This document shows, one piece after another, positions 1-64,000 of a stretch of 64,000 nt of DNA; position 1 is the first letter of the stretch, and each line of letters begins with the position of its first letter. The position numbers and the translations under genes are program-made. The stretch spans positions 34,389,176 to 34,453,175 of the forward strand of contig CM049311.1 in the NCBI GenBank assembly GCA_026874595.1, read 5' to 3'. Below the pieces are notes generated by a model. It worked only from the letters and a program-made list of their open reading frames with translations. It searched no databases and was not told where the DNA came from. The DNA is from Sipunculus nudus. Its lineage: Eukaryota; Annelida; Sipuncula; Golfingiida; Sipunculidae.

Positions 1-3000
1 TTTATGATTAAATAAGCCTCGGCAGCGAATGCAGTCGATTGACTGCAGCTGAGGGCTTTTATAGCTGGATTTTTTTTTTTTTCCATCCTCACCAGGCAGG
101 GAGAGAAATGAGCTGATTTAATTTTAGCCATCCAGATATACCATCTAAAGAAACAACAGGTCATGTTTTATTCATATGTTGTTTATTCTAAATAAGTGGG
201 AGTTGGCATAGTATAACGTGGTAATGAAATAGGGACGTGAAAAGTGGCCTGTAGCCCGTATTAAATTGTTACAGGCCCAGCTGTGTGCATAATGCAGTAT
301 CTTGTTGATGTAGTGTTTCACAGGCTTCATGCACACTTGTTTTTGTCGAGCCTTAGCCAGGCCTGTGGCTTGAGTCATGAAGTTGGGGAATCAGGGAAGG
401 GTGTTTAGTCACCCAAATTTATAGCCTTTGTGCAGGGCTGAACCCCAGTAAGAACTAAAGATACACATCAACAGTCTTCAGTTGATGATAATTTTTAGAG
501 TATTCCAAGCTAAGGATAGAAGTGTATGCAGAACATGTAGTTCTGCCCTGTCCCAAGGTTTGGTGTGACCAGCCAGGGCACAAAGAAATATAATATTTTG
601 CCGTTGGGAATGAAACACAATCTCCTATTTGAGTGGCCTATTGGGCCTGGGTTGCCGCTCCACCGCTCCCACACATGCAAGGAACCCTTCACTGAGCAGG
701 GGCCCTTTGTGACTACGCCATTATCAGCCAAGCCGAGCGGCCGCACTACTTTATGCAAATAGGCCAAGCCTTATAAATAATCCATTATGTGTACCAGGCA
801 AATGGAACTCCTGAACAATATCCATGGCACTGGTGAAGCCAATTCAATTACCCACGCGGTCCAATGCCGCTTTGGCTTCCCTGTGGCATATGTGAAAACA
901 CCGAATATTCCCAACATGCTGGAATTCCAATTAAACATCAAAATTTTGTGCCAGGGCCCGAAAAGTGCGTGGTTGTTAGCAGGGGAGTTGGTTAGCTGGG
1001 CATGTTAATATGGAATCCAGGTTTAGGCGCCCATAGTGTAGTTCAGAGCTACACTGAACAGGCATGGACCTGTGCACAGTACAGCCATCTGTCGTGGTAT
1101 AAATGGGTCAAACTTGCTTTGTGACATAGCCTGTCAGTGTGGACTGTGTAGAATATGTACATTGTATAGCCCCCAGTGTTTGTTGAGAGCTACATGGGGC
1201 CTTTACTGAGAGAGGCCCATGTGATGCATGCTTGGCTATGCTCACTAAAGGGAAGTTTTAACCATTGGTGGGGGCTCCATGTGGGTGAGCCAGATAAGTG
1301 CCTGACTACCATGTGAGAGGTTAGTGGTGGTTTTTGCAGGGATTTTCTCACATGTTCATTCAGTCGGAAACTTTTTTTATAGTTTCCACTGAGTGACTCT
1401 CTAAAGCCTATTGGCCACACTGAAGCGTTCCTTTGTGTGTGTGTGGGAGAGATACATATATTGCGGTGCATATGTCTAGTGCGTATTCAGAACAGGTGAT
1501 AATCAACTTGAGCTGTCACAGGTAGTGGCAGGCTCCATGGAGCTTATCAGGGCAGTAAAATAGCAAACATAGCACAGTGTTTACTCGGTGGGACTGAGTG
1601 GGACAGAACTGTACATTTACCTGGAGTGGAGTGAAGAAAAAGAAAGAGAGCCAAACAGCCCAACATTTCATTATTGAATACTCCGAGAACATGAATTGTT
1701 AAAAACATTTCTGTCATTCATTAAAACCTTTTAAATTAATTTTCATTTACTTATATTTATTAGTGGGAGCATTATCATGTTTAATAAAATTTAAGTGTCC
1801 TTTTATTTTTATTATATGCAGATATATAATTGTGATATTTTAACCTCATGGTTTTAATACCAGAATTGTTATGGATTTTTTAGTGGCACCTACATTTTGA
1901 CTTTGATTTGTATTAAAAAAGTTAAAAAAGATATCCCCACATACTTCTGCAGTATAGATTATTTATCTATTCAATGAAAGATTGTTGTATTTGATTTTAA
2001 ATGGATTTAAATATGTTGCTTTGGAAAAATTCAGCAGACTGTGAATAGGTGTATTTTATATTAACATTACCTAAATATTTAAAATGTTAAATTTCAGTTA
2101 TTTGATTAAACTTATCATTATGTTAACTTTATTAATATATGCAGTCCATTATATGTCTTTGTTAGCAGTTACATAAAGAACCTCATCAAGATGAATTTTA
2201 TGACCTGTTGGTCATGAGAAATTTTGCAGTAATATGAAAATAGGTAATTGTATAGCTTCCAGAAGGGGCATTGTTGCTGAATTCCAACCTCATGAATATT
2301 CATGGTATGGTAAATGCTAATGAGCAGCTGATACTGCTGTCATTCATGTTTGGGGACATGTGACATGGTGACACTTTGGCCAGGATTTAACACTGCTGGA
2401 TGTGACTAGGGGATTCCCCCTGGTGCATTGTTGTGACAGCCAGGCAACATCAACACCTTGTCAACAATGTCCAGTGTATCTAAGGGTTACAGATGTATGT
2501 TTGCCCAGGTGATAGCATCTGTATTATTTTAAGCCATATATTGTGCAATGATAGAAATTTTGAGATACCATTGCTTTGCACTAGGATTGAGATCACCAGA
2601 ATAGCAAGATTTGTTTGTGTTAATGAAATAAAAAATGAAAATATATTTGAAAAAAAAATGAAAATATATATATATATTACTTGTACTCTTTAGAAATTAC
2701 TGTATTAGAACTAACAGTTGACAGAATGGTAATTATCAGCCATTGGTCCTGCTAGACATCTCAGAGGGTTCTGCAGAGAAGATTACTGTTGTGACTGTGT
2801 ATTGTGATAAAATTTCTTAGGCAACATATATTTTAAATATCCTTTATTATTAAATTATCAATATTGAGCTTTCTAAGTGGTAAAGCTTCTGAAATGTGAG
2901 GGAAAACGTATGAAAGAGTATTTATGAGGATTATTGAAAATAAATGCTGACTTTATCAACATTTTGCATCCAAGTACAAAATTCTACTACTAGGAGGAAA

Positions 3001-6000
3001 TACAAGTGGTTGTTTAATTTAAACCCTTTACTTTAGTCAAACATTTACCATAATCTGAAGAAGAGCCAGATCAAGATGTGATCAGTTCCCTTAATTCAAG
3101 ACTTTTAAACAATATTGTGTTAACTCATGATATTTGGACATAGACGAACAAATAGACAGGGGTGAATACATAGCCTTTGTTCATGTTAATTGAAAGAATT
3201 AATTATAGGCCTAGGTTTTTTGATAGTGTTATTTTCATGATTTTTAGGTCTTATTTTAAATATGAATATAAATCCGTTTTATGCACCTTGTTTCTGCAGA
3301 TATATTTGGTCAACTTAACCTGTTTTAATTATAAAACAGATGATTTTGCTGGACCCACGTGCCCTGACTCAGTTGAGCTGATCAGGACTGTTGTAGGGCT
3401 GCAGCAGCCTGGCTCCAGCGCTGGGGAGCTTGCTGAGCAGGGCTGGCTGAGGTCCTAGCTGCAGCCTGTACATTGATTATTGAGACAAGAAGGAGAACTG
3501 CCAGTTTGATAAGGGAAGCCCAGAAGCAATAGGAATTACTCCAGGCTGCCATCTGTAAATTACTACACAGTGTTAGAAACTCCTCACAGGCGCCATCTAG
3601 TGGCTGATAATCAGTGACATTTTTTCTCTTCAATGAGCCATTATCATTAAAGTACAAGCATATTGACTCCCATGTTTCACTTGTTATTTGCTCCAGGATA
3701 CATCACCATAATGAAGTGTTTTCATGTAAGGAGAATGGGCTGACATCCCTTTTGTTAGCTCAGCTGACTATAAGTCATCTGAGCTATAGTCGTGGTCCAT
3801 TGTCTGTTGTCCATCTGTCCGTCCGTAGATGTGGCACGTTTTGAAACCATAAGACCTAGGAATCCAAAATTCGGCATAATGTTAGATGTCCCAAGATCTC
3901 CTACCAAGCTGAAAACTGGGTCTTTGCGACTTTGTTCCTTTGAGAAATTAAGGAAAAACCTCAATTTTTTATTAAAAACCTATTTTCATACGTCAGAACT
4001 GCCTTATATCAAAACCACTCATCTGTTTTTCCTCATATTTACCATAAATATTCTTCTATATAGTTCCTATGTACATGCCAGAAATAAGGTCTGTATTATA
4101 TAATTTAAAAAAGTTATGGGCTCAAACATAATGCATTTTGTAAAAAATCTGGAAAGATATTTGATCTCTTAACACAAAACATGTTAAAGCTAAGGACTTT
4201 TTTCCAGTAACATAACTTTAATTAATCAAAATTAAATTGTATACCCAAAATTAGATCAAAATCTTTTAAATTTTTTAAGATATTAGCAAAAATAAAAAAT
4301 TGGTACCTTAAATTTTGCCCAACTTTGGCCACAGCATATTTTTTTCCTGTAAGTTCTGTGGATTTAATTTTCACAGCATGTGCACATAAGGATTTATTCT
4401 GTTAAAATCCGAAATTTGAAAATAAAGCTGCAAAATTAGGCTAGTTATTGAATTTTTTTTGGAGACTCTTGTTGTATTCCCTTACATTGTCAAGCAGTCC
4501 ACTTTGGTCACTGAAGGTCATTCAGGCTGTTGGCATAATGTTATGCAATCCCATCACTAGGGCAAGCCCTCCTTCCACTGAGTTGAGCTTGATCAGGCAG
4601 TTAATACCATTCCACAGGGAGCCTTTTTCTCTCCCCCCCCCCCCCCATTCTGTTGACAGACCTGCACTATGAACTAGATGAATCTTAAAATTAACATTTT
4701 TTTCAGCAATGAGCAGTAACAACGGACACCCCTCCCTCCACCCACCCCTTCAATACACAGGACTAATAAACAAGATGAATCTTATAATTTTAATGAAAAA
4801 TAAATTCTTTTTTTTATGAGACTTGGACAATTTTTATTTTTCTAAGAAAAAATTTCAGGAATTTAATCCTAATATTCAAATGTGATAAAATATTAGGATC
4901 TTATGTAAGTGCTAACTGACAAGATTTAAGAAGATATAAATACTTTGTAGCATTTCATTCATATCTCTTAAAGATGGTGGGGCCTAGGTGTGAATAACAC
5001 TGTTAACTTAGTATTAAAATTAGGAATATTGGTCAAACTTTGTAGGATTAATTTTTAACTCATATGGCCATATATTTAACTTTTGAAAACTTAATTACCT
5101 TCACACATTACTTGTTAATGAAATGTTACTTTTATATAACACTTACCCTAGGCCTATTTGTTCCCTTGGTGCATCACTAAATGGTTTAGCTCATGTCCAT
5201 TATTCTATAATTTACAGAATTTATTTTAGCAGGGCCATTTTCTCATAGCTTTTCTAATGATAATATACATGAAAAACCAAAAGAAATAAAAATATTTTGC
5301 AGTTACTAATATTTTCCAAAATTCAGCTGAGCGTTGTGACCCATGGGTCCCTTGTTAAAAATTTGAATCATATTATAGTCACCTTCTGTTTTAGAAACTT
5401 GTGCTTTCATGTATTAATTGTTATGTACATTAAGTCTTTTATGTGATACTATGATGAGAGGTGTTAAATCAATTGTCAAAGGATTAATTTACTCAAAATG
5501 AGTAAATTAAAAAAAATCCAATTATGATGCAGGGCTGGAGAAATCAGATCTTCCATGAAAGTGCCACTATTGTTCTGATTCAAGTTCAAATGTTGCTACT
5601 GCCATTAGTGTTAGTCATACAGTCAGTAATTAAATTAACACCTGCATTCATAAGATTACTACAATGACCAAACGTAACAGTAAAGAAATAAATAAAAAAT
5701 TAAAGCCTGCATAATATTGTGATTCTTGCATAATGTGCTATTTATTATCATACATAACAAAATTATAAAAAAAAACTAATAAAAAACTTTTATTATAACT
5801 AAACAACTCTCTTAAATTTTTTACACATTTACCAACATCAAGAAAAGGCTTGACACCCTGATAAATTTGGACAATTAGAATATTAATGTGTGCAACCATT
5901 TTATACAGGACCACCAGTGTTTGAGAGGACCATGTCCTCCTGACCAATACATTTTAAAAATTCTTCGAGCCCTTGTGTGGGGGGCCTGAAATGTCAATAT

Positions 6001-6146
6001 TAGAAACCGTTTTTAACCAGGCTGGACTTAAGATAAAGAGAGTCCATTGAGTTGATTGAAATGTTAACATTTTCTTTTAAATAAGTCGACATGGTTTGAA
6101 GTTAAATAACAGTATTCATAAGGATATATATGCTTACGTTTTTCAG
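1..6146. other. ARID1: ARID1 intron (3' part), AT-rich, with one dispersed repeat
   Basis: No exon was recognised. The stretch is AT-rich, except for a more GC-balanced block at about 560-1080 and a short GC-rich block at 3350-3450. Open frames here are short, lack homology I recognise and lack paired splice sites. It holds a copy of the 1.6-kb dispersed repeat (3757-5356, listed separately) and ends in a normal acceptor (tttttcag) at 6146. Confidence 0.7.
3757..5356 (+). repeat. Dispersed repeat R1, copy A (about 1.6 kb)
   Basis: The left end is an imperfect hairpin (AGCTCAGCTGACT, 3-nt loop, AGTCATCTGAGCT; one mismatch), followed by a GTCC-rich tract. The right end is the palindrome GACCCATGGGTC followed by CCTTGTT. 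The first 620 bases or so (to about 4380) are nearly identical by eye to 44164-44800; both then diverge. No coding capacity is visible. It may be a nonautonomous DNA element, but the class is unknown. Confidence 0.75.
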
Positions 6147-6330
6147 GAAAATGCTGTAGTTGGAGGTAATGATGAGTTAGGAGAAGGTACGGGTAACTCC
6201 GCTGTCAATTCACGGACTACCCCAACGTCTTCTGTAAACCCCTCACACCCCTCAGTGTCAGGTCTACTACCGACGCCATCACCGGGAGGGTCACAAGGGT
6301 CAAGGTCAAACACACCTGCATCTGTCACAG
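6147..6330 (+). CDS. ARID1: ARID1 coding exon, Ser/Thr/Pro-rich
   Basis: Read in phase 0 as ENAVVGGNDELGEG through PTPSPGGSQGSRSNTP to SVTG, 61 codons plus one base. Preceded by tttttcag and followed by gtaagg. This low-complexity composition is typical of the N-terminal half of ARID1 proteins. It is the first exon visible in the window; the acceptor shows that at least one exon lies upstream. Confidence 0.88.
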
Positions 6331-9300
6331 GTAAGGACTAGGTCACTTTAACTTTGCTTGGTAAATTAAAAATGTAGGATACATGCTGGTTCTACATCTT
6401 TGGTAACAGCTGTCTTAAATTATGGTTTGAATTTGCTTCTTAAGTTTAAAAATGAATGTAAAGTTTAAATTAATGTAAAAAAGTCACTGACTTGCAGCCC
6501 TGGTAATAATATTAGTTTGGCTTTGTGAAGGCAGGCTTACACAAGGTATGAAGAGTGCTTCTGCTGTTCTGTCATTTACAAAATTGTGTCATGCAGCAAA
6601 TACTGTCATACAGATAAAACGGTTCTGAGTCTTGGTACCTATCTGATGCTACGTGTATGGAAAAGCAACTTTTATGTTTATAATGATGTTCCAATAATTA
6701 TGTTCAAAATGAAAGTGTTGATGTAGTGAAAAAATGTTGCATTAGGAGCAAACTTTACATTATATGCAGTGCTCTTGTTCTGGACTTCACTTAAGGAGAG
6801 ATAGTATGGATTATCTGCACCATTTGTGGATTTACAAGTCTACAGCAGAACTAAACTGTAAGCAGAGGATATCAGAGGCTCATATTAATGACACAGACAA
6901 ATTCTCGGAGATTGTAGCCGCCCCAGGAAGAGTCAGTCTGGATGATGTGGGTGAAGTACAAAAGCAACATAAATGCAATCAGTTTGTGTATCAGTAACAT
7001 CGGCAAACTACAATTGGCGGCGTCTTGTCGTGATGAGGGTCTCCATGGACAGGGAGGAAGTATCAAGCCAGACAAGAGAAACTAGCTGAATGTCATCTGC
7101 TGCCAGACAAGTCCGAACAGATCAATGGCCGGGGAACTCTCACAGGATGAGGGAATACGTACAGTATTCGACTAGGATGGCGATGTTTAAGACGAGTCCC
7201 AGTATGTATGTTACATCGGAGGAAGGTTCACAATACAGGTTATTGGACAAGCAGTAAAGGATACATTTGTTGTAATGCTGATTTAAGTGTCTGCCAGCCT
7301 GTGGTTATGGTTGTAGAAGTATACAAGCCTGTTAGGAGTAGCCTCTGTCCTGTGATCTGTACTATTTACAAACTTTACATCTAGAGTGACTCCTGGAGTA
7401 TTGATCTACCGGTGAACCGCTGCAGTAAGTTCACATTGAGAACCTGGGAGTTTCTCTAACTGTGGTTTACAACCTGAGCAAACACTGGACAGAAGCATCC
7501 TTTGGATTTGAACACTGATCAAGGAGTTACAAAGAGAACAGTGGAAAACTACTCAGATTAAATGATAAAGTGTGAAAAGTGAGATTTGCATTTTAACACT
7601 TAAGATTAATTATCATTTGAAATTTTGAATGAACATTTTTATAAATGCAGAATGTAATCAATGAACATTGTATTGATCTGACCTTGTGAAGATCTTGTGG
7701 AAGAAAATCAATCTTTGAAGATACTCAACTTTCTTTAATAAAATTATGAGGTGAAATACATATAAGATTACATGATTTTCAGGAAATCAAAACTTTAAAG
7801 GTACTTTAACTTTCCTCAATAAGAATGTGATTTGAAATCCACATTGAGCCAATCTGTATTCCGTGAATTGTCACTCATTTTATCAAGGAGTTTATTGAAA
7901 AGGATATAGTTCTAGTGACAAATTGCAAGTCCCCTTCAACTATTTGAAATGCAAAGTTGTTTTCAAGCATTGTGGGAACCCAGATGGTTTCTTCCAGCTA
8001 GAATACTGTTTATTAGAATGAAGTATGGACTAACAATTAATGATGTGGTATTTTACCACATCTCAGATAGGATACCGTCTTCTTTGTATATAATCTGTTT
8101 CCCCTTACATTTAAATGGGTTTTAGTCTTCATAGAGGATTTCGAAGTCACCAAAAGACAGGATAATTGGATTTGACAGTGGATTACACAAATTAGATAAT
8201 TGAAGAACCTGACTAGACTTCACATCTCAGGGTTACTAGGATATTACCTGTTATAGCATAGTTTGTGTAGTTTCTGATAGATGTTGAGGCAATGGCCCAC
8301 TGGAGAAAAAATGCCAAATTTGTCAACTGGTATTCAAGTGGAAATATGGAAAATGACTCCCTTTAGGAGTTAGGACACTCAACATGGTTCCAGATTAGTC
8401 AGAACCGAAAAAAAAACTTACATTTTTGAGATGTTGCCATAGAAGAGTTGTATGACAACAGTTGATCGGCATTAACATCAGTTGTAATATAAATTCAGCA
8501 AGATAGATAAAACAGTGAAACACAAGTGAATACAGCCTCCAGGCTTCAGGAATGTTGATGTTAATGTAAACTGTCCAGTATGACATTTTAGGTTTCCCAT
8601 TCCGTGAAAAAGTCGTCAATTTTGAAATGTTAATTGTCAGTACTTGAAAGTCATAATTTTCAGAGAATTTTGTTGACAAGATGTCTTCTGCTCAGGACAT
8701 AAAAAAATTTAATGGTATAGTCATCTGCCATAAAATAATAATTAAAAATATTGAGTCAGATTTGTGAAAGAATATTCTTGTTTTCATTGAAATATTGAAT
8801 GTATGTGCTGCGATTGGTTTCAGGGAACCAGACGGGAAGTCCTATGCCCCCACCTCGTCCTCCTTCAAACCAGGTAGAGGGCCCGAATAGAATACAGTCT
8901 CCCATGGCAGCACAAGGTAGGTCAAAGGTCAATTAATACTCATAAAAAGATTAAGCATTGAACAACCACACCACTGTTAATGATGGTCTTATGTTATGGG
9001 CACTGTCCATCTGTCGGTTCATCTTCCTTGCAGTTGTAATAATTTGCAAGGCATTGGATGGATGTTCATGAGACTTGCTGTAAATATTTACCAATAAAGT
9101 ATATCACCTGAGTTGGTTTCAGTGACATCAGAACTCACTGGACTTCTTTTAGGTTGTGCTGTGATAACTTAGTCACTGGGCTTCTTTTAGGTTGTGCTGT
9201 GATAACTTAGTCACTGGGCTTCTTTTAGGTTGTGCTGTGATAACTTAGTCACTGGGCTTCTTTTGGGATGTGCGATAACTCAGTCACTGGGCTTCTTTTA

Positions 9301-12300
9301 GGTTGTGCTGTGATAACTTAGTCACTGGGCTTCTTTTAGGTTGTGCTGTGATAACTTAGTCACTGGGCTTCTTTTGGGATGTGCGATAACTTAGTCACTG
9401 GGCTTCTTTTAGGTTGTGCTGTGATAACTTGGTCACTGGGCTTCTTTTAGGTTGTGCTGTGATAACTTAGTCACTGGGCTTCTTTTAGGTTGTGCTGGGA
9501 TAACTTAGTCACATGGCTTCTTTTAGGTTGTGCTGTGATAACTTAGTCATTGGGCTTCTTTTAGGTTGTGCTGCGATAACTTAGTCACTGGGCTTCTTTT
9601 AGGTTGTGCTGTGATAACTTAGTCACTTGGCTTCTTTTAGGTTGTGCTGTGATAACTTAGTCACTGGGCTTCTTTTAGGTTGTGCTGTGATAACTTAGTC
9701 ACTGGGCTTCTTTTAGGTTGTGCTGTGATAACTTAGTCACTGGGCTTCTTTTAGGTTGTGCTGTGATAACATAGTCACTTGGCTTCTTTTAGGTTGTGCT
9801 GTGATAACTTAGTCACTGGGCTTCTTTTAGGTTGTGCTGTGATAACTTAGTCACTGGGCTTCTTTTAGGTTGTGCTGTGATAACTTAGTCACTGGGCTTC
9901 TTTTAGGTTGTGCTGTGATAACTTAGTCACTGGGCTTCTTTTAGGATGTTCGATAACTTAGTCACTGGGCTTCTTTTAGGTTGTGCTGTGATAACTTACC
10001 CAGCATTGGAATTTGATGAAAACACTGCGTCTCACCTGAGTTTGATTATCTTCAAAATCTGTACCTATTTGAGGATTTCAGAGGTCACAAAACTAAGACT
10101 GGCATATAATGAACTTTTGTGGTACTCTTGTTTTGATTAAAGATGTATATATTTTCCTGTTTAAAAATGTTCCTTAATGAGACCTGATGCATGTTTAACT
10201 CTTTAATTATACCTGTATTAATTACTGGTCAAGAAGCTTATTGCAACAGGTAGATTTTTATGATACAGTTAAAAATTTATTAAGATTCAGTATTCTACAT
10301 CGAGAAAAAAAACCCAAAAATCGATTGAAAAATAGTTTACAAAAATAATGCTGTCGTGTTGTGTTTATATTGTAATCCAGGCATGAATATTTTCAGAAAT
10401 TACCAATAGGTCATGAAGAATACTATGTTACATGTTTAACTGATGAAAGCAAACACCTGCAGGTGATACTGTGATTGCCACTGTGTCTGCTAGGGTTTCA
10501 AATTTGCGATATTTTAGAAAGGAAAATTAATGTGAAATTAAAAATAAATGAAATGCCCAGTCTACATATCTCACATACAATAACAATACATGTATCATGC
10601 CATGGCAAGGCAAAATTTTAATAAAATTTATATTAACAAATCATTTATGTTTTCCGTAAGTAAAAGATTTATTTTATGAATAAAATGAGTTTGTTTACAT
10701 ATCTGCTTATAATGATAAAGAAATTCCACTTGTTTGATGTTCCCTAGGTCCTCAAATTATAAAGATTTTTGTGAGCATTTTAATTAATTCGGATAATAAA
10801 ATATGATATATTCTCTTGTGTTTACTCTCAGGTGAGGTAGCGAAAAATGAAACTGTCATGAAACGCTAACTAAGTGGAAATCACAAAATTTTTAACCTTG
10901 CAAATATAAAACCAACCACAGTATCTTCCTCCAGGTATTATTTCTAAGGTATAATATATCAGTTGTATTTATGAGAATAAAGTCACCAACAGACAGGTAT
11001 TAAGTGGGTTGAGACTGAGTGACACTGTTAATTAAAAGGTAAGCCCAGGTATTTATTGTCATCAGAGGTAGCTTCATAATGGATGCGGGGGCTTCAGAAG
11101 TTAAGGGAGAAGAAAGATGCGGAGCATGTGAATCAGTGTCTGTAAGAAAGACGTGAAACATGAGATGTCAACCTGATAATTATGGTGCACCATCTTAACC
11201 ACAGGAGAACTGATGCCACCTGTAGAAATGCAATTAGTGTGTAGGGAGATTATTTTATGTCTGTAGTTTTAATATAATTGCATAAATCATCTTAGCTTCC
11301 ACTCAAAGGAAAGTGGCTTTCAATGCACTATCCTTTTTCAAGTGAGATTGGTTTTATGGGGAAACTGCATTGATAAATTGTCTGTGACAGTGTTTTGAGG
11401 TTTTAATGCTGAACATGGGACTGTCCAATGCGGATATAATGCGTGTGTATGGTTTTATGTGAGAGACCACGTGTATCTATGGAGACGGAGCCATGTGATC
11501 ATTAGCTCTCGTCAGAGTGGGCATGTTTCTCATTATGGGTGCTGGCGCAGTAGATAATCATGAAATTGTCTCTCTGAAGCAGCCAGCTGAGGACATAGTC
11601 AGCAGGCCACACTTACAGATGGACACAGGTGCATTTCACTGCTGTTTTTTGAGAGTTTTGGCAGCTGTTGATTGCTGGCAGTCCAGGGTTTCTCCAGTCA
11701 GAATACATTGATAGATCACAGTTGGTTTATTGATTTTTGTGTGCATACAGAATAAAAGCATCTATAATTAGAGAGATCAAACCAGGCATTCCAAGCTTAC
11801 GCTTTCAGGCCAATATACTTAACAATATTGGTTTAAGATATGGTTATATCATTATCATTAAATGTTGACCTGTCCTGTTTTCAGAGTAATTACTGAATGA
11901 AATCCTGTTACATATTTAAATATCAATTTCTGTGAATATATGTAAATATAGTAAGCATTCTCTTGTTTTAAAATCACAACTGTGTGAACCTTATGTTAAA
12001 TTATTACATTAAGTTGAAATAAAAATAAAAATTCTATTGAATTAATGAAATGAACACTGAATGAAAGCAGAATAGACAGGGCCTGTGTGCAATGAGCTCC
12101 CCCTGGTGGTGAATGTGTGAATTGATGAGCATGTGCACTTTGTCCCTGAGATAAGGCAGGATGCATTGTGAAGGGTAAAACTTGATGTTGGTGGTACACA
12201 TGGCTTCTCAGGGATATAACACAGCCTCAGACAGGTCAGCTTGTACATCACTAAGCCACATTACACTTGAGTACATAAATATGTCAGCAGTGCCTTCAGA

Positions 12301-15300
12301 TGGACAGATAATTAATTAATATACACAGATGGTAGTGTTTCAAAGTAGCCACACCTGATTCAGATCAGGTGTGTAGGGAAAACATGTGGCCTTCAGGTGC
12401 ACAGTGTGAGGGCTTGAAGTCAGAGTGTAGTGGTGATATTAGCATATGTAAACAGGCTTAAAAAGATAGTTGCTATAATCCACGACATATCGTCTTACTT
12501 TATCGTGTCAAGCCGGATTTTCATCTGTTGATATTAATGCAAATTTTGAAAAAATGTTTAGATATTTTCTTTGTCATGCTTTGCAGTAAAGACAAAATGA
12601 CATCCATTATTTTGATAGTATGATTAATATTGGCTTATTTGAAAAAGAAAAATCAAGCACAGAATCATAACTAATGTATCTTTATAAAAAATAAACCTGG
12701 GTGATCCATCCAAGATTCTCAACAACAAAAATTGTTAACTAAGAAACAGTGAAGTAATGTAAAAAGTACAATAATTAGCTGGTATTTGTTTTGTGGGAAT
12801 GGTATTCTGGATATCTGAATTGTTAATTACATGAAAATTTGAAAATCACTTCAAAATCACAAGCTGTTATGAATGATAAAATCCCCAACTGCATATGAGG
12901 GTCAATTAGCGTTCATCTTAAAAAAAAATTCAATTTTAAAGCTGTCTTTCATATAACTTGAATGTGGTGCTGATTCTTTATGCTTTAATGCTTGGAGTTA
13001 ATCCTCATAATCTGCCTTTGTAATTCATGGTTTGTATGTGGGGATAAACAAAGGAATAATCCATATGAACATCTCCCTCAGTTACACAGTTTCTCCCATT
13101 GAATACCAGGTGGCAGTTTTATACAATTGAGGTCCCAATGTCAAAATTGTTGAAAAATACCTTGCTATGAATGCCATGGTTAAAATATATAAATAAAATA
13201 TAAATACAAATGCTGCTCTTTATGGTTGATGTGCTTAATTTCGTTGTAAGATTTAAATAATATTTTCACCAGAACTGAAGATTTTGTAAACTGCATCGCC
13301 AGAAGTTATCAGTGTGTCACTGTGTAGCACTATCATTTCTTCTCACTCTCATTATTGTCAGTTTAATGCCCTGGTTCCTCTTCTACAGAGACTCATCCAA
13401 GGCCTGTATATGGAATACCTGAAGTTTAAAGCCAGCTATTCTCCTACCTTTTCCATAGAATTCATCTGATTTCTGGCTTACTCTGTGTATATATGAATGA
13501 TCTGTAGTGAATTTCCATTAAGAAAAGTTCTTATAATAACACTTCTGTGATGGACATAGTCATGATTGTTTATCCACCAGCTGTTAGTCAATGTTGAACA
13601 TGAGCCCATTTTGACAAACAGACCATGTAACCGAGGTGGTTGTTTGCATTTGTACAGAACTTGAAAGGTCACTTGTTGCAAAACAGCCTTTGCAAAACTC
13701 TGGTTCATCCGACTTGCCAACTGGTGTTCTTGTTAAATGTGTTTGGATTATTTTGGTGTCTCCCAAATGTTGTAAACTCATGAATATGAACAAAATGAAC
13801 AGCCTGTGGACAGTTTGATCATTGTTTTCTATCAAAGTTTTATCAAATGTCTGAGGGATTATCTTTAGTTAATAGGTGTCAGGTATTGGAATAGACCTTT
13901 ATAAACCATATCATATTTACAGATCTTCATCATGAGGGCTATCTCCATTCTTTTACATATGCCCATGGTCAGAACAGGGGATGGTCATATCCCTGAAAAA
14001 CAGATATCAAGCAGATTCAGTGCTTAACTGTTTCAGACATGAACTAGACAGTCAGGAGAGACTGCAGATATCTCACTCTACATAATGTGGATCTTTTTTC
14101 ATTGCTTGTGCTGCCACCTGGGGAATGAAGAAATAATCATAATTTCATATTTTCTACCCCGGGAATTATAGAATCTGGATTCTGGACCTGGATTATCTTT
14201 GAGGGGATAGTGCTTTTACAGAGATAATTGTGGAATTTTAATGAACCGTAGGTCTTTAGTACAGGCCTGGAAAGGCAGACCTGATTGCCAGTGTATGGTA
14301 AAGTGAGGAAAATATAACCTTATGAGAGATTGAGACTAGGATCAAAGTCTCACCAATGACATTTTCATTGACATCACTATAAACCTTGTGGTTGTTGTAA
14401 CTTCGATATGGTTGGTAAGTGGAGTGGAACCTCAAAAGTACTCACATTTGAGGAACCTAGATTTTTGCTGTTTTATGAAGCATTAGTGAGGTTATGGTCC
14501 ACCCAGAGTCAGCTACCCACTGGCCTGCTTGGGGTGACTGATGAATGAGTTTAATGTGAGGGCTGCATGAAAGGAGATGTTTTGTAGGATAATTTTCATA
14601 TTTTAGATAATTCCAGTAGACAGACTTTTAATTAGATCATCCTATTTAAACAAGCAGTCAGGCTTGGTTAAAGTTACCAGTCCAATACATGTCTGAATAT
14701 TCTTGAATCAATATTGACAAGAAAATCAAGATGTCTTTCAGCACAGATAATTATTGTTGGATTTCCCTATTTGATAATACAAAGGGAGTCCATGAATGAA
14801 TATAAAATGTATTTTTTTTAACCAAGGATGCATACCTGTCTTTAAAATGTAAAACAAATCAATCTCCAGGTAGCATAACAAATGATAGATGATAAGGTTT
14901 TGCAAATGACAGTGTTAATGATGCCCAGCTTCTCACTGTATGTACAGAGTCCCCTAGCTCTCAGCCTATCAGTCTTCCACCCTTCATGTTTACTTTCCAT
15001 CAGGGATATAGTACGGAACAGATGTCACCCATCATTTAGGACAGTGAACCCCAGTAGGTGACAGGCCCAGGACAGGTCTTGTTTACCTGGGGGATAATCG
15101 AATTATGGTATACAAAATCAATAGTCAGGCCTGGCCATTAAGCTTGTAGACCTATTCCATCCCACGGGCCGAGGCTTTCTTTAAGGAGTCTGGCTATTGT
15201 GTACAAGTGGCTCTATAAAGAGCAATAAATATTTGAGTACACAGGCACTTGTTGCGAGGAAAAAAAGGGGGGGGGGGGGGGAGGTGGGGGAGTAGTTGCA

Positions 15301-18300
15301 GTCAGGTGGCATGGAGCAGTAATTAGGGCCACTGGGTCAGTTGAGTGCATGTTTGTGGGGGAGGATTTGTTGTGTCTGTCTGTGAGCTGGCACACAGCCA
15401 AGGTCAGTGCAGAAATGAAAAGTGGCAAATTGAATGATGTTATTGACACCGAGTGAATGGGGAGCAAGGCCATGAAGATGTGTCCTGTTACAGTGATTTA
15501 TGACAGAGCTTTACGCTGCCACAAGTGATATGTGAAGCCCTGCCGGACCCTCATTAATTCTCTGTCTGGCTGCCTACACTAAAATAATTAGCTTGATGTG
15601 CTGTCAGCCTTCCTGAACAGGCTGTCCCGTGTTATGTTGTGCTGTGGCAGCTGTATTGGACATGCACAGCACTGCCAGCTTTTTTAGCTGTGAAGATTTT
15701 GTGTACAGCCCCTGCAACTGTTACTTTGACTTGTGTAGTCTGAGTATGCTACTGCAGGATCAGTTCATCCCAGGAATAACTGCTACACTTAACCAGATAC
15801 CTTAATTGGTGTAATTAAATCGGGTTGTGTGTTCAGGTGGAACTCTCTCATTTCAACAGCTAAATGTACAGCTATGTGTACTGTACAGAGATTTAATGTA
15901 CTCCGTGGGATCTTGTTCAAGAAATGGCCATTATTAAAACACTTATTGCTCATATCAGTTTGCTGTTAAAATGGCCTGCTGAAAAAAAATCTCATATATT
16001 CCTTATGATCAATTATGAAAGTGATTGTGTTCTTTGGTTTGCACATTTTATTTCATGATTTGAAACTCTTTCATGGATAATACTTTTCAATTCAGTCATA
16101 TCAGTATCATATTTATTTTATATCTGTAATAAAAATATGTGGAATGTCATTGTTGGCTAGATTTCTCTCTTATCATGACCCTTGCTTTGTGGTGAGATAT
16201 TCATAGGAAAATGGAGAGGGCAGAGCAGCATTTTAGTCCCTCTTTCGCCATAACTTTGCATGAATGTTAATGTCTAAGCTTGTCTATTGAATTTCAAGTA
16301 CATACTAGCATGTTTCCTACTGATTATGTGATTGATATGGAAGTGTGTTAATTCCTGACTTGTAGCTTATAAAGACTACTGGTTATGTATATACAGCAAT
16401 ACAGTTGGATTGATGGACATTTCAGTGCAGTTTTCTGTATGACTTGCATCACAACTTAAACACGTCCAAAACAAATGTCTACCAAGATGCATATTTACAG
16501 CTTGGTGGGGTGGAAATTTGTTTCTGCAGCACCTTCACAAATATCACTTTGAAAGCCTGCACAAGTAAAAAGTATACAAGATATACAAGTTTTTATCAAC
16601 AACGGTGATGTTAAAATTGACCAGTGAAAACAAGGTGTCTCATTAGCTGTACATAACATTATATTTCAATTCCTAAAATTCAGGATGATCTGTTGCTTTT
16701 GCTTGATAGTAATGATACTGAATTAAATATACAAGGAATCAGAGGAATATGAGCCTGTCAGGAGAATTAATTAGATATACAAAAATTGCAGACAACAAGG
16801 AGTAAGCCAAATTTAGTAGCTTCTCAGGTTTGACAGCAGATGCCAGAGATCAGCCTCGTCTGTCTCCAGTGACCTGCCAGGTCTCAGTCTGCTGCAAAAA
16901 TATTTACCAAAACAGAATCAGTACTAAGTTTGCATCTGGGGAGTGTGTGGGAACAGCCTCTGCAGGAGGGAGGTAATGGGAACAGCATTTTGTAAGCCAA
17001 GGCTAAGATTTTATTCTTAATAATGAGGAATCAGGGGGCCAGATGTTTCTTCTTTGGTGCCTTCAGGTTTATGATAGCATTGATGGGGACGAAGAAGACC
17101 ACCTTAACCACGGATCATAAACACCAAAAAAAAAACATTACAGTGACTGATATTTACTGGAGAAGCACACAGCAGTGGCAGTGACCTATCATGGACTCTG
17201 TACAATGCAGTGCTCAGGGAAATTAGCCTAATGATTAGATTGGAAGGGCATCGCGTTAATGGCCATGGGCTTCCTGGGTCTGTCACAACCTCCATTACAT
17301 CACAGTGATCAGAAACCTCACAGTTTATGATTCTTCAGGACCAGTGATAGGCTTTTCCGCAGGTGGATTTTGTAATGTAATGGGACATGATGCACCAATA
17401 AGACCTGTATTCTCTGTCTTATAACCCCCAATCAAGCAAAGCTGGACCTGTCACCAGATTTGACTGTAATGTACTACATTTGATGTAATATATGTACTTG
17501 TGCCTTGAAGGGGACTAGATATATGGGCATCTGTGTTAATACTTTTGCAGCTTGCTGAAAGTCCTTGCTTGTGGCAAAAAACATGTTTGCTGATAAACCT
17601 GATAAGGTGCACACCAGTGGTTAAAATTTATCTTGGTGTGTTTTCTTCCCAAAAATAGTATTTCTCACTGATTAGGCATACTTTCAGGTATGCCATATCA
17701 GGACAAATCAATACACATACCTGATAAATTTGTGTTAAAACTGATACAGCAGTTCATATACACTCAAAAAATGTCGTAAAATAATGAATTAATATGATGG
17801 AAGTAAGCCACATGAGCACATGCATTTGTGTTTGTGTATGTGTGCTGTGCCCTAGCCTTCCCTTCCTCACCTGTAAATCTGTGTAGTCACACACTGATGC
17901 CTTGAAAATGAATAAAAAATGTTAACTTGTGAGCCCTTAAAGAATAATTATTAAAAAGGAAAAATAGAAATATGGCAACAGTTGACCGGTTGATTCACAG
18001 AAAATGAGTGATTGTAGATTGGTAATCTATATAGCATTGTGTCCCTGTGTACAAGGCAACAATTGTAATAACCAATTGTAAATCAGGGACTCTGTGATAT
18101 ACTACGCTATACACCCAGGTCTTTATGATGTGAAAGGTATACCAAAAAATTACAGAGATTTATGTAGTGGGTGGGGGGTCAGGCACTTAACAAGCCTAAG
18201 AATATCAACAAGACCTTGTTCCAGGAAGAACATTTCACTTGTAACATAATCTGTTTCAGTACTGCATCCAGTATTGTTCAGGCCAAAGAGAAATATTTTT

Positions 18301-21300
18301 TGGTCACAGAAAAAAACCAGGGGGTTTATTAAACCAGCTCAGAAACCAGATTGTAATGACCTAAGGTCTATTGTAACTGTAGGTTTTCTGGCTGGGTGAT
18401 ATATTAAAAGGAGGAGAGTTCATTTAGCCAACATGGAGATTATACCCAAGAAATTGGCATGAAACTTCAGGCTCTCTTAAATAAAAATTGCTCCAATTTT
18501 ACAGCCTGTTGATGATTAAAATTTAAATTTCCTAAGAATTAAGACAGGTACATATTAATATAAGCATGTAAATGATGGATAGCAAGGGTAGCTGATCTTC
18601 TTGGATTACATTGAAGTCCAGGCCAAAGAAAGTTATATGTTTTCTAATCAGCTTATTATTGAAATTGTGGTTTAGTGTGTATTTTCTTTGGAAATGTGTG
18701 CTTCCTGTTGTTAAGGATATAATTGATTTTCTAGGCATGTTACAGCTATTCTGACAGAATGGTTTAAAACTGAATTTGCAGTTGTAAAAACAATAAAACT
18801 AAAGATATATTTTAAACTAAAGAGAACTGTCTAATAAATGTTATTGTATAAAAAATATTTAGCAAAGTGAATTAATGTATATTTAAATATGTAAAGATAT
18901 AAAATTTGACATTATGTGGTATATGAAAAGTGTGGTATTTAAAATTTTAGTCAATATATATGATAAGAACTAAATATCAAATTTAAATATTTAGATACTT
19001 GATTCTAGGATAAGATTTAATTTTACGTTTTACATTTTTGGGGTTGAGCTGAGGGATCTATCATCCAGGACACAAGTTTAAAATTTTGTCACAATTCATG
19101 TTTCTTGTATAAACAATTCTCAGCTGTTTTGTTTGACATTGCTTCTCATCAAGCTCAAAAAACATGTCATGGAATCAGATGATACCTTTTTGTATGTCTG
19201 TTTGAAAACAAATTTTTTTTTTAGTGTTTTGAATTAAGGTATTGGTCAACATTAAAATTTTGTTTGATGAAAACTTTACTTAAGATGGTCTTTCAAATTA
19301 ACGCCTTATGTTTTGTTTATACCTATTTGGCTTTATAGAATTTGCCTTTATTTGTAAGTTAATTGAGATCTCCAAGGGGAACAAGGTTTATTTTTAATAA
19401 ACAGTGAACAGATCTTCTACTTACTGACAGACTGAAGCTATATATAGTGGCTGGGTTTATTTTACCTTGTTCTTTGATTACATTTGGCATCGTTTTATCT
19501 GTGTAGGCTTTTGACAAATCACTAAGGGTGAGTGTGTCATCTGATTTCAAGTTTTCTCTATATGAACTTAGTGCTGTGATAGGCAGTGGTGACACCTACC
19601 AGCCTGTATGAACACTAGAACACAATCTTTTCATATTGTAGTCTGAGTCTGAATGTGGAGCAGAAATGTGGAGCAGAATGTGGTTAATCCAAGAACTAGT
19701 TTGACACCTACCTTCAAAGTCACATGACAAGTTACCATGAAAGAATAGGAATTACAGACAGTATGTATTTAACTGTATGAGTGCAGGTTTCACAGAGAGC
19801 CCATGAAACCAGACATTATGCTGGATTTTGACGGATGTATATATTCTGCTATTTGATACCTGTATGTAAAGAAATCTCGAATCAAGATGGTTCTGTGTAT
19901 TTGTTGTTTAAATCCTGTGTTATCTCTGTATCTGCAGGTTATCACCCACAGCAGGTGATGCCACCACCAATAGGCCCAAATCAGATGGGTAACTATGGTA
20001 ACAAGATAGGGCCGGGCATGATGGGTAATCAACATATGGGTCCCTACCCACCTCAACAAAATTCCCAGTTTCCAAACCAAGGTAGGTAAACTGGACTAGT
20101 GTTCATTCTAAGTGTTTTGACCTGCACAGTATGACCGTCTTCTGTCTTTGCCTTTTTAACTACAACAATTGTTTTCTATCCAGAATTAGATAAGTTATTA
20201 AATCAACAGGCCTTTGGTCATTTTCTCTGATGGTTTACACATTAAAAAATTTCTTAAATGAATATATCCAAATTTTGGTTTTGAAAAACTGAAATTTTCA
20301 CAAATAAATGCTATTAGCTCCAGCGAATGTCAGAAAAAGCACTGGTAAAAAGTGGAGAGTTAAGTCATTTATAATGCTGGGTAGGAGTGATGACCTTCAG
20401 TATAATGACCAAAGGCCTACCTTTGTAACTAACTTTCCATCATCCTAACATTGAACCTGGTATAAAACATGATTACTTCAGTTGCACAAAATAACAGACT
20501 TATTTGTGTAAGATCATGAGTTGAATTCTTCAGCACACCTGATGTTACCCTGGTATTTAAGAGAAAAATTTGCATGCTTGCTGGATAATTGTGAATCACA
20601 ATAGGGAGATAAAAGATAGCCACATTCCTGATTTCTCTTCATCCGGTTTGGAGACAGAGAACCAGTCTGTTTTGAATAACAACTGAAACTCAAACTGTTC
20701 TGTCTTTTCTATAAAGCTATGACCTCTTCTTTGGGTTGGTAGATGGGTCTGTAGTAGACATTAGTTGAGTGAAATGAATGATATATGAGGTTTAGGAAAT
20801 ATTAGATGAAAATAAGAAAATATGTCATAATTGATAAATCTGGGTGTTAATTTTCTCTGTTACACACCATGAAGTTAACTAGAAAGACACGGGGGTGTAT
20901 GATTAACTTGGGAAGACGTGAGGTGAATCATGACAGATGAATCACCAAAAGAGTCTGCTGCATATCATGCACAACCTGCCTGTAGGGCTGAGTGTCACGG
21001 CGTCTCAGGGCCTTTGCAGCATTGATTCCCAAACTGGATGCTTTTTGTGACCTTATCAGCTGTCCAGGCTAATAACCATGATGTGGCATGCCCCATTTGT
21101 GTAGTAAAAAACCTCCAGTGTATGCTGCTTGTGGACAGAGGTACTAACCAGGTCGGCTGAAGGTTTGAATGCTAGGTGGTGTATGGCGAGGTGACTGTTG
21201 CGGGGCTTGACAGACAGTGACACAAGCATGGACTAAAGCCACCCCTGTTATACTTGACAGGTAACTATGGTCGGCCAGGAATGCCAAGTTACGGTGGTCA

Positions 21301-24300
21301 TCCTAACGCGTACAGCAGCGGAGCGGCCGGAGGTCAGGGACCACCTCAGATGGGGCCGTCAGGTCAACAGGTGTTTCCAGGACAGATGGCCATGACAAGA
21401 CATAACTACCACAGTAGCTTTAACAGTGGAAACTCTGGGCCAGGCATGAACAGTTCTCCCGCGTCACAGTATGGTAACTTCAACCACCAGAACAGCATGG
21501 GGCAAGGACAGAATATGCACAATAACCTGCCGCCAGCTAGTCAGGGTACAAACTCCATGGGTATGGGGATGCAGAGTCCCGGACACGTAATGTCCGGACC
21601 TGGACAAATGTTACCGAGTCACTCCCCTAAAGGTGCCCAGGTGGCAGCACAGGCTGCTGTCATGGCTGCTGCAAGCACAGCAGGTCGCAACCAAATGATG
21701 CGACCACAGGGTATGCCTGAAAATATTTCTCCGACCACACAAGCACATCAACCACGGACGTTTGGAGGCGCTGGGTCACCCATGCCCCAGGGTCAGTTCC
21801 CTGGTATGAATCCAGTTCCTAATAACATTAGTGGTGGGTCTCCTGGACTCGAGACAAGTATGGGGTCACAACTGCCAGGAAGTGTTTCCAGTAGCAGTGG
21901 ACAGATGGCACCACCTACTGTTAGTTCCTCAGCATCCATGGGTGGACAACCCATGCCTCCTCCTAGCTCAACCCCAAGTGCACGCAGCACCCCAAATAGC
22001 AGTGTGCCCTCTCCTAGTGTTAGTTTGCCTTCAGCACCCTCTAAAACTGACCAGGCCGTGAAGAGCGAAGCCGAAAGTAGTGTGTCATCTTTGCCTGGGA
22101 TGGATTCAACACATGCTTGCAGCAGCGACTCAGAAACAAAACCTATCGTATCAGTAGCCAACTCTGATACAGGTATAGCAGCCAATTACATTTATCTTAA
22201 TTCCCACATGACTTGTCATGTGACTGGTCATGTGATCTCTGTAGTCCCTCACTAATTTAGGGAGGAAATTTTTTGGGGATCATTGAAGTTTAGAAAACAT
22301 GATTATATGAGTCTGTGTGGCTATGTAGATTTAGTTAAGACACTAACATTTTTATGTTCACGTTTTGTCTCTGTAGATACTAACAGTTCCAGGCTTCATA
22401 GTTTTGAGCAGTATTCCCATTAATACATGAATCAGTAAAAAAATGCAGAACCAGCCCAGTAGATATGCATATTATTCTTCATCAAAAATATTGTTCTAAT
22501 TGTTTTCATCTTTGAAGTTAAAATTTGCGTTAAGAATAAAATGGAGCTAGATTCTTGGATAATTTTGTTCTGTGGTTTTCCCATGAATAATGGCACTGAT
22601 CTGTTTTAGTTTTATCAATAATTAATTTTTATTAAGATTTGTGTACGATGTTTGTTTATATTTCCAGGTGATACCAGCACAACATTGACACAGAGCATTA
22701 AGTGCCCAATCACCACTGAAGCACAAGCCACGGGGACTAGCAGCTCAGAACCACTGACGATGAAGTCAGAACCCCACCCGTCGATCCCGCCCTCGATGCC
22801 TCCTCACCCTATGATGAGGCCCCCAATGCCTCCACCAATCCCAAATCCCCAGGCAATGCCAAGTCCGGGGCCCAACATGGTGATGCCCCAGACCATGGAT
22901 ATGATGGAGAACAGCCCAGCAGAAAAATACAGACCCAAGGTATGATTGGTTGCTCCTAAGTGGATGGGGTCAGGTAGTTGAGTTTTCCTGTAGTTGGCCA
23001 TAAGTTTTCCCCAAGTCAATGGATCTTGATTTTCATACAAGCCATACAGTATATGCATGTTAGCTACTAGTTTTAACAAACACAGAAATTTGTCTATGAA
23101 TTGGGAATTTGAAAAAAAAAACTTCCCAAAATACTTGATATGAAGTATGCTTTACTTCTTGTTTTTAGTTGTGTATAAAATTTAGTTATTAATTTGGTCT
23201 TTTATTTGAGTAAAAAACAAAGATCAAAGTTTGGCATTGTTTCGAAAAGGAAAAGGTGTATTCAGATTAATTTAAAAATGTATGGCAAGAATATGATCAA
23301 AGCATTCCTGATTTGCCTAATCTGGTGAACAATGATTTTGTTGAGTAATTTACACCTGAGTTGGAAGAGGAAACTTTGTGTGGCCATCTTTCAAATAGCA
23401 GCACAGTAAGATCCTGTGATTCCTGGAATTGTGTTGATTTAGCTGTACTTGTAGTCAGGGTTTCATTCTGTAGCTTTCTTCAGTTCACCCCACCTGACAA
23501 GTTTTGAGTTTGCTACAGTTGTTTTCATTTTACAGATGTACCCACCCAATTGAACACCTTGTTTCTTCACTCTCCTGATTTCTAATAGACAGTCTGTATA
23601 TTAACATGGGGTAGAGGGCATTTTACTTTGTATTTAGCAATAGTTAGAATATACTTTGTTACTTGACTAATATTCTCACAACACGTGTGTTTTAACCAAC
23701 AAGGGAGTGACTGTGAGATCCCAAAACAGAATAAATAAAGGTTTTTAAACTTCGTCTTTTTAACTTTTACATATTTATTTTTCAGTACATAATAAAAATT
23801 TGGCCAGCTGGTTTTAAGTACTCTTTGTATACTTTCTTTTGCGTTTGGTTGATAACTTAACCAGCGGTGACACTGAAAATGGGGGAATTGTGTTTTCAGG
23901 AAAACATTTCTCACCCGCCCCAGGCAGTCTCTTCAGCGCAGGGGTCTGCGTCCGTACATGAGGACTTTGAAAATGTAAGCAGCCCCAGTTGGCCTGGGAC
24001 CCCTGTAAGTAACCCGCCTTGCCAAGGGGGGGCTTAGGGAGGGGACGGCATGGCCAAGTTGGTTGTAACAGAGTTTTTTCGCACTTCATAACCTGTCCCT
24101 TGCCTGCGGTGAACGTCCATGCACAGAGCACACCGGCATCCAGTTGAAGCTTACAATATTTCAACAATGAATGAGTGTATGTACCCAGGGGAGTACACGA
24201 CACCTCCTGTGGTTCTAGGACCTCATTTATCACCCATCCCAGATTACCTGCCAGTCATACCTCCCAGGTCCAGACAGACCTATGGCGCACCCTGCAGGGC

Positions 24301-27300
24301 TCAGGGTGAACAATTGTAACATTGATTAAGTGAAGGTACAGTTGCAAGGAATTCATAAAGAATTATTACCAAAGTTAATACAATCCAATGCTTGTATTTT
24401 AGGACAAGGGTTTGGTCATCATTATATTTTGCGCTTTACTCCAGGACACATAATTTAAAATGAAGTTTAATTTTGAAGTTTAAATATTGTAAATAAAACA
24501 TCAAATCTTTAAAATAAATAGTCTAAGTAACTGTCTTTTTGTTTGTTCAATCTGAGATTAGGAAGTATTGAATATTATTTGTTTTATCCTAAAAGTATTT
24601 AACAAACTAGTATTTGTCATTTACATGTAACAAGCGATATACTCTTGTATAGTAAAATAATCTTTTAGGGCTTAGTACTTCCATAAACAAGTTTGTATAT
24701 ATTCCCTTTACATGTGCCATGAACTGATAAGTGCAAACTTTTAATCTTTCAGTAAAACCAGACAAAATTATTGATAATCAGACCGAGTTTGAGATGCAGC
24801 TATTTTTACAAAGAATTTGGGAGATCTCAGTTGATTGTATACATTTAAAGTCAAAGGGAGATTAAAATCTTGAAACAAGAGGAACCCCTCCTTGCGCCCC
24901 TACCTGTGACCTTGCCGTGTGACCTTGCTCTGTGCTGTGACCTTCCCAGCAGTCTGCTTTTGATTTCTGGTTCTCATGTTTACCTATTTGGTTCTCACAG
25001 TGACCTTGAGACTCCCTGTCATTGTGCTTGTTGATGTTTTCACTTTTTCATATTTTTCAGCCTGCTTTGTTCAAATCTATTTGACCTATTGTTGTTGTTG
25101 TTGTTATTGCTAACTCTCTTTGGAAATTTCACAGCATTTTCTGCACTGAAATGCCAGTATTATTGCTTTGTATTCTAATCATTTCAAACTTGATGCCTTT
25201 GCTTTTTCACATGGGGAATGTGAAATGAATGTCATTCATTTGTTTCTAGACTGGATTTCATGGTTGAGATGAATGTGCATGTTACTTAGAACTGTATTTT
25301 TTAACACATTTTCTTCAAGGAAAGTTTGGTTCATACATATTATTATACTACTATAATACCAGGTCAGTTTTCAATCATACAAATGTAACCTTGTATTCTT
25401 AAAATCATTTGACAGTTCAGAGGTGTCCTTTGAGTATGGAACTATCTTCAAACACTATTATTGAAAATAACATATGTCTCCCTAAAGTAAACAGTTAATT
25501 TTAACTGCGACAAAGCTGAAACATTGGTCTCTGCTATGATCTTGGTCTCATATATGATCTTGTTCCAGTATTGGGCATGAATTATAGATATGCTTAAAAA
25601 TTATGAATAGCATAATAAGATGCTATGTAAAAATATATTACAAATACAACTTTTTTGTCCTGGCTCAATTTATCATAATGTTAGTCAGTGCAAGAAGTTC
25701 AGGGGTTATTTAATTGAATCTGCCAAAACGAAGTTATGCAGATACTATAATTTTGACCGGGTTCTGCCGCCGCCCAGTTCATTTCCAGAGAACTCCTCTG
25801 AGACTACTGGACTGAATTTTCCAAAACTTACACCCATTATCAGGTCACATGTGAACTGGTGCCTAACTAATTGGCGTTGACCACTGACCTTTCCTCTCTG
25901 CCCAGCGTCCATTTGTGCTTCTGTTTTCACACATAAACCCACATATCTCAGGAATCGTTTGACCGATCAGGAAAAAAATTTTGTACAAATGTAGTCCTTG
26001 GATAGCTTTATAACATACACAAAAAATGGTGGCGCCACCTGCAACCATGTTTGCACAGTGTCCATCTGTTCTGCCTTGGGTTAAAATCACTCGTATCTCT
26101 GCAGTGGTTTGACTAATTCACCTGAAATTTGGCATGCTTATACATCCTGGATAGCTTTCTTGATTTTATGCAGGTGGCACCACCTACATTCACGTTCATG
26201 CTGCAGACATCCATGCTTATATCTCGGGGACATGCAAAATTTTGCATGTGTATAGATCTCACATAGCTCTTTATCATACGCAAAACTGATGGCGCCACCT
26301 GCAACCATTTTTGCACAGCATCCGTCAGTTTGTCTGCCGTGGGATAAAATCACTCATATCTCTGCAGTGGTTTGATAAATCTGCCTAAAATTTTGCAGGT
26401 TTATACATCCTGGACAGCTTTCTTGATTTTATGACAGGTGGCCCCACCTACATTCTAGTTTATGCTGCAGACATCCAAGCTCTTATCTCGGGAACCGTTT
26501 GACCGATTGGGCCAAAATTTTGCATGTGTATAGATCTCACATAGCTCTTTATCATACACAAAACTGGAGGGGCTACCATTTTTGCACAGCGTCTGTCTGT
26601 TTGTCTGCCGTGGGCTAAAATCACTCATATCACTCATATACATGTAGTGGTTTTGACTTATCTGCCTAAAACTTTGCATTATATACAACTTGGACAGCTT
26701 TCTGGACTTTGTGGTAGGTGGCACAACCTACATACACATTTTGGCTGCAGACATCCATGCTGATATGCAACACACCTCGCTCTATTTCCCCTTGCCATTC
26801 AATCCATGCCTCTCTTCACCTGTCCCACTCTGATTTTGGTGGATACATGTCGCTTGTCGACTACCCATATTCTAGTTTATTGTCGTATTTAATTAAAAAG
26901 CATGAAGTCTTTTAATATTTTGTTATGGTTTTTGCCAGAATTTATGTCAGTATATAGTTCATTTTTCCAGAATGTATACTAATATATTATAACAATCTTA
27001 ATAAACTAATATCTAGGACAGAAGATATTAAAATAATTTTAAATCTCTATTTCATTGAAAGTTAAATTTTAGAAATAAAATGTTAATTTACCTGCTTATT
27101 ACTTAATTTTTGGAAAAAAAAACATGCTGTTGCAACCATGATCACTTTTCAACAGCACTTGTTATCAACAGCATTTGTTATCGCTTATAAATCTACAGTT
27201 GAGTTACTGTCAGAATTTTTTATGACATTAAACATTTCTTGCTGTGCACACATTGATATTTTATTTGTACTCTGAATCCTCTATGATAATCCATACAAAC

Positions 27301-30300
27301 ATCCCAAATGGCTAGCTTTGCAAATTTTATGATCATCAGAATGACCAATAGAATGCACAGCCAAAATATTTGATTACTTTGTGCCTAAATCAGTGTCTAC
27401 ATGATGTCATCTAACTTGTAAATATTTCTGCACTCTTGTATATTGAAGGTGAAGCATATGATCATGACTGGCATGATGATTTGTGCATGTCATTTGCATA
27501 TCATTATTTTTACTTGCAGTTATCAGCATTTTATTACAAATAAAATTTTGTTATATCTCATGAAATGCATGGGGTATTTAATAAAATCCAGATTTGGTCA
27601 TTAATATGTAAGATGACTGTATACTTGTTTGTATGTGTATGTACATTTGTTACATCAATTTCTGCTCTTGTGTATATAACAACATGATATGAGATGGACT
27701 TTACCGAGGAGAAGGCATTTTGATGCTAACATTAACACTTCTGTTAATATGAGGATAAATATAGCAAATGGAGCTTGCATGGTAGATAGAATATTATATG
27801 TCATTGATATATAACACTAATAACCATATTAACCAAAACAAGAAAACTCATTGGTATGGTGCAAAATGGCTGGAGCAAGGAGTCAACTAATTTTAAGTTT
27901 GTGGTTTATGTTATAACAGTATCCATGGAAACTAAGTTGTAACCATAGAAACTGTAACCATCAGTGATGCTCTGTATTCATCTCTACAGAAATCTAGTCA
28001 GTATGAGGGTGTGAACAAGTTATATGACATGGGTGATGAGCCGGACCGTCGACCCTTCTTGGACGCATTATTTGCATTGATGGAAGAAAAGGGTACCCCC
28101 CTGACGGCGATGCCGACCATCACAAAACAACCGCTAGATCTCTACAAGATGTACATGTCTGTTAAGGAACGCGGTGGCTGCATCGAGGTAACAACACATG
28201 CTGAGTTCTCCATCATTTCTGAAATGACTTTTTAGATAATTTATAATAAAGAATAACATCATTAAAATTTTATTTGATCCAAAAGCTTTTGAGTCTTCCC
28301 ACAAAAATGGGCTTTAATGCTTTATAAACGTTGATGGGTCCACTACTGCTTCTTATAGAAAATTTCAGGCAAATTTCAGCATGTGTCATTGTTAGAGTTT
28401 CACATAAATAATATAACAACTTGCAATCACCAGATCAGGATTTCTTAGTTAAATTTTCTAAGACCTAATTAGTTTAAGCATCTAAAAAAATGTACATAGA
28501 TACCTCATTTTCTTTAATGTTTATCTTCGTCTGATAAGATTTCTGTCATGCGGACTAATTTTTTGTGAAAATTAAACATCTGTAGTTAACATCTGTTATA
28601 AACTGTTGTATGGATATTCATGGAGAGACTTTCTTTGTAACCAAGATTTATGATAAATATCATACACCTGGTTGACATATTACCTTGTTACAGGTGAGTC
28701 GAGGAAAAAGATGGCGAGACATCTGTGCTTGCTTGAATATCAACACATCTGGAAGTGCTGGCTTTGCTGTTCGGAAAAATTACATCAAATTTGTATTGCC
28801 ATACGAGTGCCGTTATGACCGAGGCAACTGTGACCCCACCCCAATTATTGCTCAAGTGGAACAATTGTCACAGAAAAAGGATAAACGGAAAGAGAATGCG
28901 GCAAATAAAGGTTAGTCATATGACAGAACACACAAGTACAAATTAAGACCCCACCCTTTCTTGTTTGACACTAAATTGTACATTGATGTACCTTATACCA
29001 AGAAGACAGACAAATATTCAAACAGACATGTAAAGCTATACAAGCGGGAAGACTGACAGACAGCAAGACAGATACTCATACAAACCAACAGACATCATTA
29101 TATTCTTTGCAGAGTTGACTTATAATTACATATATTGACTTATGGTGGGCTTGGGACAGTATTTCTATATTAAACTTTGAAACTTACAGTTTTAACTTTG
29201 CAACATATACTCCTTCTGAAGTTCTCTAAAGATATGTGTTTTTTGGAATATACTTTCAAGCCTTACATTTTAGTTTGAGTGAGATTAAGATTTAATGAGA
29301 GAGTGTAAAACATTCATTTTGAGTTCTTTCAAACATTTATTATTTCTGACTGTGAAAATTTGTCCTGATTTTGGATTACAGCTGCAGCATCAGCCATCCA
29401 GAACTCCATGCCCAACTCCATGGACCCATTCCGTCACCCCAGTGTGCCTAACAACCAAGGTTTTGATGGCTTCATGCCTGGTGGTCAGAGACCACCCCCT
29501 ATCCCTAATACTGACATGCCAGGACCTCCTAACACGTCAATCCCCCCAGGCACCAATATGATGGTCAACCAGATGAACACGGATGGAATCCCTCCGCAAG
29601 GACCCAACGGCAACATGATGGTGAACAGCGGTATGATGCCAAACCACATGAACAGCAACATGCCAAACAGCCAGTTGATACCGCCGAGCATCCCTCCTGG
29701 TGGTCACGACAGCATCAGCGTTCAGGACCCATTTGCTGACCAGCCACCCAGTGGGAACCAGTATCCTCGGCAGCCCATGAACTCGCAAATGCCGCCGTTT
29801 TCCAGCATGCCACAGCAAAGCATGCAGAACTCCTATTATAATAGTCGGCCCCAAATGACCTCCAACATTCCATACTCATCCAGCCAGTCTGGAAGCTTCA
29901 GTGGACCCCCGGGAGCGAGTATGCCCCGGATGCCAAGTCAGCCCAGTGAGCAGATGGGTGGACCGTTTCCTCCACGCGGGATGACCCCTCAGGAGGGTTT
30001 CCCGAACCGTGGGAGCATGCCGAGCTCGAGCATGCCACCAGAAGGAAGCATGGCCAACAGCCAGTTCCCACCCAACCAGTCCAGCATCAGCCATTCCAAT
30101 CAGAACAACCAGTTACAGTTCCCATATGGGCCACAATATAACAGGGAAAGGTAGGTCTTGAATCTAATACAAACTTATAGTCATGGGGTAGTACATAACA
30201 GGGCTTTCAAAACTTTGAAGAGTTTAGAAAACTTGGGCCAAGATGTTGGAGAGTCCCATCTTAGTTTGACGCATCCTAAGGGGAGACTGTGTGTCAATTC

Positions 30301-33300
30301 TTTTAAGGGTTATGTATATTGTAGGGGAGGGGAAATCCTTTAAACTTTGATCAGAATATGGGAAAGTACTGAGGTTTGTCGAACATTGGCCTAAAGCCTG
30401 AAGAAAACCTGTCACAAGTTTGGTACAAAGATGACCAAATAAATTAAAGTTAGACTAAAAAGAATTACCAATCCCACAAATCATAAAAAAGAGATCATAC
30501 CGACCTTGGTTGGTGTGATGTTAATGGATGCAGAGGAGCCCAAGCCCAGTGGATATTTGTATCCTCTTAGGGAATTAAACTGCCAGCATATCGTAAAATG
30601 CATGTGAAAAATGCACTAGCTTTTTCCCGCAGGGGGTTATGATAAGAGTTAAAGGAAAAATGATGGAAAATTATATCTGGGAACAGATGATTATGGCGAT
30701 TATCTTGATGATGATGTTGATGTTGCAGGTTTGGGCCTCCCCAGCAGCCGCAACAACAAAGTGGTCAGCCAGCACCAGCCCCGCCGGCTGCTGGACCACC
30801 AGGCAACAACAGCAGTATGCCAGGGATGCATGGTCCCCCTAACAGCATGGGCCCCTCCCCAGGACCCATGGGGAGTGAACCAGTGTACCCAGGTCGTTTT
30901 GCAGGCTCCAGTCAGATACCACACCCCCCAGCAAGCGGTCAACAAGATCAGTTCTCTCCCAGCCAGGGACAATCCTTCCAGGGTCAGCGTTCATTCCAGG
31001 TCAGTGTGCAGCTTGTTCTTGCTTGGAACTTAATCCGTATTTTGCCACAGATACTTGTATTCATCAATAACATCAATAAAAGCCTCATAGTCATACTTAC
31101 GTTTATAAATGTATTTAATTAACGCTGAAAGAATTTGTGCTTCAGCCATATAGGGTGAGGGACTCCATTTTCTGTTTTGTTTACATGTGGACAAACCTCT
31201 ATGGCAATATGACATGAACAGAATTTGTTTACAGGGACAGGAACCCCCATTCAGTAGCTACCAAGGGCAGCAACCGGTGATGAGCCAGAGCCCATTCATG
31301 GGACAGAAATCACAGAGCATGGTCAGAGACATGGGTCTGTCAACACCCCCAAAATCTTACCCTCCCAACATGGAGCGAAGTAACACATTTCCCATGAACA
31401 GTAAGTTGGCTCCCTTTGCCTGCCTCTGGAATGAATAGGAGTATCGTAGCGCTTGAAATGGGATGCTGGCATTAGAGATATAGGAAGCTGTATTGTGAAT
31501 GCAGTGTTTGTTTTCTGTGTCCAAAAAAGAAAATTTGACTGTACCATAGCAGTCTTAATAGCAATAACAACAGTGATGTCTTTTAAGATTCAAGAAAATA
31601 TAATTGACCTGAACAAATTGACAAATCGGCACAAGTGATAGTATTTTGTAATATTTATTAATTGTGAAATTTAAGTGACCAGAACAAATTAACACATAGA
31701 GGTGTACTATTTTGTAAGAAAAGTAAGAAAATATAAATATCATAGCTCTTCTTAAATTTTAACAAATTTAGCCTTATTCAATCCTTTACCTTTCTTCCCT
31801 ACTAGTTTAAATAATGTTTTTTTTTTAAGTGTTTAACAGGGTTACAAGGTACATGGGATATATTGAAGTAAGGGTAGTGTTTTTGTTTATTTCTTAAAAT
31901 AACAGGCTTTGGTCAGAGTCCCAGTGGTCCGCCCATGTTCATGGAGGGCATGAATGACCCGCTTGTCCCATTTGACATGATGAAGGCCCATGCAGGTATA
32001 TCGCTGTGCAGTTATAGAGCCTCACTTTCACTCTCCCTTAGTCTATGTAGATTGTTTTCTCTTCTCTCTATGATCATCATTTCTCATGTAAATTCAGCTG
32101 TTGTTCCCTCTCTTCATTCACTCTTGATCTTACACGTTCTGATGTTAATTGGGTTGAGGTAGAGACAATTGGTTGATGATTTCAGCACATCTGTTAATCT
32201 TGATGAAAGTGTATAATTCTTTTGCTTAATTGATATTGTAACATCTGCCAAGTCATTTGAATGGACTGATTATTCCTGCTGTTAAACCAAAAAGTGAGCA
32301 TTCAAAAAATTGTTAAGGTTTGTATATAAATTAAGGTTATCAGGACCCAATATTATCTAGCCTGTGTTGTGTTGGACAAGGAATTTCAGGGTGCCTTGTT
32401 TGCATCTAAATAAAGAATTCAGTCCACCACCAAATCTGATTTTATAGATTACCGGTAGTTACTGCTTACTAACACTTAACTAACATGGACGCTTTTACAC
32501 CAGCCAATGCACCAAGTGGCCCAGACACCTGTCACTGAAAATCATAAATTTATTTACCAGGAATTCATCTGTAATTCCTTTATCTGTACAGAGTGTTGGG
32601 TATTGTACTGTCATATTAGCTTTGCTACTGTATCTTAATTATGTGTTGATTCTCTTGCACTTCCAGTGGTCTCCATTGAAAATGATTCTGTTGTTATTTA
32701 CTTCAGCTCTCAAATCTTATGAAGCTGAATTTTTTTATGAAATGTAGATTTCAATATTAAGTTTTGTTTGTGGACTTCTAAAAATGGATATCTACATTAG
32801 TTTCACATAGCTATAATACTTGTGATTTAAGTTTGCATTGCTGTATAATCATGACATTTAAGTCTTTCTAAAGATAAGGTTTATCATATTAAATGAAATG
32901 AAGTAAAATGTTTAAATATTTTCACCAGAATACATTTGTAAGGATTCTTTAAAATGACATATGGCTGTATCCAACTCCATTCCTAGCATTTCCAATAATC
33001 AAGCCATCAGGAAAATTGCTTGGAAAAGATTGTGTATGTGTATAATTTTCTTGACATGGCTTAGTTATTAAGATATTCATTTAATTTCAGGTAAGAATCA
33101 TCAGTTATCAAAATTAAGTTTACTTATGCACTCATTTATGTTGGACTTAGGAGGATAAGAAATATTTTCTTTTTAAAATATGGGAATAGTCACTGAGTAT
33201 GGTTGAACTGGAGATGAGTTGAAACAGAAGTTTGTAGTTATGATCATAGCAGATCATGATATAGTTAGTGCAAGGTAAACATCACTGGATTTGGATACCA

Positions 33301-36300
33301 GACCAGTGTGGGCTTATTTTCCAAGTATGTTAGTTCTGCTGTTGATACTCATGTGCTGCCTCCCTGTTTTGTAGACATGAGACGGGACAGTCAACAATGG
33401 ACACCTAGTCGCCCAGGATGGCCACCAGGTGGGGCCAACTCTCCATACATGCAAAGACCAAGGGCTTCCCCACATCGGTTTGTCCCACAGAAAATTCAGG
33501 TGCTGAAAATATATATACAAATTATTGTATTACATCCATTAAACACATATAAATTTTTAACTTGTGCATGACAACTTTTGTGAGATTTCATTTTAAAATT
33601 GCAGTGAGGTATTTTGTACTTCAGGTGTTTGCACTTTAGTACATACCTTTTTTTAATGAGAAACTTATATTTTAAATTAATATGGACAAATAATTGTATC
33701 GGGACTAAGACCTGGGGAATATCATTTCCATGTAAAGGCTTTTTAAAATATTTTGTAATGTAATGATGTTTCCGAAGTTAAGATGTACTTCAACACTAAA
33801 TTGCTTGACCAGATCAAACCAAACCTTGATTTAGGGTCTTGCATGACCTGTATCACACCCCTCATCAAAGATTCATGGAGATTGATTTGTTAGTCTTGCT
33901 AACAGGAAAAAAAATTAAAACAAAGGAGAAGACATAACTTCCTCTGAGATGATAATGTGACACCTTCCTGTTATTGAACATAAATATTTGTTCTTGCATA
34001 AATTTTATATCAGGTGGGTTAAAGTTTCATTCTTGTTTGGCTGGTATGAGAGTGGTTTTAGCTTTATGTGCTACTGTAAAATAAACCCTACACGTTTGGG
34101 ATGCTGATCATACAGTGACTTGCAGTATGAGACAATGACATCTAATATTTTGACTTTCAGAAGCAAGGATCTGTGACTAACCAGTATCCTCCGAGGAAGG
34201 AGATCGTGTTTCCACCCGACTCTGTTGAATCCACACAGCCTTTGCTGGTCAAACGCAGGAAGGCACGATCAAAAGATGTTGGTAAGTAGCAAAACACTAC
34301 TTAGCTGTAATGATAATAACATCCCAGGTAGAAAAGAGAAAATCTTTCATTAAATGTTTTAAAATATTATACATATTCGCATGAACCCACTCCTGCACAC
34401 ACACTTCAAGTGCATTAATAAAATCATTTTGATAACCCACCCATTCAGATGGATTTTACATGCAATTCACCTTGGACATTAATGACTAAAGTCTTTTTAA
34501 GAAAAAAAAAAACATATCTATGAGGGTCTTAGTTGCTTTATCTGAGAAAAGAAAATTCTTTTTCACAAGTAATGATATTCAAGAACATATGGTGTTGTCA
34601 TCCAGAAGCGGATCCTTACTTTCTTGTGTTCATTCAGACACTTGATCCTAACTTTCTAATTGTTGTTCTCATTCAGACACTGATCCGAACTTTCTTATTG
34701 GTGTTCTCATTCAGACACTGATCCTTAGATTCTTTTTATTGTTTTCATTCAGGTATTGATCCTTTTTGTCTTATTATTTTCAGCCCCTGTTGATCCCTGG
34801 AAGTTGATGCTTGCCCTGAAGTCCGGTTTGATCGCTCAGAGTTCCTGGGCTCTGGACACCTTGTCCATTCTGCTGTATGATGATAGCACTGTTGCTTACT
34901 TCTCCCTCAACCACCTGCCGGGCTTGATTGAAGTGCTGCTAGACCACTTCAGGCACTGTCTTCGTGAGATCTTCCAACTCTGTTCTGATATGGAACTCGG
35001 TAAGAGTGCTGCAAAAGCTCCTGAAGAGGAAGACGTTAAGGATAGTCCCAAGCAGTGTCTGATGAATGGCTCCGGGGATTTTACCTGGCTGACACGACAG
35101 GGCAAAGCTGTCAAGTTAGAAGATGATTCAAAGGATGAAAGTTTTGTGCTCGATGACAAAAAGTGGGATGTATACGACAAGTTTTGTTCCTCGCGTGAAG
35201 ATTGGGATGTTGGGTATGGTGATATTTCGGATAATATAATCTTAAACCTGGAACATTCTGGTCAGAGGGATTTCTTTAGGCAGTGCTTCTTTGGTAAGAA
35301 ACACACAGAAGTTTCGGAGGAATCTGAAACTCGAGAGCTTGATCAGGACATGTCCAGTGAGAAACACGAGGAGTGTAAATCTAGTGCAGGGGATGATGTG
35401 TTAAATAAGTGTGAAAATCAAAGCATGTGCAGTCCAAAATCAGGGGTTGATACAGAGGCGGGTTGTGAAATCAAAGGCAGCTGTACTGACTGTAACATAA
35501 GTGTCAAAAAAGAGCAGGAGGACTCTGATATAAAGACTGACCCTGCTATCAAAACAGAGCAATCAGAGGAAGACCAGAGTTGTCAAAAGGACACTGCCAC
35601 TGAAGGGGAACAAGCAAATAGCCCAGGGAATAATGTTAAACAAGAAAACACTGTTAATGCGGATGGCCAGGTGAACATAGACATTGACCAGCTTTTGCGA
35701 AAACGTTTAAAGAGGAAATTGGAAGTTAGTGAGGAGCTTGAAAATGAGGCATATCAGCATGATAACTCACCTCTGTCTTTGATCTCAGACTCTCAAGAAG
35801 AACTATCCAGACGCTGTATCTGTGTATCCAACATTTTCCGCAGCCTCTCTTTCATTCCCAGCAACCACTGGGAAATGTCGCAACATCATGGACTCATTTT
35901 AGTGTTAGGTAAGCTGCTGACTCTGCACCACAACCATCCCCAGCGAAAACGCATCCACCGCGGTTTTGACCGGGAAGAAATTCCTGACAACGGTGAGGAT
36001 TACGTGGAGACGGGTGACAGAGATTGGTGGTGGCACACCCTTGACTTGCTTCGTGAAAATACCCTCGTCATACTTGCCAATATTACAGGGCAGATGGCCC
36101 TAATTAAGTACCCTGAGGAGGTGTGCTCCCCTCTGCTGGATGGGTTGTTACACTGGGCCACATGCCCCGCTGCCTGTGCTCAGGACCCGCTGCCAACAAT
36201 GTCGCTGAATTCCGTCCTGTCACCACAGCGATTGGTGTTGGAGGCCATGTGTAAACTGTGTGTACAAGAGAACAATGTTGATCTGATTCTAGCAATGCCT

Positions 36301-36744
36301 CCCTTCTCACGCGTTGTACAGCTGTTCAGTATCCTGGTCAAAAACTTAGCTGACAAGAAGATCCAGGTACTTCGTGAGTTCTCAATAGTGTTGCTTTCTA
36401 GTTTGGTTCAGGGAGACAGCAGTGCAGCACGTGCTGTTGCCATGGAGCACCCTAGTGTCTCGCTTTTGTTAGATTTCATTGAGAACGCAGAGCACCAAGC
36501 AATGCAGGTAGCGAAAGCCCACGGAGTGAACATGCTGCGAGAGAACCCAGAAATGATGGGAACAAGCTTGGATATGCTTCGAAGAGCAGCCGTCACACTT
36601 AAATTCATGGCAATGGTGCCCAGTAATCGATCTTTCTTCATGCACCATGAGCAGCGTCTCCTTGACCTAGTCACCTCACAAATTCTCGACCAGAACGTGG
36701 CAGCCATTTTGGCAGAGGTCTTATTTCACTGCTCCTCGTCATAG
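6147..36744 (+). CDS. ARID1: ARID1 (BAF250/Osa-type SWI/SNF subunit), 15 exons, 5' end outside window
   Basis: Whole-gene entry; exons are listed separately. Exons join at 6147-6330, 8824-8916, 19938-20081, 21261-22172, 22668-22939, 23900-24004, 27990-28187, 28694-28910, 29382-30150, 30729-30999, 31235-31400, 31906-31995, 33375-33499, 34161-34281 and 34784-36744. All have AG/GT borders and compatible phases, summing to 5,628 nt (1,875 residues plus stop). In this partial protein the ARID spans about residues 580-690 and BAF250_C runs from about 1223 to the end, with an acidic insert near 1297-1557. Vertebrate ARID1A has about 2,285 residues, so roughly 400 N-terminal residues probably lie upstream. 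ARID1 proteins are nuclear; they bind DNA through the ARID and define canonical BAF complexes. The match to ARID1A is strongest in the ARID, in the FPPxSVExTQP segment before the last exon, and in BAF250_C (LLRENTLV, LSPQRLVLE, NNVDLILA, PPFSR). A single gene is expected in invertebrates, so A versus B cannot be assigned. Confidence 0.96.
6331..8823 (+). other. ARID1: ARID1 intron
   Basis: AT-rich intron with consensus ends. I see no exon, RNA gene or clear mobile element. The short open frames are chance ones. Confidence 0.7.
8824..8916 (+). CDS. ARID1: ARID1 coding exon, PMPPPRPPSNQ motif
   Basis: A 93-nt exon entered after one base of a split Gly codon. It reads GNQTGSPMPPPRPPSNQ then VEGPNRIQSPMAAQ and leaves in phase 1. 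The MPPPRPPSNQ stretch recalls a proline-rich motif found in ARID1/Osa N-terminal regions. Splice sites are ggtttcag and gtaggt. Confidence 0.9.
8917..19937 (+). other. ARID1: ARID1 intron, 11 kb, with minisatellite
   Basis: The longest intron in the window. Apart from the 38-bp minisatellite at 9138-9997 it is unremarkable AT-rich DNA with a poly-G run near 15268-15280. No exon with matching phase was seen. A short segment at 15540-15680 is more GC-balanced but shows no recognisable feature. Confidence 0.65.
9138..9997 (+). repeat. 38-bp minisatellite, about 23 copies
   Basis: Direct tandem repeats of a 38-nt unit containing CTTCTTTTAGGTTGTGCTGT followed by GATAACTTAGTCACTGGG. Three copies (near 9256, 9370 and 9940) share a shorter 35-nt variant in which TTGTGCTGTG is replaced by a form such as ATGTGC. 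Copies are otherwise very alike, so the array is young or homogenised. It lies about 220 bases downstream of the second visible ARID1 exon. Confidence 0.95.
19938..20081 (+). CDS. ARID1: ARID1 coding exon, Gly/Pro/Met/Asn-rich
   Basis: A 144-nt exon, phase 1 in and out, read as (G)YHPQQVMPPPIGPNQMG through GNQHMGPYPPQQ to FPNQ. It resembles the GY/MGPP-type low-complexity stretches of ARID1. Acceptor tctgcag, donor gtaggt. Confidence 0.92.
20082..21260 (+). other. ARID1: ARID1 intron
   Basis: 1.2-kb intron with consensus ends. Nothing else recognised. Confidence 0.75.
21261..22172 (+). CDS. ARID1: ARID1 large low-complexity exon
   Basis: A 912-nt exon, phase 1 in and out, starting (G)NYGRPGMPSYGGHPNAYS. 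It holds the Ala-rich segment SPKGAQVAAQAAVMAAAS, which resembles a similar stretch in ARID1A, and then Pro/Ser-rich tracts. Near its end VKSE (in DQAVKSEAESS) fits the SUMO consensus (hydrophobic-Lys-x-Glu). No fold is expected here; such regions of ARID1 are disordered and mediate multivalent contacts. The last codons read VANSDT(G). Confidence 0.96.
22173..22667 (+). other. ARID1: ARID1 intron
   Basis: 495-nt intron (gtatag ... tttccag). Nothing else recognised. Confidence 0.8.
22668..22939 (+). CDS. ARID1: ARID1 coding exon, Met/Pro-rich
   Basis: A 272-nt exon entered in phase 1 and left in phase 0. It reads (G)DTSTTLTQSIKCPITTE, then MKSEPHPSIPPSMPPHP, and ends ENSPAEKYRPK. MKSE is another weak SUMO-type consensus. 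The Met/Pro repeats are typical of the region upstream of the ARID. Confidence 0.94.
22940..23899 (+). other. ARID1: ARID1 intron
   Basis: 960-nt intron, AT-rich, consensus ends (gtatga, ttttcag). Nothing else recognised. Confidence 0.75.
23900..24004 (+). CDS. ARID1: ARID1 coding exon with SSPSWPGTP motif
   Basis: A 105-nt phase-0 exon reading ENISHPPQAVSSAQGS, then EDFENVSSPSWPGTP. A Trp-Pro-x-Thr-Pro motif (often WPRTP) is, as I recall, a conserved short motif N-terminal to the ARID in ARID1/Osa proteins; here Arg is Gly. Strong acceptor (gttttcag) and donor (gtaagt). Confidence 0.85.
24005..27989 (+). other. ARID1: ARID1 intron, contains tandem repeat R2
   Basis: A 4-kb intron. The first 320 bases are GC-richer and contain a Pro/Tyr-rich open stretch (24127-24320) that may or may not be a cassette exon. 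Repeat family R2 occupies about 25715-26780. The rest is AT-rich DNA with a short (TTG)n run near 25090. Confidence 0.65.
25715..26780 (+). repeat. Dispersed/tandem repeat R2, copy 1
   Basis: Starts near the phrase gccaaaacgaagttatg and contains about two to three tandem units of roughly 265-280 bases. Each unit carries ATCTCGGGAACCGTTTGACC-type and AAATCACTC-ATATCTCTGCAG-type blocks and one or two gapped forms of the palindrome GGTGGCGCCACC (for example 26028-26039). The same family begins again at 63522. Short open frames on the minus strand repeat each other in sequence because they lie in successive units. Class of element unknown. Confidence 0.85.
27990..28187 (+). CDS. ARID1: ARID1 exon: first half of the ARID DNA-binding domain
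   Basis: 198 nt, phase 0, residues 571-636. It begins KSSQYEGVNKLYDMGDEP, with DRRPFLDALFALMEEKGTP, and ends KQPLDLYKMYMSVKERGG-CIE. This matches the start of the ARID of ARID1A (NEPER..VDRYLAFTEEK, KPLDLYRLYVSVKEIGG). The ARID binds DNA through a helix-turn-helix-like core; ARID1 members bind with little sequence preference. The donor is GAG/gtaaca and the next exon continues VSRGKRW. Confidence 0.98.
28188..28693 (+). other. ARID1: ARID1 intron inside the ARID domain
   Basis: 506-nt AT-rich intron, consensus ends. It splits the ARID between the GGCIE and VSRGKRW segments. Confidence 0.8.
28694..28910 (+). CDS. ARID1: ARID1 exon: second half of the ARID domain
   Basis: 217 nt, residues 637-709, phase 0 in and 1 out. 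It reads VSRGKRWRDICACLNINTSG, then AVRKNYIKFVLPYECRYDRG. This aligns with ARID1A [20 protein letters not shown] and the [20 protein letters not shown] segment: the C-terminal ARID helices and the conserved Tyr-Glu-Cys end. A basic run (KKDKRKEN) follows the domain. Confidence 0.98.
28911..29381 (+). other. ARID1: ARID1 intron
   Basis: 471-nt intron (gttagt donor). Nothing else recognised. Confidence 0.78.
29382..30150 (+). CDS. ARID1: ARID1 exon after the ARID, Pro/Met/Asn/Ser-rich
   Basis: A 769-nt exon, phase 1 in and 2 out. It begins (A)AASAIQNSMPNSMDPFRHP. SISVQDPFADQP corresponds to the SVGIQDAFNDGS motif of ARID1A, and the end QFPYGPQYNRER corresponds to the QFPFQFGRDR-like motif. The intervening Met/Pro/Gly/Asn tracts show no folded domain. 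The acceptor is ggattacag; cagctgcag three codons in is an alternative AG that would drop a few residues. Confidence 0.96.
30151..30728 (+). other. ARID1: ARID1 intron
   Basis: 578-nt intron, gtaggt donor and tgttgcag acceptor. Nothing else recognised. Confidence 0.8.
30729..30999 (+). CDS. ARID1: ARID1 exon, Gln/Pro-rich
   Basis: A 271-nt exon, phase 2 in and 0 out. It reads FGPPQQPQQQSGQPAPAPP through SMPGMHGPPNSMGPSPG to QGQSFQGQRSFQ. It is the equivalent of the polyglutamine/proline tracts of ARID1A, though the Gln run here is short. Confidence 0.93.
31000..31234 (+). other. ARID1: ARID1 intron
   Basis: 235-nt intron, gtcagt donor, tttacag acceptor. Confidence 0.8.
31235..31400 (+). CDS. 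ARID1: ARID1 coding exon
   Basis: 166 nt, phase 0 in and 1 out. It reads GQEPPFSSYQGQQPVMSQ through VRDMGLSTPPKSYPPN to ERSNTFPMN. Low-complexity linker; identified from its phase, its splice sites (tttacag, gtaagt) and composition matching its neighbours. Confidence 0.92.
31401..31905 (+). other. ARID1: ARID1 intron
   Basis: 505-nt AT-rich intron. Nothing else recognised. Confidence 0.78.
31906..31995 (+). CDS. ARID1: ARID1 small coding exon (30 codons)
   Basis: 90 nt, phase 1 in and out. It reads (S)FGQSPSGPPMFMEGMNDP then LVPFDMMKAHA. Removing it would keep the frame, so it could be skipped as a cassette. No homologous motif recognised; supported by splice sites (aacag, gtatat) and phase. 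Confidence 0.85.
31996..33374 (+). other. ARID1: ARID1 intron
   Basis: 1.4-kb AT-rich intron. A pyrimidine-rich stretch with repeated tctc motifs follows the donor (32028-32085). Nothing else recognised. Confidence 0.72.
33375..33499 (+). CDS. ARID1: ARID1 coding exon
   Basis: 125 nt, phase 1 in and 0 out. It reads (D)MRRDSQQWTPSRPGWPP then SPYMQRPRASPHRFVPQKIQ. It occupies the place of the ARID1A segment with SPSKSPFLHSGMKMQK, just before the FPPxSVE block. The donor gtgctg is weaker than the others in this gene, which could allow alternative use. Confidence 0.9.
33500..34160 (+). other. ARID1: ARID1 intron
   Basis: 661-nt AT-rich intron. Nothing else recognised. Confidence 0.78.
34161..34281 (+). 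CDS. ARID1: ARID1 exon with conserved FPPDSVESTQP block
   Basis: 121 nt, phase 0 in and 1 out. It reads KQGSVTNQYPPRKEIVFPPD, then SVESTQPLLVKRRKARSKDV. Strong match to ARID1A [29 protein letters not shown]. The basic run KRRKAR could serve as a nuclear localisation signal. It leads straight into BAF250_C in the next exon. Confidence 0.97.
34282..34783 (+). other. ARID1: ARID1 last intron, with tandem repeat at its 3' end
   Basis: 502-nt intron. The last 175 bases are an imperfect tandem repeat that reproduces the CAG-plus-TGATCC pattern of the real acceptor and exon start. Confidence 0.8.
34608..34783 (+). repeat. Imperfect 35-40-bp tandem repeat overlapping the last acceptor
   Basis: Four to five degenerate units, each with TTCATTCAG or similar, then a few bases and TGATCC, then a T-rich stretch. 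Examples follow the CAGs near 34640, 34680, 34714 and 34752. The true exon begins cagcccctgttgatccc, a diverged version of the same pattern. Confidence 0.75.
34784..36744 (+). CDS. ARID1: ARID1 last coding exon: entire BAF250_C domain
   Basis: A 1,961-nt exon ending in TAG at 36742-36744. It begins (A)PVDPWKLMLALKSGLIAQSS with WALDTLSILLYDD, aligning with ARID1A [31 protein letters not shown]. The second half has RRCICVSNIFRSLSFIPSN, DWWWHTLDLLRENTLVILAN, GLLHWATCP, SVLSPQRLVLEAMCKL, NNVDLILAMPPFSR and a Ser-Ser C-terminus. In vertebrates this armadillo-like domain docks ARID1 onto the BAF core. Between the two conserved halves (about 35005-35790) lies a long Glu/Asp/Ser/Lys-rich insert with five SUMO-type motifs and a basic patch (LLRKRLKRKLE) near 35691-35723. 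ARID1A also has an acidic insert here, so its presence is normal; its sequence is not conserved. Confidence 0.98.
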
Positions 36745-37990
36745 CCTTCTTCACTGTCACTGCTATAATGACAACACTTGTACATCAGCACTCGACAAAC
36801 TGTGTACCTCACATCACGTCAGAACAACATTATTTACATGTCAGTTGGTATTTTTCTTTACTATACAGTATGATGGTTCCTGTTATGTTGGTCTTTTAAT
36901 GGTGGTTAAGTTCTTTGTGTATGATAAGGATATGGAAGCGGCACTAGACAGTTTCGGTTTGTGCTGCTTTACTGTCAACCATATTATAAGACTCTTCTCT
37001 TGAGTTTAAGAAATGTGTTCACAGGAGTACTTTACACTACAGTGAATGAAGGGGTTCTGCGTATGTTTCTTGTCATTGGGACTTGTTTGCCAGTGATGGA
37101 TTCCGATTAACATGTGTACAACGTGGACAGACTGTAGAGGTGCTACGATGTATGCATATTTGTATATTCTCAGATCTCCCTGTTTCCAAGGCAAAAAAAG
37201 TGTTTCTTGCCAAAGTGTTTAGCCATACAATGGTTGATATTCTATAATTTCTTATAAAAACACAATTAGAATAGGGTCACGTCATCTACATCACAATCAG
37301 TAATTATATAGCATTCATCATACACAACCTGTTGGTCAGCCACTGGCAGCACCGCTAGGAGGCTGGCTGAGTTAATGAAAGTTCATATGTACAGTAAACT
37401 ATGTATGTTGAAGCAGTGCTGCTCACTTTCACTTATTGATGAAATGTGCAGAGCTGTGATTTACCACAATTATGCATAGGTTAAAAAAATCATACTCTTT
37501 ACCCCAGTGTAAATGTTGCTGGCCAATGATTGTACAAAAAAGAAAGCAACAAGAACCGGTTGCAAGTTGTATATGGAAAATGTGTCACATACACACACAC
37601 CTTTTTGTCATTTGTATGCAAGAGAGTATTTCTATTTTTGTATACCGAATGTTTTCATATTTATGATGTCTTGGACAGAATGTGTTCATATTTGACAAAG
37701 CTGCTCGCGTTTGTACATGGCTTGCTGCGGAAGCAAATGGGCACCTGAGTGGTGTAAAGCGAACAATTGTATATGGTAGTTCTTATTTGTGCTGTTAGTC
37801 ATATTTCTATAGTGTAGTGTTGTAGGGTCCTTGTTTAAATCTTCTGCACAACATGTTGTAAATATATATAAATAAACATATATATACAAACCTGGCATAC
37901 AGCAATGGAAAAAAATAAAAATACATTCAACTATTAAGCAAAGCCTTTTTGTCTTTTTTTTCACACAACTGTGATTTCCCTGAAATAAAA
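36745..37990 (+). other. ARID1: ARID1 3' UTR
   Basis: About 1.1-1.25 kb of noncoding sequence between the stop codon and clustered poly(A) signals. Short open frames inside it are chance ones. The exact cleavage site cannot be read from sequence. Confidence 0.75.
37871..37989 (+). terminator. ARID1: Poly(A) signals of ARID1
   Basis: AATAAA at 37871-37876, 37914-37919 and 37984-37989. T-rich sequence at 37947-37960 fits a downstream element for the first two. Which one is used is unknown. Confidence 0.65.
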
Positions 37991-38493
37991 ATTCAAACGT
38001 ATTAGTTTTTCCAGCGAAACCTCTACCCCATTATATGAAATCCAGATTAACTCAAAAGAGTTCTTGAAAGTTACTTCGTCGAGTCAAATTTTAGAGATTA
38101 GGATTTTTGGAGAAAATTTATTGATGCAGGGAAATTTCAAAATCCTCAGAAGAGTTCTCGGACGGAGCCTTTGTATAAACGTGAATGCTATGATAACTAA
38201 TTGATGATCGTATTGAACTTTCTTAGGACTGTCTGATGTCATTGTTTGGATAGTGGATGGTTTCTGATAAGTTGCAAAAAAATCAGAGAAAAAAAAAGCT
38301 TAAGCACTATAACCCAAAATCGTGTCAATGACCAGAAATACATTTGCATCAAATAAAAACGTGTGATAGGTCTTGTCCGTACTTTGCCCATTGTAGACTA
38401 GTTTTATTTAAACTGTTACGGAACCTAATATAAACAGATCACGTATGCGTGATGAACACAAATTCTGTAACTGAGATAAAAATAATCAGATTC
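37991..38493. other. Intergenic, nothing recognised
   Basis: AT-rich sequence after ARID1; no open frame, repeat or RNA gene that I can support. Confidence 0.5.
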
Positions 38494-39151
38494 TGTAACA
38501 CTAGGCAGCGTGAAATGTCTAGGGGAATGAATAAAGAAGTCAGTGTTTTTTTGTTAACAAATAACTAATTTATTCTTAAAACAACCCTAATATTACAATA
38601 CACTTAATCAATACAATTATACAGTAAAACAGCGGTATAACGACAAATCGATACAATCACACAGAAAAATAATGTGCACAGTACCTGGATACCAACACCA
38701 AGCCGCAACGATAAGTTCTTTAAATGTATACTCTCGGAGAATGAAAGTTCAGTGTAAAGCTCTTGTAACAATCCAGAAAGTAAACGAGTCAAAATGCATA
38801 AAATCTAGGAGAAAGTCTTAGAAAATGTATATTTGCCGCATTCATCGGATAAGGTCCTAGAAACTGACACGCTTCTGCGTCAGCTGGAATCTGCTCTGCT
38901 GCTCTCTTTGGCTCTAAAACACAGGCCCTTTATATACCTTCACACCCCAAGCCAAGAATTTTCCACTTCTCGAACACTCCTAAGGATCCATAACACAGTA
39001 AACACGCATTTCAGGAATTATCCAGAAGAACATAACCGTGTGTATCCCCCTCACACCAGGGTCATCACGTGACCCACGACCAGGCGTGAAAGCCCAAGGC
39101 TAACATGACAACGAGAGTTCAACCAGTACGGATTAAACAGAGAATGTAACA
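38494..39151 (-). mobile_element. LTR-like fossil (possible solo LTR, minus strand)
   Basis: About 658 bases bounded by TGTAACA at each end on the + strand, so it starts TG and ends CA in either orientation. Read on the minus strand it has a TATATAAA box (about 38928-38936) followed some 360 bases later by AATAAA (38569-38574), the order expected for U3, R and U5. No flanking target duplication, primer-binding site or polypurine tract was found and no protein-coding part adjoins it, so it is at best an isolated LTR with eroded or misplaced ends. Family cannot be named (Gypsy-sized). A host minus-strand promoter is the alternative. Confidence 0.35.
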
Positions 39152-40129
39152 AACGGCCCGGCGAGGGTGTCACAACACGAGTTACACCCGTGTCACACAA
39201 TAAAAGAGCACCTATAACACAACCAAAACGATATATTGCAAGATCACTGGATACAAAATATGTCCTATATACTTAGGATTTAGGTTAAAATATGGGTAAT
39301 GAACCCTGTCCATCTTAAGGACACATTGGTATCCGCTCGTTCCCCCGAATCCAATGCTAAAATAAGTGGAGCGAGTGAGACTACGATTAGTTTAAATATA
39401 TATTTAAAAAATGTGACCACAGACCCTGCGATGTTCGCTTGTGAAGGTGAAAGGGCTGCTGGTTCGCAAATATAAGGATCCCTTGGGGTGAAAAAGATAT
39501 CTGCCAACTTGAAATTCTTTCCTCGTAACAAATAGCGGCATTTACTACGAACCAGGAATTTTAATCCAAACCTATCTCTCCTTGTCGGCCGTCTCCAGGG
39601 TTTCCTTTAGTCCTGTATTCACTACTACTATTACCAGTAGTAGTGAAATCTGAAATGCTTCTTTTTCAGAAAATATCATTAATATCATTCCTGCGGTCAA
39701 ACACCAACTGCATGGTCGCAAAAGTGTACTAAAGACTTGCTCAAAGCTTGATGGTAATTAATATCTTGTCAGGATAGTGCAAGATCCGACTGGGAAACTC
39801 GAATGGTCTTGATAAGACGGAAATATATTAAGTCTGAAACCGGGAGATGATCCATTACTTAATGCATATTGATAATCATTGTTGGCGCTTTCTGCATTCC
39901 TGTCTATGTGATTTTCAAGATTGTAAATCTGACAAAATCGTTGAGCTTGGGGGCTGGCGTCAAGTTCTCCAGTGAAGAATGTCACCCTGCCAATTAATTT
40001 AATAAACGTTGGGTTGGTGTAGTATCATGTTTCATTAAGTCGTATGCCTACGTGCATTAATACTAATAAAGTGGCCTATTCACATACAAACCTTGTAAAA
40101 TATACCTGAAATATATAGTGTTTTCTCCT
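39152..40129. other. Intergenic, nothing recognised
   Basis: Moderate GC; contains a short (acta)n-like stretch near 39620-39650. The open frames here match no family I recognise. It could be the decayed interior of the neighbouring LTR-like element, but there is no evidence for that. Confidence 0.4.
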
Positions 40130-40185
40130 TGAAATATAATGGTGTCTGCCAATATTTTGTTCTAAAGCCGTTTGTCTGCTTTTTT
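40120..40185 (+). repeat. Duplicated segment D, copy 1, left part
   Basis: Resembles 48325-48390 (for example tggtgtctgccaatatt beside tggtatctgtcaatatt, then gttctaaaNccgtttg). The match stops where R1 copy C begins and resumes at 41753. Confidence 0.7.
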
Positions 40186-41752
40186 AGCTCTGATGACTAA
40201 GTCAACTGAGGTATAGGAAAGGCACTTTGTCCGTCGTCCGTCCGGTCGTCTGGCCGTCCGGTCGTCCGTTAGCAGGGCACAAATCGTAACTGCTGGTCCT
40301 AGAAACTTGAACATCCAGGGAGGTTAATAAAAAAAATCTTGGAAACCTAAATTTGGTCACTGCGACCTATATCATTCGAGCTATTGGGCTTGTAAATACC
40401 CCCCAGAATAATCAAAATTTTAATACAAAACCTCCAATATCTTGAAGATTAATGCATGGATTGTCATCAAACTTGCCTTTAATATTGACCATGATTAGTT
40501 TTGTCAGTTCCCGAATAGTGATGGCGCCACCTGTATTTTTCCTATTAAACGAATATTTTTCTATTTATTTACTATAAAATGAAAACAATTATGTCAGTTT
40601 CTCAGCTATGATTCCATCTGGTGTCCCAAAACCTGGTGTGTTTATTGATCACAAGTGGATGCCCTATAGTAATCACCCTGTCTGTCTGTTCATCTGTCTG
40701 TCTGTCTGTCCATCTGTCCATCCACACAAAATTGTTTCCAGATGATAACTCCAGGTTGGATTGGCATATGGATTTCAGACATGACTTACACATGGCCCAG
40801 CAGTCCAGCACTAAAGAAAGAACCTGTATGATTTTTGGGTCATGAGGTCTAAGGTCAAGATCACAAGACTCTTATTTAAAAAGATTATGGCTGCATTTAA
40901 GCCAAGCTTTTCATCCCAAACTTTCCATCTTGCACATTAAGCTGTCTTGCCAGTATAGGGAGAGCATAAATGAATTTGGGGTCACAAGGTCAAAGGTCAA
41001 GGTCACAGGGGCCATGTGTTCGCAAATAAGTTTCTAGATTATAGCTCCAGTTAAGTCTGACATATTGGTTTCAAACTTAACTTATATATGGCCCCACTAA
41101 AGTAAGAACCCTGTCGATTTTAGGGTCCAAAGGTCAAGGTCCGTGAACCATTTCTTTAAAAGGAATGTGTATGCATTTCAAGCCAACCTTTTAATCACAA
41201 ACCTTCCATCTTCAAGATATTTCTCACCTGCCATTAGGGGAAGATTCCTTTTGATTTGGGGTCATAAGGTCAAAGGTAAAGGTCACAGGGACCATCCATT
41301 CACAAACTAGTTTATGGATGATAATTCTGCTTTGGCTAGACAAATTGACTTCAAACTTGATTTATTAATGACCCACCACTTAAGTAAAAAACATTTTGAT
41401 TTTCAGGGTCCAGAGGTCAAAGGTGAAGGTCACAGGAGCCATATCTTTCAAATGATTGTGTATGTAATGTAAATCAAACCCTTCATCCCAAACTTTCCAT
41501 CTTTCACACATGGCTTACTTGCCCAAGTGGAAGAAATCTGTAGATTTTGAGGTTACCTAGTCAGAGGTCAAGGTCACTGTACCCACATTGTTACAATAAT
41601 CTAAATGCTGCAAGTTCAAGGATAATAAGTTCTCAAATTGTTTGGTCACAAGGTCATTGGTTAAGGTCACAGGACCGTCATTCATAAAAATTCTTTAAAA
41701 ATATCCTTATAGACAAATACAGCTAAGCGTCGAGACCCATGGGTCCCTTGTT
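40186..41752 (+). repeat. Dispersed repeat R1, copy C (about 1.57 kb)
   Basis: The left end AGCTCTGATGACTAAGTCA is a diverged form of the R1 hairpin, followed by GTCC/GTCG-rich sequence. The right end is GACCCATGGGTCCCTTGTT. The interior differs from copies A and B: it is made of diverged direct repeats of about 130-170 bases, each ending in the block AAGGTCAAAGGTCAAGGTCA or a variant. It sits inside duplicated segment D. No coding capacity. Confidence 0.75.
40987..41432. promoter_or_regulatory. Recurrent AGGTCA triplets (nuclear-receptor half-sites)
   Basis: Triple hexamers with the same spacing (one base, then none) at 40987-41005 (all perfect AGGTCA), 41267-41285 and 41414-41432 (middle hexamer altered). 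The first pair is a DR1 element. They are part of R1 copy C; whether any receptor uses them is unknown. Confidence 0.4.
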
Positions 41753-42060
41753 TGTAAACTAGTGACAAAAAGCTTGCACCGTTCGCTATCAGTGGTGCAA
41801 AGCATAAACATAGCGCATGTCGCCTGACGAATCTAGATTTTTCAAGCTTCAAACCGGTGTTTCTTCTCTATGTTTGATTTGTCGCGCATGCGCAAGATCA
41901 GACGTCTGATCGCACAGCCTTGTTATGGTAAACTGGTATACGTGAAATGTGTATTCCCACACACAGAACCATTACAACGTATTAAACAGGCGGGGTAGCT
42001 TTGTATTCAGCTAAAATAAACCATGAGCGTGAGATATGAGACGTAATAATGAATATACAA
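41753..42060 (+). repeat. Duplicated segment D, copy 1, right part
   Basis: Continues the match to 48400-48770: cttgcaccg blocks, cggtgtttcttct, cttgttaNggtaaac and tttgtattc recur in order. It is richer in CpG than its surroundings. The function of the duplicated segment is unknown; it may itself be a repeat. Confidence 0.65.
41884..41894. promoter_or_regulatory. NRF-1-type palindromic motif
   Basis: GCGCATGCGCA fits the NRF-1 consensus. It lies in the CpG-containing part of segment D copy 1 and is not kept in copy 2. No gene start is visible next to it, so function is doubtful. Confidence 0.25.
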
Positions 42061-44163
42061 TATCTCCCAGTGCAACTAGATACCTTTAAAACGTCATACC
42101 AAATTGGATATACGATGTATCATTTTTCTGTAACTGGTGGATTGCTCCCATGTCCTTTGTTAGGACCATGTTCATAAATTTAGTTCAACAATGCGACACC
42201 AGGAAGAGCAAATCTAGACCCTAAAATTTGAAAAGTTCAGGTGATACAGCTAGCACGTTTCTCCGAAAACTACACAATATTAAAGCCACGTGTCGACTTG
42301 TTAGGATGCCGTGCGGATATGTTTTGTGTGTGTGTGGGTGTGTGTGTGTGGTTTTAGGTATTTCACCTCTTCAAAATGGCACCAGACGCATCGAGATTTC
42401 ACCTTCTGCACCATCAACAAGAGATTTTATAATTGTTGCAGCTTCTATATTGATGAGAAATAAAAAAAACCCACTAAATTGGAATAGAAAACAGAGGTGT
42501 TTGGTGCATTAATAAGACTTTATTAAGAGAAGACACGAGGAAGGGGCATATCATAGTCTCGTACAGGAACTGCAGTTTGAAGGAGAGATATTGCCAGTCT
42601 GTCCAGGTGTAAACTAAGCCTTGATTCTGTCTGTAAGCTGCATGTTATATCTGTTACGGCATGTATACTGGCTGATGAACGTAAAAAAATTATGTACCAT
42701 AATATCTGCCCGGGGAGGGTTGATGTCTCACTCCTGTAATCTTTTAGGCCACTCGGCCCGAAAGAAAAGAAAGAAAAAAAGATCATTAAAGGTATGTGTT
42801 GTTTCTCAGGCACTTTTTCAGAAATCATTTCGGGCGGACGATTTTTATCTTACTTTTTTTTTATTATCTACAGGATTTCATAATAAATTCACATGTTCAG
42901 GGGAAACCATGATAATAACAGAATAGTTTCGCAAATCAAATAAAAGCACAACGCAACAAATGGGAATTTTAACTAAATTACATTAAATTTTAATTTCTTG
43001 AAGCAAATCCCCGAGCGGCTGGAGCGCAAAATCGGTGAGAGTTTATTGAAAATATTTTTTTTTTTTGCTATACTGGGCACACAATTGAAACGTACAGTGC
43101 CTTAGAAACCCTACATTTATTGATTTATGGTTCCACCCTCCCCCCCCCCCCTCCCCCCCCCCCCCACAACCCTCCCCAACAAACGCGTTTCGAACAAAAT
43201 AAAAAATGAGATATTATAAACAGTTCTGCCAAATGTAAATGGTCGAAAAAGAAAGTGCTCCAGACAGTGAAAAGAGTGAACAGAGTAAAATCTCAAAAAA
43301 AGTCTCCAATCATTCCTGTCATTCAGACTAATATTTTGAAGTATCTAAATCTTAACATGGACATTATAATAGAAAAATAATATCTCACCGCTAAATCATC
43401 GAAAAAAAAACAACAATGAGAGGCATTAGCATCACTTTGAACACTTTCAGTACAAATCTTAAAAAGTGACTTTTAAAAAGTGTTTCGCAGGCCTGAATAT
43501 GGGTCATGCATGTTGATATATATGTTGACTGACATAGTGGTTGTGTCTGATAAATGCAAGAGCGATCATATTTTGGGAAGACTATAATATCCACACTACA
43601 GGTTGGATAGTGAACATCTTCATTTAGGCGATATTTTCTAAGGGGACAGAGAAAAACCAGACAGTGGATTAAAATATAAATTGGTTTCTTGTGAATGTCG
43701 GAGCTGCAAAAGGTAGAAATCAAACCGGTCAATCGATGTGCATAGGATCGTGGACAGGCAGCGGCGGGCGGATTCTATAGTTGGGCCATTTTTTATTATA
43801 TCTGAAAGAAAAAGAATGAAAAAAAAATCTTATCTTTAAGGTTCCTCTTGGAGTCCCTGGGCAGCATGTATCTATCTCAACCTAATACGCTGAATTCCGA
43901 TTCGCCATTCTGCTCTAGATACAAGGAGAACGGAGTATATCACAGTTGTGGTTTCCTGAACAAGCTGAACCCGAGCGTAGCAGACGACAGCTTGGTCTAT
44001 GCGCAGTGCGCATGCTCCTCAGAAAGATGACACAAGACTTGGCACGCACAGCATTGTTCTAAGGCAAAATCCACCAATCCAAAAATCGTAATATTTTGGT
44101 AAGCTCGAACCTCACAATTTTTTTTGTTTCTAACGTTTAAGGGGAACTCTTCAGCTGTTTTTG
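42061..44163. other. Intergenic, simple-sequence tracts only
   Basis: Includes a GT-rich run (42325-42350) and a poly-C tract (43139-43166). A CpG-richer block at 43840-44020 contains GCGCAGTGCGCATGC but no supportable gene. Open frames here are short and unmatched. Confidence 0.5.
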
Positions 44164-46787
44164 AGCTCAGCTGACTATAAGTCATCTGAGCTATAGTCGT
44201 GGTCCATTGTCCGTCGTCCGTCCGTCCGTCTGTCCGTCCGTCCGTCCGTCCGTAGATGTGGCACGTTTTGAAACCGTAAGACCTAGGAATCCAAAATTCG
44301 GCATAATGTTAGATGTCCCCAAGATCTCCTACCAAACCGAAAACTGGGTCTTTTCGACTTTGTTCCTTTGAGCAATTAAGGAAAAACCTCAATTTTTTTA
44401 TTAAAAACCTATTTTCACACTTCAGGACTGCCTAATATTAAAACCACTCATCTGTTTTTCCTCATATTTACCATAAATATTCCCCTATATAGTTCCTATG
44501 TACATGCCAGAAATTATGTCTGTTTTATATAATTTAAAAAAGTCATGGGCCCAAACATAATGCATTTTGTAAAAAATCAGGAAAGATATCTGATCACTTA
44601 ACACAAAACATGTTAAAGCTATGGACTTTTTTTCCAGTAATATAACTTTAATTTATCAAAATTAAATTGCATACCCAAAAAATAGATCAAAATCTTTTAA
44701 ATTTTTTTAAATATTAACGAAAATAAAAAATTGGAACCTTTAATTATGCCCAACTTTGACCATGGCACGTTTTTTCCTGTGAGTACTGTGGATTTAATTT
44801 TCACAGCATGTTTTTGTTAGCAATTTGTCTGTTAACACTAAAAATTTGAAACCAGTTGATCAAAAACTGTAATTTTATTCAAGTTTTCAAGCACCATGTA
44901 ACATATTGTTTACATCAAGCTAGTGTTATGCAGTTTGCAAGAGCTCAGCTCCCCAGCTTCAGCTCTCAGTTCCTAAAATTGGACATACAATTAGATGCTC
45001 CAAAATCCCCTACCATGCCAAGAATTTGGTCACTAGGACTTAATACCTTCGAGATATTAACTAAAAAAATTTCATTTTTCCATTAAAAACCCATTGTTAC
45101 ACTTCAAGACTGCCTAATATCAAAACCACTGATCTGACTTTAATCATATATAATATACATATTTTTCTATACATTCTCTATGCACATGCCAGAAATGATG
45201 TCAGTATTGCGTATTTTTTTAAGTTATGGGCCCAAACATAATGCACTTTGTAAAAATCAAGAAATATATTTACTCCCATAACAAGAGGATTGCTGAAGCT
45301 AGAGATTTTTTCTCAGGTATGTAACATTATGTTATCAAAATTCAATTGAATACCCAAAATTAGTTCTGAATTTTTCAAAATTTATAAGTTATTAGTGTAA
45401 ATATAAAATTAGTACCTTAAATTTTGCCAAACTTTGACCATGGCACGTTTGTTTCCTGTGAGCACTGTTGATATAATTTTCATATCATAAATAAGGATTG
45501 CAGCTTTTTAGTTGAGAAAGCTGAAAGGAATGGGCCAAAAATTGTAGCTTTTATTAATGTTTTTATGAGACCATGTCAGACCTTAGCTCTCCCCAGCCCC
45601 TCTTGAGTCACCTGTATGTTGACCTTGTTGACCTTTCATCAAATTATGCACGCTTGACGTGATGCATACACTGGGGCAGCCAGGCAGCTTATGGCCAGCC
45701 ACAGTTGATCCAGGTGTCCAACCCAACTCATCTAGTAGTTTTAACTAACAATAAACAATAAATTAATAATTTTTTATTGGTTTTTAATAACAAATTAAAA
45801 GAAAAATAGAAAAGGAATTTGTTTGTTGATAATAACAGGAAATTAACTTGCAGTTACTGATGATATTGGAATTTTGTATCAATTGATAGAATGTCACATA
45901 TTCCAAATAACACCATGCAGTCACCTATGGTATTTTTTAGTTCAATTTTAATGATAAAAAAATAAATTATATTATTCATTAGTAATCATATGGGATCACA
46001 TGAAGGAAATTAATGATAGACAAAGATGCAGTTGATAATATTAATCTAGATCCCTGCTGTGTCTAGTGTGTACATTGATGTGAAATTAGTCCAAAATGAA
46101 TATATTACATTTATTTTTTTTAATATAAATAAAAGCCATAAAACCAGGTTCTTATGATCTTTATTTAAATGTGTGAATTTTGTATATTCCAGATTCTAAA
46201 CATCATTGTTTGGTGAAAACTGATTTTATACCAGACATGGTGCGAATACTTTGCAAATGTATTTGAATACGAATATGAATATGTACTCCATTATAAAATT
46301 TCTTGCATAAGAATGGGAATTCAGGTAAAAATGAAAGTATATGAATACCAATGCAAATACTTTAAAAATGTATTCATGAATGCATTCATGAATATATTCT
46401 TTGATATTATTTAAATAATCATTTCAGTTGTATTTTATTTTAAAAAATCATACGATTCTCTTATTACTTTTTATTAAAAATTATATTTGGGACAATTTGT
46501 AATTATTTTTAATAAATAGTTAAACTATTATATTATATGTTCTGCTTATAAGTTATATGGCCAAGTCAAAATCTGTGTGACAATAGCACTCCATTTTTGA
46601 ATAAAATAAATGAAATCAATCCTCTTCCCTGTCTCCAAAGATACTATCAAAATCATATATAAGCTAAAAACCCACAACTCATAATACAGCTTATATTTAT
46701 TTCCACACAAAACAAGCATGTGCATTTCTAAATCATATTTTTTTATCAAATATAACAGCTGAGCGCCGTGACCCATGGGTCCTTGTT
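44164..46787 (+). repeat. Dispersed repeat R1, copy B (about 2.6 kb, expanded)
   Basis: The head (44164-44800) is nearly identical to copy A. A diverged second head-like module follows (about 44940-45500), then unrelated sequence, then the standard end (GAGCGCCGTGACCCATGGGT) at 46760-46787. The interior holds a 24-bp perfect palindrome at 46371-46394. Copy B is longer because the head is duplicated and other sequence seems to be inserted. Confidence 0.72.
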
Positions 46788-48324
46788 TCTGTTTTAGCAC
46801 TGGTCATTCCTGCCTTTGAAAAAAAATAGTATTGTAAAGTTTATTTAAAGCGCCATCTGATGAGCATCAGTTGTACCATTTTAGGTGGAGCTTTACTGGT
46901 CTGTTTAATCCTGATTTGAACTCCCTTTCTTTATATATTTGGAGATGCGTGGCTTGGATGGGTTTCAATATACCCTCACCAGGAAGGTATTGTTTTCTCC
47001 TGTATTGTTGGTCTGTTAGCGACTCAACGCAAAATTTTATGAGCGGATTCTTATTACATTTGTGGAGGGTTAGAGTAATATACCCAAAGAACAATCCATT
47101 AAATTTTACAGGTAATCTGGGTCACCATATCATATCTTTAATTCAGGGGGTTAACTATTAGGGCCAACATTTGTTGAGCAATAGACCAGGAGACTTGTGT
47201 ACCTGAAGAGTGACATTTGGAAAATTTGATCGTAAGGGGGGGGGGGGGGGTTGCTGGCGGTGTTATCATTATCAGGTATGACTATACACACATTTGGATT
47301 TCACTGCTCTTGATTAGTTTTACTGTAGGAAAGGGTCACACTAAAAAATATTTCCCTCGTTTAACAGGGATGGATGTTAAAATAACAATTTACTTTAGGA
47401 AAGGCCCGGAGTCATTGTAATTTGAAGAATAAAACCATTAATTTCCATATTCAACCCATGTATTTTTTAAAGCATAAACCATTAAGTCCGCGTTGAAATG
47501 TATTAAGTCTTCTTTTAAATTACACAAATATCTGAACAGTTGCCTGTTTGATAGAGCAGAATACACGTGTGATCATCTGTTTCTCTGGGAACAGGGTTTG
47601 ATTTCAGTTATTTAACTTATTTTAGGTATGCATACTCCAGGACATTGTGTCCATTTTATAGGCTTATTTGTAGAGTGCGCCTCTTCAAGGTTTTGCTTCT
47701 TTTTCCCTAAATAGGGGCAAAGATAGATCTTTTGTCTAAAGATATGATCATATACATGCATGTCACTACACTCGCATACACATGCATTCAGGGGTGTGCA
47801 AATCAAGAAGGAAATTTATAAACAAAAGGCACACAGGTATTAGCCTTCTTAAATGATTCGCTACATTTGTTTGGGAGAGGGCTTGATGTAGGATATAGTG
47901 TATGCAGAACTATGCACCTATAAAAAATAACCCTTGATTCATTCTGCGTCACATCTGCTATTTCTAAGACAAAAATTGTAATGAGCGTAATTGTTTATAT
48001 TCTGAACCTACAAGAAGAGTAATTCCATTTGCAGAAGTTCACCTTTTTTAAACTTTTTCATTATTAAAGGTGTATTCGCCTTCTGAAGAATTTAATTTGC
48101 ACTATATTTTAAAGGGACCTTTTTACATACATATATAGACGTGGGACCATATTTTTAGTTGGGGGGAGAGGGTTGGGGGTGAAATCTATAAGATCGGCTG
48201 AAGAGCCATATTGGTTCTACGGAAGGTTGGAGGGCGTGGAAGGGGTGGTGCGCCCCCTCTCCCAGGTTCCCTCGCCTATGCACATACCATGTATGGTAAT
48301 CAAACATGAAGTATACCAGTCCTG
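46788..48324. other. Intergenic, nothing recognised
   Basis: AT-rich, with a poly-G run at 47237-47250. No gene or named repeat recognised. Confidence 0.5.
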
Positions 48325-48770
48325 TTTTCCCTCATAAAATTATTTATATGGTATCTGTCAATATTACGTTCTAAAACCGTTTGCTTACACCTATTTACAA
48401 AGCGGGAAAAAAACTTGCACCGAGCGCGATCATTGGCGCGAAACATGGATACCACGCACACGCCACCCCTCAGCCGAACGGCGCAAAAAGATTTTCGTTC
48501 TAAAATTATGTTTCTTCCGGTGTTTCTTCTGTGTTTCTATTTTCATGTTCATTCTCCATGTTTGAGAGTTGTGTCTGGACCCTTGCATGGGCAGACAGTC
48601 TTGTTACGGTAAACAGACGCACGTGGACAATTTCTTCTCATACATTGACCAAACCAACGCATAACTCAATTGAATTGGAGAGAGCAAGTACCACGAGGGT
48701 TCTGCTGGGGAAACTTTTGTATTCGTCATAATAGTGAACCATTAAAACTAATCGTGTGAGATAACACACA
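48325..48770 (+). repeat. Duplicated segment D, copy 2 (uninterrupted)
   Basis: Paralogue of 40120-40185 plus 41753-42060 without the R1 insertion. It keeps blocks such as cttgcaccg, cggtgtttcttct and ttgtta(c/t)ggtaaac. It also has TTGGCGCGAA, an E2F-like motif, but no gene start beside it. Confidence 0.65.
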
Positions 48771-49440
48771 TCTTTTTGCAAATTTGTATACACATGTATT
48801 TTTATATTAAAGGAGGCAGACACCTGATGCATTACACACACACACACACATGCGCGGCCTTGTGTTTATTAATGATTTTCGGGATATTTGTTAAACTGCC
48901 GACATACCCTGCGATTGTTCAAGTAAGTAAGCTAGCAATGAATTATTGTTCGTTCTTCATACCACTGGTCTGTGTACCGTTCCTCAATCTGATCAAGCTA
49001 AGTAGTCAACACATTTGCCAATAGATGGCAGCAATTAAAGGTATCATAACGCCACGTAAATGACTAAGATTACCTTGTTTCACATGCTCTCAACTAAAAT
49101 TACTCGTCACATTTTAACTTCTGAACATGCCGATCATTGCTTATCAGCCATCCCTGGTCACGTTTTTTCCCCCTGGTTGTTACTTGAAAGTGTTTTTAAT
49201 ATTACATATTTATTATAGCAATATAAATGAAAAAATGCATTCCCAAAGCGGTATCCATTTAAACGTATTTCCTTCTTTTCCTCCACATTCAATTCTTTTT
49301 TTAGTAGCTCAAATATTCTTTATATTTTTCCATAATCAATGGATTTTATTCATTCATAGTATAAATATAAAATTTAGCATGTAAAATAATCTTATTTTCT
49401 CTCTTCTTCAAATTATCCGATATTCCATGAATAATATTTC
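48771..49440. other. Intergenic, nothing recognised
   Basis: AT-rich with a short (AC)n run near 48834-48850. Confidence 0.5.
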
Positions 49441-49449
49441 TTTCTGTAC

Positions 49450-50580
49450 CTAAATATATTGCTATTCAAAATAAATTACTGATGGCAGTCCAAAACTGCT
49501 GAACTGTTGGGCTCGTGAAGAACGAATGTACACTATTTTCCAGGTCTATGTGGCAATATCTACAGTATATGTGTTTATCAATATTTATCAGACTTACAAA
49601 ATAGTCATATGTTTGTTTGGATTTAATACTGCTAATCATTACGGTCCCTTGTTTGGTGTTACAATTATGGTGATGATTGTCTCCCTCAATACATGTTTGT
49701 CTCTCAGATTTCGCTCTCTTTATTTGACATATCATTGTTCAGTACACAAGGTAATCAACTTTTTTGGTCACTTGGTTAGCCTAATGACAAAAACTTACAA
49801 TATCTCTATTTTCTTTTTTTACATCTGGTTAGTATATACAAAAGTCCTGCTTCATGCTTCAAGCTTTACCTGCGCATGTTATATTTAAATTATTCCAGAT
49901 AATGGGGCTAGACAAGGTTTGAAAACGGACTTTTTTCCATGCTAACAGAGCACTGATATATATTTCTGGTAAATTATTTTTTAATAATTTAGAATCATAC
50001 TCACATCCCATTATTAACTCTATGGTTCCAAAATTATGACACAAAAATTCAAAGAACAAATTCCAGTCTTTCTTAAATTTATCTAAATATTTCTTCAGCC
50101 ACATAATATGTTGAGTCTCAATGCTCTATATCTAACATATTAATAAAACCTTCTGATGTAGGCCTTATCAATATTTCTCTTCTCACTTTACCCCTTTTCT
50201 TCCCTTTCCATATAAAAACCCATATTATTTTATTAAGTCTAACCTTATACTCTTTTGTTAATGGAATGTTTGCAGTTAAATGTGCAAATATAGAGAAACA
50301 CAGAGTTTTTACAATTAGTATCCTACCATATAAACTTAAATTCCTCTGTCTTCATATATTTGTTATTTCATATATATTTTGAATTTTTTGTTCAAAATTA
50401 TGTTTGTCCATTTGGGCAAGACAATTTGCCACACAGGTACCTAACACTTTGGGAACACATTTTAGTTTAAAAACATATAAGACAAGTAAATCATCAATGA
50501 TCTGGATCCAAAAGTTAAAGAAAATGAAATACATTAGTAGTAAATTACAGTATAAAAGAACTTCGTCATTCAAACTGATA
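49450..50580 (-). mobile_element. LINE fragment, L1/Tx1-like, 3' part of ORF2
   Basis: Minus-strand frames encode, in order from 50573 down: a thumb-region segment with KVLGT and HNFEQKIQNIYEI; then a stretch resembling LSLYGRILIVKTL and KEYKVRLNKIIW around 50100-50350; then MWLKKYLDKFKKDW with LPEIYISALLAWKKV (50104-49859); and finally the Cys/His zinc-finger-like tail CRYCHIDLENSVHSFF followed by QQFW (about 49735-49466). These are hallmarks of the region C-terminal to reverse transcriptase in L1/Tx1-type LINEs. The catalytic part is absent and the remnant is split by stops and frame changes, so it is a dead 5'-truncated copy. The clade is judged by eye only. Confidence 0.8.
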
Positions 50581-50838
50581 AACGTAGAATATAGATATGT
50601 TTTCTTTATACATTTCTATGTATATGTATATGACTGTAGTGTTCAATTATGAATTTCATGTGTTGTCTTGTCTGTTAATGTCTTATCATATATGTACTTT
50701 ATTGTTTTGTTGGTGTTAATAAAAAAGGGATAGAAATTAGTACTCCATGCAGGCATATTTTTAAGGTTCCACCCCTTATCTGCCATTTCTGTCACCGACA
50801 GTGCAGAAATACGGTATTCCTGTCCGGCAAAAACCAAC

Positions 50839-50919
<81 letters not shown>

Positions 50920-51256
50920 GGCGCTTGAATTGCTATTAGTGTAGATTTCGGTTAAATTTGTTACTTTATGGGTCATTTCCTTATAACTATCTGACATTTT
51001 CCTAGCACTACATGGTCCATCTCTTTATTATTTACTTAATATTCTAAAATATTAAGTAATTAATATATTGTTTCAGATGCTCTATTAGTACTCAGTTCGC
51101 GCCACTGACGAAGCAGGAAGACGAACAACCCGTGGAGGGTCCGTTCAGGCAGACAATAAAGGTCATTGTCCTTGGTTGACCTAGTAAACTCGGGAACAAA
51201 GAAGCGTATATATGGGGGTAGCCTAGGAAGCAGCGCCCATACTGACTTAAATGAAT
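50581..51256. other. Intergenic with AT microsatellite
   Basis: Nothing recognised apart from the (TA)n array. Confidence 0.5.
50841..50912. repeat. (TA)n microsatellite, about 36 repeats
   Basis: Uninterrupted alternating TA of about 72 bases, followed by acacac. Likely highly polymorphic and able to extrude a cruciform. Confidence 0.98.
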
Positions 51257-51470
51257 AACTCCAGGCGCGGATCCAAGGGAGGTTGGAGTTGACACCCCCC
51301 CCCCCCCCCCCCCCGCTCCCAACCATCACCCTTTTTTACACCAATTTTAAACCATGACAGATACATTTCTCGGATAATCACACAATGATACCCGTTGACC
51401 CCCCCCCCCCCCCAAAAAAAAAAAGAAAAAAAAAAAAAACTTGAAAAATCCTGGATCTGCGCTTGAACTC
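51257..51470. mobile_element. Short nonautonomous DNA transposon with 5-bp target duplication
   Basis: The element spans 51262-51465 (204 bp) and is flanked by the direct repeat AACTC (51257-51261 and 51466-51470). The terminal inverted repeats are CAGGCGCGGATCCAAGG on the left and CAAGCGCAGATCCAGGA (reverse complement of the right end), 13 of 17 matching. The interior is mostly poly-C and poly-A. No coding capacity. The superfamily is not certain. Confidence 0.8.
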
Positions 51471-52054
51471 GTGTTTAAAAGATGTCTAATTATTTAACTT
51501 AATTGAAAACAAAAAGTGTAAAACATAAAGAATTAGCTGAGACAACAGCGTTACACTGCAAAACACTATACCGGATAGTCGGTGTACCGTGTGGTGTTTT
51601 GTAAATTCTAAAGAACTTATAAAAAAAGTAACTGCAAAAATGCGGCGTACCTGTCCTGGGTCCTGGATACCACAGCGTATCGTAGGGAGAGAACACTGGA
51701 GTTGGGGCTATAAAAAAGAAGCACCTAAAAAGCGCCAATTAATAAACGTGTGCGGCGGAGCGTTTATACTGTCGTACATGTGAAGAGGACACATGTGTTG
51801 TGCACGTGACCAATGAGCGGGCTTGGCTTGTACAGTATTTCTGCATGGTGGCCATGAAAACATATGACTCACAAGCCTTTTTGATGGGACCTTGTTCAAA
51901 GTCTTTAATAGCTATATACTAACTGACTTTTGGGTAGCTAACTGCCGCTTTCTGCATTGTTCAATCTCTTCTATCTAAAATAAAAGTCGGGGTGAGGTAG
52001 TGACCCGGCCTGGACATCATTTGATAATCTTAATAATTAAAAAATATGTTAAAT

Positions 52055-52094
52055 GATAATAATAATAATAATAATAAAAATAATAATAATAATG

Positions 52095-52181
<87 letters not shown>

Positions 52182-52183
52182 AT
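52055..52183. repeat. (AAT)n followed by (ATT)n: long inverted triplet array
   Basis: About 70 bases of AAT repeats run directly into about 60 bases of ATT repeats, so the two halves are reverse complements and could fold into a long hairpin. Confidence 0.95.
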
Positions 52184-52469
52184 AAAGATCTCGATCAACC
52201 CTTTTCAAAGTAATTATTTACAAATATAATTACTTTTACATGTAATCGATGATTACAATAACGATTACTTTTTCGTTTCAGATCGGGTCCAATAAAATTA
52301 CACGGAAAGGCGCTGGTGAGAGCTCATAGTATAATCAACAATCAACTGAATTTAGTTAAACAACTTCATGGGAATTTGATTCAAAACATATTTGATTACC
52401 AAAACAGTTACTTAAAAATTGGACTACAATTACAATTAATTCAAATACATTTACTCTTTGACCCAACTC

Positions 52470-52470
<1 letters not shown>

Positions 52471-52545
<75 letters not shown>

Positions 52546-52611
52546 AATAATACTAATAAAACTACTACTACTACTACTAATAATAATAATAATAACAATA
52601 ACAATAACAAT
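52471..52611. repeat. Compound (AAT)n(AAC)n(AAT)n(ACT)n(AAT)n array
   Basis: Successive triplet blocks that differ by single substitutions, followed by (AACAAT)n. Confidence 0.95.
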
Positions 52612-52792
52612 AAACATATATTGCTTTATACTTATTAATATATTTATAAAATATTAATTTATTAATATAAAGTGAGAGCAACTGAAAATTTTGCCCGCTT
52701 GGGGTCTTTACGGTGGCTATTATCTCCTGGTGCCATCTCACGGATGACCTAGACACTAACAGAGGTGAACATTAAATCTAGTGTCAACAGAC

Positions 52793-52833
52793 ATGGCAGG
52801 ACAGGCGCTACCATGGAGCAGATATTTCTTCAG
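52793..52833 (+). CDS. MPC1: MPC1 exon 1 (start codon)
   Basis: ATG in good context (agacATGG). It reads [13 protein letters not shown] plus AG, 41 nt, ending at a gtaatc donor. SRYFF(ST) aligns with RDYLM(ST) of human and KYIFT(TH) of yeast MPC1, and MAG matches the start of human MPC1. A second ATG at 52813 is out of frame. Confidence 0.8.
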
Positions 52834-55800
52834 GTAATCATATCCTGGTTTGATTGTACTTTAATTAGCACTGTGATGTTGTCGTAAATGACATGCGAAT
52901 GCCGGCCAAGGGTCGTCAATGGTATCTTAGAGCTGTTATTGACGGAAAACTTCTTAAAATCAAGAAAACATGCCAACATCTGAGATTCACTCAACTGGGT
53001 CTCGGTTTTGTAGACTGTACTGTCACTATAAATCTATATTAATTATTATATAGTATAGAATTGTTTATACAATAGTGATACTATTACTGTATAGACACGT
53101 CATTAAGATTAGATAAGAGGAGATCGAGTATTCCGGGTGTGTCCTGAATGTAGTTCTTGCAGCACACGTCTTTACCCACCAAGGACTATGAGTATCAGTG
53201 GTATTGTATTTATAAGACTGATAGCTCAGAGAGAAAATTATTGTAACCTGAATATAGGGAGATGTTCTGATTTCTTTCTTCTTGGTCAGGGTTCAGAGTG
53301 TCTTGAAATTTATATTCGGGAATCAGGTGAATACTTTTATCTGTATAGGTGCCTTATACAGAGTTCAAATGACACATATTTTTATACAGGAACGTGTGGG
53401 TTCAATGTGTACTGTAATAAACACTCAACTAGTGAACCCACATTTATATTTTTATAAGAAATCTCACACTTCTGCCTAAGAACCCAGAACATTTTGTGCA
53501 AAGTAAACCCACTCTTGCAGTTTTGGTATTTTTGTCAATGATGTTACATAAAGCGTCAAGAAAAATAATTAAAAAAGTGATGCTTATTTTTTACTGCATA
53601 TTTTTGTATTATAAATTAGTATTGTATATAACTTATATAAGTATATTGTAGAATCATATTAGGCGTTGAACTGACCTTTTTTAAAAAGAAAATGTAGGTT
53701 CACTTCATGTTTTAGCTGATCTTTTTATGAATATGGTGAACCCACATTTGTTATTTTTGTCACATATCGCGTTAAAAAATAAGGCAAGAAATGATGTTCA
53801 TTTTCCTTTACAGCTTATACAAATGATATGATCATCAATATTATTTATACTAGGGAATAGTAGAAAAACAAAAATGTAGGTTCAGTTTCTGTTTTTGCCC
53901 CCTGAAGTTCAGCCCCATATAATGCACCTATGTACCCTTTTATCTGTTAACAGGGTTTTATATTGCTATATGATGTACAACTGATAGCAAGTTCCTTAAA
54001 GCCCCTAGTTAGAATGGAGAATAGATCTAATTCATATACCAGTATTTAAATTATTTACACTGTAAATCAGTCATTAAAACCATAGAAACAAATGATGGTG
54101 TAACGAAAGGCCTAAACTTCATCCCTCATTAATATTTTCTATTTTATCAGATAAAAGGTTCTTTCTATATGCAGTCACCTTTTAGGGAAAAGGTTCCAAA
54201 AGATTACAAATGAAAATATAAATGTATGAAACATTCATGTACAAGGGGTTACAGTTCAGCCAGTGCACGTGGTGTAATGTGTAACTTTTTGACACGCAAG
54301 ACTGTTTATAAACAAGTTTGATATGACTGATCTATGACCTGTTTAATCACTGGGGGTTCACACTTATCCATGTATGTTATCATTGAGTTGTTGCATGGTT
54401 TAGTTTACAAATGCACATGGCTTGTTAGTGGGAAAACTTGTATATAAACCCGGCATATGTGACATGGGTTCTGCTTGAGAAATGGAGCATAAATGTAAAC
54501 CAGTGATCAGCAAGGTCACTTCAGGCACAAGTACACTTACGTATATATTAGGAACACGAGTTATACATGTAGTGTATACATTAATAAACATTACACCTTG
54601 AACATGAGCATGCATAAAGCTGTGCTATGGAGCTCACTAATGAGTCCAGATCTTTGTGCTTTGATGCGTCAGAGATGAGTTTTGAATGATTCCAAAAAAG
54701 GACAAACCTTTTACTGTCTCATGTTTTTAGATTAAGTGCATAAATGTAACTGTAGATATATTAATTAATATGTAATGCTTTCTGCAAACAGGGTGCTATG
54801 GTATGAAGCAAACATTTGAATTTGAACCCAAGGTGGTTGTGTTCTCAGCTGTGTCTGTTTGTTTATGTACTCTACTGAGTGCCATTAGACCTGTCAATTT
54901 TGAGGGGCTTTGAATTGATTCTTGACCGCTGATATGATTCTCAATTCAATTATTACTTTAGTAGTAAAGTTCAGACTTTCCTTCAAGTATATTTTCTTAA
55001 TATTATAACAAATATTTTACAGTACCACAATGATGTCAGTTAATGTTAGAAACTAATGGAAAAATGTAGCATGATCTCTGTTTATGGCCACCCTTTTTTC
55101 AGTGTAAGTGGAGTACTTTAACAGCGATCTTGAACACATACACAATAAATAATCTTGACATCACAGTGTGCTCCATCAAAGTGGACAGATCGGTGAGACT
55201 TTTGGTGTGATGCGTAAATCAAATACTATTCAAAACAAATTCATTTGGAGGTGATGCATTGATTACAGTTTAGTGATGCATTGATTTACAATTCAGTGGA
55301 TGAATCAGGAGTCAAAAATAGCTTTTCGGTCAACAGATAATTCCAGAACCACCAAAATGTGCACACAATGTCCACAAACCTTGAGTCTTTATACAGTGTC
55401 CCTTGAACACCTCCCTATAAGAAGAGTCAGTCCAAGACTGCTGAACACACACCAAAATGAGGAGCAGTCCCTTTGTCTTCTATGTTACTCTTCTGGCTAT
55501 TAGTCAGTTTCTCAATAGGATGTATCATCTTTATAGCATCATCCTCAGCCATCAAATATTTTCTAAAAGCCACAGGACAGGCTTACAGGATGACTTCTGC
55601 AGCCCAATTGTCATCAACTTACAGAGTCTCGTGGAGGAGGATGCCTGAATGACTTTGATCCAATGGAGGTTTCTCCTCTCAGGCTGTCATAACTGGCTGG
55701 TTGTCAACTGGTAGCTCACTGATGTTGCTTGTGTAAACATGCCTTTAATTTCCACTGGTGAAAAATCACCTTACTACCCTAATAAAAAGAGACCAAGCAT

Positions 55801-58800
55801 TTTGTCATTTGCGTATGAGAGGTCACACTTTCACAATTATGGGCAGCTGATATTACTGTATATCTTAAGTCATTTATGCAATATATGACTGGATTATGTA
55901 AATCTCTCTCAAAAGTAAGAATAGATGTTTATCTATGAATATATGATATTCTATGATACCACTGATTATTAAACTAAATATGTGTGAACTGCAGTTGATT
56001 AGCTTTTTCATAGTGTAACGTACAAAATAGGTGATAATGTTTTAATAAGTCGCACTCTGAATGACTTCTCTAAAGAAGAGAAATAATTTCAAGTTTCCAA
56101 ATGATTATAAAGACCATGGCATCACTATCTGAGACAAAAATGTGTATTATGTATAAATGTATGGTCACATAATAATTCAATTACCTAAACAAAAATGTTT
56201 GTTATTATTATTGTATTATTGTACATTGGAATGTTAAACTTAAAGTAAAATGGTTACTTCAAAGACAGTATTCAACCAAACTTCAGATAAAACTAGATAA
56301 AACCTGTTTTATCTGATCCGGATTAATCCAGATTTATCCAGATTTAACCGGCTGCGGATAAAACTGCCAACCCTGCTTCTGTGGGTTTTAAACATGTACC
56401 AATATGTGCAGGGCTGCAGGCTATAATCTGTTTCGTCCCCTCATGTCCACCTGTTTTGCTATGAAAATTTTTATTTGTTACTTTCCATGGGAAACAGTTA
56501 AATAGGTAAATGCCTCCCTTACACCTTATTTAAGAAAAAAAAATTGAAAATATGGTAAATCAGTCTACATTTAGACAACATACCAGACCCACTTTGGTGG
56601 TCAGGGTCATTGGTCACATGCAGACACAGCCTCAAGTGACAGTTGCTGATTGGATGATGTCATGTAACACTCTTAAAATACAACCAGCTAAAACAAAGAT
56701 GGCTACTCATGCAGGAACACATCAGATCTGCCAGACCATTGTGAAGAGGCTGAAAAGTTTGAAACACAAACTTGGCATAAATTGTAGAATTCTTAATTTC
56801 CATATTAGGTTGTCACTTCCATATACTTTACTATTAAGGAAATTATTGTAAAAAGTAAACTTTTAAGAAAATTATCTACAAGAAACAGGTTGACAGCAGG
56901 TTGTGAAAAGAACTATATAAAGTACAGAAAGGCCCATCTGGGTCTAATATATAAACCTTGCCCACTCAAACTGAATTATATTGTTATCTTTTCTTTTTTT
57001 TTTCATGTTCCTGTGGCTGTGTTCTACATCAACAGCACAGTAAGTATACAGTTCTAATGCTGTTTTCAGATCTATTCACATAGTTATAATTGATTATTGT
57101 ATTGTAACCACATGTCAATGAATGTGCTATGTCACTGGCAGTTTTCAGAACACAAAGTCAAGTGCATGTCAGTTAGTGCTGCGCTGATGCACCCCAGTAT
57201 GTGGCTGTGCACCGATCCATAACGATAAAAAAAAATCATATATTGTATCAGTGTCATTAGGTGCCCATGTATCCAATTATCCGTATATTTGTGATTTTTT
57301 TTTTTTCATGTAAAGCAACAATGGAAAGCTAATCTTGTAGTCTCTCAGCACCCCACAATACATGTAAGGTAATCATTAGTCAGAAATGAGCTTAATAGCA
57401 TCTGATTTGTTTTGATTTGATTCTATTTACGGTTTTGAAAATAAATTTTATCAGAGCAAATTTGAGTTATATTTCTATATAGAAGAAAATTGACTTGAAA
57501 TCTAACCCATGATATACATTTATATGTTTAATTTAATCAAAAATATCTTAGACATTGCAGTGATTTTAAGTGTCGCAGTATGTATCACATCACCACCCCC
57601 TGGGCATTCTTTGGTCCCCATCTAATTTGTCTGTAATTTATTATAAGGGATGGCACAAATAATCATCAGTGTTGTATACAATCATCAATGGCTTTGACAA
57701 AAATAGATACTGTTAGTGTTATATATTAGCTCATCTGTTTATACACTTACTAGCACACTAGACAGAAGGATTTTCAAATTTATTTTTATCAGCATTAAAT
57801 GAAAATTTTACATACATATTAATTTATTTGAAAAGTGCCTTCCCTCATGGCTGGCATTTAATATGACAGGCTCTGATTCAGGTCAGACTGTTGTAGAATT
57901 ACATAATTTTTTTATATACTGCACAGTAATAAAGATCAGGGGTTTCTGTAAAAAGTGTGGGATTCAGTGAATTCTGTGGTGAAAAATAAATTTTCTGCCC
58001 TACCTGACCCCATGGTCTTGTAAAAAATTTTGCCATTTTTAAGCCCAGCAAAACACTTGATGCTTGATTGTTCAGCTTAATGGAAATAGCTAACCGTTTA
58101 TCACTCTTAAGTATTTAATTGTGTACTATAGATGTAATATAGGATATTATTTCTTGTCATACTTAAAAAAGGTTTTCTTTTATCATTGCAGCATTTTTGG
58201 GGACCAGGTAAGAGATTAAATACCTCACTCTCTCTCTTGTTATCTCTGACTTTGCACACATACACCCATGCAAGATATACAGATTTACATGAAATATTTA
58301 TACATATCCATGTTTCTGAATATTGTCCCCAGCAGTTCCATTCTAGTGTCATTCACTGTGATTCAGACTTGTTGTTAGCATTCACAACATCTGCTTGATT
58401 ATACAGTGTTGTAAAGAAGTGTTTGCCAGCAGTGATTCATAAAGCAATTTCAGTTCCTGCTCATAAACTTTTGATAGCACAATATAAAGCTCTGATCTAC
58501 TACATGGCTATAATACAAGGGTAGGTCAAGTCTGATTTATTTCTAAATACTGTAGACTGTCAGTGCTGAATGTGGCAATAAGTAACAATACAATATATTT
58601 TGTATTATTTTGTATGATTTATTTTTGTTATCCATGGAGAATGTACTCGTTAAATCAGAAATCATGTACATGTCCCCTCTATTTAAATTCTAATTTTCAG
58701 TTGCCAATTGGGGTCTTCCTCTTGCTGCTATAGCTGATGCTCAAGACAACCCTGAGAAAATCAGTGGTAAAATGACTACAGGTAAGGCCTTCTTCCTACA

Positions 58801-61800
58801 AGCAAGGCTGTCAATCCTTCGTGAAGAGACCTTGCTCCAACAAGCCACTGTGCCTGCTGTTTCATGAACTGAGAAGAAGATCATAGTTATTTCAATCAAA
58901 ATTATAACAGTCAATCAAATCCAACATAACACAAGCAAACATTACACAGTGGTCAAAATGGTTGATATGTCATATAAAGAAGAACGAATGCACCAGAAAC
59001 TGGATTGGTTTATGACTTTATGATCCTTTCTTCTAAGTAACCTTCTGTCATAGCAAGATCTTATTACCGTCAAATAGTTACAGATTTATTTTGCTCTGCG
59101 CATACAGGGAGCGTAATTTAATTGCTTTGTCTTATTCACTGTTCATGAAATAGCAGACAGGGTGCTTACTGGAGCAAGGTCTCTGTTGCAGATCAAGAGC
59201 CTTACTTATAGGAAGACAACATGAGGGACCCCCTTTCTGATTGAATTATTTGGGAATATATTAATAATCTCTCATACTCTACTTTGCTGCTTAAAAATTT
59301 CTTTGGTACATATGTTATATAAATTACTTGTAATTTTACTTGTGCTATATGGTTGGATGATATTCCTTATTGAATAGGATTAAACTTGTTACATTTTTGT
59401 ATAATCAGTCACAAATGAGAATGTTTCCACATGCAAGGAAGTCATGTTATTTTCAATAAAATTCTGTCAGAAAATTTAGAGGGATCGGACATGAAGTAGA
59501 AACCAATGTTAAAACTGAACCCTGAGCAGTGTCCAAAACTGGGGCCATAAGCTTGACATGTCAGTGTGACTGCAAATAAACATTTTGTTATTAGGCCAAA
59601 ACACATAAAGGTATGGTTCCCAGGCATCGCCCGCATCAATTTTAACCCCCGCATCAAAATTTTCATTTTGATTTTCATCTTTCAAGAAGATATAATAATA
59701 CAATGTTGATAAGATTTCCTTTGTTATGTTGTGCTTTTACCTGTTTAACCAAAAAATTCTGTTATATCAAGGTTTTCCCTGATCAAATGACAATTTCATC
59801 GAAACATACAAAAAGTGGTAAACTATAAAATATCCCCCACCTGTACTTTTTGAGAAAAAAAAAGTGCCTTAGAACCATGATACCTTTTATGGTCTTAGTC
59901 TTCTTTTAAAACTTGTACCCAGTCTACAGTCACCAGTCTGTTTCTTGATAAGTATGTTTACTATGTCAACATGGTTTATCATGTTTTTTTTAGGATTACT
60001 GATGTGTATTAGTGTAGATCAAAAAGGGATTTCATAAACTAGTTCCTACTCTACCTGCAATGTATAACATGTTTATTTTTGTGCATATGAAATTTGTTTA
60101 TTAAATATGTGAATACTTAATCTTCAGTAATGCATAGACTGGACATTAATCTTAAATATTTAACAAGAAATATTTATTTTCATTCAGTTATCATTAAACT
60201 GTTACTGTATTGTGATTGGCTGCTTTCCTGATCCTGCTGTTCTGATTGGCTACTTGACTTATCCTGCTGTTTTGATTGGTTACAGCCCTCTGTATCTACT
60301 CAGCTTTATTTATGAGATTCGCCTGGAAAGTCCAACCAAGAAACATGCTCCTATTTGCCTGCCACTTCTCTAATGAATGTGCACAAATTGTACAGCTTTG
60401 CAGATTTTTTGACTATCAGTAAGTATACTTCTGTGTTTAAAATTTCTGTTACTTTTCACCAGGATTCAATGATCACTTAGGTTTGACATATCTTAGCATT
60501 GGTTTAACACCCTGTTTGAGGATAAAGAACGGTATTGGTAAGGAGGTTAAATTTTTCAAATGTTTGAACAAGTTTGTTTGTCTGTCTGTTAGCATTATGC
60601 TTACACTTCAGAACTTATCCTCAAAACTAGTGTGGGATGGGATATGGCCAGGGAATAGGGCTGAAATGGTTACAAAATTTTGAACCGAAGTTCCCAATAG
60701 GCATTAACTGACTCAGACTTGCGTATTCTTTGCCATGGCAACAATGTAAAGATATAAATGTAGATCTGTTTACTGATGAAAGATATGTAAAAATTTGACT
60801 TGGTGACAGCTTAACTTTCTCCCAAAGAAATAAGTATTTTATATATAATTGGTTTCTGTTTAGCAAATAAACTTTAGTGTCATAAATTACCTCTGTTTAC
60901 TTTTCACTGGCAGCTGTTTAAAACCTCCTTGATAATGAATAAATATAGACTGCCTGTAAGTTTGCAATAATATTAAGATATGCATATACCGACACACAAG
61001 TACTTCAGTCCGAATTTGGGACTCGTGTACTCTGTAAGTATTAACCAGACTCAAGTCCTCGGGTAACCTATTTGGCCCTACTAGGGAAGACCCAATAAAA
61101 TTTGGTGTTTGTCCAGATAAATTTGAGCTCTTCTGTAGGTGTCCTTGATATTTTGTGTGGATGAAAGTGATCATTGTGACACAAAGATCAGTTGTTATAA
61201 AAACATATACCGGTAGATGTGATAAAACATTATATTCATGCCAAATAATAATGACCCAAGGCTGAGTCTTTTTAGGCTTTTCTGCAATGGATTGGGGGGG
61301 GGGGGGCTTCTATTTATATATTGATATGTGATCACTCGGCCACTGTTGATTGTTTTGCTTAAATATAAACTTATTTATTTTACAAATTGCATGCATTAGA
61401 CTACTTTACTCCATTCCACCACCCCTGTCAACATGATTTTTCGTGATAATTTTTTATGTAATTCACTCAAGCTTACCTTTATTTACATCAGAGGCAATTC
61501 AGACAAATTTGGCATTTATCTTACAGCAAAATCATGCTTTCCTGTGTATGGAATTCATATGATTAATTTCAGAAAGAAATATGAAATACGTTTAAGCTGA
61601 CAGTCTTAAATTAGATATATAGTTGTAAAGTCACAGAGGTATTTGTACATCACATGTTAGTTACGTCACACATACTTTCCTCCTACATGGCATAGATTTA
61701 AACAGGTATGGCCATTTGAACTGACGATAACATTTTTGCACCTCTTTCTAGACAGGTCAACACCATCCACGTGTGACAATTGAAGTAAATATTTCTATTT

Positions 61801-62429
61801 CATACTTATTCAGATCATCAAAAATTGCCACATTACTTCCTTTGATTTGAGCTAATTTGTAGTACCACACAAAACATATTCAAAAGGAATATAGTGAAAA
61901 ATTAGGGACAGGGGTGTTGCAACACATCTATACAGTTATAATAACTAATGCAAGGCACTCTCAGTGGCTCAGATTATGGCGTCCAGTAGTCGGCAGAGGT
62001 AGAGAAAACCGGAAGACCCAGAGAAAACCACCCACCTTGGACAACATAACTAAACACTGCCATCTGAGTCATGGAGTGTGCCTTGATTAGTTATTATAAT
62101 TATTTCTACAATCAGTGTAAAACAACTCAAGTTTAAATTTTAAACATGCTTTGCCCTGTGTCAACTTGCTAGCAGCAATATACTACAATCCCAACTATAG
62201 AAAGCAGTGGTTGAGTGAAAGGAGTTAAAGACCAAATGTAAAATGACCAAAACATAATGAGTGTAGAGCAGGAGGATTTTTTAATTTACATATATGTATA
62301 TGTATATCTGATGTTTATAATTCCAGTTACATGAAGGACCGCCATCAGAGGGCAGACATACGTCAGTATTACTTAGATAAGGAAGAAGCAAGGCTCCGAG
62401 AATTAGAGAGCAAGAAGTTGAAGCAGTAA
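52793..62429 (+). CDS. MPC1: MPC1, mitochondrial pyruvate carrier subunit 1
   Basis: Whole-gene entry; six coding exons at 52793-52833, 57036-57039, 58192-58207, 58701-58781, 60286-60418 and 62327-62429 sum to 378 nt (125 residues plus stop). MPC1 pairs with MPC2 in the inner mitochondrial membrane to import pyruvate. The protein begins [13 protein letters not shown] and continues [70 protein letters not shown]. It matches animal and fungal MPC1 throughout (human [48 protein letters not shown]). Two oddities are visible. QGGR of human MPC1 is QLCR here, and a charged tail of some 30 residues ([20 protein letters not shown]...) exceeds the human length but recalls the charged yeast tail. The N-terminus before STHFWGP is about ten residues shorter than in human. 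Identity is certain; the first two exons are inferred from frame and splice sites. Confidence 0.96.
52834..57035 (+). other. MPC1: MPC1 intron 1
   Basis: 4.2-kb AT-rich intron with alternating inverted motifs (53395-53885). Searched by eye for an exon encoding a longer FRDYLMST-like segment; none found. It ends with a long pyrimidine tract (56987-57003) and aacag. Confidence 0.65.
53395..53885. repeat. Alternating inverted copies of a 14-bp motif
   Basis: GTGAACCCACATTT occurs forward at 53432 and 53736 (diverged at about 53505) and reverse-complemented near 53395, 53690 and 53872. Forward and reverse copies enclose AT-rich segments of about 140-260 bases, like eroded MITEs in tandem. Confidence 0.6.
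57036..57039 (+). CDS. MPC1: MPC1 exon 2: 4-nt microexon (CACA)
   Basis: The four bases CACA lie between a pyrimidine tract plus aacag and a full-consensus donor gtaagtat. Joined to exon 1 (…AG) they give AGC ACA, Ser-Thr, the two residues that precede HFWGP in nearly all MPC1 proteins. They also restore the frame of exons 3-6. No other AG lies within about 100 bases upstream. A longer exon in the same frame (ending VFYINST) is possible only with an acceptor near 56928, and it would lack MPC1-like sequence. Confidence 0.68.
57040..58191 (+). other. MPC1: MPC1 intron 2
   Basis: 1.15-kb AT-rich intron, gtaagt to cattgcag. Nothing else recognised. Confidence 0.7.
58192..58207 (+). CDS. MPC1: MPC1 exon 3: 16-nt microexon encoding HFWGP
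   Basis: CATTTTTGGGGACCAG sits between ttgcag and gtaaga. It encodes HFWGP plus the first base of Val; exon 4 supplies TT and continues ANWGLP. This is the family signature, so the exon is certain despite its size. Confidence 0.95.
58208..58700 (+). other. MPC1: MPC1 intron 3
   Basis: 493-nt intron, consensus ends. Nothing else recognised. Confidence 0.75.
58701..58781 (+). CDS. MPC1: MPC1 exon 4
   Basis: 81 nt, phase 1 in and out. It reads (V)[17 protein letters not shown] then EKISGKMTT. It covers the first amphipathic/transmembrane part and the conserved ISGxMT motif. Acceptor attttcag, donor gtaagg. Confidence 0.98.
58782..60285 (+). other. MPC1: MPC1 intron 4, with 30-bp tandem repeat at its 3' end
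   Basis: 1.5-kb AT-rich intron. The last 73 bases are 2.4 copies of a 30-bp repeat. Confidence 0.75.
60213..60285 (+). repeat. 30-bp tandem repeat ending at the exon-5 acceptor
   Basis: Units start TGATTGGC/T at 60213, 60243 and 60273. The third is cut off by the acceptor tacag at 60285. Confidence 0.85.
60286..60418 (+). CDS. MPC1: MPC1 exon 5
   Basis: 133 nt, phase 1 in and 2 out. It reads (A)[19 protein letters not shown], then [17 protein letters not shown] and LCRFFDY. It contains the two hydrophobic helices and the family motif RFAxKVQPRNxLLFACHxxNE. QGGR of human MPC1 is replaced by QLCR. Confidence 0.98.
60419..62326 (+). other. MPC1: MPC1 intron 5, contains a MITE
   Basis: 1.9-kb intron with a poly-G run near 61293 and an inverted-repeat element at 61936-62099. 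Confidence 0.75.
61936..62099. mobile_element. MITE with about 38-bp terminal inverted repeats
   Basis: The left end TTATAATAACTAATGCAAGG and the reverse complement of the right end TTATAATAACTAATCAAGGC agree over about 38 bases with a few differences, continuing to CTCAGAT. The 164-bp element has an A-rich middle with GAGAAAACCGGAAGACC. No coding capacity. The target duplication cannot be separated from the AT-rich ends. Confidence 0.85.
62327..62429 (+). CDS. MPC1: MPC1 exon 6 (C-terminal charged tail, stop)
   Basis: 103 nt, completing a His codon and reading [17 protein letters not shown] then [16 protein letters not shown], ending TAA at 62427-62429. Rich in Lys, Arg and Glu, probably helical. 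No counterpart in human MPC1; fungal MPC1 also has a charged tail. Confidence 0.93.
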
Positions 62430-62850
62430 AGCTGACATTCTTAGGATGATGTATTTAAGTACAACCTGTGACAAGCTGTGACTACTGTGGCTTCAGCTTA
62501 TGCTGTTTTATCATATGCTTACTATGTCCATTCTTCGAAAAAATTCTCACTGTTAAATCTAGTTGTGTGAGCCATTGTACACCTCATGTTTTAGGTGTAC
62601 ACCTCACCACCAACCACCCAGCAAGGATCTGGCTGCTAAGCTACCAGATGCTTTGCTTTACCAAGCTGCTCTGGCATCTATTCCATGAATAATAAACAGG
62701 GTTATTGAACCAGTAAAATGATTTGTGTATGTTTGCTTTTTGCATCTCCCAAAACCCATATGTTACATTACAATTTTTCAATCAAATGAAAAATCATACC
62801 AGAACATACCAAAGGCATAGCGAATCTGACCAACCAAATAAAGCCTTGTA
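62430..62850 (+). other. MPC1: MPC1 3' UTR
   Basis: Noncoding sequence after the stop up to AATAAA signals. The short open frame inside it is not thought to be coding. Confidence 0.65.
62691..62842 (+). terminator. MPC1: Poly(A) signals of MPC1
   Basis: AATAAA at 62691-62696 and 62837-62842; a GT-rich region follows the second (62870-62890). Confidence 0.6.
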
Positions 62851-63521
62851 AATATAAGCCTCTATATTGTTGGTGCATGTGTTCTTGTGCAGATGGCTTG
62901 TGAACAATGTATGGTTTAGATTAAGTTCATTTGATTTGATTGGTAGATGTGATTTCAGTCCGTATTTGTGCAGGTGTGTTCATTATTCAGAAAATAGATG
63001 TCGGAGCGTCTTTATAAAGTAAAGTGTCGTAGTTGTTTAGCAGCAGCAAGGTCCTTGTTGTAAGGAAGAAGATACCACAATGATTTTCCAAGTTCTCCTA
63101 CATTAGTGTTTTAAGGAATTGACATTTGACATTTGTGAGTCATCTCTTGATTTTTAAATCTACAACACTTGCATATTAACTGAAAATGTCACCTTCCATT
63201 TTGATGGCAGCATAATTGTATATGATTAAATATTTTTTATAATTTAAGGAGACATTACTTTTAATAAAGCTAAGTTTACTTAATACACAATGTTTTCTGT
63301 GGAGGAATTATTTAGTATCTCACTGACCTTACATACACTGCTTTTTTTAAACCCTGCAAGATGACAGTTCATATTCTGTCATTGTTTGGTTTCTGGTGAG
63401 ATTGTGAAAAAGAAACCATCAAGAGACACTATAAAGGAAATGTTGCAGAATTTCAACCTAACATTTATGAAGCCCAACACTAACCTTAATTTTAAACTTT
63501 GCTGGGAAAAGGAATAATTGT
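62851..63521. other. Intergenic, nothing recognised
   Basis: AT-rich sequence downstream of MPC1. Confidence 0.5.
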
Positions 63522-64000
63522 ATCCGCCAAAACAGAGTTTTGTGGATACTATGTTTTCAGCTGGCCGCTGTGGCCGCCGCGTAGGTGTCCGGAGAACTCC
63601 TCCGTAACCCAAGGCGGAATTTAACGAAACCTGGGATAATGTTCGGGTCACATGTGAACTGCTGCGCCCTGATTTTGTTTTGACCTCTGACCTTTCCTCT
63701 GCGCTCTGCGTCTGTTTGTGCGTCTGTTTCCACACATAAACCCACATATCTCGGGAACCGTTTGACAGATCAGGAAAATTTTTTTGCACAAATGTAGCCC
63801 TTGGAGAGCTTTATAACATACACAAAAAATGGTGGCGCCACCTGCAATCATGTTGCACAGTGTCAATCTGTTCGTCTGCCTTGGGTTAAAATCACTCATA
63901 TCTCTGCAGTGACTTGACTAATTCACCTGAAATTCGGCATGCGTATACATCCTGGATAGCTTTTCTGATTTTATGACAGGTGGCGCCACCTACATTCACG
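63522..64000 (+). repeat. Dispersed/tandem repeat R2, copy 2 (cut by window end)
   Basis: Begins ccgccaaaacagagttttg and follows copy 1 block by block (gagaactcctc, ggtcacatgtgaact, cccacatatctc, gaaccgtttgac, ggtggcgccacctgca, aaatcactcatatctctg). It retains the perfect palindrome GGTGGCGCCACC at 63831-63842 and 63979-63990. Confidence 0.9.

Follow-up and report, generated by a model that had tools for sequence, protein, structure and literature searches.

The window, that is, the whole 64-kb stretch of Sipunculus nudus DNA that was analyzed, carries a single MPC1 gene on its forward strand, at its right end (Table 1). The five introns of the gene (4202, 1152, 493, 1504, and 1908 nt) are all of the GT-AG type, and joining the six exons gave one reading frame of 125 amino acids followed by a stop codon, with an in-frame TGA located nine codons 5' of the ATG. 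The predicted protein scored 120.6 bits against Pfam MPC (cut-off 27), and comparison with human MPC1 and MPC2 gave 122 and 40 bits, respectively, indicative of MPC1 rather than MPC2. Identity to human MPC1 was 63% (54 of 86 aligned residues), and the STHFWGP motif was aligned without a gap. A search of the 1.43-Gb genome, in which the best candidates are scored, returned no second MPC1-like locus, and a search of the same genome for a retrocopy of the spliced MPC1 mRNA, again with the best candidates scored, returned none and detected only the separate exons of the locus. The MPC1 protein gave three pattern matches to viral contigs, none of them a relative. Long trinucleotide runs of the AAT/ATT, AAC, and ACT types are present just 5' of exon 1, at ~ 52061-52180 and 52470-52610.

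Table 1. Predicted exons of the S. nudus MPC1 gene and sequence features around the CACA microexon. Positions are those of the window; negative numbers are counted upstream of CACA.
Feature	Position	Strand	Details
MPC1 coding exon 1	52793..52833	+	41 nt; 13 residues + AG; phase 2 end; donor gtaatc (score 3.4)
AG-free stretch before acceptor AG (AG exclusion zone)	56932..57033	+	102 bases
Candidate distal branchpoints	56965..56974	+	A at -68 (CTCA) and A at -62 (CTGA); consensus match only
Distal pyrimidine tract	56988..57012	+	23/25 pyrimidines; -48 to -24 of CACA
MPC1 microexon CACA	57036..57039	+	4 nt; acceptor aacag; donor gtaagtat; last base of Ser and whole Thr of STHFWGP
MPC1 coding exon 3	58192..58207	+	16 nt; HFWGP + G; phase 0 start (CAT) after ttgcag; donor gtaaga
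MPC1 coding exon 4	58701..58781	+	81 nt; own-genome protein match 78% over residues 17-52
MPC1 coding exon 5	60286..60418	+	133 nt
MPC1 coding exon 6 with stop codon	62327..62429	+	103 nt
mRNA junction expected with exon included		+	TTCTTCAG-CACA-CATTTTTGG; exon 1, microexon, exon 3

The translation of exon 1 is a fitting N terminus when set beside the human ...RDYLM sequence, and the exon ends exactly where mammalian MPC1 exon 1 is expected to end; no GT listed at 52781-52884 scored above its donor. This boundary, and that of exon 3, were located independently of CACA. Between the phase-2 end of exon 1 and the phase-0 start of the HFWGP exon, a total of 1+3n bases is missing. The addition of CACA to the terminal AG of exon 1 gives AGC ACA, that is, Ser-Thr, while a computed join of exon 1 straight to exon 3 shifted the frame and led to an early stop. 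The preliminary description had arrived at this exon from the same phases, and its main sequence-level claims were borne out: CACA does lie between aacag and gtaagtat, the need for 1+3n bases is satisfied in a six-exon frame, and Ser-Thr falls just before HFWGP with no gap against human MPC1. The sequence CACAGTAAGTA, which marks the CACA site, occurs once on the forward strand of the window. With 4 nt between AG and GTAAGT, and canonical splice sites, the exon as predicted belongs to the microexons (about 30 nt or less). Its final base is an A, where exons usually end in G.

Splice sites were scored with approximate splice-site frequencies for metazoans, acceptors being scored over 20 nt, and the scores are therefore rough. 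Candidate spans were those running from AG to GT that were open, no longer than 300 nt, of the right length modulo 3, and with an acceptor at least 40 nt into the intron (n = 288). CACA ranked fifth among these frame-compatible open spans (summed score 4.28, proximal model), being outranked by three spans from the acceptor at 53290, one of 37 nt and two longer, and by a 1-nt span at 55103. The CACA donor (+2.5) was ninth among the 343 GTs of the span, and the acceptor scored +1.8, as compared with -0.5 to 6.1 for the other MPC1 acceptors. A frame-compatible exon scoring at least 4.28 was contained in 80% of 500 simulated introns, for which the median best score was 6.1. On splice strength alone, CACA is not beyond chance.

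One interpretation of these data is that CACA is a chance match and that the true MPC1 mRNA uses some other first exon or some other short exon. The splice scores, not significant by themselves, and the higher-scoring spans speak for such a reading, and a second match of the form AG-CACT-GT was indeed found in the intron at 52867. This second match, AGCACTGT (exon 52869-52872), was rejected: it would need a 35-nt intron, and both its donor (-2.5 vs. +2.5) and its acceptor (-1.1 vs. +1.8) are inferior to those of CACA. The 1-nt span at 55103, which would supply Ser alone (Pfam MPC 117.8 bits), was also set aside. Moreover, another first exon is hard to reconcile with an exon 1 that both provides a fitting protein start and stops exactly at the expected mammalian boundary, and the two flanking boundaries had been found without recourse to CACA. 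Taken together, this reading was considered extremely unlikely. The claim that CACA was the only candidate thus needs amending for the existence of AGCACTGT, although that match is weak and lies only 35 nt from the donor.

The residues demanded by the family were then considered together with the splice scores. Ser-Thr endings were found in 6 of the 288 spans, all of which use the CACA donor, the 4-nt span being by far the best of them. Among the 18 frame-compatible 4-nt spans listed, a list covering acceptors at least 40 nt from the donor, CACA alone gives Ser-Thr. In a simulation of 1500 introns of equal length (order-2 Markov), four introns (0.27%) contained a 4-nt Ser-Thr exon whose summed splice score equaled or exceeded that of CACA, and 10 contained any equally good Ser-Thr-ending exon of up to 61 nt. 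The pattern AG-Y-AC-N-GTRAGT occurs once on the two strands of the 64-kb window, against an expectation of 0.006 per simulated intron, or about once per 0.9 Mb (n = 1500). The earlier rough estimate for AG-Y-AC-N-GTAAGT was one chance occurrence in several hundred kilobases; the simulated figure applies to the GTRAGT form. When the Ser-Thr required by the family is added to splice strength, CACA stands out from chance.

A 4-nt coding exon at this place has a published precedent. Exon 2 of human MPC1 is described as a constitutive 4-bp microexon, TACG, that has been tested experimentally (Koh, Shin and Kim 2023, PMC9929638). According to that paper, transcripts skipping the exon were undetected in 786-O cells, even when nonsense-mediated decay was blocked, and other human and mouse lines included the exon almost completely; in reporters, a 3' splice-site region of 67 nt together with 6 nt of the donor sufficed, and splicing was still possible when the exon was cut to 2, 1, or 0 nt. 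A mouse MPC1 qPCR primer, ATGAGTACGCACTTCTGGGG, given in work on mouse animals and microglia (PMC10127063), reads M-S-T-H-F-W-G, with the arrangement AG-TACG-CAC. From this primer and the protein alignment we strongly infer that the published human TACG is the TACG of AG-TACG-CAC. The S. nudus arrangement, AG-CACA-CAT, has an insertion of equal length at the same site and with the same phases (2 in, 0 out).

The likeness to mammalian MPC1 exon 2 therefore comprises the gene, the length of 4 nt, the Ser-Thr codons of STHFWGP, and the phases, and extends to a good donor, a distal pyrimidine tract, candidate branch-like sites at similar distances, and two long flanking introns. The two differ in the letters of the exon (CACA in S. 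nudus, TACG in mammals), in the position of the tract (-48 to -24 here, -67 to -43 in human MPC1), in the flanking introns (4.2 and 1.15 kb here, over 12 and 3 kb in mammalian MPC1 as given in PMC9929638), and in the following exon, which is only 16 nt in S. nudus. In addition, splicing has been tested for human MPC1, whereas that of CACA is predicted from the genomic sequence. The interpretation favored, for which a probability of about 0.95 was estimated, is that CACA (57036-57039) is constitutively included in MPC1 mRNA as a 4-nt coding exon and that its mammalian orthologue is the 4-bp exon 2. The human TACG exon and the mouse primer thus lend support to the 4-nt MPC1 microexon that had been proposed from the S. 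nudus sequence, and CACA is very probably a conserved orthologue of a microexon that was already known; it is a peculiarity of long standing that has been conserved, not a novel one. Note that PMC9929638 refers, through a supplementary figure, to conservation of the MPC1 exon and adjacent intron across species, and invertebrate MPC1 cases may therefore already be known. This was the sole paper on the MPC1 microexon among the literature matches listed. Neither MPC1 nor pyruvate is mentioned in the main text of a Drosophila study of microexons or in that of the MicroExonator paper, and the main text of a plant microexon paper uses '4-nt microexon' once and 'pyruvate' not at all.

The strongest competitor by splice score was the 37-nt span at 53290-53326, which could link exon 1 to HFWGP, as a constant or an alternative exon, leaving CACA as a chance match. 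This span is open and frame-compatible, ranks first among the 288 (acceptor 6.9, donor 4.9, sum 11.7), and has a sum that was reached in only 2.8% of 500 simulated introns. The resulting protein, however, scores lower: AG plus 37 nt encodes 13 residues, so that the Ser-Thr kept in human MPC1 is replaced and 11 residues are added, and alignment to human MPC1 gave 115.7 bits instead of 122. The score against Pfam MPC falls as well, from 120.6 bits with Ser-Thr to 117.9 bits with the 37-nt exon, but this drop is modest, as Arg-Ser gave 117.9, Ser alone 117.8, and the removal of both residues still 119.3 bits, and Pfam scores therefore hardly separate the alternatives. The main argument against the 37-nt exon is that human MPC1 has a 4-nt exon at this very place and that mouse cDNA has the matching codons. 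Nor would the two exons work together, since their lengths of 37 and 4 nt should shift the frame when combined. The use of 53290-53326 in place of CACA was accordingly judged very unlikely, and the span is possibly a decoy or an unproven minor alternative exon. No repeats of the surrounding stretch were found within the window.

The sequence upstream of CACA was compared with what has been proposed for the human exon. The final 20 nt before CACA form an ordinary, mediocre acceptor, and the pyrimidine tract lies farther upstream, where it was the best among the seven acceptors compared. The strong polypyrimidine tract noted in the preliminary description is thus real in composition but distal in position. 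In human MPC1, a tract with 22 of 25 pyrimidines extends from -67 to -43, and branchpoints were mapped at -68 and -64, the latter given as -63 in the Discussion (PMC9929638). A scan for YTNA over the last 100 nt before CACA found four branch-like As, at -89, -68, -62, and -31, and those at -68 and -62 are located just 5' of the tract, as are the mapped human branchpoints. As an A at an ordinary distance (-31) is also available, the sequence does not demand the use of a distal branch. Of the 3623 AGs examined in the window, 3 combine an equally good tract between -70 and -5 with at least 60 AG-free bases, a count that is descriptive and not an independent test, since the thresholds were taken from the CACA site; the CACA acceptor is the only one of the three with GTRAGT shortly downstream. 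Note also that the acceptor of MPC1 exon 5 has an AG-free stretch of 96 nt, and a long AG-free stretch is therefore not special by itself.

The layout at CACA is what would be expected under the mechanism proposed for human MPC1. In such a mechanism, a branch A some 62-68 nt upstream, together with the distal tract, would serve as the assembly site of U2 and U2AF, which at this distance would leave space for U1 on the GTAAGT that begins 4 nt past the acceptor AG. With 102 nt devoid of AG, the acceptor AG would be the first AG met after the branch site. The introns of 4202 and 1152 nt would then be excised as separate lariats, as was observed for the flanking introns in human MPC1 minigenes (PMC9929638).

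Even shorter exons are on record, and while the preliminary description was fair in placing CACA among the smallest known coding exons, 2-bp human exons (PMC9929638) and the 1-nt exon of Arabidopsis APC11 (PMC4674806) are smaller. The 1-nt exons of plant APC11 and VPS55 (PMC8831610) are, like CACA, ultra-short, long kept in evolution, and easily missed by annotation; they differ in being from plants, in other genes, and shorter still. Tiny human coding exons whose length is not a multiple of three are described for TNNI1 (4 bp), KSR1 and TMEM237 (5 bp each), and MUSK (7 bp) (PMC9929638). These share with CACA their very small size, their coding nature, and the frame shift that follows from skipping, but they belong to other genes, and their islands were reported to be poorly spliced in the MPC1 reporter test (PMC9929638). 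The neuronal SRRM4-dependent microexons are likewise short and reliant on upstream intron signals; in contrast to CACA, which is not a multiple of three and is needed for the frame, they are mostly 3n in length, alternative, and brain-specific (PMC9929638).

From the 63% identity to human MPC1 over 86 residues, we infer a non-vertebrate animal. What is new at this locus is an apparent non-vertebrate orthologue that keeps the length of the exon and much of its layout. A 4-nt exon with a distal-branchpoint layout was probably present in the common ancestor shared with mammals and has been held at 4 nt since, with two successive microexons in the present gene. If true, this would be among the oldest documented constitutive microexons of non-3n length. 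If CACA is spliced as predicted, a frame-shifting exon of 4 nt has stayed the same length from mammals to a distant animal, and loss of the exon from the mRNA would break a central metabolic protein. Because skipping CACA shifts the frame and stops the protein early, near-complete inclusion would be required. The resemblance in distal tract and branch-like sites could serve as an independent test for the mechanism proposed for human MPC1. There is also a practical side, in that gene prediction and standard RNA-seq alignment can overlook an exon of this size, with the result that MPC1 is called broken or truncated.

Exon 3 (58192-58207, CATTTTTGGGGACCAG), at 16 nt, is also a microexon, and the gene consequently has two microexons in succession, separated by the 1152-nt intron. 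With a 4-nt exon followed by one of 16 nt, two very small exons would have to be recognized by the spliceosome in succession. A perfect 7-base inverted repeat, AACAGCA/TGCTGTT, is present at 57031-57037 and 57058-57064. It may form a small hairpin enclosing the acceptor together with the 5' end of the microexon, with the donor in the loop, and it may have arisen by chance.

Upstream of MPC1, on the same strand, the window contains a gene of the ARID1/BAF250/Osa type at 27936-28232 and 34729-36741 (ARID 48 bits, BAF250_C 360 bits). In human, MPC1 and ARID1B are both located on 6q, and an old linkage is therefore possible.

A search of the genome for the COX1 family gave 11 matches, eight of which were taken up as loci, and no mitochondrial contig was recognized among them. 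The mollusc haemocyanin domain PF14830 gave no match, and neither did its control. Contigs C60-C89 and C123 are bacterial-looking, with a COX1/ctaD-type gene at 37-39% GC in the four loci measured; the gene on C123, at 53% GC, is one that we take to be CcoN-like. Four of the COX1/ctaD-type loci are 97-98% alike to locus L004, and three others gave 22% against L004 by a plain position-by-position count, probably as they lie in the opposite orientation. These observations suggest that the bacterial-looking contigs come from symbiont or contaminant strains. A short COX1 match on contig C5 contains an internal TGA and may represent a scrap of mitochondrial DNA in the nuclear genome.
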